NCBI GenBank assembly: GCA_022567655.1
Contig: JADFGO010000007.1
Location: forward strand, 1-44,489
Source of the DNA: Candidatus Neomarinimicrobiota bacterium
GTDB taxonomy: Bacteria > Fidelibacterota > SORT01
Length of the DNA stretch: 44,489 nucleotides
Direction: 5' to 3'
In this document: positions 1-44,489 of the stretch, one piece after another
Numbering within the stretch: position 1 is the first letter of the stretch
Layout of the letters: every line of letters begins with the position of its first letter
Program-made: the position numbers and the translations under genes
Notes under the pieces: model-generated
What the model saw: only the letters and a program-made list of their open reading frames with translations
What the model was told of the DNA's origin: nothing
Databases searched by the model: none

Positions 1-1325
1 GCCTTAGGATAGGGTGGAGGTTCGGTCCACCCCTGAGACATAGCAAGGTAGAGCAGGGCCTGAGAAAAAGTTGAGTCAATTTCGACAGCGCGGGTTAAAA
101 ATAGTTCCGATTCTCCGAAATTGTTTTCACGGTAAGCAGCCAGACCTTCAACATAGAGCTTATACGCTTCGGGCGACGTCGTCGTCATTTCTCCCACATC
201 TTCATTTACTTCTTCCTTAGCCGCAAATACGCCGAGATCGCTGCGGATTTCATGACTCAATTTATCAATGACGTCGAAAATTTCAGTTCCGTCAGCCCTT
301 TGAGCGTCGAGGACCTTGCCGTCTTTGACGTTTTCGATCTGTGTGGTCAGAATTATCTTATCGCCGAGTAGTGTCAGCCTGCCTGTAAGCATCCATTGAG
401 CGCGCGCTTCTTTTGCGATCCGGCTGGCGTTATCCCGGTTTATCAGTGTTTTCCCCGTGCTGCCGATTTTCTTCGCAATATCGTAAAGCCTCTGGCTTCC
501 CACCACACGCAGTGTCTTTGATTGAGAAAGGTCGGTGATCAGAAGCTCTTTAACCATCTCGGCAAGTTTCTGAGAATCGTCCGGGTCTGTCAGGTTTTCT
601 ATTACGAGTACGGCGAGGGAATTTTCATCTGCCGTTAACTCTTTCACTCCGGAATCGTCAAATACTTGAAAGATAAACCAGATGAGCGCGACGGCAGCAA
701 CAGCTCCGACAGCTGAAAAGAGACTCCTTTTTGATTTAGGAACTTCCTGTCCGGTAGTTCCCGCGGTCGGGGAGGGGGCGGAGGATGATTGGATATCTTT
801 AGTTTCGGGTACCACAAGACCCTTGCCTGTGAGCGCAAATACCTCTAACGGATGGTCAACGTTTTTAAGATACTGTTCTCCGATTGATTCAAACGTGATT
901 CCCGCCTGATTACGAACGCTCGATGCTACTTCTCCCGTGATGCAGACTCCTCCGGGAGGAGCAAGCGGTTCTAACCGGGATGCGACGTTTACGCCGTCTC
1001 CGTAAATCTCGTCCCCATCCTTAACTACGTCGCCTATATGAATCCCGATGCGAAGGTTAATGTCCTTATCCGATGTGAGTGACCGCTGAATTTCAGTCGC
1101 CGCATTGACTGCTTCTATGGCGCTGTTGAACATACAAAATGTGCCGTCGCCAACGTATTGCAGGATAGTTCCGTCGTGCTTTTCGACGATGGGTGTCAGG
1201 AGGTTTCGTTGTCTTTGAACAAGTGTGCGAGCCTGTTCTTCATCTTCCTGCATGAGAGATGTATAACCGACCATGTCGGTGAACATGATGGCAACGAGTT
1301 TACGTTTTGGTGTTTTTTCGGTCAC
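1..1325 (-). CDS. Class III adenylate/guanylate cyclase with membrane segment, FlgO-like and TPR regions (3' end outside window)
   Basis: The reading frame is open from a GTG at 1325 to the window edge (441 codons). No ATG lies between this GTG and the in-frame stop just upstream (1338-1340). Residues 10-165 form a class III cyclase catalytic domain: metal-binding Asp17 in FTDMVGYT, Asp60 in YVGDGT, and the Asn113/Arg117 pair in GDGVNVASRLE. A Pro/Ser-rich linker leads to one membrane segment (about 202-221). After it comes a FlgO/CsgG-like domain (LAVLVIENLTD onward) and the start of a TPR region. Proteins of this design make cAMP or cGMP on the cytoplasmic side, with the C-terminal part outside the inner membrane. 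The residues that normally read the purine base are Gln56 (Lys in adenylate cyclases, Glu in guanylate cyclases) and Glu106 (usually Asp or Cys), so the nucleotide made is uncertain. The family call is firm. Confidence 0.9.
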   Translation of the reverse strand, partial: MTEKTPKRKLVAIMFTDMVGYTSLMQEDEEQARTLVQRQRNLLTPIVEKHDGTILQYVGDGTFCMFNSAIEAVNAATEIQRSLTSDKDINLRIGIHIGDVVKDGDEIYGDGVNVASRLEPLAPPGGVCITGEVASSVRNQAGITFESIGEQYLKNVDHPLEVFALTGKGLVVPETKDIQSSSAPSPTAGTTGQEVPKSKRSLFSAVGAVAAVALIWFIFQVFDDSGVKELTADENSLAVLVIENLTDPDDSQKLAEMVKELLITDLSQSKTLRVVGSQRLYDIAKKIGSTGKTLINRDNASRIAKEARAQWMLTGRLTLLGDKIILTTQIENVKDGKVLDAQRADGTEIFDVIDKLSHEIRSDLGVFAAKEEVNEDVGEMTTTSPEAYKLYVEGLAAYRENNFGESELFLTRAVEIDSTFSQALLYLAMSQGWTEPPPYPK

Positions 1326-1423
1326 TCTGAATTTATCTTAATTTTAATTCCGTATTATATCGAGGAAATATATAGGTATAACGGAGAAAGTGCAAATAAT
1401 ATTCGTAGACGGTAACAGGAGAA

Positions 1424-1849
1424 CTACTGATATAACTTAAAAGTCTCTTCAGCTGTTTTCGCGTCAATACCAAATCCGGTCTGAAGTTGGTCTATCACTT
1501 TTCTTTCCTTCTCATTTAAACCGTCTAAATACGCAATCTTGACTGCCAAATTAAATAAGTCAGAATATAGATCCGGACTGATCACGTTCTTTGCAGATTG
1601 CACGAAATCATCTATTCCTTCGTGTGTAAAGGAAGTCCCGTCGTTTTGGAGGCAATCGAAAATTTTGGTATTCACAGCTCCCATTCGTTGAGAAAATTGT
1701 ATCGGATCGTATTCCCGGAAAATATCCATTTCGTGCAGCTTGTTGTAAAGAAAATCCCTTTCTTCGGGCGTACCTTTTCCATCAGCGCACATAATTATCC
1801 AGGAGAGTGCCGCAAATACTTCTTCATCGCTGTCAAACGTTATTGACAT
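1424..1849 (-). CDS. TerB-like small helical protein
   Basis: This protein of about 141 residues starts at ATG 1849; a TTG three bases upstream is the alternative. It contains two copies of the pattern seen in TerB/DjlA-like helical domains: an Asp-rich turn followed by a helix (ALSWIIMCADGKGTPEERDF near the N-terminus and KIAYLDGLNEKERKVIDQL near the C-terminus). TerB-like proteins are small, all-helical and acidic; some bind metal at these Asp/Glu turns and some are linked to membrane stress, but their biochemical role is mostly unknown. The gene starts 16 bp after the nadA stop on the same strand, so it is probably the second gene of a nadA operon. No signal peptide or membrane segment is visible. 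The family assignment rests on motif resemblance only. Confidence 0.7.
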   Translation of the reverse strand: MSITFDSDEEVFAALSWIIMCADGKGTPEERDFLYNKLHEMDIFREYDPIQFSQRMGAVNTKIFDCLQNDGTSFTHEGIDDFVQSAKNVISPDLYSDLFNLAVKIAYLDGLNEKERKVIDQLQTGFGIDAKTAEETFKLYQ

Positions 1850-1865
1850 CAATACTCGTTATAGG

Positions 1866-2954
1866 TCAGCCGCTCGAAACACTTTCTGTTATTTCCATCA
1901 TTTTGCGTATAGAAATGTTTGCCCGTTTTGCGACATCTTCATCGAGAAGAACCTCGTATTCCGACATATCTTCATCTCTGTCGAGCGCTAAAAGGACGTC
2001 ATAGATGCCCTTTAGAGTTACTTTCGCCATGTGCTGACACCGGACGTAACAGGCAGTCCAGAAGTTAACTGTGGGAAACTCCTGCATGAGATTGGAAGTC
2101 AGTTCGCACTCCGAAGCGATGAACGCTTTTTTCAGCGTTCCTGCTTCAACTCTCGCGGCTATGTCCTTTCTGATCTGTGTCGTACTCCCGAAAAAGTCCG
2201 CCTCTGCGAGGACTTCCGGTTTGCACTCCCAGTGTACGTAGATCATGCTGCTTTCGTCATCATTTTGTATATCGAAAGATTTTCTGACAGTGTTGATATC
2301 ATCGAGCGTGAACATCTCATGCACTTCGCAAATTGAACCCCTAACGCCGTTTCCGTTGGGGTATATGACGTTCTTTTTGTCGCCGATCTCCTTTGCGAGG
2401 TTTTGAGCAAAGTATATGTCAGGGACGAAGATAATGCTGTCTCCCGGCATGTTCATGGCGATAGTTTCGGCATTGGCTGAAGTACAGCAGACATCGCACT
2501 CGGCTTTGACGTCGGCATAAGTATTGATGTACGTCATCACCGGAATTCCCGGATATTTCTCCCTGAGCAATTTGACGTCTTCAGCAGAAAAGTTATCGGC
2601 GAGGGAGCATCCCGCACTTTTGTCAGCGACAAATACTCTTTTCTCCATGCTGAGCATTTTCGCTGTCTCCGCCATAAACGGCACTCCGTTAAAAATGATG
2701 TAGGGGGAGTCCGTTTTCGCGGCTGTCTGACTCAATCCGAGCGAATCGCCCTGCTCCTCTTCATCGGATAATCCGAACACCAACGGCTCCATATAGTTAT
2801 GACCGAGCATTAGCACGTTATGCTTTTTTTTGAGCGCAAGGATATCCCGTATCAGCTCGGCGTTTACGTCAATGTCGATTTCAGTGAGTACGGGGGATTT
2901 CCTTTTGTACAGCTCGGTTTTTATCGCAGCTACGTCGGGAGAATCTATTTCCAT
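1866..2954 (-). CDS. nadA: Quinolinate synthase NadA
   Basis: NadA condenses iminoaspartate with dihydroxyacetone phosphate to quinolinate in de novo NAD synthesis, using an oxygen-sensitive [4Fe-4S] cluster. The 362-residue length fits the family. GHNYMEP (51-57) is typical of NadA. The three cluster cysteines fall where expected: Cys116 in AGCSLAD, Cys157 in CCTSANA and Cys306 in RCQHMAKVTL. The start is ATG 2954, followed by a plausible N-terminal helix; the upstream ribosome site is weak. No nadB or nadC is nearby in the window. A TerB-like gene follows closely. The 5' side faces the palindromic repeat block at 3034-3260, and a promoter candidate lies between the two. Confidence 0.96.
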   Translation of the reverse strand: MEIDSPDVAAIKTELYKRKSPVLTEIDIDVNAELIRDILALKKKHNVLMLGHNYMEPLVFGLSDEEEQGDSLGLSQTAAKTDSPYIIFNGVPFMAETAKMLSMEKRVFVADKSAGCSLADNFSAEDVKLLREKYPGIPVMTYINTYADVKAECDVCCTSANAETIAMNMPGDSIIFVPDIYFAQNLAKEIGDKKNVIYPNGNGVRGSICEVHEMFTLDDINTVRKSFDIQNDDESSMIYVHWECKPEVLAEADFFGSTTQIRKDIAARVEAGTLKKAFIASECELTSNLMQEFPTVNFWTACYVRCQHMAKVTLKGIYDVLLALDRDEDMSEYEVLLDEDVAKRANISIRKMMEITESVSSG

Positions 2955-2989
2955 GTCATATTTCTTTCTTGTTCATTGTTCAGGCTCTT

Positions 2990-3019
2990 ATAATATACTG
3001 TTTCAAACGTTATTTTCAA
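2990..3019 (-). promoter_or_regulatory. Candidate sigma70 promoter for nadA
   Basis: Read on the minus strand, TTGAAA (3019-3014) and TATTAT (2995-2990) are separated by 18 bases, with the nadA ATG about 36 bases further on. Both boxes match the sigma70 consensus well, but the call is by eye only. A second TTGAAA at 3006-3001 is too close to this -10 to be used with it. Confidence 0.45.
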
Positions 3020-3033
3020 GAATGTTCTTATTG

Positions 3034-3192
3034 AAAAACCACCCCCTGCCCCCTCCTTGCTGCCTGGCAAGAAGTCGGACAGGAGAAAGGAGGGGGTCTA
3101 TCCCATCAAAGATGGGATTAAAATCCCCTCTCAAGAGGGGAATTTTTCTCCCCTCCTTACCAAGGAGGGGAACACAAGGGGTGGTTTTCTTT
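3034..3192. repeat. Palindrome-rich intergenic repeat element with nested hairpins
   Basis: The block is bounded by an imperfect terminal inverted repeat (AAAAACCACCCCCTG on the left; CAAGGGGTGGTTTTCTTTT on the right). Inside are four hairpins in a row. CCCCCTCCTT (3049-3058) pairs with AAGGAGGGGG (3087-3096). TCCCATC (3101-3107) pairs with GATGGGA (3111-3117). TCCCCTCT (3124-3131) pairs with AGAGGGGA (3134-3141). CCCCTCCTT (3150-3158) pairs with AAGGAGGGG (3162-3170). No open frame fits the block. Similar C/G-run hairpin repeats are scattered through many FCB-group genomes, to my recollection. It could be a non-autonomous mobile repeat (MITE- or REP-like), a transcription barrier between nth and nadA, or both. 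Confidence 0.7.
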
Positions 3193-3198
3193 TAATTA

Positions 3199-3323
3199 GC
3201 CCAGCCATTTATGGCTGGGTAATATGATCAATAATTATTATTCCCAGGGCGTTCACGCCCTTCGGTGAGTCCTTGGTGACCGTCGGAATAAGCCCTGACC
3301 GCTGCGTAATCATAACGACACAA
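3199..3323. repeat. Further intergenic palindromes downstream of nth
   Basis: CCCAGCCAT (3200-3208) pairs perfectly with ATGGCTGGG (3211-3219) around a 2-base loop. GGGCG (3247-3251) pairs with CGCCC (3256-3260). The two are joined by an A/T-rich stretch. The remaining bases up to the nth stop (3324) hold no gene that I can see. The first palindrome lies downstream of nth on its strand and could end its transcript, but there is no clear T-run. These palindromes resemble REP-type repeats rather than a protein-coding remnant. Confidence 0.5.
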
Positions 3324-3998
3324 TTATCTCACAGACAAATTTTTGTAATAACGGCAAAACCTTTTCAAGTTGCACCGGTCGCATAACGGCTTCCTCGCTT
3401 TGCACGTCTGCCTGCCGTGAGTGATAATGTTTATGTGGAACGAAAAACCTTTTCCCTTCGGGAAGATTTCCGACATCAGTTTATATGTTTTTTCCGGGGG
3501 AGTCCCTTCGGGAACGAATCCGAGCCGTGCGCAAATTCTGTTGATGTGCGTATCGACCGGGAACCTGTCCGCCTCGCAGGCAAAGGAGAGAACGACGTTT
3601 ATAGTCTTGATCCCGATTCCCCTGACCTGAGTGAACGTACTTTCAACCCAATCGGGGTCCTTGTCGCATATCCAATCGATATCGAGGCTTCCCCAGTTTT
3701 CGGTGATGAAGTTCAGCGTTTCCTTGATATATCCTGACTTGGCGGGAGCGAGTCCCGCGACTCGAATTGCGTTTTCTATTTTTTCTCTTGGTGTCGATTG
3801 TACTTTTTCCCATGTCGGATACCGCCTTCTCAGCTCCGCGTATCCCTTGTCTCTGTTCACGTCGTTGGTGTTATGGGAGAGGAGCGTGAGTATGAGCTCA
3901 TCAAGAACGTTGACCTTTCGATCGACTTTCGGAACTCCGTAAGTCTCTTCTAATAGCAGTGCGATCTTCTCCGCTCTCTGGCGTTGCTGCCTGCTCAT
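3324..3998 (-). CDS. nth: Endonuclease III (DNA glycosylase/AP lyase)
   Basis: Endonuclease III removes oxidised pyrimidines from DNA and cleaves the abasic strand in base-excision repair. The protein has 224 residues, normal for the family. The helix-hairpin-helix VRGIGIKTINVV carries catalytic Lys131, and the catalytic Asp149 sits in PVDTHI. The [4Fe-4S] cluster loop is intact, with Cys199, 206, 209 and 215 in the C-x6-C-x2-C-x5-C pattern. The usual LSAQATD segment reads LSHNTND, so Gln at that place becomes His/Asn; this may shift substrate preference but fits divergent Nth subfamilies. The start ATG overlaps the stop of the preceding 5-formyl-THF cyclo-ligase gene by 4 bp, indicating translational coupling. 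Confidence 0.93.
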   Translation of the reverse strand: MSRQQRQRAEKIALLLEETYGVPKVDRKVNVLDELILTLLSHNTNDVNRDKGYAELRRRYPTWEKVQSTPREKIENAIRVAGLAPAKSGYIKETLNFITENWGSLDIDWICDKDPDWVESTFTQVRGIGIKTINVVLSFACEADRFPVDTHINRICARLGFVPEGTPPEKTYKLMSEIFPKGKGFSFHINIITHGRQTCKARKPLCDRCNLKRFCRYYKNLSVR

Positions 3999-4579
3999 TT
4001 TTGTATTTTCGTAATACCGGACTCTGTTACTACTATGTCGATCTTAAAGTCGTGTTCCACTGAAGGAAGCTCGTCTATGAATTGAAAATCGAAGGTGAGC
4101 GCTACTTTGACGGCATCGACTGTCGATAGGAATTTATCATAGAACCCGCTGCCCATTCCAAGTCTGTTTCCGTTCCTGTCAACGGCAAGACAGGGGACTA
4201 CGATAAGCTCTGCGTCACCTGCTTTTGCATCCGTTATTTTATTCTCAGCCGGTTCTAAAAGTCCGAATGCCGTTTGTTCGAGATCATCAAGATCATGCAA
4301 TTCGGTGTGGGAGGGAGCCGCATCATTTCCCTTATAAATAGGCACTATGATCCTCTTCCCCTCTGAAAGCGACCGGTTTATCAGCTCATGAGTAAGAACT
4401 TCTCCCGGTAAATTGCCGATGAAACTGTGAATAGAATTGGAGTTTTTGTATTGCTCGAGTGCGAAGAAATGTTCCAATATTTCGCTGCTTTTCAGCTCGA
4501 GAGTTTGCCGGTCCATCCTTGTGCGATTTTCGGCGAACAGCTTCCTTAGATCATTCTTTTCTGCGTGTAAATCATTCAT
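3995..4579 (-). CDS. 5-formyltetrahydrofolate cyclo-ligase
   Basis: This enzyme converts 5-formyl-THF to 5,10-methenyl-THF with ATP, returning stored folate to one-carbon metabolism; glyA and purN/purH, which use that pool, also lie in this window. The 194-residue length fits. The hallmark nucleotide/folate loop is GMGSGFYDKFL (family form GxGxGYYDRxL), followed by a C-terminal segment ending in IDIVVTESGI that resembles the family pattern. The N-terminal basic segment KNDLRKLFAENR also fits. The gene overlaps nth by 4 bp and lies 75 bp downstream of the thioredoxin gene on the same strand. Confidence 0.92.
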   Translation of the reverse strand: MNDLHAEKNDLRKLFAENRTRMDRQTLELKSSEILEHFFALEQYKNSNSIHSFIGNLPGEVLTHELINRSLSEGKRIIVPIYKGNDAAPSHTELHDLDDLEQTAFGLLEPAENKITDAKAGDAELIVVPCLAVDRNGNRLGMGSGFYDKFLSTVDAVKVALTFDFQFIDELPSVEHDFKIDIVVTESGITKIQK

Positions 4580-4599
4580 AGTTCATAATTAAAACAGTT

Positions 4600-4623
4600 A
4601 AGGCCCACCAAACGGTGAGCCTT
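4600..4623 (-). terminator. Possible weak hairpin between thioredoxin and cyclo-ligase genes
   Basis: AAGGCCCACC (4600-4609) and GGTGAGCCTT (4614-4623) form a 10-bp stem with one mismatch around a 4-base loop. On the minus strand it follows the thioredoxin stop by about 31 bases and is followed by a short, interrupted T-rich stretch. It could attenuate rather than fully end transcription. Confidence 0.3.
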
Positions 4624-4654
4624 AAAAGGTAAGAAACTTCTAACTAATAATCAG

Positions 4655-4972
4655 TTATAAAACCGAATTCAGTCTTTCCTTCATGTAGTCCTTGGGTCTT
4701 GCGCCTATGACCGTTTCCTGTACTTCGCCGTCCTTGAAGAGCAGAAAACTCGGAATACTTCTTATAGAGTAGCGCGATGAGACGTTCGGATTTGCATAAA
4801 CGTCAACCTTTCCGATTTTAATCGTATCTTTATATTCATTGGCAAGCTCTTCGAGTACGGGAGCCATAGCGACACAAGGTCCGCATCCCTCTCCCCAGAA
4901 ATCAACGAGTACGGGAATTTCGGAGCTTAGAACTTCCTCCTGGAAGTTTTCGTCTGTAAAATGGATTGCCAT
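4655..4972 (-). CDS. trxA: Thioredoxin with altered active-site flanks
   Basis: A 106-residue single-domain thioredoxin, a cytoplasmic disulfide reductase. The start ATG 4972 is chosen because AAGGAGG lies 8 bases upstream; a GTG at 4978 is too close to that site. The fold markers are present: VDFW before the active site, the cis-Pro region SIRSIPSFLLF, and a final amphipathic helix. The active site reads GCGPCV where the family has WCGPCK. Both redox cysteines remain, but the Trp before them and the Lys after them are changed, which should alter redox potential and partner binding. It may therefore be a specialised thioredoxin rather than the main TrxA. A 353-bp upstream gap holds a promoter candidate. 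Confidence 0.88.
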   Translation of the reverse strand: MAIHFTDENFQEEVLSSEIPVLVDFWGEGCGPCVAMAPVLEELANEYKDTIKIGKVDVYANPNVSSRYSIRSIPSFLLFKDGEVQETVIGARPKDYMKERLNSVL

Positions 4973-5325
4973 AAACACTGCCTCCTTAAAACAAATTTAT
5001 CTACTATCTCTTATTTTCATCTATATGTTGTATATACTAATTAACAAATACTATATATGCAACATCCTTCAATCGTCCTTACTTCTTATTATCGCCGGTT
5101 CTCACTGAATCCTTAAAGCCGTCTTACCGGCGTGTTTAGATCGGTAAAGGTAATAAAATTACCCTCCGTTTTCAACCGTTATTTGCTCTATTTTTTTCGT
5201 TTAATTCACTCTCTATCTTTTCAATCACGCCCTGAATATGCCTGTTTCTCTATAGAAATGCAGTAATCCGGCTTACCATATAGTTTTGTCAGTGTGATAA
5301 TGAGAATTGAAGCGGATTTTAGAAA
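4973..5325. other. Intergenic region between alkaline phosphatase and thioredoxin genes
   Basis: No open frame of note is present. The region holds the thioredoxin ribosome site and promoter candidate, an A/T-rich imperfect palindrome at 5027-5063 (GTTG at one end, CAAC at the other), and two small hairpins: GCCG/CGGC at 5118-5131, and GGTAAT/ATTACC in the bases around 5149-5163. The latter could weakly end the phosphatase transcript, but I see no strong T-tract. Confidence 0.5.
5034..5062 (-). promoter_or_regulatory. Candidate promoter for the thioredoxin gene
   Basis: On the minus strand TTGCAT (5062-5057) and TAGTAT (5039-5034) are 17 bases apart, giving a predicted leader of about 55 bases to the ATG. 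The promoter sits inside the A/T-rich imperfect palindrome. The -10 matches four of six consensus bases. Confidence 0.4.
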
Positions 5326-6426
5326 TTATTCCCGGCTTTCAATAAGGCTTATAAAAATCCTGCCGATTTCATCAATGTTGAGTATTCCGCCGAACCGGTC
5401 TGATCCGGGACCGACAGCCAGAATGGGAACTAAATCACCGGTGTGCCCGTGAGTTGACCATTCGGGTTTAAATCCGGAGTTTCGCCTTTCGCCTTCGAGG
5501 AGTGTGAGACCTCCGGTTTCGTGATCGGCGGTGACAACGATCAAAAGATCGTCGATTATACTCGCATAATCGAGAGCAACTCCGAGTGCGTCGTTGAAAT
5601 CACTCAGCTGGAAGAGCATTTTATCATACTCGTTGTCATGCGCTTCCCAGTCGATTTGAGAACCCTCCACCATCAGAAAGAAACCGTTATCGTTCTTTTT
5701 CAGCAGTTTGATCGCCGCTTCTGTCATATCCGCTAAGTTCTGTTCCGGGTGTTTTTCTTTGTCTATCTCCTCGAACATCAAGAGAGCGATAAGCTTGTCG
5801 ACCTTCTCGATGTCGAGTGAGACCAGATCATTCATATCGGTAATAACTCTGAAACCGCGATCCTTCATCTCCATTAGAAGGTTCCTGTCGTCCTTTCGTT
5901 CGCCGTCTTCAGATTCGGGGAGGAAATATTTCATTCCGCCTCCGATTATAACGTCCACCTGAGATTCCGATAGTTGTCTGGCGATTTCAAGTTCTTTATA
6001 TCTTGAATCGACGTGAGTCGCAAACGAAGCCGGCGTTGCGTGTGTAACGCTCGATGTGGCGACGAGTCCTGTGGACATACCCTTTTCTTCGGCATATTCG
6101 AACACGCTTTTTAACGGCGTTTTGTTATCATCCACACCGATAGCCCTGTTATATGTTCTCTTCCCCGCAGCCATTGCCGTAGCGCTCGAAGCGGAGTCGG
6201 TTATCCATGAATCGGATGAACGTGTCAGCACGAGCCCGCCGCGAGGGAAGCGCAGAAAATTGTCTCCGACGCCGTTCATGACGGCAGCCGTAACCTGAGC
6301 GACTCCCATCCCGTCACCGATAAAAAGGATAATTGATTTCGGTTTTACAGACGATCGAGAATTTATACTTGCCGCCGATAGAAGAGGAAGGCTCAGGATT
6401 AAGAATAAAAGAGATTTTGATTTCAT
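5326..6426 (-). CDS. phoA: Secreted alkaline phosphatase (PhoA superfamily)
   Basis: Alkaline phosphatases hydrolyse phosphate monoesters outside the inner membrane to supply phosphate. A signal peptide is visible (MKSKSLLFLILSLPLLSAAS). The metal site starts with Asp38 in FIGDGMG. The nucleophile is Ser78 in TDSASSATAMAAG, and ADHETGG and the HTGDLVP segment supply late metal ligands. The length of 366 residues is shorter than E. coli PhoA, as in many environmental forms that lack extra loops. The ATG at 6426 has GGAG 12 bases upstream. The gene follows tyrS by 45 bp on the same strand, so it may be co-transcribed with smpB-tyrS. I see no Pho box. Confidence 0.92.
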   Translation of the reverse strand: MKSKSLLFLILSLPLLSAASINSRSSVKPKSIILFIGDGMGVAQVTAAVMNGVGDNFLRFPRGGLVLTRSSDSWITDSASSATAMAAGKRTYNRAIGVDDNKTPLKSVFEYAEEKGMSTGLVATSSVTHATPASFATHVDSRYKELEIARQLSESQVDVIIGGGMKYFLPESEDGERKDDRNLLMEMKDRGFRVITDMNDLVSLDIEKVDKLIALLMFEEIDKEKHPEQNLADMTEAAIKLLKKNDNGFFLMVEGSQIDWEAHDNEYDKMLFQLSDFNDALGVALDYASIIDDLLIVVTADHETGGLTLLEGERRNSGFKPEWSTHGHTGDLVPILAVGPGSDRFGGILNIDEIGRIFISLIESRE

Positions 6427-6471
6427 TGAGTTATTATTACTCCGTTATATGCGGTTAAACAGGTTAGGGGG

Positions 6472-7680
6472 TCAATCGACTATGATCTTCAGGAATCTTC
6501 TTTTACCGGCTTTGAGTATCAGCTCCTTACCTCTGTTCACGGCATAATCTATGTCTGTCAGCTTTTCGTTGTTTATACGTACCGCTCCCTGAGAGATAAG
6601 CCGACGGGCTTCACTCTTTGACGTGGTAATATTATTATCGGACATGATATCGACGACTGATACTCCCGAACTTACTCTGACTTCGGGAATATCGTCGGGA
6701 ATATTCCTCTTACTGAAGATATCACTGAACTCCGCTTCGGCGGATTTGCCCGCTTCACTTCCGTGATAAAGGGTGACGATTTCCCTCGCAAGTCTCTTTT
6801 TAAGATCCATAGGGTTTGTATCTGAGGAATTTAACTGCTCTTTTATTAGCGAAAGGTCTTCGAGGCTGGCGTCTGTAACGAGTTCAAAATAGGAGTAGAT
6901 CAGATCGTCCGGGATTGACATCGTCTTTCCGTAAATCTCCTTTGGCGGTTCATCGATCCCGATGTAATTACCCGCGGATTTGCTCATTCTGATAGTGCCG
7001 TCCGTGCCGGGCAGTACCGGCATCGTCAGGATACACTGAGGCTTTACGCCGTATTCTTCCTGTATCTTCCTTGCTATCAGAAGATTGAATTTTTGTTCCG
7101 TTGCGCCTATTTCAACGTCGGCTTTTATTACTACGGAATCGTATCCCTGCATCAACGGATAGAAGAACTCGTGTATGCTGATCGCCTTTTCATTCTTGTA
7201 GCGCTTACTGAAGTCATCCCGCTCGAGCATACGCGCCACAGTAAATTTTGATGCGAGATTCATCATTTCAGAAAATTCAAACTCCTTAAACCATTTACCG
7301 TTATAGTGCACCTCGGTTTTCTCGCGGTCCAACACTTTGAAAAACTGTTCTTCGTAGGTTTTCGCGTTAGCCATAACTTCCTCGTGAGTCAGCCTCGGTC
7401 TCGTTTCGCTTTTATCCGATGGGTCTCCTACCATTCCGGTATAATCACCTATAATAAGGACAACCTGATGTCCCAATTCCTGAAACTGTTTCAACTTCCT
7501 GAGGCAAACCGTATGACCGAGGTGAATGTCCGGCGCTGTAGGGTCGAATCCCTGTTTGACCCTGAGCGGTTTATTTTCCTTGAGGCTCATTTTTAAGAGT
7601 GAGTCAAAATCCTTGATAGGAAGTATTTCTTCGGCGCCCCTCTCGATTATTTCTTTTTGATGTTGAAAATCTTTTTCCAT
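6472..7680 (-). CDS. tyrS: Tyrosyl-tRNA synthetase
   Basis: TyrS charges tRNA-Tyr. It is a class I synthetase: the HIGH motif is HLGH (residues 53-56, within DPTAPDIHLGHTV) and the KMSKS motif is RMSKS (231-235). A C-terminal S4 RNA-binding domain covers about residues 340-400 (SKSEARRLISQGAVRINNEK). The 402-residue length and the FDPTAPDIHLGH wording match the second bacterial TyrS subtype (TyrZ-like) rather than the E. coli type. It starts 18 bp after smpB and is followed at 45 bp by the phosphatase gene. No T-box leader is visible, as expected outside the Firmicutes. Confidence 0.95.
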   Translation of the reverse strand: MEKDFQHQKEIIERGAEEILPIKDFDSLLKMSLKENKPLRVKQGFDPTAPDIHLGHTVCLRKLKQFQELGHQVVLIIGDYTGMVGDPSDKSETRPRLTHEEVMANAKTYEEQFFKVLDREKTEVHYNGKWFKEFEFSEMMNLASKFTVARMLERDDFSKRYKNEKAISIHEFFYPLMQGYDSVVIKADVEIGATEQKFNLLIARKIQEEYGVKPQCILTMPVLPGTDGTIRMSKSAGNYIGIDEPPKEIYGKTMSIPDDLIYSYFELVTDASLEDLSLIKEQLNSSDTNPMDLKKRLAREIVTLYHGSEAGKSAEAEFSDIFSKRNIPDDIPEVRVSSGVSVVDIMSDNNITTSKSEARRLISQGAVRINNEKLTDIDYAVNRGKELILKAGKRRFLKIIVD

Positions 7681-7698
7681 TAATTCAATATCTTCTAA

Positions 7699-8151
7699 TC
7701 AGATCCTGTTTTTTGAGGAACGGGCGATCTCTCTTTTGGCTTCCCGATCGGCGATAGCTCTTCTTTTGTCATACTTGGCTTTACCTTTTGCAGATCCTAT
7801 GAGCACCTTCGCTTTGCCGTTCTTGAAATAAATTTTTAGCGGAATGATTGTAATTCCCTTCTGATCCACTTTTCTTTTTAGTTTCCTTATTTCACTTTTG
7901 TGGAGCAGAAGCTTCCGTTTTCTTTCCGGATCGTGAGGTTTAGTAGTACCGTGAGAGTACGGACTTATATGGACGCCTATCAAAAAAATTTCTTCAGCTT
8001 CAATCGTGGCATAAGAATCTTTAAGGTTCACTCTACCGTCGCGAAGCGATTTGACCTCAGTGCCCATAAGGGCAATCCCAGCTTCAATAGTATCGGATAT
8101 ATGATAATCAAAACGCGCCTTCTTGTTGGTAGCGACGACTTTTTCTCCCAT
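7699..8151 (-). CDS. smpB: SsrA-binding protein SmpB
   Basis: SmpB binds tmRNA and delivers it to stalled ribosomes for trans-translation. The 150-residue protein shows the family core: NKKARFDYHI, AGIALMGTEVKSLRDGRVNLKDSY, SPYSHG, and the basic tail KYDKRRAIADREAKREIAR that enters the decoding site. The start ATG 8151 agrees with the normal N-terminus and no in-frame alternative fits better. The best promoter -10 lies only 8 bases upstream of this ATG, and no Shine-Dalgarno sequence precedes it, suggesting a leaderless mRNA. No tmRNA gene is present in the adjacent gap. Confidence 0.96.
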   Translation of the reverse strand: MGEKVVATNKKARFDYHISDTIEAGIALMGTEVKSLRDGRVNLKDSYATIEAEEIFLIGVHISPYSHGTTKPHDPERKRKLLLHKSEIRKLKRKVDQKGITIIPLKIYFKNGKAKVLIGSAKGKAKYDKRRAIADREAKREIARSSKNRI

Positions 8152-8159
8152 AACGCTAA

Positions 8160-8188
8160 ATAATAAAGCCGCAAAGACCGAAATGCAA
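8160..8188 (-). promoter_or_regulatory. Promoter for smpB, implying a leaderless transcript
   Basis: On the minus strand TTGCAT (8188-8183) and TATTAT (8165-8160) are separated by exactly 17 bases. The smpB ATG begins 8 bases after the -10 box, so transcription would start at or within a base or two of the start codon. Confidence 0.5.
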
Positions 8189-8224
8189 GAGGTGAAGATA
8201 ATACTTTCCCTAATTGATTTTATC

Positions 8225-8253
8225 TTGTAAGTTTTCTCGACGAGCCGTAATAT
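8225..8253 (+). promoter_or_regulatory. Candidate promoter for the STAS operon
   Basis: TTGTAA (8225-8230) and TAATAT (8248-8253) are 17 bases apart. The predicted leader to the ATG at 8301 is about 40 bases and contains GGAGGA. Each box matches four of six consensus positions. Confidence 0.4.
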
Positions 8254-8300
8254 GAATTCCCTGTTATATCAGATAATTAACGTCAACTTGGAGGACTTTG

Positions 8301-8645
8301 ATGCACATTAAGGAGAAGATCGAAGGAGATGTCGCGATTCTATCCCTTTCGGGTAAAATGATGGGCGGCCCTGAAACACAGGAGCTTCAAACACACGTAA
8401 AGGGACTTCTAAACGATAAATTAACGAAGGTTGTAGTCGATTTAGCAAAGGTTAAATGGATGAACAGTTCAGGTCTCGGAGCCCTGATGGGTTCTCTGAC
8501 TTCGATGCGGAACGCTGATGGGGATTTGAGAATTGCGAATGTCACTGAGAAAGTCAAAAGTCTTTTAATGATCACCCAATTGATAACGATATTCAAGACG
8601 TATGAATCTGTTGATAGGGCAGTAGCAAGTTACATAAAGGAATAG
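8301..8645 (+). CDS. STAS-domain protein, anti-sigma factor antagonist family
   Basis: This 114-residue protein is a single STAS domain. The ATG at 8301 is preferred over TTG 8298 because GGAGGA lies 5 bases upstream. Such proteins (SpoIIAA/RsbV type) bind a partner-switching kinase/anti-sigma factor when unphosphorylated and are switched off by phosphorylation of a conserved serine. The phospho-site loop reads WMNSSGLGALMG, where the usual residue before the serines is Asp and here is Asn. No kinase or sigma gene is adjacent. The next gene begins 7 bp downstream, so this is the first gene of a run that includes a peptidase, a deacetylase and Pcm. Its partner must be encoded elsewhere. Confidence 0.88.
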   Translation: MHIKEKIEGDVAILSLSGKMMGGPETQELQTHVKGLLNDKLTKVVVDLAKVKWMNSSGLGALMGSLTSMRNADGDLRIANVTEKVKSLLMITQLITIFKTYESVDRAVASYIKE

Positions 8646-8652
8646 ACGGGGG

Positions 8653-10131
8653 ATGGAGATAGATAAAGTCTCCAATCGTGCCGAGTCGTTTTTCAACGAA
8701 ATAGCTGAGGAGTACTACCTCTCTTCGTCAGGACTCAAGGAAGAAAGCAATCTTTCGGATATCTATGAAAAGTACAAAGATCTCTCTTCGAAGGAGCTCA
8801 TAGATAATCTGCTCAGCCTGAAATCAGGCGAAACCTTCGACAGGAGGCAAGCACAGCTCTTGGAATTTCTCTTTTCCCTTTATCAGGGGTACATAACGCG
8901 CAAAATAAGTGATAAGCTCCTTTCCTTGGAAGCCTCATCCACCATAACTATAGCAAGCGAAAAAGTCCCTTACAGGCGAGCTACGGTCTTGATAAAGAAC
9001 AGCCCTGACCGCGAAAAGCGCAAGATAATTCAGGAGGAGGTCGATAAGATAGTTGAGAGAGATAATCCTCTCAGGGTCGAGTCTATTGAATCCGTGCATA
9101 ATGTTGCCGCTGAATTCGGTTACGAAAACTATTCAAGCATGATAAGCGACACGTCCGGAATTGATCTTGATGCCTTTCATGTTTCCTGCGAAAAGCTCTT
9201 GAGCACAACGGAAGAAATGTTCGTGGACGTTTCTTCATGGGCTTTTAAGAAATATTTGAACCTCGATCTCGAAAAGGCTCAGACTTATGACTCTTTATAT
9301 CTTTTCCGGATGAACGAATATGACGAATTCTTTCCGGCGAACGAACTGCTTGAGAAGGTTCGGAAATGCATCTCGTCGATGAACCTCGACATGGAAGCGG
9401 GCGGCAATATTAAAATAGACACAGAAAACCGGCCCGCCAAATCTCCGAGAGCGTTTTGCGCCCCGATATCGGTTCCCGATAAAATAATGCTCGTAATAAT
9501 GCCGCAGGGCGGACTTTTGGATTATCAGTCGTTTCTCCATGAACTGGGACATGCAATGCACTACGCACATGTGGACCCTTCAATGCCGATGGAACACAGG
9601 TATCTCGGCGATAACTCGGTAACGGAAGGTTTTGCGATGCTATTTGATCATTTGACTCTGAACACTAAATGGCTCAAGAAAGTGGCGGGTATGGAAGATC
9701 AGCATAACTACCTGATCATGTCCAATTTATTGGATTTATATATGCTCAGACGCTATTCCGCAAAATTTATCTATGAGAGGGAACTCCACGGAGGCTCATT
9801 GTTATCGGATATGCCGGACGCCTATGCCTCCATGCTCACGGAGGCAACCAAGATCGCCTATCAACCACTGAATTATCTGAACGATGTTGACGGAGAGTTC
9901 TATTGTGCACGATACCTGCGGGCGTGGATGCTCCAATCTCTCATAAACATGTATCTGACAGAAGAGTGCGGCGACGACTGGTTCCTGAATCCGGAAAGCG
10001 GGGATAAGCTTCGCGAACTCTGGAAATACGGACAGAAACTGAATGCCGAAGAAATTTGTAAGCTCATCTCGGTAGCAGATATGAATTTTGATAATCTCAC
10101 AAAATCAATCGAAGATGTCTTCAATGGATAA
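8653..10131 (+). CDS. M3-like zinc metallopeptidase
   Basis: The 492-residue protein is mostly helical and carries a gluzincin zinc site: HELGH at residues 296-300 and a third ligand Glu325 in NSVTEGFAM. This arrangement matches the M3 family (oligoendopeptidase F/thimet type), which degrades short peptides in the cytoplasm. No signal peptide or membrane segment is seen. It is shorter than classical oligoendopeptidase F (about 600 residues) and the N-terminal half has few recognisable motifs. The ATG at 8653 follows GGGGG. Its 3' end overlaps the start region of the deacetylase gene, suggesting translational coupling. Specific substrate unknown. Confidence 0.82.
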   Translation: MEIDKVSNRAESFFNEIAEEYYLSSSGLKEESNLSDIYEKYKDLSSKELIDNLLSLKSGETFDRRQAQLLEFLFSLYQGYITRKISDKLLSLEASSTITIASEKVPYRRATVLIKNSPDREKRKIIQEEVDKIVERDNPLRVESIESVHNVAAEFGYENYSSMISDTSGIDLDAFHVSCEKLLSTTEEMFVDVSSWAFKKYLNLDLEKAQTYDSLYLFRMNEYDEFFPANELLEKVRKCISSMNLDMEAGGNIKIDTENRPAKSPRAFCAPISVPDKIMLVIMPQGGLLDYQSFLHELGHAMHYAHVDPSMPMEHRYLGDNSVTEGFAMLFDHLTLNTKWLKKVAGMEDQHNYLIMSNLLDLYMLRRYSAKFIYERELHGGSLLSDMPDAYASMLTEATKIAYQPLNYLNDVDGEFYCARYLRAWMLQSLINMYLTEECGDDWFLNPESGDKLRELWKYGQKLNAEEICKLISVADMNFDNLTKSIEDVFNG

Positions 10132-11107
10132 TAAAAGTGAGCCGGAACGCAAGACGTTTGACGTAACGTTTTCCGATACAGGATTCATATATTCTGATAA
10201 ATATCTTGAACATCTGACAGGTGATTCCCATCCTGAGAGACCTGACAGGCTTGTTACAATGATATCGCATCTGAAACATGAAGGTCTCTGGGATAAACTG
10301 ACTCATTTCGAACCTGAGATAGTCTCTCAGGAACTTTTGGGTTCGGTACATACCGATGAATATATCGCACGGGTCAAAAAAGCATGTGAGACAGGAAAAA
10401 CTTATGTGGATTCTCTTGATTGTGCTATTAACGAAAAAACTTATGACGTTGCATTGCTGGCTGCCGGAGGCGTTGCCACCGCCGTTGACATGATAACGGA
10501 AGAAAAGATATCTAACGCCTTTTGTGCGGTACGTCCTCCGGGGCATCATGCCGAACGAGACCGCTCGATGGGATTCTGTTTTTTTAATAACGTGGCGATA
10601 GGCGTCATGCACGCCCGGAAATATGAGCTTGTGAGAGCTGCAATAATCGATTGGGACGTTCATCACGGCAACGGTTCCCAGCATATTTTTCAGAGCGATC
10701 CGAACGTACTGTACGCAAGTCTGCATCAGTTCCCCCACTATCCGGGTACCGGAGCGATGAACGAAAAGGGGGAGGGAGAAGGTTACGGCTCAACACTCAA
10801 TTTCCCCATGGAAAAAGGCGCCGGCAACAAGGAATATCTGGATATATTCAAAAACAGAATTGAGCCCGAGATAAGAAAATTCGAGCCGGACATAATATTC
10901 ATATCGGCGGGGTTTGACGCTCATAGAGATGATCCGCTGTCGAATATCGATCTTACTCATGACGCATTCAGGGAGATGACGCTCATCGTTCGGGGATGGG
11001 CGGAGGAGTATTCAGCGGGAAGGATCGTCTCCGTATTGGAAGGGGGGTATAATCTCGGGTCACTCAGGAGAAGCGTAAAGGAACACCTGCTTGCGCTGAT
11101 GGAATAA
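10115..11107 (+). CDS. Histone-deacetylase-family (AcuC/HdaH-like) deacetylase
   Basis: The protein (about 330 residues) has the zinc-dependent deacetylase core. PPGHHAERDRSMGFCFFNNVAI holds the active-site His pair, DWDVHHGNG the first zinc ligands, and SAGFDAHRDDPL the remaining Asp ligand. EGGYNL near the end closes the pocket. Bacterial members remove acetyl groups from acetyl-lysine, acetylpolyamines or related amides; the substrate cannot be read here. The start is ATG 10115 or 10124, both inside the end of the peptidase gene (17- or 8-bp overlap); a longer frame from 10088 uses TTG and is less likely. The pcm gene begins directly after the stop codon. Confidence 0.9.
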   Translation: MSSMDNKSEPERKTFDVTFSDTGFIYSDKYLEHLTGDSHPERPDRLVTMISHLKHEGLWDKLTHFEPEIVSQELLGSVHTDEYIARVKKACETGKTYVDSLDCAINEKTYDVALLAAGGVATAVDMITEEKISNAFCAVRPPGHHAERDRSMGFCFFNNVAIGVMHARKYELVRAAIIDWDVHHGNGSQHIFQSDPNVLYASLHQFPHYPGTGAMNEKGEGEGYGSTLNFPMEKGAGNKEYLDIFKNRIEPEIRKFEPDIIFISAGFDAHRDDPLSNIDLTHDAFREMTLIVRGWAEEYSAGRIVSVLEGGYNLGSLRRSVKEHLLALME

Positions 11108-11788
11108 ATGAATCGCTGCGGTCCTTCAAGACAAGAAGACAATCACTCGGTTGAAGAGTGCTACCGCTCTCTCAGAAAAGAGATGATAGCAAAACAGATT
11201 ATTGCGCGCGGAATAAACAATCGGAGACTTAATTCAGCTTTACTGAACGTCCCCCGGCATCTATTTGTAGATGAACGATACAGATCCCGCGCATATTTTG
11301 ATGAACCGGTTCCGATAGAATCGCGGCAGACCATGAGCCAGCCATATGTAACCTCACTGATGATCGATCTCGCTGAATTGAACAGGGATTCAAAGCTGCT
11401 TGAAATCGGTACAGGCTCAGGTTACTGCACGGCGCTGCTCGCAAATATTGTTTCGGAAGTATATACGATCGAGATAAGAGAGGATCTCTATCGGTCGGCA
11501 AAGTTGATTTTGAAGCAGATGGGCTTTGAGAATATAAATTTAAAGGTTGGAGATGGAAGATACGGATGGAAGGAGAATGCCCCGTATGATGCCATAATAG
11601 TGACGGCTGCGCCGAAGGTCATCCCTTCCGAACTGAAGGAACAGCTGAAGGTTGGCGGCAGGCTGATCATACCTGTCGGCGGCGGCGACCAGAAATTGTG
11701 CCGGTTTACCAAACATGAGAACGGAGTCGAAGAAGAGCTGCACGGAGCGGTCCGGTTCGTTCCCCTGGTCGGGGGAGAATCTGTCTGA
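11108..11788 (+). CDS. pcm: Protein-L-isoaspartate O-methyltransferase
   Basis: Pcm methylates isoaspartyl residues in aged proteins so that they can return to normal aspartate. The 226-residue protein contains the family helix REMIAKQIIARGI-like start, VPRHLFV, the substrate segment TMSQPYVTSLM, and the S-adenosylmethionine site LEIGTGSGYCTALLA. A second SAM-binding region is VGDGRYGW, and the sheet DAIIVTAAPK follows. The ATG is directly adjacent to the TAA of the deacetylase gene (TAAATG), so the two are surely co-translated. About 70 bp separate it from the next gene. Confidence 0.95.
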   Translation: MNRCGPSRQEDNHSVEECYRSLRKEMIAKQIIARGINNRRLNSALLNVPRHLFVDERYRSRAYFDEPVPIESRQTMSQPYVTSLMIDLAELNRDSKLLEIGTGSGYCTALLANIVSEVYTIEIREDLYRSAKLILKQMGFENINLKVGDGRYGWKENAPYDAIIVTAAPKVIPSELKEQLKVGGRLIIPVGGGDQKLCRFTKHENGVEEELHGAVRFVPLVGGESV

Positions 11789-11860
11789 AACAATTTCATT
11801 ACCTTCACGTAGTTTAAGCAGGTTAATGAGTAAGCATTATTTCATCTTAAGGAATTGAAT

Positions 11861-12580
11861 ATGGCTGGGAAGAAAAAGAACAAAAAGAAAGACGAGACTG
11901 TGAGCGATCAGTCGGGGATCGTTAAAAAGCTGTATAAATCGCAGCGTGACAGGATGATCGGGGGCGTCTGCGGGGGAATCTCGGAGTATCTGAAGGTGGA
12001 TTCTACTTTTATCAGACTCATATTTGTTCTGATGGGTTTGTTCGGGGGGAGCGGGATAATAATATATATCGCGGGGCTTATAATAATTCCCGAGGGAACA
12101 GCTGCAGAACTATCAGACATAAAAATAAAGAGCAAAAGCAATACAGCTTTTTGGGGAGTTTTGTTGATCATACTCGGAATCTTCTTTTTGGTACCCGATT
12201 TCGGCGTCTTTGGAATGCATAATATGTGGATGTGGCACGGGCTCTGGCGTATGATTTTACCTCTTATGATAATCGCATTGGGGGCATGGTTATTACTCAG
12301 ACCATCTGACAGTCGCCTCACATCTTCAAAATCTGTCAGTGAAAAGAGCGGGAAGGAGGAAGAGGGCATAGACAGGATCAGGTTGACGCGCTCTATCTCG
12401 GACAGAAAGATAAGCGGTGTATGCGGTGGATTAGGAAACTACTTTAATATAGATTCTACCATAATTAGGATAATATGGGTCGTAGCGACTATAGGATCAT
12501 TCGGGTTTGGCATTCTTGCTTATATAATAATGTTGATCGCCCTTCCCGAAGAAGAGAGCGGGGTCACTTCCGATTCCTGA
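11861..12580 (+). CDS. Membrane protein with two PspC domains
   Basis: The 240-residue protein begins with a Lys-rich cytoplasmic tail. A first PspC domain follows (RDRMIGGVCGGISEYLKVD, then a membrane segment), then a central LiaF/DUF5668-like pair of hydrophobic segments (FWGVLLIILGIFFLVPDF and MILPLMIIALGAWLLL), and a second PspC domain (SDRKISGVCGGLGNYFNID plus membrane segment). The ATG 11861 is preferred over TTG 11855 because AAGGA is 7 bases upstream. PspC domains sense or signal envelope stress in several phyla, but the pspA partner is not seen. The next gene, only 4 bp downstream, encodes another LiaF-like membrane protein. Confidence 0.87.
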   Translation: MAGKKKNKKKDETVSDQSGIVKKLYKSQRDRMIGGVCGGISEYLKVDSTFIRLIFVLMGLFGGSGIIIYIAGLIIIPEGTAAELSDIKIKSKSNTAFWGVLLIILGIFFLVPDFGVFGMHNMWMWHGLWRMILPLMIIALGAWLLLRPSDSRLTSSKSVSEKSGKEEEGIDRIRLTRSISDRKISGVCGGLGNYFNIDSTIIRIIWVVATIGSFGFGILAYIIMLIALPEEESGVTSDS

Positions 12581-12584
12581 AAGA

Positions 12585-13157
12585 ATGAAAAGCAAACAAA
12601 CAACTTCAAGGATGTTCGGACTGCTGCTCGTCATCATCGGATCCTTGTGGATGCTGAATGAATTGGGGTACGGTTATTTACTGCACCATGGCGCCGGGAT
12701 GTGGGTACTTCTGATTTTTGGAACTGCCATCCTGATAAACGGATATAACCAGAAGCGCCGCGGACCGGTATTTTGGGGTATGATGATGTTATTGATCGCC
12801 GCCGTTAACTTGATGCAGGAATTCAGGATCATTCATCCCTATCTGACCGATGTCTGGCCGCTTTACATCGCTATGGTAGGAGTATCGTTTTATGCCGCCG
12901 TTCCGGTAATTCCCAACGACTACGCATCGCTGATACCGGGAACTATATTTCTCCTGACCGGTACGTTTTTGTTTCTTGAAGTAAACGGTTACATGCCTTA
13001 CGGAGCATTTTACGGTGGAAACAGACTGCTGGCGATCCTGCTCATTCTGATCGGTGCGATACTTCTCTGGGGAAAATCAGGCTTCAGGAGAACTAAGATC
13101 GAAAAGAGTGGAGCTACGGAAGATGAGAAAACCACATCAGGTAAGGCTAATATATAA
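12585..13157 (+). CDS. LiaF-like/DUF5668 polytopic membrane protein
   Basis: A 190-residue protein with about six hydrophobic segments (FGLLLVIIGSLWML, MWVLLIFGTAILI, GMMMLLIAAVNL, PLYIAMVGVSFYAAV, IPGTIFLLTGTFLFL, LLAILLILIGAILLW) and a short charged C-terminal tail. The repeated hydrophobic pairs with small loops resemble the LiaF transmembrane domain found next to PspC genes. It lies 4 bp after the double-PspC gene and is probably its partner in the inner membrane. No enzymatic motif is seen; an envelope-stress role is inferred from context only. Confidence 0.7.
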   Translation: MKSKQTTSRMFGLLLVIIGSLWMLNELGYGYLLHHGAGMWVLLIFGTAILINGYNQKRRGPVFWGMMMLLIAAVNLMQEFRIIHPYLTDVWPLYIAMVGVSFYAAVPVIPNDYASLIPGTIFLLTGTFLFLEVNGYMPYGAFYGGNRLLAILLILIGAILLWGKSGFRRTKIEKSGATEDEKTTSGKANI

Positions 13158-13397
13158 ATCATTTAATCTTTTACTTTACATCGAATTTCCCACCTTGACA
13201 GCACGATAAACGAATCCTCCCTTGACGGGAGGTGCCCGGCTAAGGATGGAAATCCAAATCGTCAGAACTGTCACTATGGATTTTCATGACATTTTGGGGG
13301 AAGTCCGGAGACTATAACGCTTGACTCTCGCAGGTTACGAGAGTAAATTACGTCTGCTGTTTACACTGAAAACCTGTTGGTATATTGATTTAAACCC
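13158..13397 (+). other. Structured intergenic leader upstream of gpmI
   Basis: No gene is visible. Several inverted repeats are present: CCTCCC/GGGAGG (13216-13232), an overlapping and mutually exclusive CGGG/CCCG (13226-13238), GGAT-GGAA-ATCC (13244-13255), a longer pairing of ATGGAAATCC with GGATTTTCAT (13246-13287, one G-U), and ACTCTCG/CGAGAGT (13324-13344). The overlap of alternatives is suggestive of a regulatory RNA or operator region, but it matches no riboswitch class I recognise. Confidence 0.4.
13321..13349 (+). promoter_or_regulatory. Candidate gpmI promoter with an inverted repeat in the spacer
   Basis: TTGACT (13321-13326) and TAAATT (13344-13349) are 17 bases apart. The 7-bp inverted repeat ACTCTCG/CGAGAGT (13324-13344) almost exactly fills the spacer, as an operator would. 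The ATG of gpmI is about 48 bases further on. A second, weaker pair (TTTACA at 13360, TATATT at 13381) has a 15-base spacer. Confidence 0.45.
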
Positions 13398-14975
13398 ATG
13401 CAGAAAGTTATCCTGATAATATTGGACGGCTACGGACTTCGCGATGAAGAAGAGTTCAATGCGGTCAAAGCCGCGAATACACCCACGCTCGACGCTTTAT
13501 TCAGAAAATATCCGAATACTGAATTGAACTGTTCGGGACTTGATGTCGGACTGCCGGAGGGGATGATGGGTAACTCGGAAGTCGGGCATCTCAATATCGG
13601 TGCGGGACGGGTAGTTAAACAGATGCTCGTGGAAATTGACAGAGCTATCGCAGACGGAACGTTCTATTCAAAATCCGTATTTAATAACGTCATGAACATT
13701 GTTAAGGAAAGGGGTTCATCGCTGCATCTAATCGGTTTGATATCCGACGGCGGAGTTCACAGCCGACTGAATCATTTATATGCATTACTCAAGATGGCAA
13801 AAGAGCATTCTCTGAGGAAGGTTTATATCCACGCTTTTACTGACGGTAGGGATACTCCTCCTAACTCCGGGGAGCGCTATCTGCGCGAAATTATTGAGAA
13901 GACTGATGAAATAGGTATCGGCGAGATATCCACTGTTATCGGAAGATACTATTCGATGGACAGGGACAACCGGTGGGACAGAACCGATGAGGCGTTCAGG
14001 GCGATGGTGCATGGCGAGGGTGAAAAATTTTCCTCTGCGGAAGAGGTTATAGAACACAATTATGGCGAAGCGGTTACGGACGAGTTCATCAAGCCCTCTT
14101 CCATATTCGACGGAGGAAAACCCACCGGCATGGTGCGGGACGGAGATGGTGTTATATCTTTTAACTTTCGAGCGGACCGTATGAGACAATTAACTGCTGC
14201 ATTTACCGACAGTGAATTCAGCGGATTCGACAAGATCGGTCTGAAGGTGGAGTTCGCTTCCATGACGATGTATTCCGATAAGTTTTATCTGCCCTTCGCT
14301 TTCGAACCGGAGCCGCTGGCGAATATTTTCGGGGATGCGGTATCCCGTGCAGGGTTGAGTCAGCTGCGGGTCGCCGAAACGGAAAAATACGCTCATGTCA
14401 CTTATTTCTTTAACGGAGGGAATGAGACGCCGTTCGAAGGCGAAGACAGGGTATTGATAAATTCACCGAAAGTCGCCACCTATGATCTTAAACCTGAAAT
14501 GAGTGCGGAAAACGTTACGGATACGACCCGTTACGCCATCGAAGATGAAACTTATGACCTTATCGTGCTGAACTACGCTAACTGTGACATGGTAGGCCAT
14601 ACAGGTTCTTATGAAGCGGCGGTTATAGCGGTTGAGACGGTTGATGATGGCTTGTCGAAATTAGTGCCGGCGATGCTGGAGAGCGGAGGGGTTTGTTTGA
14701 TAACTGCCGATCATGGAAACGCCGAACTGATGTTCGATGAGAAAACAAAGACCCCTCATACCACTCATACGACCAATCCGGTTCCGGTTATCCTTGCGGG
14801 AGCGAAAGGCAAATTGAAGTTGAGGGAGGGGGGAAGACTCGCTGACATCGCCCCTACGATTCTTGAGCTGCTGAACGTCGATAAGCCTGATGAAATGACC
14901 GGACACTCATTGATATCAAAAGAAACTATCGGAGTTAATCTGAAAGATGAGGAAAAAGTTTTAGATGGAGTATGA
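13398..14975 (+). CDS. gpmI: 2,3-bisphosphoglycerate-independent phosphoglycerate mutase
   Basis: GpmI interconverts 3- and 2-phosphoglycerate in glycolysis and gluconeogenesis and needs Mn2+. The 525-residue length is normal. The first metal ligand is Asp10 in LDGYGLR. The phospho-serine nucleophile is Ser60 in GMMGNSEVGHLN. The substrate loop HAFTDGRDTPP and the late metal motif TADHGNAE are present. The gene overlaps the following heptose kinase gene by 11 bp, giving a two-gene unit linking central carbon and LPS precursor metabolism. Its upstream region holds a promoter candidate with an operator-like inverted repeat. Confidence 0.97.
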   Translation: MQKVILIILDGYGLRDEEEFNAVKAANTPTLDALFRKYPNTELNCSGLDVGLPEGMMGNSEVGHLNIGAGRVVKQMLVEIDRAIADGTFYSKSVFNNVMNIVKERGSSLHLIGLISDGGVHSRLNHLYALLKMAKEHSLRKVYIHAFTDGRDTPPNSGERYLREIIEKTDEIGIGEISTVIGRYYSMDRDNRWDRTDEAFRAMVHGEGEKFSSAEEVIEHNYGEAVTDEFIKPSSIFDGGKPTGMVRDGDGVISFNFRADRMRQLTAAFTDSEFSGFDKIGLKVEFASMTMYSDKFYLPFAFEPEPLANIFGDAVSRAGLSQLRVAETEKYAHVTYFFNGGNETPFEGEDRVLINSPKVATYDLKPEMSAENVTDTTRYAIEDETYDLIVLNYANCDMVGHTGSYEAAVIAVETVDDGLSKLVPAMLESGGVCLITADHGNAELMFDEKTKTPHTTHTTNPVPVILAGAKGKLKLREGGRLADIAPTILELLNVDKPDEMTGHSLISKETIGVNLKDEEKVLDGV

Positions 14976-15957
14976 TAAGGACAGACTTTTAGAGATACTG
15001 AATCTCGCCAAGAATAAGCGGATCGCCGTGATAGGCGACATTATGCTCGACAGGTACAGGTGGGGGAATCATGTGAGAATGTCTCCCGAGGCGCCGGTGC
15101 CGGTCGTGGAGATAGATTCCACCTCCGAAAGCCTCGGAGGAGCGGCGAACGTGTTCAACAACTTATATTTTCTCGGAGCGAAGCCGATTCTTATCGGCGT
15201 GGTGGGCGGCGATGAAGCGGGAAACACTATCAAAAAGAAAGTGCAGACGGAAAACCTTCCGGTCGACGGCATATTCACCGATTCTACAAGAATTACGTCA
15301 GTCAAGGAGCGGGTGATCTCCAACGGCCAGCATGTTGTCCGGCTGGATTTGGAAGGGCGGGTGAAGATTAGTGATGAAATGCAGCGAAAGATAATCGATT
15401 ATCTTAACAGCATTATTCGTGATTTGGACGCTGTTATAATTCAGGATTACAATAAAGGTGTTATAGGCCAGGATTTGATAGACAAGATAATCGCAAAGTG
15501 CATTGCCAATGAAAAGATTCTCGCAGTCGATCCGAAGGTTGAAAATTTTTTCAACTATAAGAAAAGCACTTTGTTCAAACCGAACCTTCTCGAAACAGAA
15601 AAAGCATTGAATATGACTATTAAAACTCAAAGCGACGTCCGTAAAGCGGGAAGAGAACTCATTGACATCATGGAGTGCGGCTGCGTTCTCATCACGCAGG
15701 GTAGAGACGGTATGACACTATTCCAGAAAAACGGGTCGGTTCAGCAGATACAGTCTCAGGTGAGAAAAGTATCCGATGTTTCGGGAGCAGGGGATACAGT
15801 GATAGCGTCATTCACTCTTGCTCTTGCATCGGGAGCAAACTACGTCGAGGCATCCCATATAGCCACGATAGCCGCGGGAATTGTTTGCGAGGAAGTAGGT
15901 GTGGTACCGGTTGAAATCAGGAAACTCAGAGATTATTTGGAGAGCGAAGGCGAATAG
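14965..15957 (+). CDS. rfaE1: D-glycero-beta-D-manno-heptose 7-phosphate kinase (RfaE1/HldE kinase domain)
   Basis: This PfkB-family sugar kinase makes heptose 1,7-bisphosphate for ADP-heptose, a precursor of inner-core LPS. The 330-residue protein is the kinase domain alone; the adenylyltransferase part found in E. coli HldE is absent. Signature segments are AVIGDIMLDRYRWG, SPEAPVPVVE, SLGGAANVFNNL near the N-terminus, and the catalytic anion hole DVSGAGDTV with Asp277. It overlaps gpmI by 11 bp at the start, and the next gene's likely GTG start lies inside its last 59 bases. The presence of this gene supports an LPS-bearing outer membrane. Confidence 0.92.
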   Translation: MEYDKDRLLEILNLAKNKRIAVIGDIMLDRYRWGNHVRMSPEAPVPVVEIDSTSESLGGAANVFNNLYFLGAKPILIGVVGGDEAGNTIKKKVQTENLPVDGIFTDSTRITSVKERVISNGQHVVRLDLEGRVKISDEMQRKIIDYLNSIIRDLDAVIIQDYNKGVIGQDLIDKIIAKCIANEKILAVDPKVENFFNYKKSTLFKPNLLETEKALNMTIKTQSDVRKAGRELIDIMECGCVLITQGRDGMTLFQKNGSVQQIQSQVRKVSDVSGAGDTVIASFTLALASGANYVEASHIATIAAGIVCEEVGVVPVEIRKLRDYLESEGE

Positions 15958-17683
15958 AGGTAAATCAACCTTAATCGCCGGGCTACGAAGACTTACCGGG
16001 TCGGCGCTATTTTTTTATCTTCTAATTTTCAATCCACTTGCTGCTCAAAACCTAAATTCGATCTACAACCAGGGTGATTGGGTAACTTACCTGAATACAA
16101 GATTTATAACAGGTATAAGCGAAGGAAATAATTACGTATATTTTGGTACCACAAACGGTATCATACGATATCATAAGTTCAATGGCTATTGGGGCGAACC
16201 GATAAATAAAAGCAACGGTCTCAGCGACGACATGATTACCGCGATTGCGGTAGATAAGAAGTTTAGCACTATCTGGGTTGCAACTCTCAGCGGTATCTCC
16301 AAGATCGATGAAAGATTCGGAACAGTGACAAACATTTCATTTGATCAGCTGGCAGTGCCGATCGGCGCTGTCATCACTTCAATAGGAATCGGAGAAAACG
16401 GTATTTGGATCGATTCCGGTTCGGGGATTATTGAGATCGATAGGATTGCAGGATATTTTAAAAGAAAAGCTTTATTGATTCCTTCGGCTGTTGAATGGTC
16501 GGGAAAACGCTCTGCGCTTCGCAAGACAAACCACCCGTTTTTCATGAGCGACGGATTCGAATACTACAATTCCGGTGCCACTCCGACTATAGTGGACTTC
16601 AGGTTAAGAGAGTTTGATGTTACAGATGATTTGATAGACGACCTGGGCAATTATTACAGCGGGACATGCGGTTCAGGTGCGTTCATCGGAAACGCAAGAG
16701 TACAAACTCTCAACGTTTCAAACTTCGGAATATTGAATAACAGGGTCACGAGCATTGAAATCGACGACGAGTCCAATATTTGGATCGGAGGGACACTCTC
16801 GTTTAATACCAGGGAACAGTACATTTTCTCCGGCTACACAAAGTGCCATGAAGAGTACGGATTAGCTCTGTGGAACAGGGATGAAAATCTGTGGAGTTAC
16901 GTCGAGACACTTCCGGAGAGTAATTTCATGTCTCCTGAAATTAATGTGATAATTGCAAACGGAGATGAAGTTTGGTTTGGAACTAATTCCGGTGTTGTGT
17001 ATCATAATCGAGAAGAATCGGTATGGCATTCTATCTCGGCTTTTGACGGATTAAGAGACGAGAACATCACGGATATGGCACTGTTCGACTCGATGATTTG
17101 GGTCGGTACAAATTCGGGAATACAGGTAATCGACGCTGTGACGAGAAAAGTATCTGAACCTGCGCTGCTTGGAAATTTGAGAGCAAAAGTGTTTGACATT
17201 GAGGCAGACAGAAATAACTTATGGATAGGAACGTCAAGCGGAGCTTACAGGATTGACTCTGAAAATAAAATCATCACACATTATAACGGATTCGGCAAGG
17301 TGATTGAACCTATTCCTAATACGGGGGGTAACGTTACCTCATTCGCGGTTGTCGATGATGTAATATGGCTTTCTGATGATACCGGTATCAGTCTGCTTGA
17401 CAAAAAAACGGGGAAAGCTGACCGGCTTCCGGGTCATCCGGCGCTCTTCAGTAATAGCGTGAGAAGTATGGCAGCGGATGGTAAATATCTATGGGTAGCA
17501 ACGTCTATGGGATTATTAAGGTATGACAGGATTGACCATTCGTGGAGAAAATATACCACGGAAGATGGTCTTTCAAGCAACTCTGTGAACACTTTATACG
17601 TAGAAGAAGAATACATATGGATTGGAACGGATTACGGTTTAACCCGGTTTCTATGGAATGACCCGGACCGCGCTGATAATTAA
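15899..17683 (+). CDS. Secreted beta-propeller protein (two-component-regulator-type repeats)
   Basis: After a hydrophobic export signal (LTGSALFFYLLIFNPLAAQ, about residues 32-50) the protein consists of repeats ending in a [IL]W[IV]G/AT-x-x-G pattern: VYFGTTNG, IWVATLSG, IWIGG, VWFGTNSG, IWVGTNSG, LWIGTSSG, IWLSDDTG, LWVATSMG and IWIGTDYG. These are the repeats found in periplasmic propellers of hybrid two-component sensors, but no histidine kinase follows, so it is a stand-alone exported propeller. The start is uncertain: GTG 15899 has GAGGA five bases upstream but leaves about 30 residues before the signal and overlaps the kinase gene; TTG 15911 is an alternative. Ligand unknown. Confidence 0.8.
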   Translation: MWYRLKSGNSEIIWRAKANRGKSTLIAGLRRLTGSALFFYLLIFNPLAAQNLNSIYNQGDWVTYLNTRFITGISEGNNYVYFGTTNGIIRYHKFNGYWGEPINKSNGLSDDMITAIAVDKKFSTIWVATLSGISKIDERFGTVTNISFDQLAVPIGAVITSIGIGENGIWIDSGSGIIEIDRIAGYFKRKALLIPSAVEWSGKRSALRKTNHPFFMSDGFEYYNSGATPTIVDFRLREFDVTDDLIDDLGNYYSGTCGSGAFIGNARVQTLNVSNFGILNNRVTSIEIDDESNIWIGGTLSFNTREQYIFSGYTKCHEEYGLALWNRDENLWSYVETLPESNFMSPEINVIIANGDEVWFGTNSGVVYHNREESVWHSISAFDGLRDENITDMALFDSMIWVGTNSGIQVIDAVTRKVSEPALLGNLRAKVFDIEADRNNLWIGTSSGAYRIDSENKIITHYNGFGKVIEPIPNTGGNVTSFAVVDDVIWLSDDTGISLLDKKTGKADRLPGHPALFSNSVRSMAADGKYLWVATSMGLLRYDRIDHSWRKYTTEDGLSSNSVNTLYVEEEYIWIGTDYGLTRFLWNDPDRADN

Positions 17684-17716
17684 ATTTGTTGTAAATAGAG
17701 GTGGCAGGGAATTAGG

Positions 17717-18988
17717 ATGAAGATACATAACTATTTTCACATAGTGTCTATGGTTTCGATGATTACGGCCGCTAATGCAATCGCACAGGTGGAATTACCA
17801 TTGCTCACCACTCCCGAAGTACCGAATTTTCATTATGAAGCGGTCACCAGTTATGCAGGTAATGAAAATGAGACACTCCTCGACGTCTATATAAAAATCT
17901 CCTACGATGAACTGCAATTCGTAAAGATCAAAGAGTCGTACAGGGCAAGTTATGAAATATCAGTGGTTATATTCGACGCTTCAGGGGACCAGCAGGACGG
18001 TAAGATTGAAAAAGAGATGATCGAAGTGGAAGATTTTCGACTGACCAATTCGCTAGAAAAATTCGGCGTCTCGAAACTGAGTTTTTTGCTGACCGAAGAC
18101 AGTTACAGAATAAATATCGGGGTCATGGATCTTGACACACGGAAGAGCGGATATCGAAGATTTACCATTTCAGTCCCCGATTACACTAAAGAAGCTTCAA
18201 TAAGCGATATTCTTTTTCTCGATTCCGTAACTGAATCTGACTCCGGAACGGTTGAAATGCATCCCGCCATCTCCAGTGATTTTATCTCCGAATCGTCCGA
18301 ATTCAAGGCATACTATGAAATTTACGGTGTAAAAAGTAAAGCGGTAATCGTAAACAAAGTAACCGATCTCAACGGCAACAGCATTTATTCGGATAAATTT
18401 ACGAGAAAACCGACTGACGGAGTGATCAGGGAAATCGTAACGATCAGGAAAGAAAAACTAAAATTTAACAAGTACAATTTTGTTGTTGAGATAACTCTGG
18501 GGGAAAAAACTATCTCGAAGAGTAAGACGTTTCAGGTAAGATGGTTCGGTATGTCGGAATCTATTACCGATTTTCATAAAGCTGTGAATTATCTCCGTTA
18601 CATAACGGACAAAGATGAATTTGAAGGCATGAAGAATGCTGATGAGAAATTGAAGCGACTGAAATTCATCGAGTTCTGGAAAAAACGCGACCCTTCCCCC
18701 GAAACGGAAACAAACGAACTTATGATCGAATATTACCGCCGGATACGCTATAGCAATGAACATTTCTCAACCTTTCAGGAGGGATGGAAAGCCGATATGG
18801 GAATGATATTTATTTTGTTCGGGCATCCCAACGATATAGAAAGGCATCCGTTTGATATTGACTCCAAGCCGTACGAAGTCTGGTATTATTATGATATTAA
18901 CAGAAATTTTGTGTTTCAGGATTTCTCCGGGTTTGGTGAATATAGATTGGTTACGCCCCTGTACGACCTCAGGCGCAGCGATTTCTGA
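17717..18988 (+). CDS. GWxTD-domain secreted protein
   Basis: The 423-residue protein has a signal peptide (VSMVSMITAANAIAQ region), a beta-rich middle and a C-terminal GWxTD domain. The motif reads EGWKADMGMIFILFGHPNDIE around Gly356-Asp360, so the usual Thr is Ala here; the following G-x-x-Y/F-x-x-x-G-x-P and VWYYYDINRNFVFQD segments fit the family. GWxTD proteins are common in Marinimicrobia, Ignavibacteria, Gemmatimonadetes and Acidobacteria; their function is unknown. It begins 33 bp after the propeller gene and ends 20 bp before the aldolase gene. Joint action with the propeller at the cell surface is inference. Confidence 0.85.
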   Translation: MKIHNYFHIVSMVSMITAANAIAQVELPLLTTPEVPNFHYEAVTSYAGNENETLLDVYIKISYDELQFVKIKESYRASYEISVVIFDASGDQQDGKIEKEMIEVEDFRLTNSLEKFGVSKLSFLLTEDSYRINIGVMDLDTRKSGYRRFTISVPDYTKEASISDILFLDSVTESDSGTVEMHPAISSDFISESSEFKAYYEIYGVKSKAVIVNKVTDLNGNSIYSDKFTRKPTDGVIREIVTIRKEKLKFNKYNFVVEITLGEKTISKSKTFQVRWFGMSESITDFHKAVNYLRYITDKDEFEGMKNADEKLKRLKFIEFWKKRDPSPETETNELMIEYYRRIRYSNEHFSTFQEGWKADMGMIFILFGHPNDIERHPFDIDSKPYEVWYYYDINRNFVFQDFSGFGEYRLVTPLYDLRRSDF

Positions 18989-19008
18989 GTAATCGGAATA
19001 AATCGCTG

Positions 19009-19902
19009 ATGGGTAGTTTGAATGGGGGAATATACACTCCGCTCGTTACTCCTTTCGATAATGACGAAATAGATTTCTCGGCTCTCGCCGGAAACGTCGT
19101 TAAACTAAACAGCGAAAACCTTCAGGGCTACGTGATACTCGGTTCCACGGGTGAGGCAAAACTGTTGGACCGTCAAGAACATTTCAGGGTTATAGAAACA
19201 GTCGCTGCCGCAGCTGACAGGCATGACAAAAAGATCATCATAGGAGTAATGGAAGAATCGGCGAAACACGCTGTTTCATTTATGAAAAAGGCAGCGGAAT
19301 TTGAACCGGATGCTTTCCTGGTATTACCGCCGAACTACTATAAACCGTTTATCGACGGAAAATTGCTCTACCGGTTTTACGCCGATTTGAAAGAAGCGAT
19401 CGATCGTCCGATTCTCTATTATAACATACCCATGTTCTCCTCCATATCAATCGGAACAGCAGATATTCTCTCTCTATCGAATGATGGTTTGATAGCCGGC
19501 TGGAAGGACTCTTCTGGTGAAATTGAAAGGTTCGGGGAAGTGTCGAGCAGATCGACAGATGAGTTTATTAAATTCACCGGAAACGCGAAACTGCTTTTGA
19601 CTGCGTTACAAAAATCTGCGGACGGTGCGATCTTGGCTGTTTCAAACGCCCTGCCCGGTCTCTGCTGCGAGATATATAAACACTACTCGGAAGGGGAGGA
19701 GACAAAAGCGAAAAGAGCCCAGTCCAAACTCGATGACATTATCGATAAAGTCATTCAACCGTTCGGGATAGCAGGTCTGAAAACGATGATGAACTTACTC
19801 GGATATGCAGGGGGTGATATGAGAAATCCGTTTTCAGGTCTCACTGACGCACAAACAGGACAAGTAAGGCAATTTCTTGATTCTAATGGATTTATATCAT
19901 AA
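19009..19902 (+). CDS. DapA-family class I aldolase/lyase
   Basis: The 297-residue TIM-barrel has the DHDPS/N-acetylneuraminate-lyase signature. Lys166 in LIAGWKDSSG forms the Schiff base with the keto-acid substrate, and Tyr138 in ILYYNIP and the carboxylate loop GSTGEAKLL (45-53) complete the site. Family members include dihydrodipicolinate synthase (lysine and peptidoglycan precursor), 4-hydroxy-2-oxoglutarate aldolase and sugar-acid aldolases. GSTGE rather than GTTGE, and Trp before the Schiff-base Lys, lean away from canonical DapA, and no lysine-pathway gene is adjacent. I would call it a DapA-superfamily aldolase of unknown specificity. The start ATG 19009 gives the expected N-terminus GGIYTPLVTPF. 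Confidence 0.85.
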   Translation: MGSLNGGIYTPLVTPFDNDEIDFSALAGNVVKLNSENLQGYVILGSTGEAKLLDRQEHFRVIETVAAAADRHDKKIIIGVMEESAKHAVSFMKKAAEFEPDAFLVLPPNYYKPFIDGKLLYRFYADLKEAIDRPILYYNIPMFSSISIGTADILSLSNDGLIAGWKDSSGEIERFGEVSSRSTDEFIKFTGNAKLLLTALQKSADGAILAVSNALPGLCCEIYKHYSEGEETKAKRAQSKLDDIIDKVIQPFGIAGLKTMMNLLGYAGGDMRNPFSGLTDAQTGQVRQFLDSNGFIS

Positions 19903-19949
19903 AATACTATAGTTACGAAGCTTAAAACGATATTAACGGAGATTTGTCA

Positions 19950-21032
19950 GTGCCGAAAATAGCTGTGATACCCGGCGACGGAATAGGAATTGACGTCACC
20001 AGAGAAGCCGTAAAGGTATTGAAAACGATGAGTGATGTGTTCAGCCTCAATCTTGAACTGAATCATTTTGACTACGGGGCGGAACGATATCTCAAAGACG
20101 GAACCACCCTTCCCGAATCCGGATTCATTGAGCTGAGGGATAACTACGATGCTATATTTCTTGGCGCTCTGGGAGACCCGCGGGTTCCGGATATGAGTCA
20201 TGCTAAAGACATTCTTCTTGGACTTCGTTTCCGTCTTGACCTCTACGTCAATCACAGACCTATAAAATTGATTCACGAAAAGCTCTGCCCTCTAAAAGAC
20301 AAGGGACCGAAAGATGTAAACTTTGTGGTTTTCAGAGAGAATACCGAAGGATTTTACGTAGGTTCCGGAGGAAATTTTAAGAAAGACAGTGCGGACGAAA
20401 TTGCCATTCAGGAATCGATCAATACTCGAAAGGGTGTAGAACGGATAATCGAATTTGCTTTTAACTACGCCGAGGATAATGGACTTAAATCTCTTACTAT
20501 GGCGGATAAGAGCAACGCCTTGCAGTTTGAAGGCGGATTATGGCAGCGAACATTCGCAGATGTTAGAAAAAGGCATACAACTGTTGAAGCTAATCATTTG
20601 TACATCGACGCGCTGACAATGCAGATGGTAAAGAAGCCCGAGCAATTCGAAGTCATAGTGACCAACAACATGTTCGGAGATATAATAACCGATTTAGGCG
20701 CTCAGCTGCAGGGAGGCTTGGGGTTAGGCGCTTCCGGAAACATCAATCCTGAAACTAAAAAAGGATTGTTCGAACCGATACACGGTTCAGCTCCGAAATA
20801 CCATGGTAAAAACATCGCAAATCCGATGGGAGCGATCCTCTCCGCCCAGATGCTGCTCGACTTCCTCGGATTAGAAGCTCAGGCGTCAATCATTACCGAC
20901 GCAATCACGGACGCCATTGAGCACGACTGGACTCCAAGAGACCTTGGAGGTTCGCTCGGCACAGTGGAAGTCGGTGACCATATCGTCAGATATATTGAGG
21001 AAAACTCGGGTAGCGTAGATAATCCCGGTTAA
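19950..21032 (+). CDS. Isocitrate/isopropylmalate dehydrogenase family protein, LeuB-like
   Basis: A 360-residue NAD-dependent beta-decarboxylating dehydrogenase. GTG 19950 is chosen because GGAGA lies 7 bases upstream; TTG 19944 is too close. N-terminal IPGDGIGIDV, the substrate arginines in LRFRLDLYVNHRP, and the metal/NAD signature NNMFGDIITDLGAQLQGG are present, followed by FEPIHGSAP. The wording FRENTEGFYVGSGG differs from classical LeuB but resembles the actinobacterial LeuB group; tartrate/D-malate and homoisocitrate dehydrogenases share RENTEG. A leuD-type gene lies 3.3 kb downstream, supporting 3-isopropylmalate dehydrogenase, but leuA and leuC are not in the window. It ends with a 4-bp convergent overlap with the E1 fusion gene. 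Confidence 0.88.
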   Translation: MPKIAVIPGDGIGIDVTREAVKVLKTMSDVFSLNLELNHFDYGAERYLKDGTTLPESGFIELRDNYDAIFLGALGDPRVPDMSHAKDILLGLRFRLDLYVNHRPIKLIHEKLCPLKDKGPKDVNFVVFRENTEGFYVGSGGNFKKDSADEIAIQESINTRKGVERIIEFAFNYAEDNGLKSLTMADKSNALQFEGGLWQRTFADVRKRHTTVEANHLYIDALTMQMVKKPEQFEVIVTNNMFGDIITDLGAQLQGGLGLGASGNINPETKKGLFEPIHGSAPKYHGKNIANPMGAILSAQMLLDFLGLEAQASIITDAITDAIEHDWTPRDLGGSLGTVEVGDHIVRYIEENSGSVDNPG

Positions 21033-23512
21033 AAATCCGCAAGCAGCTTAGCTGCTGCAACTATCTGTTCCACACTGACCAAAAACTCATCCTCGAGAGG
21101 AGGACTATATGGCACAGGTGTGTCGAGAGCGCCGAGTACCCTGACAGGAGCGTCGAGATACTCAAATATTTCTTCGGCAATAATCGAGGCAACAGACTGC
21201 CCGATACTTCCCTTTTTGCTGTCCTCTGTGACTATCAGAACCTTTCCGGTTCTGAGAACCGTTGAGAGTACGGCGTTCGTGTCGAGAGGAACAAGAGATC
21301 GGAGGTCAAGCAGGTTTACCGAAATCCCGTGTTCGTCCTCAAGTATTTGTATTGCCGATAGGCAGCGGTGTACGAACGCACCGTAGGTTATGATCGTTAA
21401 ATCGTTTCCGCGGTGTTTTAAATGAGCAGTTCCGATCGGGATGGTAAAATCCTCCTCCTCGGAGGGTAAGTCTTGTTTGATCCCGGATGCACGGTAGAGG
21501 GCAATATGCTCGTAGAAGAGTACCGGATTATCATCTCTTATAGCTGATTTCAATAATCCTTTTGCTTCCCTGGGGGTGGATGGGCAAACTATTTTCAAGC
21601 CGGGAGTACGATAAAACCACGGCTCTGTGTTCTGGGAGTGGTAAGGACCTGCCTGACGCAACCCTCCCCACGGCATTCTGATAGTGAGGGGTACAGGTTT
21701 TTTCCATCTGTAATATATTTTTGCGGCGTTGTTCACCAGTTGATTGAATCCGCTTGCAACAAAATCGTTGAACTGTATTTCGGCTATCGGGCGTTTGCCT
21801 AATAACGCCGCGCCGACCGAAGCGCCGATGATCAAGGATTCCGAAAGCGGAGTGTTTATCATTCTGTCGCCGAATTTCTCAAGCAGAGGTTTTAAGATCA
21901 CAAAGGCGTTCCCGTATTTTCCACCTATGTCCTCCCCGAGAAGAAAAATCTCTTCCGATCTGCTCAATTCTTCCGCAAGCGCTTCTACGATTGCCTCCCA
22001 GAACGTTTTACCTTCATGGTTTGAAGTGAATCCAACATCTTTTTCATCGTACCAATTATGATCTATGTCTGAAATCGATCTATCTTCCAACTGCTCCTTG
22101 TGAGTTTCTCTTCTGCCGGTATGAAACGGTGAGTCGCCCGCTTCTTCGGGAGAGGGCCAGGGTGCGTCAATAACCTTCTCCGCTGCGACTTCTATCTCTG
22201 AGGTGACCTCCTCAATTATCTGACTGTTCTTCGTGTCATCGAGCAACCCCTCGGAATAAAGGTTCTTTTTATACATGCTAATCGGGTCTTTTCCCCGCCA
22301 GTAATCGTATTTATCTTTTTCGATATAACCGGATTCACTAATTTCGGGGTACTCTAAGAATTGATCGGGTTCTGATCCAAAAAAGAGCATATCATCGTGG
22401 TGAGCGTGGCCTGCAAATCTCATGCAAATAAGTTCCACTATTCGGGGACCTTCGCCGATCCTGCAGGCGTCCGCCGCTTCTGTTACCGATGCGAAGACAG
22501 ATTCGGGGTCCGTGCCGTCAATCGTGATCGATCTGATTCCGTATCCCTGCGCCTTGTCGCCTATCGAGTGAGCGGCAAACTGCTCGTTTACGGGTGTCGA
22601 AAGAGCCGTCTGATTGTTTTGAACTACAAAGACTATCGGCAGGTTTTTGACGGCAGCGAAATTTATCGCTTCATGCCATTCACCGGAAGATGTCGCTCCC
22701 TCACCACTACAATTTACGATGACCCTGCCGCTGCCGGAGAGAGCCAGTCCGATTCCTGCGGAGGTAACCGAGCTGATAGCGACAGGAGCAGAAGGAGGAA
22801 GAATTCCTGATTTGAAATCCCCGATATGAAAGTCCTTCCCGTTCATCGGCTTACCCTGCTTGCCCATTTGAGCCGCAAGTACGTCATAGGGTTTCTGACC
22901 CATACACAGCGCAAGACCGAGGTCTCGTATCATAGGTGCAATGAAGTCGCCTGAATATATAGAGTGATCATCGCTCGACGCGTGAGCAGGTGAGAGAGAA
23001 CGCCTTAGCCGGATACCGGCAGCGTAGATCGCTTCCTGTCCCATCGATCTGAACCCTTTTCCCTGAAACTGAGCACCGTCGGGAGTGGTTATCTCACCGG
23101 ACACAAAAAACTTCTTTAATCGTGCATCGAGATAGCGAGTCAAAACCATGCCGCGATAGATTTCAATTTTTTCATTATCGGTGAGTGAAAATCGAAGCTG
23201 TATTCTCTTAAACGCCGATATTATTGAGAGTTGCAGACTATTACTAAAGTTATCCTGTAAAACTTTAATTGATGTGGTCGGATACGCTTCTTTCTCCCTG
23301 TCGATATATTCATTTTCAGAAAAGAGCGGACCGATAAGTTCGAGATATTCGTTTTTCAGTTTTTCGATATTTTCCGTTGTGACAGGAACACGATAGGCGT
23401 CGAGGAGATGATCGAGTTTCTCCATCAAGGGATTCAGGTGAAGTGGGGATAATTGGGCGATAGAAGTTTCTATTTCCGCTCGTATCAATGCAATATTTTG
23501 TGTGTCAGTCAT
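21029..23512 (-). CDS. Single-chain 2-oxoacid dehydrogenase E1 (alpha-beta fusion), branched-chain type
   Basis: The 827-residue protein joins the E1 alpha and beta chains of the ThDP-dependent 2-oxoacid dehydrogenase complex, which decarboxylates 2-oxoisovalerate-type acids and passes the acyl group to E2. An N-terminal region of about 110 residues of unclear role precedes the alpha part. The ThDP motif begins GEG (270-272) and ends NN (299-300). The beta part starts near residue 505 (FWEAIVEALAEEL, LLGEDIGGKYGNAF) and ends with the transketolase C-terminal domain. The motif normally starts GDG; Glu271 replaces the Mg-binding Asp. Fused E1 proteins are usual in Bacteroidetes and relatives. 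E2 and E3 genes are absent here. It is transcribed alone, against its neighbours. Confidence 0.92.
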   Translation of the reverse strand: MTDTQNIALIRAEIETSIAQLSPLHLNPLMEKLDHLLDAYRVPVTTENIEKLKNEYLELIGPLFSENEYIDREKEAYPTTSIKVLQDNFSNSLQLSIISAFKRIQLRFSLTDNEKIEIYRGMVLTRYLDARLKKFFVSGEITTPDGAQFQGKGFRSMGQEAIYAAGIRLRRSLSPAHASSDDHSIYSGDFIAPMIRDLGLALCMGQKPYDVLAAQMGKQGKPMNGKDFHIGDFKSGILPPSAPVAISSVTSAGIGLALSGSGRVIVNCSGEGATSSGEWHEAINFAAVKNLPIVFVVQNNQTALSTPVNEQFAAHSIGDKAQGYGIRSITIDGTDPESVFASVTEAADACRIGEGPRIVELICMRFAGHAHHDDMLFFGSEPDQFLEYPEISESGYIEKDKYDYWRGKDPISMYKKNLYSEGLLDDTKNSQIIEEVTSEIEVAAEKVIDAPWPSPEEAGDSPFHTGRRETHKEQLEDRSISDIDHNWYDEKDVGFTSNHEGKTFWEAIVEALAEELSRSEEIFLLGEDIGGKYGNAFVILKPLLEKFGDRMINTPLSESLIIGASVGAALLGKRPIAEIQFNDFVASGFNQLVNNAAKIYYRWKKPVPLTIRMPWGGLRQAGPYHSQNTEPWFYRTPGLKIVCPSTPREAKGLLKSAIRDDNPVLFYEHIALYRASGIKQDLPSEEEDFTIPIGTAHLKHRGNDLTIITYGAFVHRCLSAIQILEDEHGISVNLLDLRSLVPLDTNAVLSTVLRTGKVLIVTEDSKKGSIGQSVASIIAEEIFEYLDAPVRVLGALDTPVPYSPPLEDEFLVSVEQIVAAAKLLADF

Positions 23513-23775
23513 AGTAGGCAGGAAGTTCTTCGTTATTTACCGCGTAGGAAACTGTACATACGCAAGCCTCAAGTTTAGTCACTGTTGAAATCCGGTTCGC
23601 TTCTTCATAATAATAAGAACCCCGATTTAAATATTCAATTGTCCATTCTGTTCTGATGATTTCTTCGATAATTAAGAATTTAGCTCCGAACCGGAATTCT
23701 GGGCTTCTCTTCTCCTAATACGTCTTGACATTATTGAAGGGTGAGCGTAATTTTACGTTATAAATTATCATTAAA
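23513..23775. other. Divergent intergenic region
   Basis: These 263 bases separate the divergently transcribed E1 fusion gene and RNase H-like gene. I see a promoter candidate toward the RNase H-like gene (listed separately) and no convincing -35/-10 pair toward the E1 gene. No gene or strong repeat is visible. Confidence 0.5.
23725..23753 (+). promoter_or_regulatory. Candidate promoter for the RNase H-like gene
   Basis: A perfect -35 box TTGACA (23725-23730) is followed after 17 bases by a weak -10, TAATTT (23748-23753). The ATG is about 22 bases further on. Confidence 0.4.
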
Positions 23776-24303
23776 ATGAAACCGACCGAAATAGAAATAC
23801 TTGAAGCTTTAAAGGCTAATGTAAAAGCTACTGACATGGTCAGTGCTCTCCCCGCTATCAACGACACTTCGCTGAGGGATTTTTTTGATAACCTATCCGG
23901 ATTATTAAATCCTCCCGGTAAGGTAGAAATCTACATCGACGGAGCAAGTGACGGCGATAGAAATGGTGGGATTGGAGTACGAATACTGAATAATGGGGCG
24001 GAAAAGAATATATCGCGTTCGATAGGGAAAGCGACAAACAACGAAGCGGAATACTCTGCGTTACTCGAAGGAGCAAAAGTAGCATTAAAGAATAACTTTA
24101 AAAATATTGCCATATACTCTGATAGTGAATTACTTGTGAAACAAATCAACGGCGAGTATAAAGTGAAGGCGAAAAATTTAATTCCGTTGAAAGAGCAAGT
24201 AGATTCAGCTCTCGCTAAAGTAGAGAATTATTCGCTTGAGTGGATACCCCGCGAGCAAAATAGAGCCGCGGATAGTCTTGCTAAGAACGGAACCAAATTA
24301 TAG
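23776..24303 (+). CDS. RNase HI-like protein
   Basis: The 175-residue protein has a short N-terminal helical region (1-47) and a type 1 RNase H domain of the archaeal/RVT_3 kind. Catalytic acids are Asp55 (IYIDGASDG), Glu90 (NNEAEYSAL), Asp116 (IYSDSELL) and Asp166 (NRAADSLAK). The domain cleaves the RNA strand of RNA-DNA hybrids; some members act more weakly or serve other roles. The basic handle of E. coli RNase HI is missing, as in this subfamily. It starts a plus-strand run: leuD follows at 51 bp. The N-terminal extension has no motif I recognise. Confidence 0.9.
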   Translation: MKPTEIEILEALKANVKATDMVSALPAINDTSLRDFFDNLSGLLNPPGKVEIYIDGASDGDRNGGIGVRILNNGAEKNISRSIGKATNNEAEYSALLEGAKVALKNNFKNIAIYSDSELLVKQINGEYKVKAKNLIPLKEQVDSALAKVENYSLEWIPREQNRAADSLAKNGTKL

Positions 24304-24354
24304 TTCTACAATTTCTTTAACTAACGATTATAAGGCAATAATATATAGGTAGTT

Positions 24355-24843
24355 ATGACACAGGGAAAAGCACATAAATACGGTGATGACAATATAGATA
24401 CCGATCGCATAATTCCGGCGAGGCATTGTATCACGGTGGACCCTATGAAGCTTGCGGAACACTGTCTTGAAGATTTAGACCCGGAATTCTCGTCGGTAGT
24501 CAAAAAGGGAGACATACTGGTCGCTGGAGAGAATTTCGGATGCGGCAGCAGCCGGGAAAACGCTCCTCTTGCTATTAAAGGTACAGGTGTTTCGGCGGTT
24601 ATTGCCAAGAGTTTCGCCAGAATATTTTACAGAAATGCGATCAACATAGGGCTTCCGATTTTCGAGTCGCCCGAGGCGGTTGACCGGATAAAGTCCGGAG
24701 ATATGGTAAATATCGATTATGAAAGCGGAAAAGTTACGGTTGATGGCATAGATAAAGAATTTTCTTCCGCCCCATTTCCGGAGGTCATGCGGAATATAAT
24801 AGAAGCAGGCGGGATGGTTAATTACATTAAAAATAAGACATAA
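24355..24843 (+). CDS. leuD: 3-isopropylmalate dehydratase small subunit (LeuD, type II)
   Basis: The small subunit supplies the swivelling domain of isopropylmalate isomerase; the large [4Fe-4S] subunit LeuC is not in this window. The 162-residue length and motifs KYGDDNIDTDRIIPARH and GENFGCGSSRENAPLA fit the short bacterial/archaeal LeuD group, which also includes homoaconitase and dimethylmalate dehydratase small subunits. GTGVSAVIAKSFARIFYRNAINIGLP is almost fully conserved in that group. The upstream AGG is 5 bases from the ATG. Together with the LeuB-like dehydrogenase upstream it suggests leucine synthesis, but the two are separated by the inverted E1 gene. Confidence 0.9.
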   Translation: MTQGKAHKYGDDNIDTDRIIPARHCITVDPMKLAEHCLEDLDPEFSSVVKKGDILVAGENFGCGSSRENAPLAIKGTGVSAVIAKSFARIFYRNAINIGLPIFESPEAVDRIKSGDMVNIDYESGKVTVDGIDKEFSSAPFPEVMRNIIEAGGMVNYIKNKT

Positions 24844-24846
24844 AGG

Positions 24847-26040
24847 TTGACAAATAACAATATAGAGCGTTCAGATGTAGTGTTACTTGAAGGGGTGCGG
24901 ACACCTTTCGGTTCATTTGGCGGCAGTCTTTCCGGTTTCAGTGCAACAGAGTTGGGAATCATAGCTGCGAAAGGAGCGATCAGTAAGTCGGGCTTACCCG
25001 CAGGAGATGTGGATTATGTTATTTTCGGAAATGCTATGCAGACCTCGGCTGACGCTATCTACCTTGCCCGTCACGTAGGTTTGGGGGCAGGTGTTCCACA
25101 ATCGGCACCTGCTGTGACAATTAACCGGTTGTGCGGTTCCGGTTTTGAATCTATTATTCAAGCAGCCCGCACACTTATGCTCGGTGAATCGAACTTTGTT
25201 CTTGCCGGAGGCGCAGAATCGATGAGCATGGCTCCTCATTCATCGTGGGGTATGCGTTGGGGTACGCGATTAAAGGACGATAAGATGGTCGATCTTCTTT
25301 GGGCAGCGCTTTATGATCCTGTCGCAAAGCTTTCGATGGCGGAAACCGCTGAAAAACTTGCAGATGTCAAGAATATCAGTCGGAAAGAAGTAGACGAATA
25401 CGCTCTTTTAAGTCAGGAGCGAACAGCCGAGGCGCAAAAAGAAGGCAGATTCAAGGAAGAGATAATCACAGTAAGAGACGAAAATGAAGATGAAATATTA
25501 TCGGTTGATGAGCATCCACGCTCTGAAACAACCATTGATGCACTATCTAACTTAAAGCCTTACTTTAAAGAAAACGGTACGGTCACTGCTGGAAATGCAT
25601 CCGGAATATCCGATGGAGCTGCCGCTCTGATAGTAACTACAGCAGACAACGCTGAAAAACGCGATCTTAAGCCTTTCGGGAAGCTTATCAGCTGGGGAAT
25701 TGCCGGCTGTGATCCGACGATAATGGGAATCGGTCCTGTCCCCGCTTCGGAATTAGCGTTGAAGCGGGCTGAACTTACGCTTGATGATATCGATCTTGTT
25801 GAGATTAACGAAGCATTTTCGCCTCAATATCTTGCGGTAGAAAAAGAACTGGGATTGAAGAGGGAATTGACAAACGTTAACGGCGGAGCAATCGCGCTCG
25901 GTCATCCGCTCGCCGCGACCGGCACCCGGTTAACTATGACGATCTTGTACGAACTGCGAAGAAGAGGACTCAAGAGAGGATTGGCTTCCGCCTGTATAGG
26001 CGGCGGGCAGGGTGCGGCAGTGATAGTGGAAGCAGTCTGA
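24847..26040 (+). CDS. Acetyl-CoA C-acyltransferase (thiolase)
   Basis: The 397-residue enzyme carries the complete thiolase active site. The nucleophile is Cys96 in NRLCGSGFESI; NEAFSPQ and GGAIALGHPLAATG (catalytic His) and SACIGGGQGAA (second Cys) follow in the usual order. It condenses or cleaves acyl-CoAs, either in beta-oxidation or in acetoacetyl-CoA formation. The listed start is TTG 24847, three bases after the leuD stop; its ribosome site is too close, so a later GTG near 24880 cannot be excluded, although the N-terminus SDVVLLEGVRTPFGSFGG needs most of the frame. The next gene encodes a matching 3-hydroxyacyl-CoA dehydrogenase. Confidence 0.93.
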   Translation: MTNNNIERSDVVLLEGVRTPFGSFGGSLSGFSATELGIIAAKGAISKSGLPAGDVDYVIFGNAMQTSADAIYLARHVGLGAGVPQSAPAVTINRLCGSGFESIIQAARTLMLGESNFVLAGGAESMSMAPHSSWGMRWGTRLKDDKMVDLLWAALYDPVAKLSMAETAEKLADVKNISRKEVDEYALLSQERTAEAQKEGRFKEEIITVRDENEDEILSVDEHPRSETTIDALSNLKPYFKENGTVTAGNASGISDGAAALIVTTADNAEKRDLKPFGKLISWGIAGCDPTIMGIGPVPASELALKRAELTLDDIDLVEINEAFSPQYLAVEKELGLKRELTNVNGGAIALGHPLAATGTRLTMTILYELRRRGLKRGLASACIGGGQGAAVIVEAV

Positions 26041-26081
26041 TAAAGTTTTTCGATTTTTTGATTTTGTGATGGAGAATGAAT

Positions 26082-26966
26082 ATGGCGATTAAAAATGTGG
26101 GTGTCGTAGGCTGCGGGTTGATGGGATCGGGAATAGCACAGATATCCGCACAATCCGGGTACGACGTGGTAGTCAGGGAAGTGAACCGGGAATTACTTGA
26201 TAAGGGATTGGAGAAGATTAAAAAATTTCTCGAAAAAGGCGTCGAGAAAAAGAAATTAACAGAATCCGAGATGGAAGAAACATATTCAAGAATCACCGGT
26301 ACAACGGAGATGAGTGATTTGAATGAATGCGATATAGTGATAGAAGCCGTAATAGAAAATATGGAATTGAAATCGGAGGTGTACAGGGAACTCAGCGAAA
26401 TCTGTAAACCGGAAACCATTTTTGCGAGTAACACTTCTTCACTTTCAATTACCGAAATGGCATCATATACAGACCGGCCGGATAAGATGGTGGGGCTGCA
26501 CTTTTTCAATCCGGTACCGCTCATGAAGCTGGTCGAGGTCGCCAGATGCATAACGACGAGCAGCGATAGTTTCGACAGAGTATATGAATTCGCCGAATCT
26601 CTTGGTAAAACTCCCGTCAAATGCAGAGATACGACAGGTTTTATAGTAAACCGTCTACTCGTTCCGTACATGCTGGAGGCCGTTCGTCAGCTAGAGAACA
26701 GGTTAGCCACAGTAGAAGATATAGACAACGCCATGAAACTCGGCACGGGACATCCGATGGGTCCGTTCACCCTTTTGGACTTCGTAGGTATTGACACGAC
26801 GCTTTATATTGCTGACATTATGTTCGGAGAATTTAAAGAGCATCAATATTCAGCACCTCCACTGATGAGACGCATGGTACACGCCGGTTATTATGGAAAA
26901 AAGACAGGCAAGGGATTTTATGATTATTCAGAAAAGGAGATAAAAGTAACCGATTTGGGGTTATAA
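26082..26966 (+). CDS. 3-hydroxyacyl-CoA (3-hydroxybutyryl-CoA) dehydrogenase
   Basis: The roughly 294-residue single-function enzyme oxidises 3-hydroxyacyl-CoA with NAD, or works in reverse. ATG 26082 is preferred to ATG 26076 because GGAGA sits 6-7 bases before it. The Rossmann motif VGVVGCGLMGSGIAQ is at the N-terminus. The catalytic His lies in GLHFFNPVPLMKLVE with Glu nearby, and the helical C-terminal domain starts at GFIVNRLLVPYM. Length and lack of a hydratase domain match PaaH/Hbd-type enzymes. It lies 41 bp after the thiolase, which suggests one acyl-CoA unit; acyl-CoA dehydrogenase and enoyl-CoA hydratase genes are not present in the window. Confidence 0.93.
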   Translation: MAIKNVGVVGCGLMGSGIAQISAQSGYDVVVREVNRELLDKGLEKIKKFLEKGVEKKKLTESEMEETYSRITGTTEMSDLNECDIVIEAVIENMELKSEVYRELSEICKPETIFASNTSSLSITEMASYTDRPDKMVGLHFFNPVPLMKLVEVARCITTSSDSFDRVYEFAESLGKTPVKCRDTTGFIVNRLLVPYMLEAVRQLENRLATVEDIDNAMKLGTGHPMGPFTLLDFVGIDTTLYIADIMFGEFKEHQYSAPPLMRRMVHAGYYGKKTGKGFYDYSEKEIKVTDLGL

Positions 26967-26973
26967 TATAATT

Positions 26974-28050
26974 ATGAATTTTAAAGCAGTGCTGACCACC
27001 GGTGGGCGTGGAACGAGACTTCGTCCGTTGACCCATACTAAAAATAAGCACCTTATTCCTATAGCGAATAAACCGATAATACATTATGCGCTTGAGTATT
27101 TAGCAGAAGCCGGAATCACTGAAGTCGGAATTGTTACAAAGGGTGAAGGTATTGAGATGAAGGATGCCCTTGGTACAGGAGAGAAATGGGGATTAAATTT
27201 AACGTATATTCCTCAGGAATCCCCGAAAGGTTTAGCCCATGTCGTAAAAATATCCGAAAGTTTTATTGGAGATAGCCCGTTCGTGTTCTATCTCGGGGAT
27301 AACATCGTGGTGGGAGGGATAAAGAGATTCTTAGATGAATTCACGGAATCCGAATCGAACTGTCATCTTGTTTTATCCGAAGTCAAAGACCCGCAACGGT
27401 TCGGCGTCCCTGAGATTGAGAAAGACAGAATAATCGGCGTAGAAGAGAAACCGGCAAAACCAAAAAGTAATTTTGCCGTTACAGGGATATACTTTTACGA
27501 CTCGAATATTTTTCAGGCCGTAAACAGCATAAAGCCGTCGAAACGGGGTGAACTTGAGATTTCCGACGCTCATCAGTTTCTATTGGATAAGGGACTTAAG
27601 ATCACTTTTTCAGAAATAACCGGATGGTGGAAAGACACGGGAAAACCTGAAGATCTTCTCGAAGCAAACCGGCTTGTACTCGACAAGATGTCCGAGAGCA
27701 ACATTATCGGAGATGTGGATTCCGCTTCGGAAGTAGTGGGAAATGTTGTGATAGGCAAAGGGAGTGTAATTAAAAACAGCCGTATTCGCGGTCCTGCCGT
27801 TATCGGTGAAGGGTGTACTATCGAAAATTCATTTGTAGGACCGTATACGTCAATTCATGACGGAACTAATATTTACGACAGCGCTGTAGAGTTCAGCATC
27901 ATCCTTCGGAACTGCGTCATTAGAGGGATGGAACAGCGAATGGACGGTAGTATAATCGGAGACGAAGTCGAGATAGTCAGGCGCCTTGAAAGACCGTTGA
28001 CGAATCGGTTCATGATGGCTGATCACAGCAGGATGGAGATAGTCTCTTAG
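26974..28050 (+). CDS. Long-form glucose-1-phosphate nucleotidyltransferase
   Basis: The 358-residue enzyme has an N-terminal nucleotidyltransferase domain (TTGGRGTRLRPLTHTKNKHLIPIANKP, then YLGDNIVVGG with the metal Asp) and a C-terminal left-handed beta-helix (residues about 245-340, hexapeptide-like VVIGKGSVIKNSRI, AVIGEGCTIENSFVG). This long form resembles StrD/archaeal-type glucose-1-phosphate thymidylyltransferases that feed dTDP-sugars for polysaccharides; the short RmlA lacks the helix. Nucleotide preference (dTTP or UTP) cannot be fixed from sequence alone. Spacing to the dehydrogenase before it is 7 bp and to the kinase after it 5 bp, so it shares their transcript. Confidence 0.88.
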   Translation: MNFKAVLTTGGRGTRLRPLTHTKNKHLIPIANKPIIHYALEYLAEAGITEVGIVTKGEGIEMKDALGTGEKWGLNLTYIPQESPKGLAHVVKISESFIGDSPFVFYLGDNIVVGGIKRFLDEFTESESNCHLVLSEVKDPQRFGVPEIEKDRIIGVEEKPAKPKSNFAVTGIYFYDSNIFQAVNSIKPSKRGELEISDAHQFLLDKGLKITFSEITGWWKDTGKPEDLLEANRLVLDKMSESNIIGDVDSASEVVGNVVIGKGSVIKNSRIRGPAVIGEGCTIENSFVGPYTSIHDGTNIYDSAVEFSIILRNCVIRGMEQRMDGSIIGDEVEIVRRLERPLTNRFMMADHSRMEIVS

Positions 28051-28055
28051 AGAGG

Positions 28056-28697
28056 ATGGCAGATCCGAAGGAAAAGGATCATACGTACTTTGTAGGAGTT
28101 GCCGGAAATATAGGCGCAGGGAAAACCACCCTTACGGATATAATCGCCGAACGGTTTAATTGGAAACCGTATTATGAAATGGTTGTAGATAATCCTTACC
28201 TCTCCGATTTCTATGGTGATATGCGGCGATGGTCGTTCAACCTTCAAGTATTCTTTTTGTCAAACCGGTTCAAAACTCACAAGGAGATGGAAGATTCAGG
28301 CTTTTCTTGTGTGCAGGACAGAACTATTTACGAGGACGTAGAGATTTTTGCCTTTAACCTGCGGGAGATGGGCAACATGTCGCAGCGGGATTATGATAAC
28401 TATCGTGAACTCTTCTCGATAATGACGTCTTATCTGAAAAAACCTGACCTGATCGTTTATCTCAAGGCGTCAACTGATACTCTGCTGTCGAGAATTCGGA
28501 AGCGCGGGAGAGAATTCGAAAAGACCATCAGCCCCGAGTATTTGCACATGCTGAACATCGCTTATGAGCATTGGATCGAAAGAGCTCAGAAAGAACAAAA
28601 TATTTATGTCATAGAATCTGATAATATCAACGTTTTAACAGACCACGATAAGGTTCAACATATACTTGATACAATAAGGGAGTATTGCCCTGAATAA
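28056..28697 (+). CDS. Deoxynucleoside kinase
   Basis: The 213-residue protein belongs to the deoxyadenosine/deoxyguanosine kinase family (dCK/dGK-like), which phosphorylates deoxynucleosides in salvage. The P-loop is GNIGAGKTT (17-25). The catalytic Glu/Arg segment is QDRTIYEDVEIF, the ERS/DRT-type motif, and the lid is RIRKRGREFEKTI with its paired arginines. Helix RRWSFNLQVFFLSNRF is typical of the family. The start ATG lies 5 bp after the nucleotidyltransferase stop. A clear promoter just beyond its 3' end begins the next operon. Confidence 0.9.
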   Translation: MADPKEKDHTYFVGVAGNIGAGKTTLTDIIAERFNWKPYYEMVVDNPYLSDFYGDMRRWSFNLQVFFLSNRFKTHKEMEDSGFSCVQDRTIYEDVEIFAFNLREMGNMSQRDYDNYRELFSIMTSYLKKPDLIVYLKASTDTLLSRIRKRGREFEKTISPEYLHMLNIAYEHWIERAQKEQNIYVIESDNINVLTDHDKVQHILDTIREYCPE

Positions 28698-28721
28698 TAA
28701 TAAGATAGAGTCGTATAAGGT

Positions 28722-28750
28722 TTGAATATCAAATTAATACTTATTATACT
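28722..28750 (+). promoter_or_regulatory. Promoter for the purN-purH-mre operon
   Basis: TTGAAT (28722-28727) and TATACT (28745-28750) are exactly 17 bases apart in an A/T-rich setting. The predicted transcript start is near 28757, which rules out the longest possible purN frame and supports a start at 28796 or 28805. Confidence 0.55.
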
Positions 28751-28795
28751 TAACGGTTGTACCTTGTACCAATACGCTATTTATCCTGCGTGCGC

Positions 28796-29428
28796 ATGAG
28801 AAACATGAGAATAGCGATATTTGCTTCAGGAAACGGCTCAAACGCAGAATCGGTAATGCGTGCCTCGCGGGAAGGTCGGCTCGAGGCGGATGTTGAACTG
28901 GTACTGAGTAATAACCCGAAGGCAGGAGTTCTGGAGAAAGCGCAGGCATACGAGGTTAAACACTCGGTCATAGAGAGTAGTGATTTTAACAGTGATGCAG
29001 AATATGTTAAAACAGTTTGTGAACTACTCGATGCCGAAAAGATAAATTTCATAGCGCTTGCAGGTTTTTTGAAAATGATACAACCGGAATTGATAGAGAG
29101 ATATAACAACAGAATTACGAATATTCACCCCGCGCTTCTTCCATCATTCGGAGGAAGGGGATTCTATGGGAAGCGGGTTCACGAAGCTGTGCTCGCAGCG
29201 GGCTGTAAAGTCAGCGGAGTGACCGTTCACCTTGTTGACAAGGAATACGACCGCGGACCGATAGTAGCCCAAACGTGCGTTCCTGTGCTTGATGATGACA
29301 CTCCGGACACGCTTGCTGAGAGGGTGTTGATCGAAGAACACAAGATATATCCGGATGCGCTACAGCTTTTTGCGGAGAACAGGGTGGTTGTAAATGGTAG
29401 AAAAGTAACTATCACAGGAAAAGCATGA
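28796..29428 (+). CDS. purN: Phosphoribosylglycinamide formyltransferase
   Basis: PurN transfers a formyl group from 10-formyl-THF to GAR in purine synthesis. The core begins MRIAIFASGNGSNAE (phosphate-binding loop). The catalytic Asn-His pair is in NIHPALLPSFGGRGFYG, and the Asp loop is VDKEYDRGPIVAQ. ATG 28796 is taken as the start; ATG 28805 (directly before RIAIF) is equally possible, and a TTG at 28757 would coincide with the transcription start. The stop overlaps purH by 4 bp (ATGA). The length of about 210 residues is normal. Confidence 0.94.
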   Translation: MRNMRIAIFASGNGSNAESVMRASREGRLEADVELVLSNNPKAGVLEKAQAYEVKHSVIESSDFNSDAEYVKTVCELLDAEKINFIALAGFLKMIQPELIERYNNRITNIHPALLPSFGGRGFYGKRVHEAVLAAGCKVSGVTVHLVDKEYDRGPIVAQTCVPVLDDDTPDTLAERVLIEEHKIYPDALQLFAENRVVVNGRKVTITGKA

Positions 29429-30969
29429 GCGGGGAGATACAGATAAAAAGAGCGCTATTCAGCCTTTGGGATAAGGAGGGCTCTGAGGAGCTGGCATCGG
29501 TTCTTGTGAACAACGGGGCGAAAATTGTTGCGAGCGGAGGGACCGCCGAATACCTGAACTCTAAGGGCATAGAAGTAGAGGAGGTTTCTGATATTACCGG
29601 ATACGGCTCGATGCTTAACGGAAGAGTTAAAACTTTACACCCAAAAATATTTGCGGGAATCCTGGCTGATAAAAACAACGAAGAGCATATTCAGAGCATT
29701 TCTGATGCCGGCATTGATGCTATTGATTTGATAGCGGTCAATTTCTACCCGTTCGAAAACTATATCTCCGAAGCGAATAGAGACTTCTCTGATGCGATCG
29801 AAATGATAGATATTGGAGGACCCTCGATGCTGAGGGCATCGGCAAAGAATTACGCCTCCGTGGTCCCGGTATGTGACCCCGGACAATTCAGATGGTTAAG
29901 CAAAGAGATAGATTCCTCGGGGGGAAGAGTGAGCCCGGAGAGCAGGATCAAACTCGCAAGAGAAGCGTTCGGTTACACTTCAAGGTATGAAGCGGCTATC
30001 AATAATTATTTTCAGCGGAACGGAGAACTGTTTGAAGAGACCAGCGCATTGACCATGACGAAGCTGTCAGATCTAAGGTACGGGGAAAACCCGCACCAGA
30101 ACGCGGTGTTTTATAGCTCACCGCAATTGTCCAGCATAAATATTCATCTGCTCCACGGGAAACCGCTTTCGTATAACAACCTTCTTGACATAGACTCAGC
30201 CCTCGGAGTTTTAACCGACCTGGAAGACCGGGGAGTTGTGATACTAAAACACGGGAATCCATGCGGCTGTGCGGAGATGACCACTCTTCAAGATTCTTTC
30301 AAGCGCGCATTGAAAACTGATCCCGTGAGCTCGTTTGGAGGTGTTGTCGGCTTGAAGGGGGAAGTAGACGCGGAGACCGCAAAGGCAGTAAACGAAATAT
30401 TCATTGAATGTGTCGTAGCTGCTGCAATTAAACCGGATGCGCTGGATATATTGAAAAAAAAGAAGAACCTCAGGATTCTGCTTTATGAGAATTTGGATGA
30501 ACCCGATTTTGAGATTCGATCACTGAGGCTCGGAATATTAAAACAGGAGAGAGATAAAAAGGGGTTGAAACTGTCTGAAGCCGACAGCGTGACAGATAGG
30601 AAACCGACCGAAAAGGAACTTAAAGCCCTTTCTCTCGCCTGGCGAATAGCTAAGCACGTTAAATCGAATGCTATAGTTTATTGCGATGAAGAAGGGACGC
30701 TTGGCATTGGAGCCGGTCAGATGTCCCGTGTCGATTCGTCCAAGATAGCCGCGATGAAGGCGAACGACGCGAAGCTCTCCTTGAAAGGCTCGGTTGCGGC
30801 ATCCGACGCCTTCTTTCCGTTTCGTGACGGACTGGACGTAATCGCCGAAAAGGGTGTGACTGCGATCGTGCAGCCGGGTGGTTCAATCAGGGATAACGAA
30901 GTTATTGATGCAGCTAACGAGCACAACATAGCGATGCTCTTCACAGGTTTTAGACACTTCAGACATTAG
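29425..30969 (+). CDS. purH: Bifunctional AICAR transformylase/IMP cyclohydrolase
   Basis: PurH carries out the last two steps to IMP. The N-terminal cyclohydrolase domain (about 1-190) begins KRALFSLWDKEG and includes GGTAEYL and GRVKTLHPKIFAGIL. The C-terminal transformylase domain contains the catalytic Lys-His in LKHGNPCG and RYGENPHQ, and ends with QPGGSIRDNEVIDAANEHN. The 514-residue length is normal. It overlaps purN by 4 bp and is followed after only 17 bp by mreB, so purine synthesis and cell-shape genes seem to share a transcript. Confidence 0.97.
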   Translation: MSGEIQIKRALFSLWDKEGSEELASVLVNNGAKIVASGGTAEYLNSKGIEVEEVSDITGYGSMLNGRVKTLHPKIFAGILADKNNEEHIQSISDAGIDAIDLIAVNFYPFENYISEANRDFSDAIEMIDIGGPSMLRASAKNYASVVPVCDPGQFRWLSKEIDSSGGRVSPESRIKLAREAFGYTSRYEAAINNYFQRNGELFEETSALTMTKLSDLRYGENPHQNAVFYSSPQLSSINIHLLHGKPLSYNNLLDIDSALGVLTDLEDRGVVILKHGNPCGCAEMTTLQDSFKRALKTDPVSSFGGVVGLKGEVDAETAKAVNEIFIECVVAAAIKPDALDILKKKKNLRILLYENLDEPDFEIRSLRLGILKQERDKKGLKLSEADSVTDRKPTEKELKALSLAWRIAKHVKSNAIVYCDEEGTLGIGAGQMSRVDSSKIAAMKANDAKLSLKGSVAASDAFFPFRDGLDVIAEKGVTAIVQPGGSIRDNEVIDAANEHNIAMLFTGFRHFRH

Positions 30970-30986
30970 GGAGAAATAGAAGAATA

Positions 30987-32000
30987 ATGGGAATTTCATT
31001 TTGGAATTATTTATCCGGTGACATGGCGATAGACCTCGGCACGGCGAACACACTTATCTATCTTAAGGGACAGGATATTGTCATAAACGAGCCTTCTATA
31101 GTTGCCCGCAACAGACATAACGGTAAAATAATTGCTGTTGGGAATGACGCAAAAGAAATGCTCGGTAAGACCCACCAGGATATCGAGGTTATCCGCCCTT
31201 TAAAAGACGGAGTGATTGCCAACTTCGAAGTAACGGAAGGGATGCTTCAGGGATTTATCAAGAAAGTGAAGATAAGCAGGGTCGCCAGGCCAAGGATGGT
31301 CATTGGAGTTCCAACGGGTATTACCGAAGTTGAGAAGAGAGCGGTCAAAGACTCAGCCGAAAGAGCAAATGCAAGGGAAGTTTTCCTAATCGGAGAGCCG
31401 GTTGCCGCAGCTATAGGCATAGGACTTGAAATAAGTAAACCGATAGGTAACATGGTCGTGGACATCGGCGGCGGTACGACAGAAATTGCCGTAATTGCGC
31501 TCAACGGTATTGTTACGCACGAATCCGTACGAATCGGCGGCGACGAAATGGACGAGGCGATAATTCAATATTTCAAGCGTGAGCATAATCTGCTTGTAGG
31601 CGAACGTACGGCCGAAAATATAAAGTGCGAAATCGGATCGGCGACTGCCGTAGAAGAGCGTACGATGGCGGTTAAGGGTCGAAACCTTATTGCGGGAATT
31701 CCTAAAACAATTGAAGTGACATCATCGGAAATCCGGGAAGCTTTGAGAGATACTGTAGATCAAATTCTTCAAAGCGTTACCGAATCGTTGGAGAGAACAC
31801 CTCCCGAACTATCAAGCGATATACTTGACCGCGGTATAATACTTACGGGAGGAGGCGCTTTGCTCAAAGGTCTTGATCAGAGGATCAGAGATGAGACTGA
31901 ACTGCCCGTGAACGTAGCGGAAGACCCATTGCTCACTGTCGCATACGGCACGGGAAAGGTTCTCGAAAACATAGAAAATTACCTAAGCGTATTGACTTAG
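30987..32000 (+). CDS. mreB: Rod-shape-determining actin homologue MreB
   Basis: MreB forms membrane-bound filaments that guide side-wall peptidoglycan synthesis. The 337-residue protein has the actin-fold ATP site: phosphate 1 loop AIDLGTANTLIYLKG, phosphate 2 loop VVDIGGGTTEIAVI, and adenosine motif ILTGGGALLKGLD. The N-terminus GISFWNYLSGDMAIDLG is short and gives only a weak amphipathic helix. It starts the classic order mreB-mreC-mreD-mrdA-rodA, all within short gaps. A rod or elongated cell shape is expected. Confidence 0.97.
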   Translation: MGISFWNYLSGDMAIDLGTANTLIYLKGQDIVINEPSIVARNRHNGKIIAVGNDAKEMLGKTHQDIEVIRPLKDGVIANFEVTEGMLQGFIKKVKISRVARPRMVIGVPTGITEVEKRAVKDSAERANAREVFLIGEPVAAAIGIGLEISKPIGNMVVDIGGGTTEIAVIALNGIVTHESVRIGGDEMDEAIIQYFKREHNLLVGERTAENIKCEIGSATAVEERTMAVKGRNLIAGIPKTIEVTSSEIREALRDTVDQILQSVTESLERTPPELSSDILDRGIILTGGGALLKGLDQRIRDETELPVNVAEDPLLTVAYGTGKVLENIENYLSVLT

Positions 32001-32024
32001 CCGAAATTTGCGTGATTTTATAAG

Positions 32025-32834
32025 ATGCAGTCCTTTATTTCCTTTGTATATAATTCAAAAGAATACCTTGTACTGATTGCCGCACTACTCGTCTCTCTTA
32101 TCCTCATATCGAGTAATAACAATCAGCAGGTAAGGGCAATGAGAGGCGGAGTTCTTGATATTTATAGGATCGTACAAAAACCCATTTATGTGCTGACTGA
32201 TTTTATCGACGTAAGAAAAGAGAATAAAAGGATCAGGCAAAAGAACATTGACCTTTCTATTAGAGTAAGCCGGCTTAGCGAATCCAAATTGGAGAATGAA
32301 AGATTAAGAGACCTTCTCAATTTTAAGAACCGGTCAAGCGAATATGAATATGTAACATCTGAGGTCATAGGAATTCACAGAGGATCGTATTCGAGTTCGA
32401 TCATCTTAGATACCGGAGAAGAAAATGGTATCGTAAAAAATACTCCTGTGGTCAATTCGGAGGGAGTCGTGGGAAAGGTCGTAGAAACAGGAATGAACTC
32501 TTCCATCGCACAGCTTCTCAATGACGATAATTTCAGAATATCGGTTACTATTAACCCCGGGAACGCAAACGGAATTATACATGGGGATAGGGGGTTATTG
32601 GATTTAAGAGAAGTTCCTAAAGGGTTGTTGGTTACATTGGGGGATACCGTCGTGACTTCGGGATACAGCGATATCTTCCCTTCGGGTTTAATGGTAGGAA
32701 CCATAAAATCGGTTATTGAAAAACCGGGGTATTTTTTTAAGGAAATCAAGGTGGAGCCCGCCGCCTCTATGTCAAAATTGAATGAGGTCTTTTTATTGCT
32801 TAATTCCGTCGGAAAGGCGGGAGACAGCCTTTAA
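32025..32834 (+). CDS. mreC: Rod-shape-determining protein MreC
   Basis: MreC is a bitopic inner-membrane protein whose periplasmic part activates PBP2/RodA. The 269-residue protein has one membrane segment (YLVLIAALLVSLILISS), a coiled coil (about residues 60-105; RKENKRIRQKNIDLSIRVSRL), and the two beta-barrel domains that carry the family pattern (VVNSEGVVGKVVETG, NGIIHGDRGLLDL, VVTSGYSDIFPSGLMVG). It lies 24 bp after mreB and 8 bp before mreD. Confidence 0.94.
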   Translation: MQSFISFVYNSKEYLVLIAALLVSLILISSNNNQQVRAMRGGVLDIYRIVQKPIYVLTDFIDVRKENKRIRQKNIDLSIRVSRLSESKLENERLRDLLNFKNRSSEYEYVTSEVIGIHRGSYSSSIILDTGEENGIVKNTPVVNSEGVVGKVVETGMNSSIAQLLNDDNFRISVTINPGNANGIIHGDRGLLDLREVPKGLLVTLGDTVVTSGYSDIFPSGLMVGTIKSVIEKPGYFFKEIKVEPAASMSKLNEVFLLLNSVGKAGDSL

Positions 32835-32842
32835 GGGAAGGA

Positions 32843-33322
32843 ATGGTTTGGCTTAAATATGGCGGATCGTTCCTTCTTGCTATTATAATAGAATCAAATT
32901 TCTCGAGGTTTTATGCAATCGGCAGCCATACTCCCGACCTGTTCATCATATTGGTAATATACATTTCCCTTCATGAGGGAAAAATCAAAGGTACCACCTC
33001 CGGTTTCAGTATCGGATTGATACAGGATCTGATTATATCGGTAGGTTTTCTGGGATTATCGGCGTTTACAAAAAGTTTGTCGGGATTCCTTATCGGATAT
33101 TTCACAGATTCAAGAAGGTCGCGTAAATTTCCGGGAATTTTAGTTCCTGTTGGAATCGGTATATTGATAAGCACTCTGTTTGAAAATATTTTTCGTTCTG
33201 CAGGTTCTTCTGAAGGGATTTTATCTTTTATTGCTACCAAAGGATTTCCGTCGGCTATTTATACGTTTATATTAGCGTTTATTATCTTTATAATATTGAG
33301 ACCGCGTGAGGACCTGAATTAG
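32843..33322 (+). CDS. mreD: Rod-shape-determining protein MreD
   Basis: A 159-residue, very hydrophobic protein with about five membrane segments, matching MreD in size, composition and position between mreC and mrdA. The family feature PDLFIILVIYISLHEGKIKGTTSGFSIGLIQDLI is visible in short form (PDLFI, GxxxGFSIGLIQDL). MreD is an inner-membrane part of the elongation machinery; its exact role is unclear. The mrdA ATG follows its stop codon directly, so the two are translationally coupled. Confidence 0.9.
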   Translation: MVWLKYGGSFLLAIIIESNFSRFYAIGSHTPDLFIILVIYISLHEGKIKGTTSGFSIGLIQDLIISVGFLGLSAFTKSLSGFLIGYFTDSRRSRKFPGILVPVGIGILISTLFENIFRSAGSSEGILSFIATKGFPSAIYTFILAFIIFIILRPREDLN

Positions 33323-35140
33323 ATGTACAGAGTACAAACTCCATTGTCCGATTCCCGTAAGAATGTTGCGTACCTGACGATCGTTATCGCAATAGGAATA
33401 TTGCTGTGGAGCTTTTATGATTTACAAGTCAAAAGCTATGAATCTTATTTGGCGAGGTCGGAACGTAACAGGGTTCGGCAGGTAACGGTAGAACCCCCGA
33501 GGGGATTAATTTATGACCGCAATGGTATCTTACTCGTGGAAAACCGTCCGTCATATGCGGTATCGGTAATTCCCTGGGAAGCAAACAGGTCTCCGCGAGT
33601 TTACGAATTGTTGTCGGGATATCTCGGATACGATAAGGAATACCTGTTGTCGAGGGTGAAGAAAAATTCAATCGGACAATTTCAACCTGCAAAGGTCAAA
33701 CGTTCGATCAACCTTATCACACTGTCAATCCTCGAAGAGCATTCTATAGAACTGCCCGGGGTCGTATATGGACTTTTCCCCGAGCGGTTTTATCCCACGA
33801 AGGCGGGAATGAGTCACATGCTCGGATATATACGTGAAATCAGTGATGCTGATCTGGAAAGATTTAAAACCAGGGGTTATAAAAAAGGAGACCTTATCGG
33901 CTCAATTGGCTTGGAAAGGTCGTATGAGGAAATTCTAAGAGGTGAGAAAGGTTATGAATATATCCAGGTAGACGCACTTGGCCGCAGGATCAGCAAAATA
34001 GAAACGGCTGAATCCAAATCTCCGATTCCGGGTAATGATCTTCATCTCACGATAGATTTAGGTATGCAACTCGAGGCGGAGAACATTATGCGGGATAAGA
34101 GGGGAGCAATTATATTCCTCGATCCCTCGAACGGAGAAATAATCAGTTTTGTCAGCGCGCCATTTTATTCTCTTGCCACGTTTGCGGGAGCCATAACACC
34201 CGAAGTCTGGAATGCTTTACAAAATGATGAATCTGATCCCTTATTTAACCGCGCAACAATGAGTAAATATCCGCCCGGATCGACGTTCAAATTGATTGCG
34301 GCAGCCGCGGCGATTGATAACGGCATTATAGATAGAAACTGGACAGTCAATTGTCCCGGATACTATAAACTCGGCAGAAGAATCTTTAAGTGCAATAAGT
34401 TCTCCGGTCATGGAAAAATCAGTGTGGTCGAAGCTATTGGACAATCATGTAACGTCTTTTTTTACAATCTGATGTTTGAAATTGGTCTGGAAAAATGGTA
34501 TGAACAAAGTAAGATATTTCAATTCGACAGTAAAACCCATATTGACATCACGGAAGAAAATAGTGGGATGATTCCCGACAAATCACTCCTTGACAATAAA
34601 TACGGGGAGGGTAAATGGCAGGAGGGTCACTTGCTCAACCTTGTTCTTGGGCAGGGCGACCTTCTGGTGACTCCAATACAGATGGTAAACCTGATGTCCA
34701 TTATAAGGAACGAGGGGAAATACTATAATCCTCATTTTGCAAAAAAATATTATAGCGCTAATCAGGAAATTCGTTCCTTTTTTGATATTGAATATCATGA
34801 AAAAGTGATAAGCGCGGATATTTCAAGTGAAACCTGGAAGATATTGAAGGAAGGAATGAACTATGTAATGCAAGGGGAGAGAGGTACGGGCAGGTTCTCC
34901 AATCTGCCGGAGTTGGACATATATGCAAAGACCGGTACTGCTCAAAATCCTCATGGCGATGATCACGCCTGGTTTGTGGGCTTTGTTGAAGATGATCGAA
35001 ATCCCTTGGCATTTGCGATTATCGTTGAAAACGGCGGATCCGGAGGCGCGACAGCAGCGCCCATAGGGAAGAAATTGATAAAAAAATATTATGATTCATT
35101 CGCGTCTAATTTCGCACTCGAATCGCATACGGAAGAATGA
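33323..35140 (+). CDS. mrdA: Penicillin-binding protein 2 (elongation transpeptidase)
   Basis: PBP2 cross-links side-wall peptidoglycan together with RodA. The 605-residue protein has an N-terminal membrane anchor (VAYLTIVIAIGILLWSF), a pedestal domain (EPPRGLIYDRNGILLVENRPSY), and a transpeptidase domain. The three catalytic motifs are complete: STFK with Ser320 in PPGSTFKL, SCN at 375-377, and KTGT starting at Lys536. It directly follows mreD and overlaps rodA by 4 bp. It is the expected target of mecillinam-type beta-lactams. Confidence 0.96.
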   Translation: MYRVQTPLSDSRKNVAYLTIVIAIGILLWSFYDLQVKSYESYLARSERNRVRQVTVEPPRGLIYDRNGILLVENRPSYAVSVIPWEANRSPRVYELLSGYLGYDKEYLLSRVKKNSIGQFQPAKVKRSINLITLSILEEHSIELPGVVYGLFPERFYPTKAGMSHMLGYIREISDADLERFKTRGYKKGDLIGSIGLERSYEEILRGEKGYEYIQVDALGRRISKIETAESKSPIPGNDLHLTIDLGMQLEAENIMRDKRGAIIFLDPSNGEIISFVSAPFYSLATFAGAITPEVWNALQNDESDPLFNRATMSKYPPGSTFKLIAAAAAIDNGIIDRNWTVNCPGYYKLGRRIFKCNKFSGHGKISVVEAIGQSCNVFFYNLMFEIGLEKWYEQSKIFQFDSKTHIDITEENSGMIPDKSLLDNKYGEGKWQEGHLLNLVLGQGDLLVTPIQMVNLMSIIRNEGKYYNPHFAKKYYSANQEIRSFFDIEYHEKVISADISSETWKILKEGMNYVMQGERGTGRFSNLPELDIYAKTGTAQNPHGDDHAWFVGFVEDDRNPLAFAIIVENGGSGGATAAPIGKKLIKKYYDSFASNFALESHTEE

Positions 35141-36369
35141 TAATGACCGCCGGTCAATACATAATCTCAAAACTCATTTCTCTCGATTGGTTGATATTAA
35201 GCGTGATTGTTATTCTAATATTTCTGGGCATACTTGCCATAAACAGCGCGACGGTAGAAACTACTACGGAGTCGTTTCAAAATAACTTCCAGCGACAGAT
35301 AATTTGGAGTATCATAGGAATTTTCCTGTTATTTTCGGTGAGTATGCTGAATTTCAGGTGGATATATGCTGTAGCATACTTACTTCTCCTTGGAGGTGTA
35401 TTATTCCTGCTGTTGACATACGTACCTGCCATATCCGGGAGCTCCAGAAGATGGATTTGGTTAGGAGGAATAACCGTTCAGCCATCGGAGTTCATGAAAA
35501 TATTCTTAATTATCGGTCTGGCTCGACTGTTAACCGATAACATTAAAAATTTGAAAAAGGCAAAGGGTTTGATATTGCCGTTTTTTATTACCGCGTTTGT
35601 TACCCTGGTCGTTCTCCGTCAGCCCGATCTCGGAACGGCAATGGTGTTTCCGGCTATCCTTTTTCCGATGTTGTACTGGGCAGGGGTTCCCACTATGACA
35701 TTGTTCGTAATCATTGCTCCCCTAATAAGCCTTATAAGCGCCTTCAACCTGATTTCATTTGTTCTCTGGATAGGTGCTTTACTTTTACTGCTCTGGTTTT
35801 CGAGAAAATCTCTCAGGTTCATTGTTATAATGTTCGTTATAAATGTTTCGGTCGGTTTAGTTACTCCGCTAACGTGGAATAATTTAAAACCTTACCAACA
35901 GCAGAGAATTTTGACCTACGTAAACAGACAGCTCGACCCGAGAGGATCAGGGTATCAGGTACTTCAGTCAAAAGTCGCTATCGGTTCCGGAGGGATTTAC
36001 GGGAAGGGTCTCGGAGACGGCACTCAAACTCAACTGAAATTTTTACCGGAACAGCATACTGATTTCATTATCTCACTTATCGGTGAGGAACTTGGATTTA
36101 TTGGAGTTTCAGTGATACTCGTCCTTTTCATGTTGTTATTGTTCAGAATGATAAATATTGCATCCAATACAAAAAATCTTTTTGAAAGTCTCATCCTTTT
36201 GGGAGGAGCGGCGATGTTGCTGTTTCAGGTATTTATAAATATTGGGATGACAACAGGGATAGTACCGGTGACAGGATTGCCTTTGCCCTTTATCAGCTAC
36301 GGTGGTTCTTCATTGATCGCTCTGATGTTATTGATGGGAATGGTCCAGATAGGAAATTTTGAGACGTGA
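35137..36369 (+). CDS. rodA: Peptidoglycan glycosyltransferase RodA
   Basis: RodA is the SEDS-family glycosyltransferase that polymerises lipid II with PBP2. The 410-residue protein has around ten membrane segments. Family motifs are visible: GSSRRWIWLGGITVQPSEFMKI, RQPDLGTAMVF with the catalytic-region Asp, GSGGIYGKGLGDGTQ, LPEQHTDFI, and the C-terminal GLPLPFISYGGSS. It overlaps mrdA by 4 bp; a second ATG two codons downstream is also possible. This ends the shape operon; 124 bp with a promoter candidate follow. Confidence 0.96.
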   Translation: MIMTAGQYIISKLISLDWLILSVIVILIFLGILAINSATVETTTESFQNNFQRQIIWSIIGIFLLFSVSMLNFRWIYAVAYLLLLGGVLFLLLTYVPAISGSSRRWIWLGGITVQPSEFMKIFLIIGLARLLTDNIKNLKKAKGLILPFFITAFVTLVVLRQPDLGTAMVFPAILFPMLYWAGVPTMTLFVIIAPLISLISAFNLISFVLWIGALLLLLWFSRKSLRFIVIMFVINVSVGLVTPLTWNNLKPYQQQRILTYVNRQLDPRGSGYQVLQSKVAIGSGGIYGKGLGDGTQTQLKFLPEQHTDFIISLIGEELGFIGVSVILVLFMLLLFRMINIASNTKNLFESLILLGGAAMLLFQVFINIGMTTGIVPVTGLPLPFISYGGSSLIALMLLMGMVQIGNFET

Positions 36370-36432
36370 GAAAATCAGTATTTTTTTATCCAATCACTCC
36401 AACTCGACGGAAAATCTATCTGAACATAGAAG

Positions 36433-36461
36433 TTGCATAAGTTGTGCCGATTTTTTAAATT
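36433..36461 (+). promoter_or_regulatory. Candidate promoter for the envelope gene cluster
   Basis: TTGCAT (36433-36438) and TAAATT (36456-36461) are 17 bases apart, in the 124-bp gap after rodA, with a leader of about 26 bases to the ATG at 36494. The -35 is the same TTGCAT seen before smpB and the thioredoxin gene. Confidence 0.4.
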
Positions 36462-36493
36462 ATAACTTCATGATAGATATCCGAAGAGTGAGA

Positions 36494-37186
36494 ATGAAAA
36501 TATACTTGATACCTATAGCCATTTGTCTGACGATATTCAGCGCCTGCGGAGGAGGGCAAGCTGCAAGGACACCCGGCTCAACCGGTCAATCGAGCGGACC
36601 AAACAACGACAGTGAGATAAGTTCACTGAAGCGGGCAGTTCATTCGATAGATTCTACTCTTACGAGCGAAGCCGGAAAGATCAAAAACCTGAATACTGCT
36701 GTAACGGACATAGGAAACAAAATTGAGGAATTCGATTTAAGACTTCTTAGGATGGAATCTATGATGGCTGTGGGGAATATGATGAACAGCGTAAACCCGA
36801 GAGTACCTTTGAACGCGGTAGATTATTTAAACGAGTACCAGAAAGCTATGGAATTCTTTAACTACGCCAATTACAGCGAGGCACTGGATATCTTCGAGAA
36901 ACTTCTTGGATCGAATCCGCACAGCGAGCTTGCCGATAACTCCCAGTATTGGATAGGCGAATGTTATTACGGAAATAAGGAATATGAGAGAGCGATACTC
37001 GAATTTGAAAAAGTCTTCACGTTCCCTAACAACAACAAAATGGAGGCAGCGCAGCTGAAATTGGGAATCTGCTATCTCAGATTAAACGATAAAAAAAGGG
37101 CGCAGGAAGAGTTTTCGCGGCTGGTGAATTTATATCCGGGAAGCGAATATCTTCCCATTGCCAGTAAACTTCTTAATAGGTTATAA
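36494..37186 (+). CDS. CpoB/YbgF-like TPR lipoprotein
   Basis: A 230-residue protein. ATG 36494 is chosen because it begins a lipoprotein signal (MKIYLIPIAICLTIFSAC, lipid-modified Cys in FSAC); a longer frame from 36359 would add 45 residues and bury the signal. A coiled coil (about 40-90, SLKRAVHSIDSTL...KIKNLNTAVTDIGNKI) is followed by three TPRs typical of CpoB (SEALDIFEKLLGSNPHSELADNSQYWIGECYY, then EYERAILEFEKVF, then AQEEFSRLVNLYPGSEY). In E. coli CpoB links Tol-Pal to peptidoglycan synthesis; here it follows rodA instead of pal. Unlike E. coli CpoB it seems to be lipid-anchored. Confidence 0.85.
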   Translation: MKIYLIPIAICLTIFSACGGGQAARTPGSTGQSSGPNNDSEISSLKRAVHSIDSTLTSEAGKIKNLNTAVTDIGNKIEEFDLRLLRMESMMAVGNMMNSVNPRVPLNAVDYLNEYQKAMEFFNYANYSEALDIFEKLLGSNPHSELADNSQYWIGECYYGNKEYERAILEFEKVFTFPNNNKMEAAQLKLGICYLRLNDKKRAQEEFSRLVNLYPGSEYLPIASKLLNRL

Positions 37187-37206
37187 GGCTTTATCAGTAG
37201 ATCATT

Positions 37207-38061
37207 TTGAAAGTATTTTTAATTTCTCCTGAAATAACACCGTTCGCCGAGACCGGTATCACCGGGCAATTCTCGAGGAATTATCCCGTTCAGCTTCAAG
37301 AAGCGAAGCATGACATAAGATTGATAATGCCTAAATATCCTTTCATCAGCGACAGAAAATACACGCTGAGGGAGGTTATTCGCCTGAGAGAAATCCCTGT
37401 CGAATGGAATTCAGATTCCAGAATCGCGAGTATTAAATCGGGATTCGTTCCTGATTCTAAGGTACAGGTATATTTCCTTGGTGAGGAGAATTTTTTCGTT
37501 TCTGTGGACGAAAGGATTTATAAAGCGAAAGGATCGCGGAAAGCTTTAGAAGATACTGACATCAGGTTTGCATTCTTCAGTAAGGCGTCGCTTGAAAGTC
37601 TGAAATTTCTGCACTGGCAGCCTGATATAATTCACTGCTGCGGATGGTCAACCGCTTTCGTTCCTATAATGCTGAAAACCATATTCAAAGACGACCCCTT
37701 TTACAAGGATATTAAGGTGGTCTTTAACTTATTTTCATCGAAGGAAGTTTCCTTATTCTCTGAAAACTCCCTTAATCTTGCAAAAATTGAAACCGGAACT
37801 GAAGATGATAATTTGTTAGTATTTGATAAAAAGAGGAATTTCAGTCCAATACTTGCCGGTTTGAGCTACTCTGATTACGTGATTACCCTGTCTTCAGGGG
37901 GTTCGGATCCTGCCAAGGAGCTCAAATCCAACCCTATCTTCGCTAAAGCTATCAAAGATAAGAAAGATAAGTATAAGACTATTACGATGCGGTCTGATTC
38001 TGTCGAAGCATATGAAAAAATCACCGCGTCTATCCTTGATGTTTACAATAGCCTTGTCTGA
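37207..38061 (+). CDS. Stand-alone glycogen/starch-synthase N-terminal (GT5) domain protein
   Basis: The 284-residue protein resembles only the N-terminal GT5 half of glycogen synthase (KVFLISPEITPFAETG...); the C-terminal GT1 half that binds ADP-glucose is absent. The KxGGL substrate loop is changed (AETGITGQ), and HDW becomes CGW in IIHCCGWSTAFVP, so glycogen synthesis is unlikely. Bacteroidetes encode similar short GlgA-like proteins with an EVIRLSG-type segment matching EVIRLREIPVEW here; to my recollection they often sit beside a DUF4270 lipoprotein gene. The start is TTG 37207 with no clear ribosome site. The next gene encodes such a lipoprotein. Function unknown. Confidence 0.8.
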   Translation: MKVFLISPEITPFAETGITGQFSRNYPVQLQEAKHDIRLIMPKYPFISDRKYTLREVIRLREIPVEWNSDSRIASIKSGFVPDSKVQVYFLGEENFFVSVDERIYKAKGSRKALEDTDIRFAFFSKASLESLKFLHWQPDIIHCCGWSTAFVPIMLKTIFKDDPFYKDIKVVFNLFSSKEVSLFSENSLNLAKIETGTEDDNLLVFDKKRNFSPILAGLSYSDYVITLSSGGSDPAKELKSNPIFAKAIKDKKDKYKTITMRSDSVEAYEKITASILDVYNSLV

Positions 38062-38091
38062 AAATATACGTTTATTCGCACTGAAATCTCA

Positions 38092-39357
38092 TTGAAATCC
38101 ATTTTGTCAAACCGGAACAGGCGGTCGTACAACGTAAAAGTATTTGTAAAGTTTGTGCTAATTAACCTCATCTTTATATCGTGTGACACCACGGATTACG
38201 TTAATGATCTTGGAAGTGTCATATCCCCCGTAGATCAAGCGAAATACCAAAATATATTGCACTCATCCATATCGGACACTGCCGTAAGAGTTCAATCCGA
38301 ATGGGGTAGTTCCCAAAGGTTATTAGCGGGCACTTTTGATGATTACGAAACATTGTCGGTGCTCAAATTCAACGACTTCAGTGATTTACCGGATACAGTC
38401 AGAGACAATATATCGGCTATCTTATTGGAGTTAACTCTATCGAACACAATTGGAGATTCGTCCACCGGAACTATCGACCTGTTTTTATACGAAAACAACA
38501 TGGATTGGGAGGAAGATAATCTGAAATTAAAATCGTTTAATGATTTCATCTCTTCATCGGTTGACTCAATTAGCAGCGCGACCGTTGCATGGGGATCGTT
38601 CGATTTAGTTTCTAATAAGATCACATTTGATATCCCGATTGAACTCGCTGAAAGTTGGATGGATAGCTCTGCCACCAACGGAGTCATTCTCACTGCCTCC
38701 GCATCCGGATTTATTCCTTCGTTTCACTCGAGGTATAGCACTGATATTTCCTTACTGCCCGCATTACAGGTAACCCACATGGAAGAAGGAGATACCTCCA
38801 GCACTACCACTCGAATTATTGCATCGGCGGACGGATACGTGTTGAACATGCTATCGGATTTACCTGATTCAGAACCTGATAAGATATTAATAGGGGGAGG
38901 CGCCGCATATAGAAGTATGGTGATGATCGATTCAAGCATGATAAATTCTATTCCGGTTAATGCTTCAATAGTAGAAGCGAATTTAACTTTGACTATTGAC
39001 CGCCAAAGTTCACTGCTGCCTTTTTCAAATAGTGCGGTTAATGGAATCGGTATCAGTTTATTGTTTAGTTTTGTTGATTCGACGGGAGGAACGGATTCCC
39101 TGTTCGTCATCGATAAAACTAACTTCGACCTGGTCGCTCTACCAATCGACGGAGATGAAATGACACTTGACCTGACCGGTATAATACAGCAGTGGGTGGC
39201 TGGAACCAGAGAAAATCTTGGTATTGCTTTAGGGAGTAATTCCGAGAGCAGTCAGATATTCAGGATTTCTTTGTATGGCCAGAACAGCAGCGTGAGCGAG
39301 AGTATGAAACCCAATATTGACATTTATTATGTGAACTCTCCGGAGGATTCTGATTGA
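38092..39357 (+). CDS. DUF4270/DNRLRE-like surface lipoprotein
   Basis: The 421-residue protein has a basic start, then a lipoprotein signal (FVLINLIFISC, Cys at about residue 30). Two similar beta-sandwich modules follow. Each ends with a W-x-G/S...NG/NLG pattern and a closing P-x-L/N-[IV] strand: AESWMDSSATNGVILTASA...LPALQVTH, and QQWVAGTRENLGIALGSN...KPNIDIYY. This pattern is seen in DNRLRE/CBM96-like and DUF4270 proteins. LLAGTFDDYETLSVLKF fits the DUF4270 opening. The start is TTG 38092; a TTG 12 bases later is an alternative. The next gene overlaps its stop by 4 bp, so both products are likely made together at the outer membrane. Confidence 0.75.
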   Translation: MKSILSNRNRRSYNVKVFVKFVLINLIFISCDTTDYVNDLGSVISPVDQAKYQNILHSSISDTAVRVQSEWGSSQRLLAGTFDDYETLSVLKFNDFSDLPDTVRDNISAILLELTLSNTIGDSSTGTIDLFLYENNMDWEEDNLKLKSFNDFISSSVDSISSATVAWGSFDLVSNKITFDIPIELAESWMDSSATNGVILTASASGFIPSFHSRYSTDISLLPALQVTHMEEGDTSSTTTRIIASADGYVLNMLSDLPDSEPDKILIGGGAAYRSMVMIDSSMINSIPVNASIVEANLTLTIDRQSSLLPFSNSAVNGIGISLLFSFVDSTGGTDSLFVIDKTNFDLVALPIDGDEMTLDLTGIIQQWVAGTRENLGIALGSNSESSQIFRISLYGQNSSVSESMKPNIDIYYVNSPEDSD

Positions 39358-40535
39358 AAATTAAACCGTCCCTGCTATTATTGTTCGTAATACTTCTTGC
39401 AGACTCGAACGTCGAGGCTGGAAGCTTATACGGCAAATTTGGTGTCGGGGAGAGACAGTACATCAGTTCAGCCCGTTCCATCGGTATGGGTGGAATAAAC
39501 CTCTCGATAAAAGACCGACATACGATGAGCAGGTGGAATCCTGCTCTTTGGGCATTCGTTTCACCGGTCAGGATAAATTTGCTGAGTACGACAAATTATA
39601 ATGCTGTGGACGGCGGGAATTCAGGCACTTTTACCGATTTTTCCGGATTCGGTATGGTACTGCCGATGGGATCAAAAATTAGTGTAGGGGGAGGGGTATA
39701 TCCCATTTCAAACTCGAATTATGAATTAGTTCGAGCTGGAATAGTCAATGATGAGCCATGGGAGTTGACCATTAAAGGAAGAGGCGGCATAAACGGCTTC
39801 GGTCTTGGTTTTGGATATAAGTTCAATGATGACTTTTCGATAGGGCTTAAAAACGATTGGGTATTCGGTAACAAAACAGAAGAATGGAAAACAATATTTG
39901 AAAATACTTCATTCAATGACGCCGAATTCACGAGGTTGACTTCTTTTGACGGTACTCTATGGACTCTTGGAATTTTTAACTCCCGTGGGAAGTTTAATTT
40001 TGCTGCCTCAGCGTCAATCCCTTTCGAATTTGATATTAAGAAGGAGATCGAATTAGCTCATTCTGAAAATTCGAAAGACCCTGCAAAGAATATCGACTTT
40101 CCCGCCGAGTGGAGGTTCGGCATTAGCTATGATCCCGGTGAAAATTACGTTGCGGGAATTGATTATCAGTTTAGCGATTGGAAATCATTAGAGAATGATT
40201 TTGATGGTAATTTTGGGAGAGCGTATGATATATTCGGTGGAATTGAACGCAAATCAAGCCCAGCAGCGGAATCATTTCTGAAACGAATCGCTTTAAGGGC
40301 GGGGCTTGGATATCGTCAGCTCTATGTCAGGAGCTTGAGCGGCAGTAGGATAGTTGAGACTTCAGGTTCCACAGGTTTTGGGATACCGATGCACGGTGGT
40401 AAAGAATTTATCGATATTGGAGTCTCTTTTGTTCTCAGAAAGACTGGAGCGGCAAGTGATTTAAAGGAGAACAGCGTATCGATAGTATTGGGATATTCAG
40501 CCGGTGAACTCTGGTTTGTACGCAGAAAGAGATAA
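39354..40535 (+). CDS. Outer-membrane beta-barrel protein (PorV/FadL-like)
   Basis: The 393-residue protein has a signal peptide (MKIKPSLLLLFVILLADSNVEA), a conserved opening seen in FCB-group barrels (YISSARSIGMGGINLSIKD, then NPALWAF), and alternating polar/apolar strands rich in Gly and aromatic residues. GFGLGFGYKFNDDFSIGLK and AGIDYQFSDWKSLEND are typical barrel strands with short turns. The C-terminal strand ends in aromatics (ELWFVRRKR), slightly different from the usual terminal Phe. PorV/FadL-like barrels serve in transport or in anchoring secreted lipoproteins. The TTG start overlaps the lipoprotein gene stop (TTGA), implying a linked pair. Confidence 0.82.
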   Translation: MKIKPSLLLLFVILLADSNVEAGSLYGKFGVGERQYISSARSIGMGGINLSIKDRHTMSRWNPALWAFVSPVRINLLSTTNYNAVDGGNSGTFTDFSGFGMVLPMGSKISVGGGVYPISNSNYELVRAGIVNDEPWELTIKGRGGINGFGLGFGYKFNDDFSIGLKNDWVFGNKTEEWKTIFENTSFNDAEFTRLTSFDGTLWTLGIFNSRGKFNFAASASIPFEFDIKKEIELAHSENSKDPAKNIDFPAEWRFGISYDPGENYVAGIDYQFSDWKSLENDFDGNFGRAYDIFGGIERKSSPAAESFLKRIALRAGLGYRQLYVRSLSGSRIVETSGSTGFGIPMHGGKEFIDIGVSFVLRKTGAASDLKENSVSIVLGYSAGELWFVRRKR

Positions 40536-40563
40536 TTTATTAAATAACAATAAGGAGTAATTA

Positions 40564-41841
40564 ATGACACTTTTGGTTAACCTCGTTAAACGTTACGGCA
40601 TCATGGGATTATTAGGCATTACTTTTTCATATATGGTAATCTCCGGCTGTGCTTCTCAATCAGGCTCAACGAGCGATGAGCTGTCAGCGGCGGAAAAGGC
40701 GAGGCTCGATTCTCTTGCCAGGGTCGCCGACAGGCAGTGCAAAATTTATCTTTCGACCGCATTCGAATATTTTAAAAACAAAGATTATGAAGGCTCGCTA
40801 AGAAATTACACTAAGATGGTGAACAGCGGATGTACAGAAAAGTACGGTGACAGGGTTTGGGTTTTCCTCGGAAACTCATATAGAGAAATGGATAAGCCCG
40901 ACAGCGCAATGTGGGCATTTGACAAAGGACTTTCGGAGGATCCCGACAACATTTCTCTGCATGAAAACGTAGCTTTTATGTTTCAACTTTCCGGTGATAA
41001 CGATAAGGTCATCGCGGAATATGAAACGATTGCCGCTTTGGATTCGTCAAACATTGCTCGCTGGAGAAAGCTGCATGATCTCTATTTCAGAGTTGCGGAG
41101 TATGAAAAGGATCTCGGCGTATTAAAAAAGATAATCAAGATGGACCCGGAAGATATCATAGCAAAAAATGACCTCGTCACGGTTATGAAATTCTTGGGGG
41201 AGGATCCGACGGAGCTGCTGGAAGAGAGACATCTGAACAATCCTGACAACCCGGAGTTTTTGCTTGAATATGCAAATACGATTTATCAAGCGGCGGATTA
41301 TGAAAAAGCTATTCCGCTTTATGAAAAACTGCTCTCTCTTGAACCTGATCATTTTTTGGCTCTTGACCGGATAGCGACGAGCTATAAAAACCTCGATAAC
41401 ACGGATAAGGCGCTCTCTTCTCTAAAGAGACTGCTGAAGTTAAGACCCAATGATAAAACGGTGGTATATGATATTACGGATCTGTACAAGCAAGCCGGTG
41501 AGCTCAAAACCGCATATTCCTGGGCAAATAAGACCATAAATACAAAACCTAAGGATGGACGCGGGTTTTACATACGAGGTTTGGTTCTTGAAGCGGCTGC
41601 CAATAATTGTCAGAATGAACGCGGAGCTAAAGTACCGTCTATATATGATAAGCTTGTCTTCGAAGTAGCTCTCGACGACGTTAAAGAAAGTGTCGCGCTT
41701 GGATATACTGCGGCGCGCAGCAGGATTCAGTTTTTAGAACAACAGGCTCCGTCAAAAGGCGACATTTTTATGCACCCTGAAAAATTTCAGCCTGAAGGTG
41801 ATTGTTATAAATGGATAAAGAGGAAAGTAAAAAGAAAATAG
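40564..41841 (+). CDS. TPR lipoprotein
   Basis: The 425-residue protein has a lipoprotein signal (IMGLLGITFSYMVISGC) and about eight TPR-like helical pairs (YEGSLRNYTKMVN, PDSAMWAFDKGLSEDPDN, EKAIPLYEKLLSLEPDHFLALDRIA, DKALSSLKRLLKLRPND and others). A distinct C-terminal segment holds several Cys ([20 protein letters not shown]). AAGGAG is 6 bases before the ATG. It probably acts as a scaffold at the periplasmic face of the envelope. Its last 31 bp overlap the rpiB start in another frame. Similar TPR lipoproteins occur in FCB relatives; function unknown. Confidence 0.85.
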   Translation: MTLLVNLVKRYGIMGLLGITFSYMVISGCASQSGSTSDELSAAEKARLDSLARVADRQCKIYLSTAFEYFKNKDYEGSLRNYTKMVNSGCTEKYGDRVWVFLGNSYREMDKPDSAMWAFDKGLSEDPDNISLHENVAFMFQLSGDNDKVIAEYETIAALDSSNIARWRKLHDLYFRVAEYEKDLGVLKKIIKMDPEDIIAKNDLVTVMKFLGEDPTELLEERHLNNPDNPEFLLEYANTIYQAADYEKAIPLYEKLLSLEPDHFLALDRIATSYKNLDNTDKALSSLKRLLKLRPNDKTVVYDITDLYKQAGELKTAYSWANKTINTKPKDGRGFYIRGLVLEAAANNCQNERGAKVPSIYDKLVFEVALDDVKESVALGYTAARSRIQFLEQQAPSKGDIFMHPEKFQPEGDCYKWIKRKVKRK

Positions 41842-42272
41842 CGCTCGGCGCTGACCACGCCGGTTATGAGCTAAAAGAGAAAATCGCCGATTATCTTAAG
41901 AAAAAAGGTTACGAGGTCATAGATTTCGGAACCTACTCAAACGAGTCCACTGATTATCCTGATTTAGCGTTGAAGACCGCGAAATCGGTTTCTGAGAAAG
42001 AATCCGATGAAGGAATTCTCGTCTGTGGTACCGGGATCGGGATGAGCATCGTGGCGAATAAGCTGCCGGGTGTACGTGCGGCTCTTTGTAACTCAACAGA
42101 AACGGCGAAACTCGCCAGGGAGCATAATCACGCAAATCTTCTTTGTCTTGGTGCTCGTGTAGAGAGGTCGGAATCTGTTGAAGACATAATAGATGCGTGG
42201 TTGTCAGCTGAGTTCGTGCATGGAAGACACGATCGGCGGGTTCAGAAGATTCATACGCTTACCGGAATATAA
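41811..42272 (+). CDS. rpiB: Ribose-5-phosphate isomerase B
   Basis: RpiB interconverts ribose 5-phosphate and ribulose 5-phosphate. The 153-residue protein has the N-terminal [12 protein letters not shown], the catalytic Cys in [11 protein letters not shown], and the [13 protein letters not shown] segment with substrate-binding residues. [13 protein letters not shown] fits the family. ATG 41811 gives the normal N-terminus with a short charged tail and overlaps the TPR gene by 31 bp. GlyA begins 2 bp after its stop, an rpiB-glyA pairing seen in many bacteria. Confidence 0.95.
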
Positions 42273-42274
42273 AT

Positions 42275-43573
42275 TTGTTATCGACATTAAAAGCAGAAGA
42301 TCCCGAGCTTTATGAATCCGTGCGGGGTGAAGTAGCCCGCCAGCGCCAGACCCTTGAGTTGATTGCTTCCGAAAATTTCGTTAGCCGTAAAGTATTGGAA
42401 GCTGCCGGTTCTGTATTAACGAATAAATATGCCGAAGGGTATCCGGGTAAACGATATTACGGCGGGTGCGCTCATGTGGATATTGCGGAAAATCTCGCCC
42501 GAGACAGAGCAAAAAAACTCTTCGGAGCCGAATATGTGAACGTTCAACCTCACTCCGGTTCACAGGCGAACATGGGTGTCTATTTTACGTTTTTAAAACC
42601 GGGTGATACTCTGATGGGGATGAGCCTCTCGATGGGCGGTCATCTCACTCACGGCTCACCTGTTAACTTCTCGGGAAAAATTTATAACGTCGTATCTTAC
42701 GGAGTGACAAAAGAAAAAGAGCTGATCGATTTCGATCAGGTAGCAAAAGTTGCGCGAGAAGAGAAACCCAAAATGATCGTCGCCGGCGGAAGCGCTTATC
42801 CGAGAGATATTGATTTCGCGAAATTTCGTGAAATTGCCGACGAAGTGGGTGCGTATCTGATGGCTGACATAGCGCATCCTGCCGGATTGGTTGCCGTAGG
42901 GCTGCACAACGACCCTCTGCCTGTTTGCCACGTAGTTACCACTACTACCCATAAAACTCTCCGGGGACCACGGGGCGGGATGATCATGATAGGAAAGGAT
43001 TATGAAAATCCGTTCGGCATAGTCGCTCCTAAATCCGGAAGGACAAAGATGATGTCGGAACTTCTTGACAGTATGATCATGCCGGGAATACAGGGAGGAC
43101 CGCTGATGCACGTGATAGCCGCAAAAGCGGCGGCGTTTGGTGAAGACCTTGAACCGGAGTACAAAACTTACATCGAACAGGTGGTGGCAAATGCCAAAGC
43201 CCTCGCAGACGCCCTGCTCGAACACGATTTTAAAGTTGTTTCGGGCGGTACTGACGTGCATCTTGTACTGTTGAACCTTGTAAATAAAAACACTACGGGC
43301 AAAGCGGCGGAAGAATCACTTGAAGCGGCGGGCATCACTACCAATAAAAACATGGTGCCGTTTGACGAGCGCAGTCCATTTGTAACGAGTGGATTACGGA
43401 TAGGAACCCCGGCGCTGACTACAAGAGGTATGAAGGAAGAACAAATGAAGCTGATAGCAGACTTGATGGACAAAGTTATTTCTAATCCCGATGACAAAGC
43501 TGTCAGGAAGGAAGTCAGAATATCAGTCGGAGAACTTTGTGAGGAATTTCCACTATACGATTACCTCGTCTAA
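42275..43573 (+). CDS. glyA: Serine hydroxymethyltransferase
   Basis: GlyA converts serine and THF to glycine and 5,10-methylene-THF and is the main one-carbon source. The 432-residue protein has [44 protein letters not shown], and the PLP lysine in [13 protein letters not shown] (about residue 229). The start is TTG 42275, two bases after the rpiB stop; translational coupling likely replaces a strong ribosome site. It is followed by nrdR at 18 bp. It feeds the folate pool used by purN/purH and the cyclo-ligase in this window. Confidence 0.97.
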
Positions 43574-43591
43574 AGCTGGGAGGATAAGAAT

Positions 43592-44038
43592 ATGAGATGT
43601 GTCTATTGTGATTCGGCGGATACTAAAGTCGTTGATTCACGGGCGGTTCAAAGCGATAACGCCATCCGGCGCAGACGCGAATGCGAATCGTGTTCAAAGC
43701 GCTTTACAACTTATGAATATATAGAGAACACTCCCGTAATGGTCGTTAAAAACGACGGCAGGAGGGAGACGTATGCGCGGCAAAAGGTGGAAAAAGCAAT
43801 ACAGATAGCGTGCAATAAACGTCCCGTGTCTCTCGAACAGATATTTTCCATAATAAATGACGTTGAACTTGAACTCGGCAATCTCGGCAGAAGGGAAGTA
43901 CCGGTTAAAGTGATAGGCGAAACTATCATGAAGAAACTCAAATCTATTGATGAAATCGCTTTTGTCAGATTCGCCAGTGTTTATAAGAAGTACAAAGACA
44001 CGCAGGAGTTCATCTCCGAAATCCACAGGATGAATTGA
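43592..44038 (+). CDS. nrdR: Transcriptional repressor NrdR
   Basis: NrdR binds NrdR boxes upstream of ribonucleotide reductase genes and represses them according to the ATP/dATP balance. The 148-residue protein has a zinc ribbon (Cys3, Cys6, Cys31, Cys34, in MRCVYC and CESC) followed by an ATP-cone domain (about 48-138: VVKNDGRRETYARQKVEKAI ...). The length is normal. GGGAGG is near the ATG. No nrd genes are in this window. It ends about 53 bases before the tRNA gene, which has its own promoter. Confidence 0.97.
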   Translation: MRCVYCDSADTKVVDSRAVQSDNAIRRRRECESCSKRFTTYEYIENTPVMVVKNDGRRETYARQKVEKAIQIACNKRPVSLEQIFSIINDVELELGNLGRREVPVKVIGETIMKKLKSIDEIAFVRFASVYKKYKDTQEFISEIHRMN

Positions 44039-44045
44039 TAAACTC

Positions 44046-44074
44046 TTGACTTCTGATCGAAAGCCGGGTATAAT
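44046..44074 (+). promoter_or_regulatory. Strong sigma70-type promoter for tRNA-Ala
   Basis: TTGACT (44046-44051) and a perfect TATAAT (44069-44074) are exactly 17 bases apart. The predicted start lies about 10 bases before the mature tRNA 5' end at 44092. This is the best promoter match in the window. Confidence 0.7.
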
Positions 44075-44091
44075 ATATCTGATATTTTAAT

Positions 44092-44164
44092 GGGGCCGTA
44101 GCTCAGCTGGGAGAGCGCCTGAATGGCATTCAGGAGGTCGTCGGTTCGATCCCGATCGGCTCCA
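44092..44164 (+). tRNA. tRNA-Ala (anticodon GGC)
   Basis: The 73-base cloverleaf is complete. The acceptor stem GGGGCCG pairs with CGGCTCC (one G-U). The D stem is GCTC/GAGC. The anticodon stem is CCTGA/TCAGG with loop ATGGCAT, giving anticodon GGC (alanine). The T stem GTCGG/CCGAT encloses loop TTCGATC. The discriminator base is A, and the next bases are CTA, so the CCA end is not encoded. Partial copies of its 3' half follow directly. Confidence 0.95.
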
Positions 44165-44215
44165 CTAATATTACCAACGGTTACAGAGAATTAAATTAAT
44201 TACAAAATTTAGATA

Positions 44216-44286
44216 CGCCTGAATGGCATTCAGGAGGTCGTCGGTTCTTCCGCAGGAACTCCTCTGGAGGATCCCGATCGGCTCCA
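44216..44286 (+). pseudogene. Partial tRNA-Ala copy B with T-loop insertion
   Basis: The anticodon arm, variable loop, T arm and 3' acceptor strand are kept almost exactly, but the 5' acceptor strand and D arm are missing, so it cannot fold as a tRNA. A 22-base insertion (44248-44269) sits in the T-loop between TTC and GATC. It can form TTCC-GCA-GGAA and CTCC-TCT-GGAG hairpins. Confidence 0.85.
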
Positions 44287-44338
44287 CTAATTATTACCAA
44301 TGGTTACAGAGAATTTAATGAATTACAAAATTTAGATA

Positions 44339-44409
44339 CGCCTGAATGGCGTTCAGGAGGTCGTCGGTTCTTCCGCAGGAACTCCTACGGAGGATCCCGA
44401 TCGGCTCCA
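44339..44409 (+). pseudogene. Partial tRNA-Ala copy C with T-loop insertion
   Basis: The same truncated layout as copy B, with the same-length T-loop insertion (44371-44392). The second hairpin loop is TAC instead of TCT while its CTCC/GGAG stem is unchanged. The anticodon loop has one change (GGCA to GGCG). After the discriminator-like A the sequence departs from the spacer of the other copies. Confidence 0.85.
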
Positions 44410-44489
44410 TTAATATCCCCTACATAATTAAAATCCGTACATTAATGTATATTTAATCTGTTTGTGTTAAATTTGCGCAAATGGATATC
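44410..44489. other. A/T-rich end of window with palindromes
   Basis: Two palindromes are visible: TACATTAATGTA (44438-44449) and ATTTGCGCAAAT (44471-44482). An ATG at 44481 has no visible ribosome site and only three codons remain, so no gene can be called. Confidence 0.4.

Follow-up and report, generated by a model that had tools for sequence, protein, structure and literature searches.

The window, that is, the whole stretch of DNA that was analysed, is one complete contig of 44,489 bp, one of the 150 that make up a 2.14-Mb draft assembly. At its right end, 3′ of nrdR, an intact tRNA-Ala(GGC) gene heads a tandem array of displaced and interrupted copies of its own 3′ part. The elements of the array are the following:

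44046–44074, + strand: candidate sigma-70-like promoter (TTGACT-17-TATAAT) upstream of tRNA-Ala(GGC), proposed from an 11/12 consensus match only
44092–44165, + strand: tRNA-Ala(GGC), intact, head of the array (tRNA detection)
44166–44215, + strand: spacer 1, 50 nt (alignment of units)
44216–44286, + strand: displaced copy B, from tRNA position 25 to the discriminator, with a split T-loop
44248–44269, + strand: double-hairpin insert of copy B, 22 nt, TTCCGCAGGAA-CTCCTCTGGAG, between C56 and G57
44288–44338, + strand: spacer 2, 51 nt, with 3 substitutions and 1 indel relative to spacer 1
44339–44409, + strand: displaced copy C, with a split T-loop and one change in the anticodon loop
44371–44392, + strand: double-hairpin insert of copy C, 22 nt, TTCCGCAGGAA-CTCCTACGGAG, between C56 and G57
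44410–44489, + strand: 3′ flank of the last copy, as far as the contig reaches; the 6 nt directly past the aligned tRNA end (TAATAT) equal the start of spacer 1, after which the flank diverges

An earlier note on this DNA had recognised the intact tRNA-Ala(GGC), which is borne out, and had described two further copies of its 3′ half separated by near-identical spacers of 51-52 bases. Copies do start at 44216 and 44339, but they are not plain halves, as each carries a 22-nt palindromic insert that had been missed; the spacers are indeed near-identical, with lengths of 50 and 51 nt by the present boundaries. When the insert is removed, copy B is identical to the tRNA at 49/49 positions and copy C at 48/49, and in both copies the insert splits the T-loop GGTTC|GATCC at exactly the same point (TTC|G). 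The units are 122-123 bp long and 94% identical to each other. A covariance model of the split T-arm (R1) matches copy B at 44240-44278 (54.9 bits) and copy C at 44363-44401 (52.4 bits), the two copies fold better than shuffled sequences (z -3.1 and -4.1), and an Rfam scan of the window returned nothing beyond the tRNA. As the earlier note had also stated, no integrase or cargo lies between the copies. The spacers of about 50 nt are too short for any ORF, and a search of 43900-44489 gave no terminator-like site. Since the contig stops 80 bp past the last copy, further units may lie beyond its end.

The insert consists of two hairpins, each of 4 bp with a 3-nt loop (TTCC-nnn-GGAA CTCC-nnn-GGAG), and shows compensatory changes between loci. 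Specifically, 97.8% of the cells in the two helices are paired across 23 aligned T-arms, with changes on both sides, a figure that benefits from the partial selection of these rows for hairpin pairing; rows recovered by the tRNA tail alone (L168, L180) agree with the double hairpin. The helix variants include TTCC/GGAA, TCCC/GGGA, TCTC/GAGA and others. A single long hairpin would leave 75.5% of the cells paired and was rejected as a description of the insert. Within the window there are 3 matches to the insert at up to 3 mismatches, where 0.02 are expected, and the genome holds 16 TTCCGnAGGAACTCCnnnGGAG-like sequences at the same tolerance as against 0 for a control with the reversed pattern; the occurrence of the insert is far beyond chance. 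One of the 3 window matches, a weak one at 3492-3513 (- strand) within an apparently coding stretch, is probably due to chance and was not taken for a true insert.

The palindrome is found in several other settings. On contig 139 a whole tRNA-Ala(TGC)-like gene has a split T-arm, and ARAGORN calls it as a tRNA once the insert is taken out. tRNA-Lys(TTT)-like 3′ halves with split T-loops, with no intact tRNA adjoining, form a dispersed family (L015, L059, L066, L080, L088), which is a SINE-like bacterial repeat. Some copies sit outside tRNA copies, in the loops of unrelated hairpins (e.g. L071, L072, L082, L011). The palindrome is not always of the 22-nt type either, being TCCCGAACGGAGTTCGGGA behind tRNA-Asp and CCTGCCCGACTGGCAGACGTAGTCGGTCAGGCGGG behind tRNA-Ser(GCT) in the window's genome. 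At L248 (G103:C89:1525-1735) the palindrome recurs alone, with a period of about 46 bp and no complete T-arm match.

The search of the whole genome and of related genomes that had been proposed earlier shows that the same architecture recurs widely, in two phyla. When public genome contigs were scanned for the split T-loop, one other contig matched, from a metagenome-assembled genome (MAG) deposited as Bacteroidetes bacterium, where a tRNA-Gln is followed by two tRNA-Gln copies, each with the same kind of insert, and a tRNA-Glu tail copy upstream is likewise split. As this MAG is absent from the 245 genomes of the host phylum that were searched for the pattern, it points to a second phylum. 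Those 245 genomes yielded many more split-T-loop loci, such as a tRNA-Lys(CTT) with four tandem tail copies (L073), a tRNA-Ser(TGA) with two (L075) and a tRNA-Ser(CGA) with one (L060). Model R1 matches 34/245 host-phylum genomes, in 17/84 genera, and 21/198 genomes in the phylum of the Bacteroidetes MAG; for 33 of 55 sampled matches, a nearby tRNA or tmRNA on the same strand is the source of the copy. In all, there are 44 tRNA-array pairings in which an intact tRNA or tmRNA is followed by 1-5 remnants of the same gene (about 42 loci, one of them being counted for three tRNA-Ser genes). The longer arrays are regularly spaced at 110-145 bp (five copies in L244, four in L218), and at three loci the intact gene is a tmRNA, with split-T-loop copies of its tail behind it (L219, L226, L238). 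The insert holds the same T-loop position across copies of about 20 isoacceptors and tmRNA. Displaced copies contain the tRNA tail starting at position 57, in many cases together with the T-stem or a longer stretch, and are split between C56 and R57; the anticodon arm is missing from many of them. At one tRNA-Gly locus (L121:1050-2150, G051), the intact gene is preceded by whole tRNA-Gly copies with palindromes in the D-, anticodon- and T-loops and followed by two GIY-YIG units in tandem.

The orientation of the remnants can also be assessed with loci that were not selected on the insert. In the window's genome, 4/40 intact tRNAs (Ala, Asp, Pro and Ser) have downstream tail copies and 0 have upstream ones, and a control with mismatched tRNA pairs gave a match in 1/409. 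Among loci fetched for other reasons, 19/19 tail copies are downstream and 0 upstream, and a palindrome directly precedes the tail in about 15 of these 19. The median folding energy of the 30 nt preceding the tail is -5.6 vs -0.8 kcal/mol (p = 1.5e-9), part of which is a G+C effect. Taken as a repeat class, the existence and anatomy of these arrays are well supported; the class is without a description as far as the literature searched shows, and the window holds a small ORF-less array of it. In the open-licence papers that were searched, neither bacterial tRNA tails carrying T-loop hairpins nor GIY-YIG units placed after bacterial tRNAs are described.

Some related units carry a gene. An ORF for a GIY-YIG nuclease lies between the tRNA and the last remnant in 14/44 arrays and is missing from 30/44, the window's array included. 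Counted across 16 genomes without regard to the insert, 31/51 short PF01541 ORFs have an intact tRNA or tmRNA no more than 400 bp away, as compared with 0/6 long PF01541 proteins (mostly UvrC-sized) in the same genomes. The bacterial ORFs are about 80 aa long, consist of the catalytic domain only and end near it, and NCBIfam gave no name for five of these short ORFs. They are found between tRNA-Ser and a split copy (L069, L063), as tandem units behind tRNA-Ser and tRNA-Asn (L120, L110), behind tmRNA (L119, L165) and, in the window's own genome, behind tRNA-Asp (at G000:C101) and tRNA-Ser(GCT). At several loci the ATG lies 2-4 nt past the tRNA 3′ end (L069, L063, L120, L112), a position that suggests leaderless mRNAs released by tRNA processing.

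At the nrdR-tRNA-Ala locus, a related genome (G002) lacks the array in the orthologous position, and in another (G001, L054:2058-3300) the same tRNA-Ala is followed by a 1.15-kb island bounded by an unsplit 3′-half copy. Presence and absence are thus polymorphic at this locus, with the array in the window, none in G002 and a different island in G001, a polymorphism between genera and not between strains. The array-free locus and the island at the same site mark this tRNA-Ala as a recurrent target. The G001 island contains a DUF5678 ORF and an aspartic protease-like reading frame, and no integrase.

A possible origin of such units is offered by SegB, a GIY-YIG homing endonuclease of phage T6, which cleaves inside tRNA genes, stimulates tandem amplification of a tRNA segment and has RAWTSGAAC as its preferred motif (PMC13096335). 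The reverse complement of this motif is GTTCSAWTY, which is the T-loop consensus, and the insert splits it after GTTC; the match leads us to propose T-loop cutting and repair as the origin of the units. A GIY-YIG endonuclease of SegB-like specificity would cut the T-loop motif GTTC|GAWTY of tRNA genes, and repair from a unit-bearing or misaligned template would insert a unit, or amplify it in tandem, downstream. Each time, the first tRNA would be rebuilt in functional form and the old tail displaced, while the hairpin insert would leave the displaced copies with a broken cut site and without the tRNA fold, so that they would be neither recut nor read as tRNA. Short units of the window's type would be non-autonomous, spread by a nuclease encoded elsewhere or by recombination alone. 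Each insertion restores a T-loop target in the first tRNA, so the model needs cutting there to be inefficient; counting against it, the palindrome also occurs outside tRNA copies and is not tied to T-loops alone. The bacterial ORFs need not share the specificity of SegB, a link drawn here from motif comparison. Overall, a homing-type mechanism stands at about an even chance in our view, and that the window's array is an ORF-less member of a tRNA/tmRNA-parasitic repeat class made by T-loop cutting and repair seems to us evenly balanced between right and wrong.

Several known systems resemble the arrays in part. SegB and other free-standing GIY-YIG homing endonucleases of T-even phages share with them a nuclease gene beside tRNA genes, a preferred motif in the tRNA T-loop and the tandem amplification of tRNA segments; they are phage-borne, and the available part of the source mentions no hairpin-split remnants (PMC13096335). 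Here, in contrast, the arrays lie on bacterial chromosomes, the ORFs, about 80 aa long, stop close to the catalytic domain and many units have no ORF. The double-hairpin elements and repetitive hairpin-forming elements of fungal and sponge mitochondria are short paired hairpins with conserved stems that are dispersed, also within RNA genes (PMC2800124). Two adjacent small hairpins with conserved stems, and dispersed copies at unrelated sites, are both present here as well, but the likeness is one of architecture only, since the present elements are bacterial, hold a strict T-loop position in displaced tRNA copies and are linked to GIY-YIG ORFs. Rickettsia palindromic elements, also bacterial, are palindromic repeats that insert into genes, those for RNAs included; they are longer than the insert and are set apart by description, and we know of no tRNA-tail array or nuclease link for them. 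REP/RAYT repeats are likewise short dispersed palindromes. To our knowledge T-loop placement is not a feature of REP elements. The window's genome has one Y1_Tnp domain gene, and a Y1 transposase as the mover of the palindrome was dropped as no link to it was found.

Other origins for the array have to be weighed against T-loop cutting and repair, three of which (remnants of integration, a tandem duplication and a tRNA-derived repeat family) had been offered by the earlier note. The last comes closest, the array being one member of a widespread repeat class of tRNA and tmRNA tails. Tandem duplication contributes to the growth of the class. In its fullest form, slippage or unequal crossing-over would have duplicated the tRNA 3′ half and its flank, and dispersed palindromes would later have entered the T-loops of the dispensable copies, hits in intact tRNAs being lethal and lost. 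The palindrome is, indeed, a dispersed genomic repeat that also sits in the loops of other hairpins (L071, L072, L082, L011), and the tRNA-Gly copies of L121 show palindromes in three different loops. Moreover, some ORF-less arrays (e.g. L239, L062, L219) have a duplicated flank, with spacer-like sequence after the last copy, which plain tandem duplication also predicts, whereas GIY-YIG units mostly lack it; on this mixed result of the flank comparison, insertion and duplication may both operate. Nevertheless, ordinary duplication leaves unexplained that unselected remnants are only downstream (19 to 0), that the insert keeps to a near-constant C56|R57 position and that GIY-YIG ORFs directly follow tRNAs, and we consider it, on its own, rather unlikely.

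The footprint of an integrative element, with islands integrated at the tRNA by a tyrosine integrase and then lost, was the comparison stressed earlier, and it fits poorly. Elements that integrate at tRNA 3′ ends also target 3′ halves, keep the tRNA intact and leave direct repeats, and the G001 island with its 3′-half repeat at the same tRNA-Ala is of this kind. Unlike them, the units here are tiny and in tandem, the small units examined yielded no integrase, and those with an ORF carry a GIY-YIG nuclease. An uninterrupted identical att core is not shared by the repeats either, as a structured insert of 22 nt splits the T-loops of both B and C; this origin is improbable. Much the same holds for a functional RNA array, in which transcripts from the tRNA promoter would act as decoys or regulators, for instance against toxins that cleave tRNA, and the hairpins would stabilise the T-arm. 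A good promoter-like site, the lack of a terminator between tRNA and copies and the better-than-shuffled folding (z -3.1 and -4.1) are in keeping with it, as is the known amplification of phage tRNAs against a tRNA-cleaving defence (PMC13096335), but many displaced copies lack the anticodon arm, terminator-like hairpins with trailing T-runs lie between the copies in some arrays (L244) and the orthologous G002 locus has no array, which leaves it little probability. Lastly, an assembly or binning artefact, which the earlier note had kept in view, might be suspected 80 bp from a contig end in a draft of 150 contigs. It is very unlikely indeed, as copies B and C are not identical and other genomes show this architecture in the interior of contigs measuring 68 kb to 1.1 Mb.

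T-loop cutting and repair, if extended to the class as a whole, would describe a selfish element of bacterial tRNA and tmRNA genes for which we found no description, a reading that we put forward tentatively and hold to be quite possible, if short of an even chance. In this reading the tRNA promoter apparently drives a minimal GIY-YIG nuclease that would cut T-loops, regenerate the host tRNA and leave growing arrays of displaced tails made immune by the double hairpin, with ORF-less arrays as non-autonomous satellites. Repeatedly breaking and rebuilding essential tRNA and tmRNA genes, with one copy always kept, would show how selfish DNA can reside within genes that are essential. If true, this would (i) give a role to many small orphan GIY-YIG proteins of bacteria, (ii) provide chromosomal relatives for the SegB mechanism of phages and (iii) account for clusters of tRNA pseudogenes and for some of the assembly breaks beside tRNA genes.
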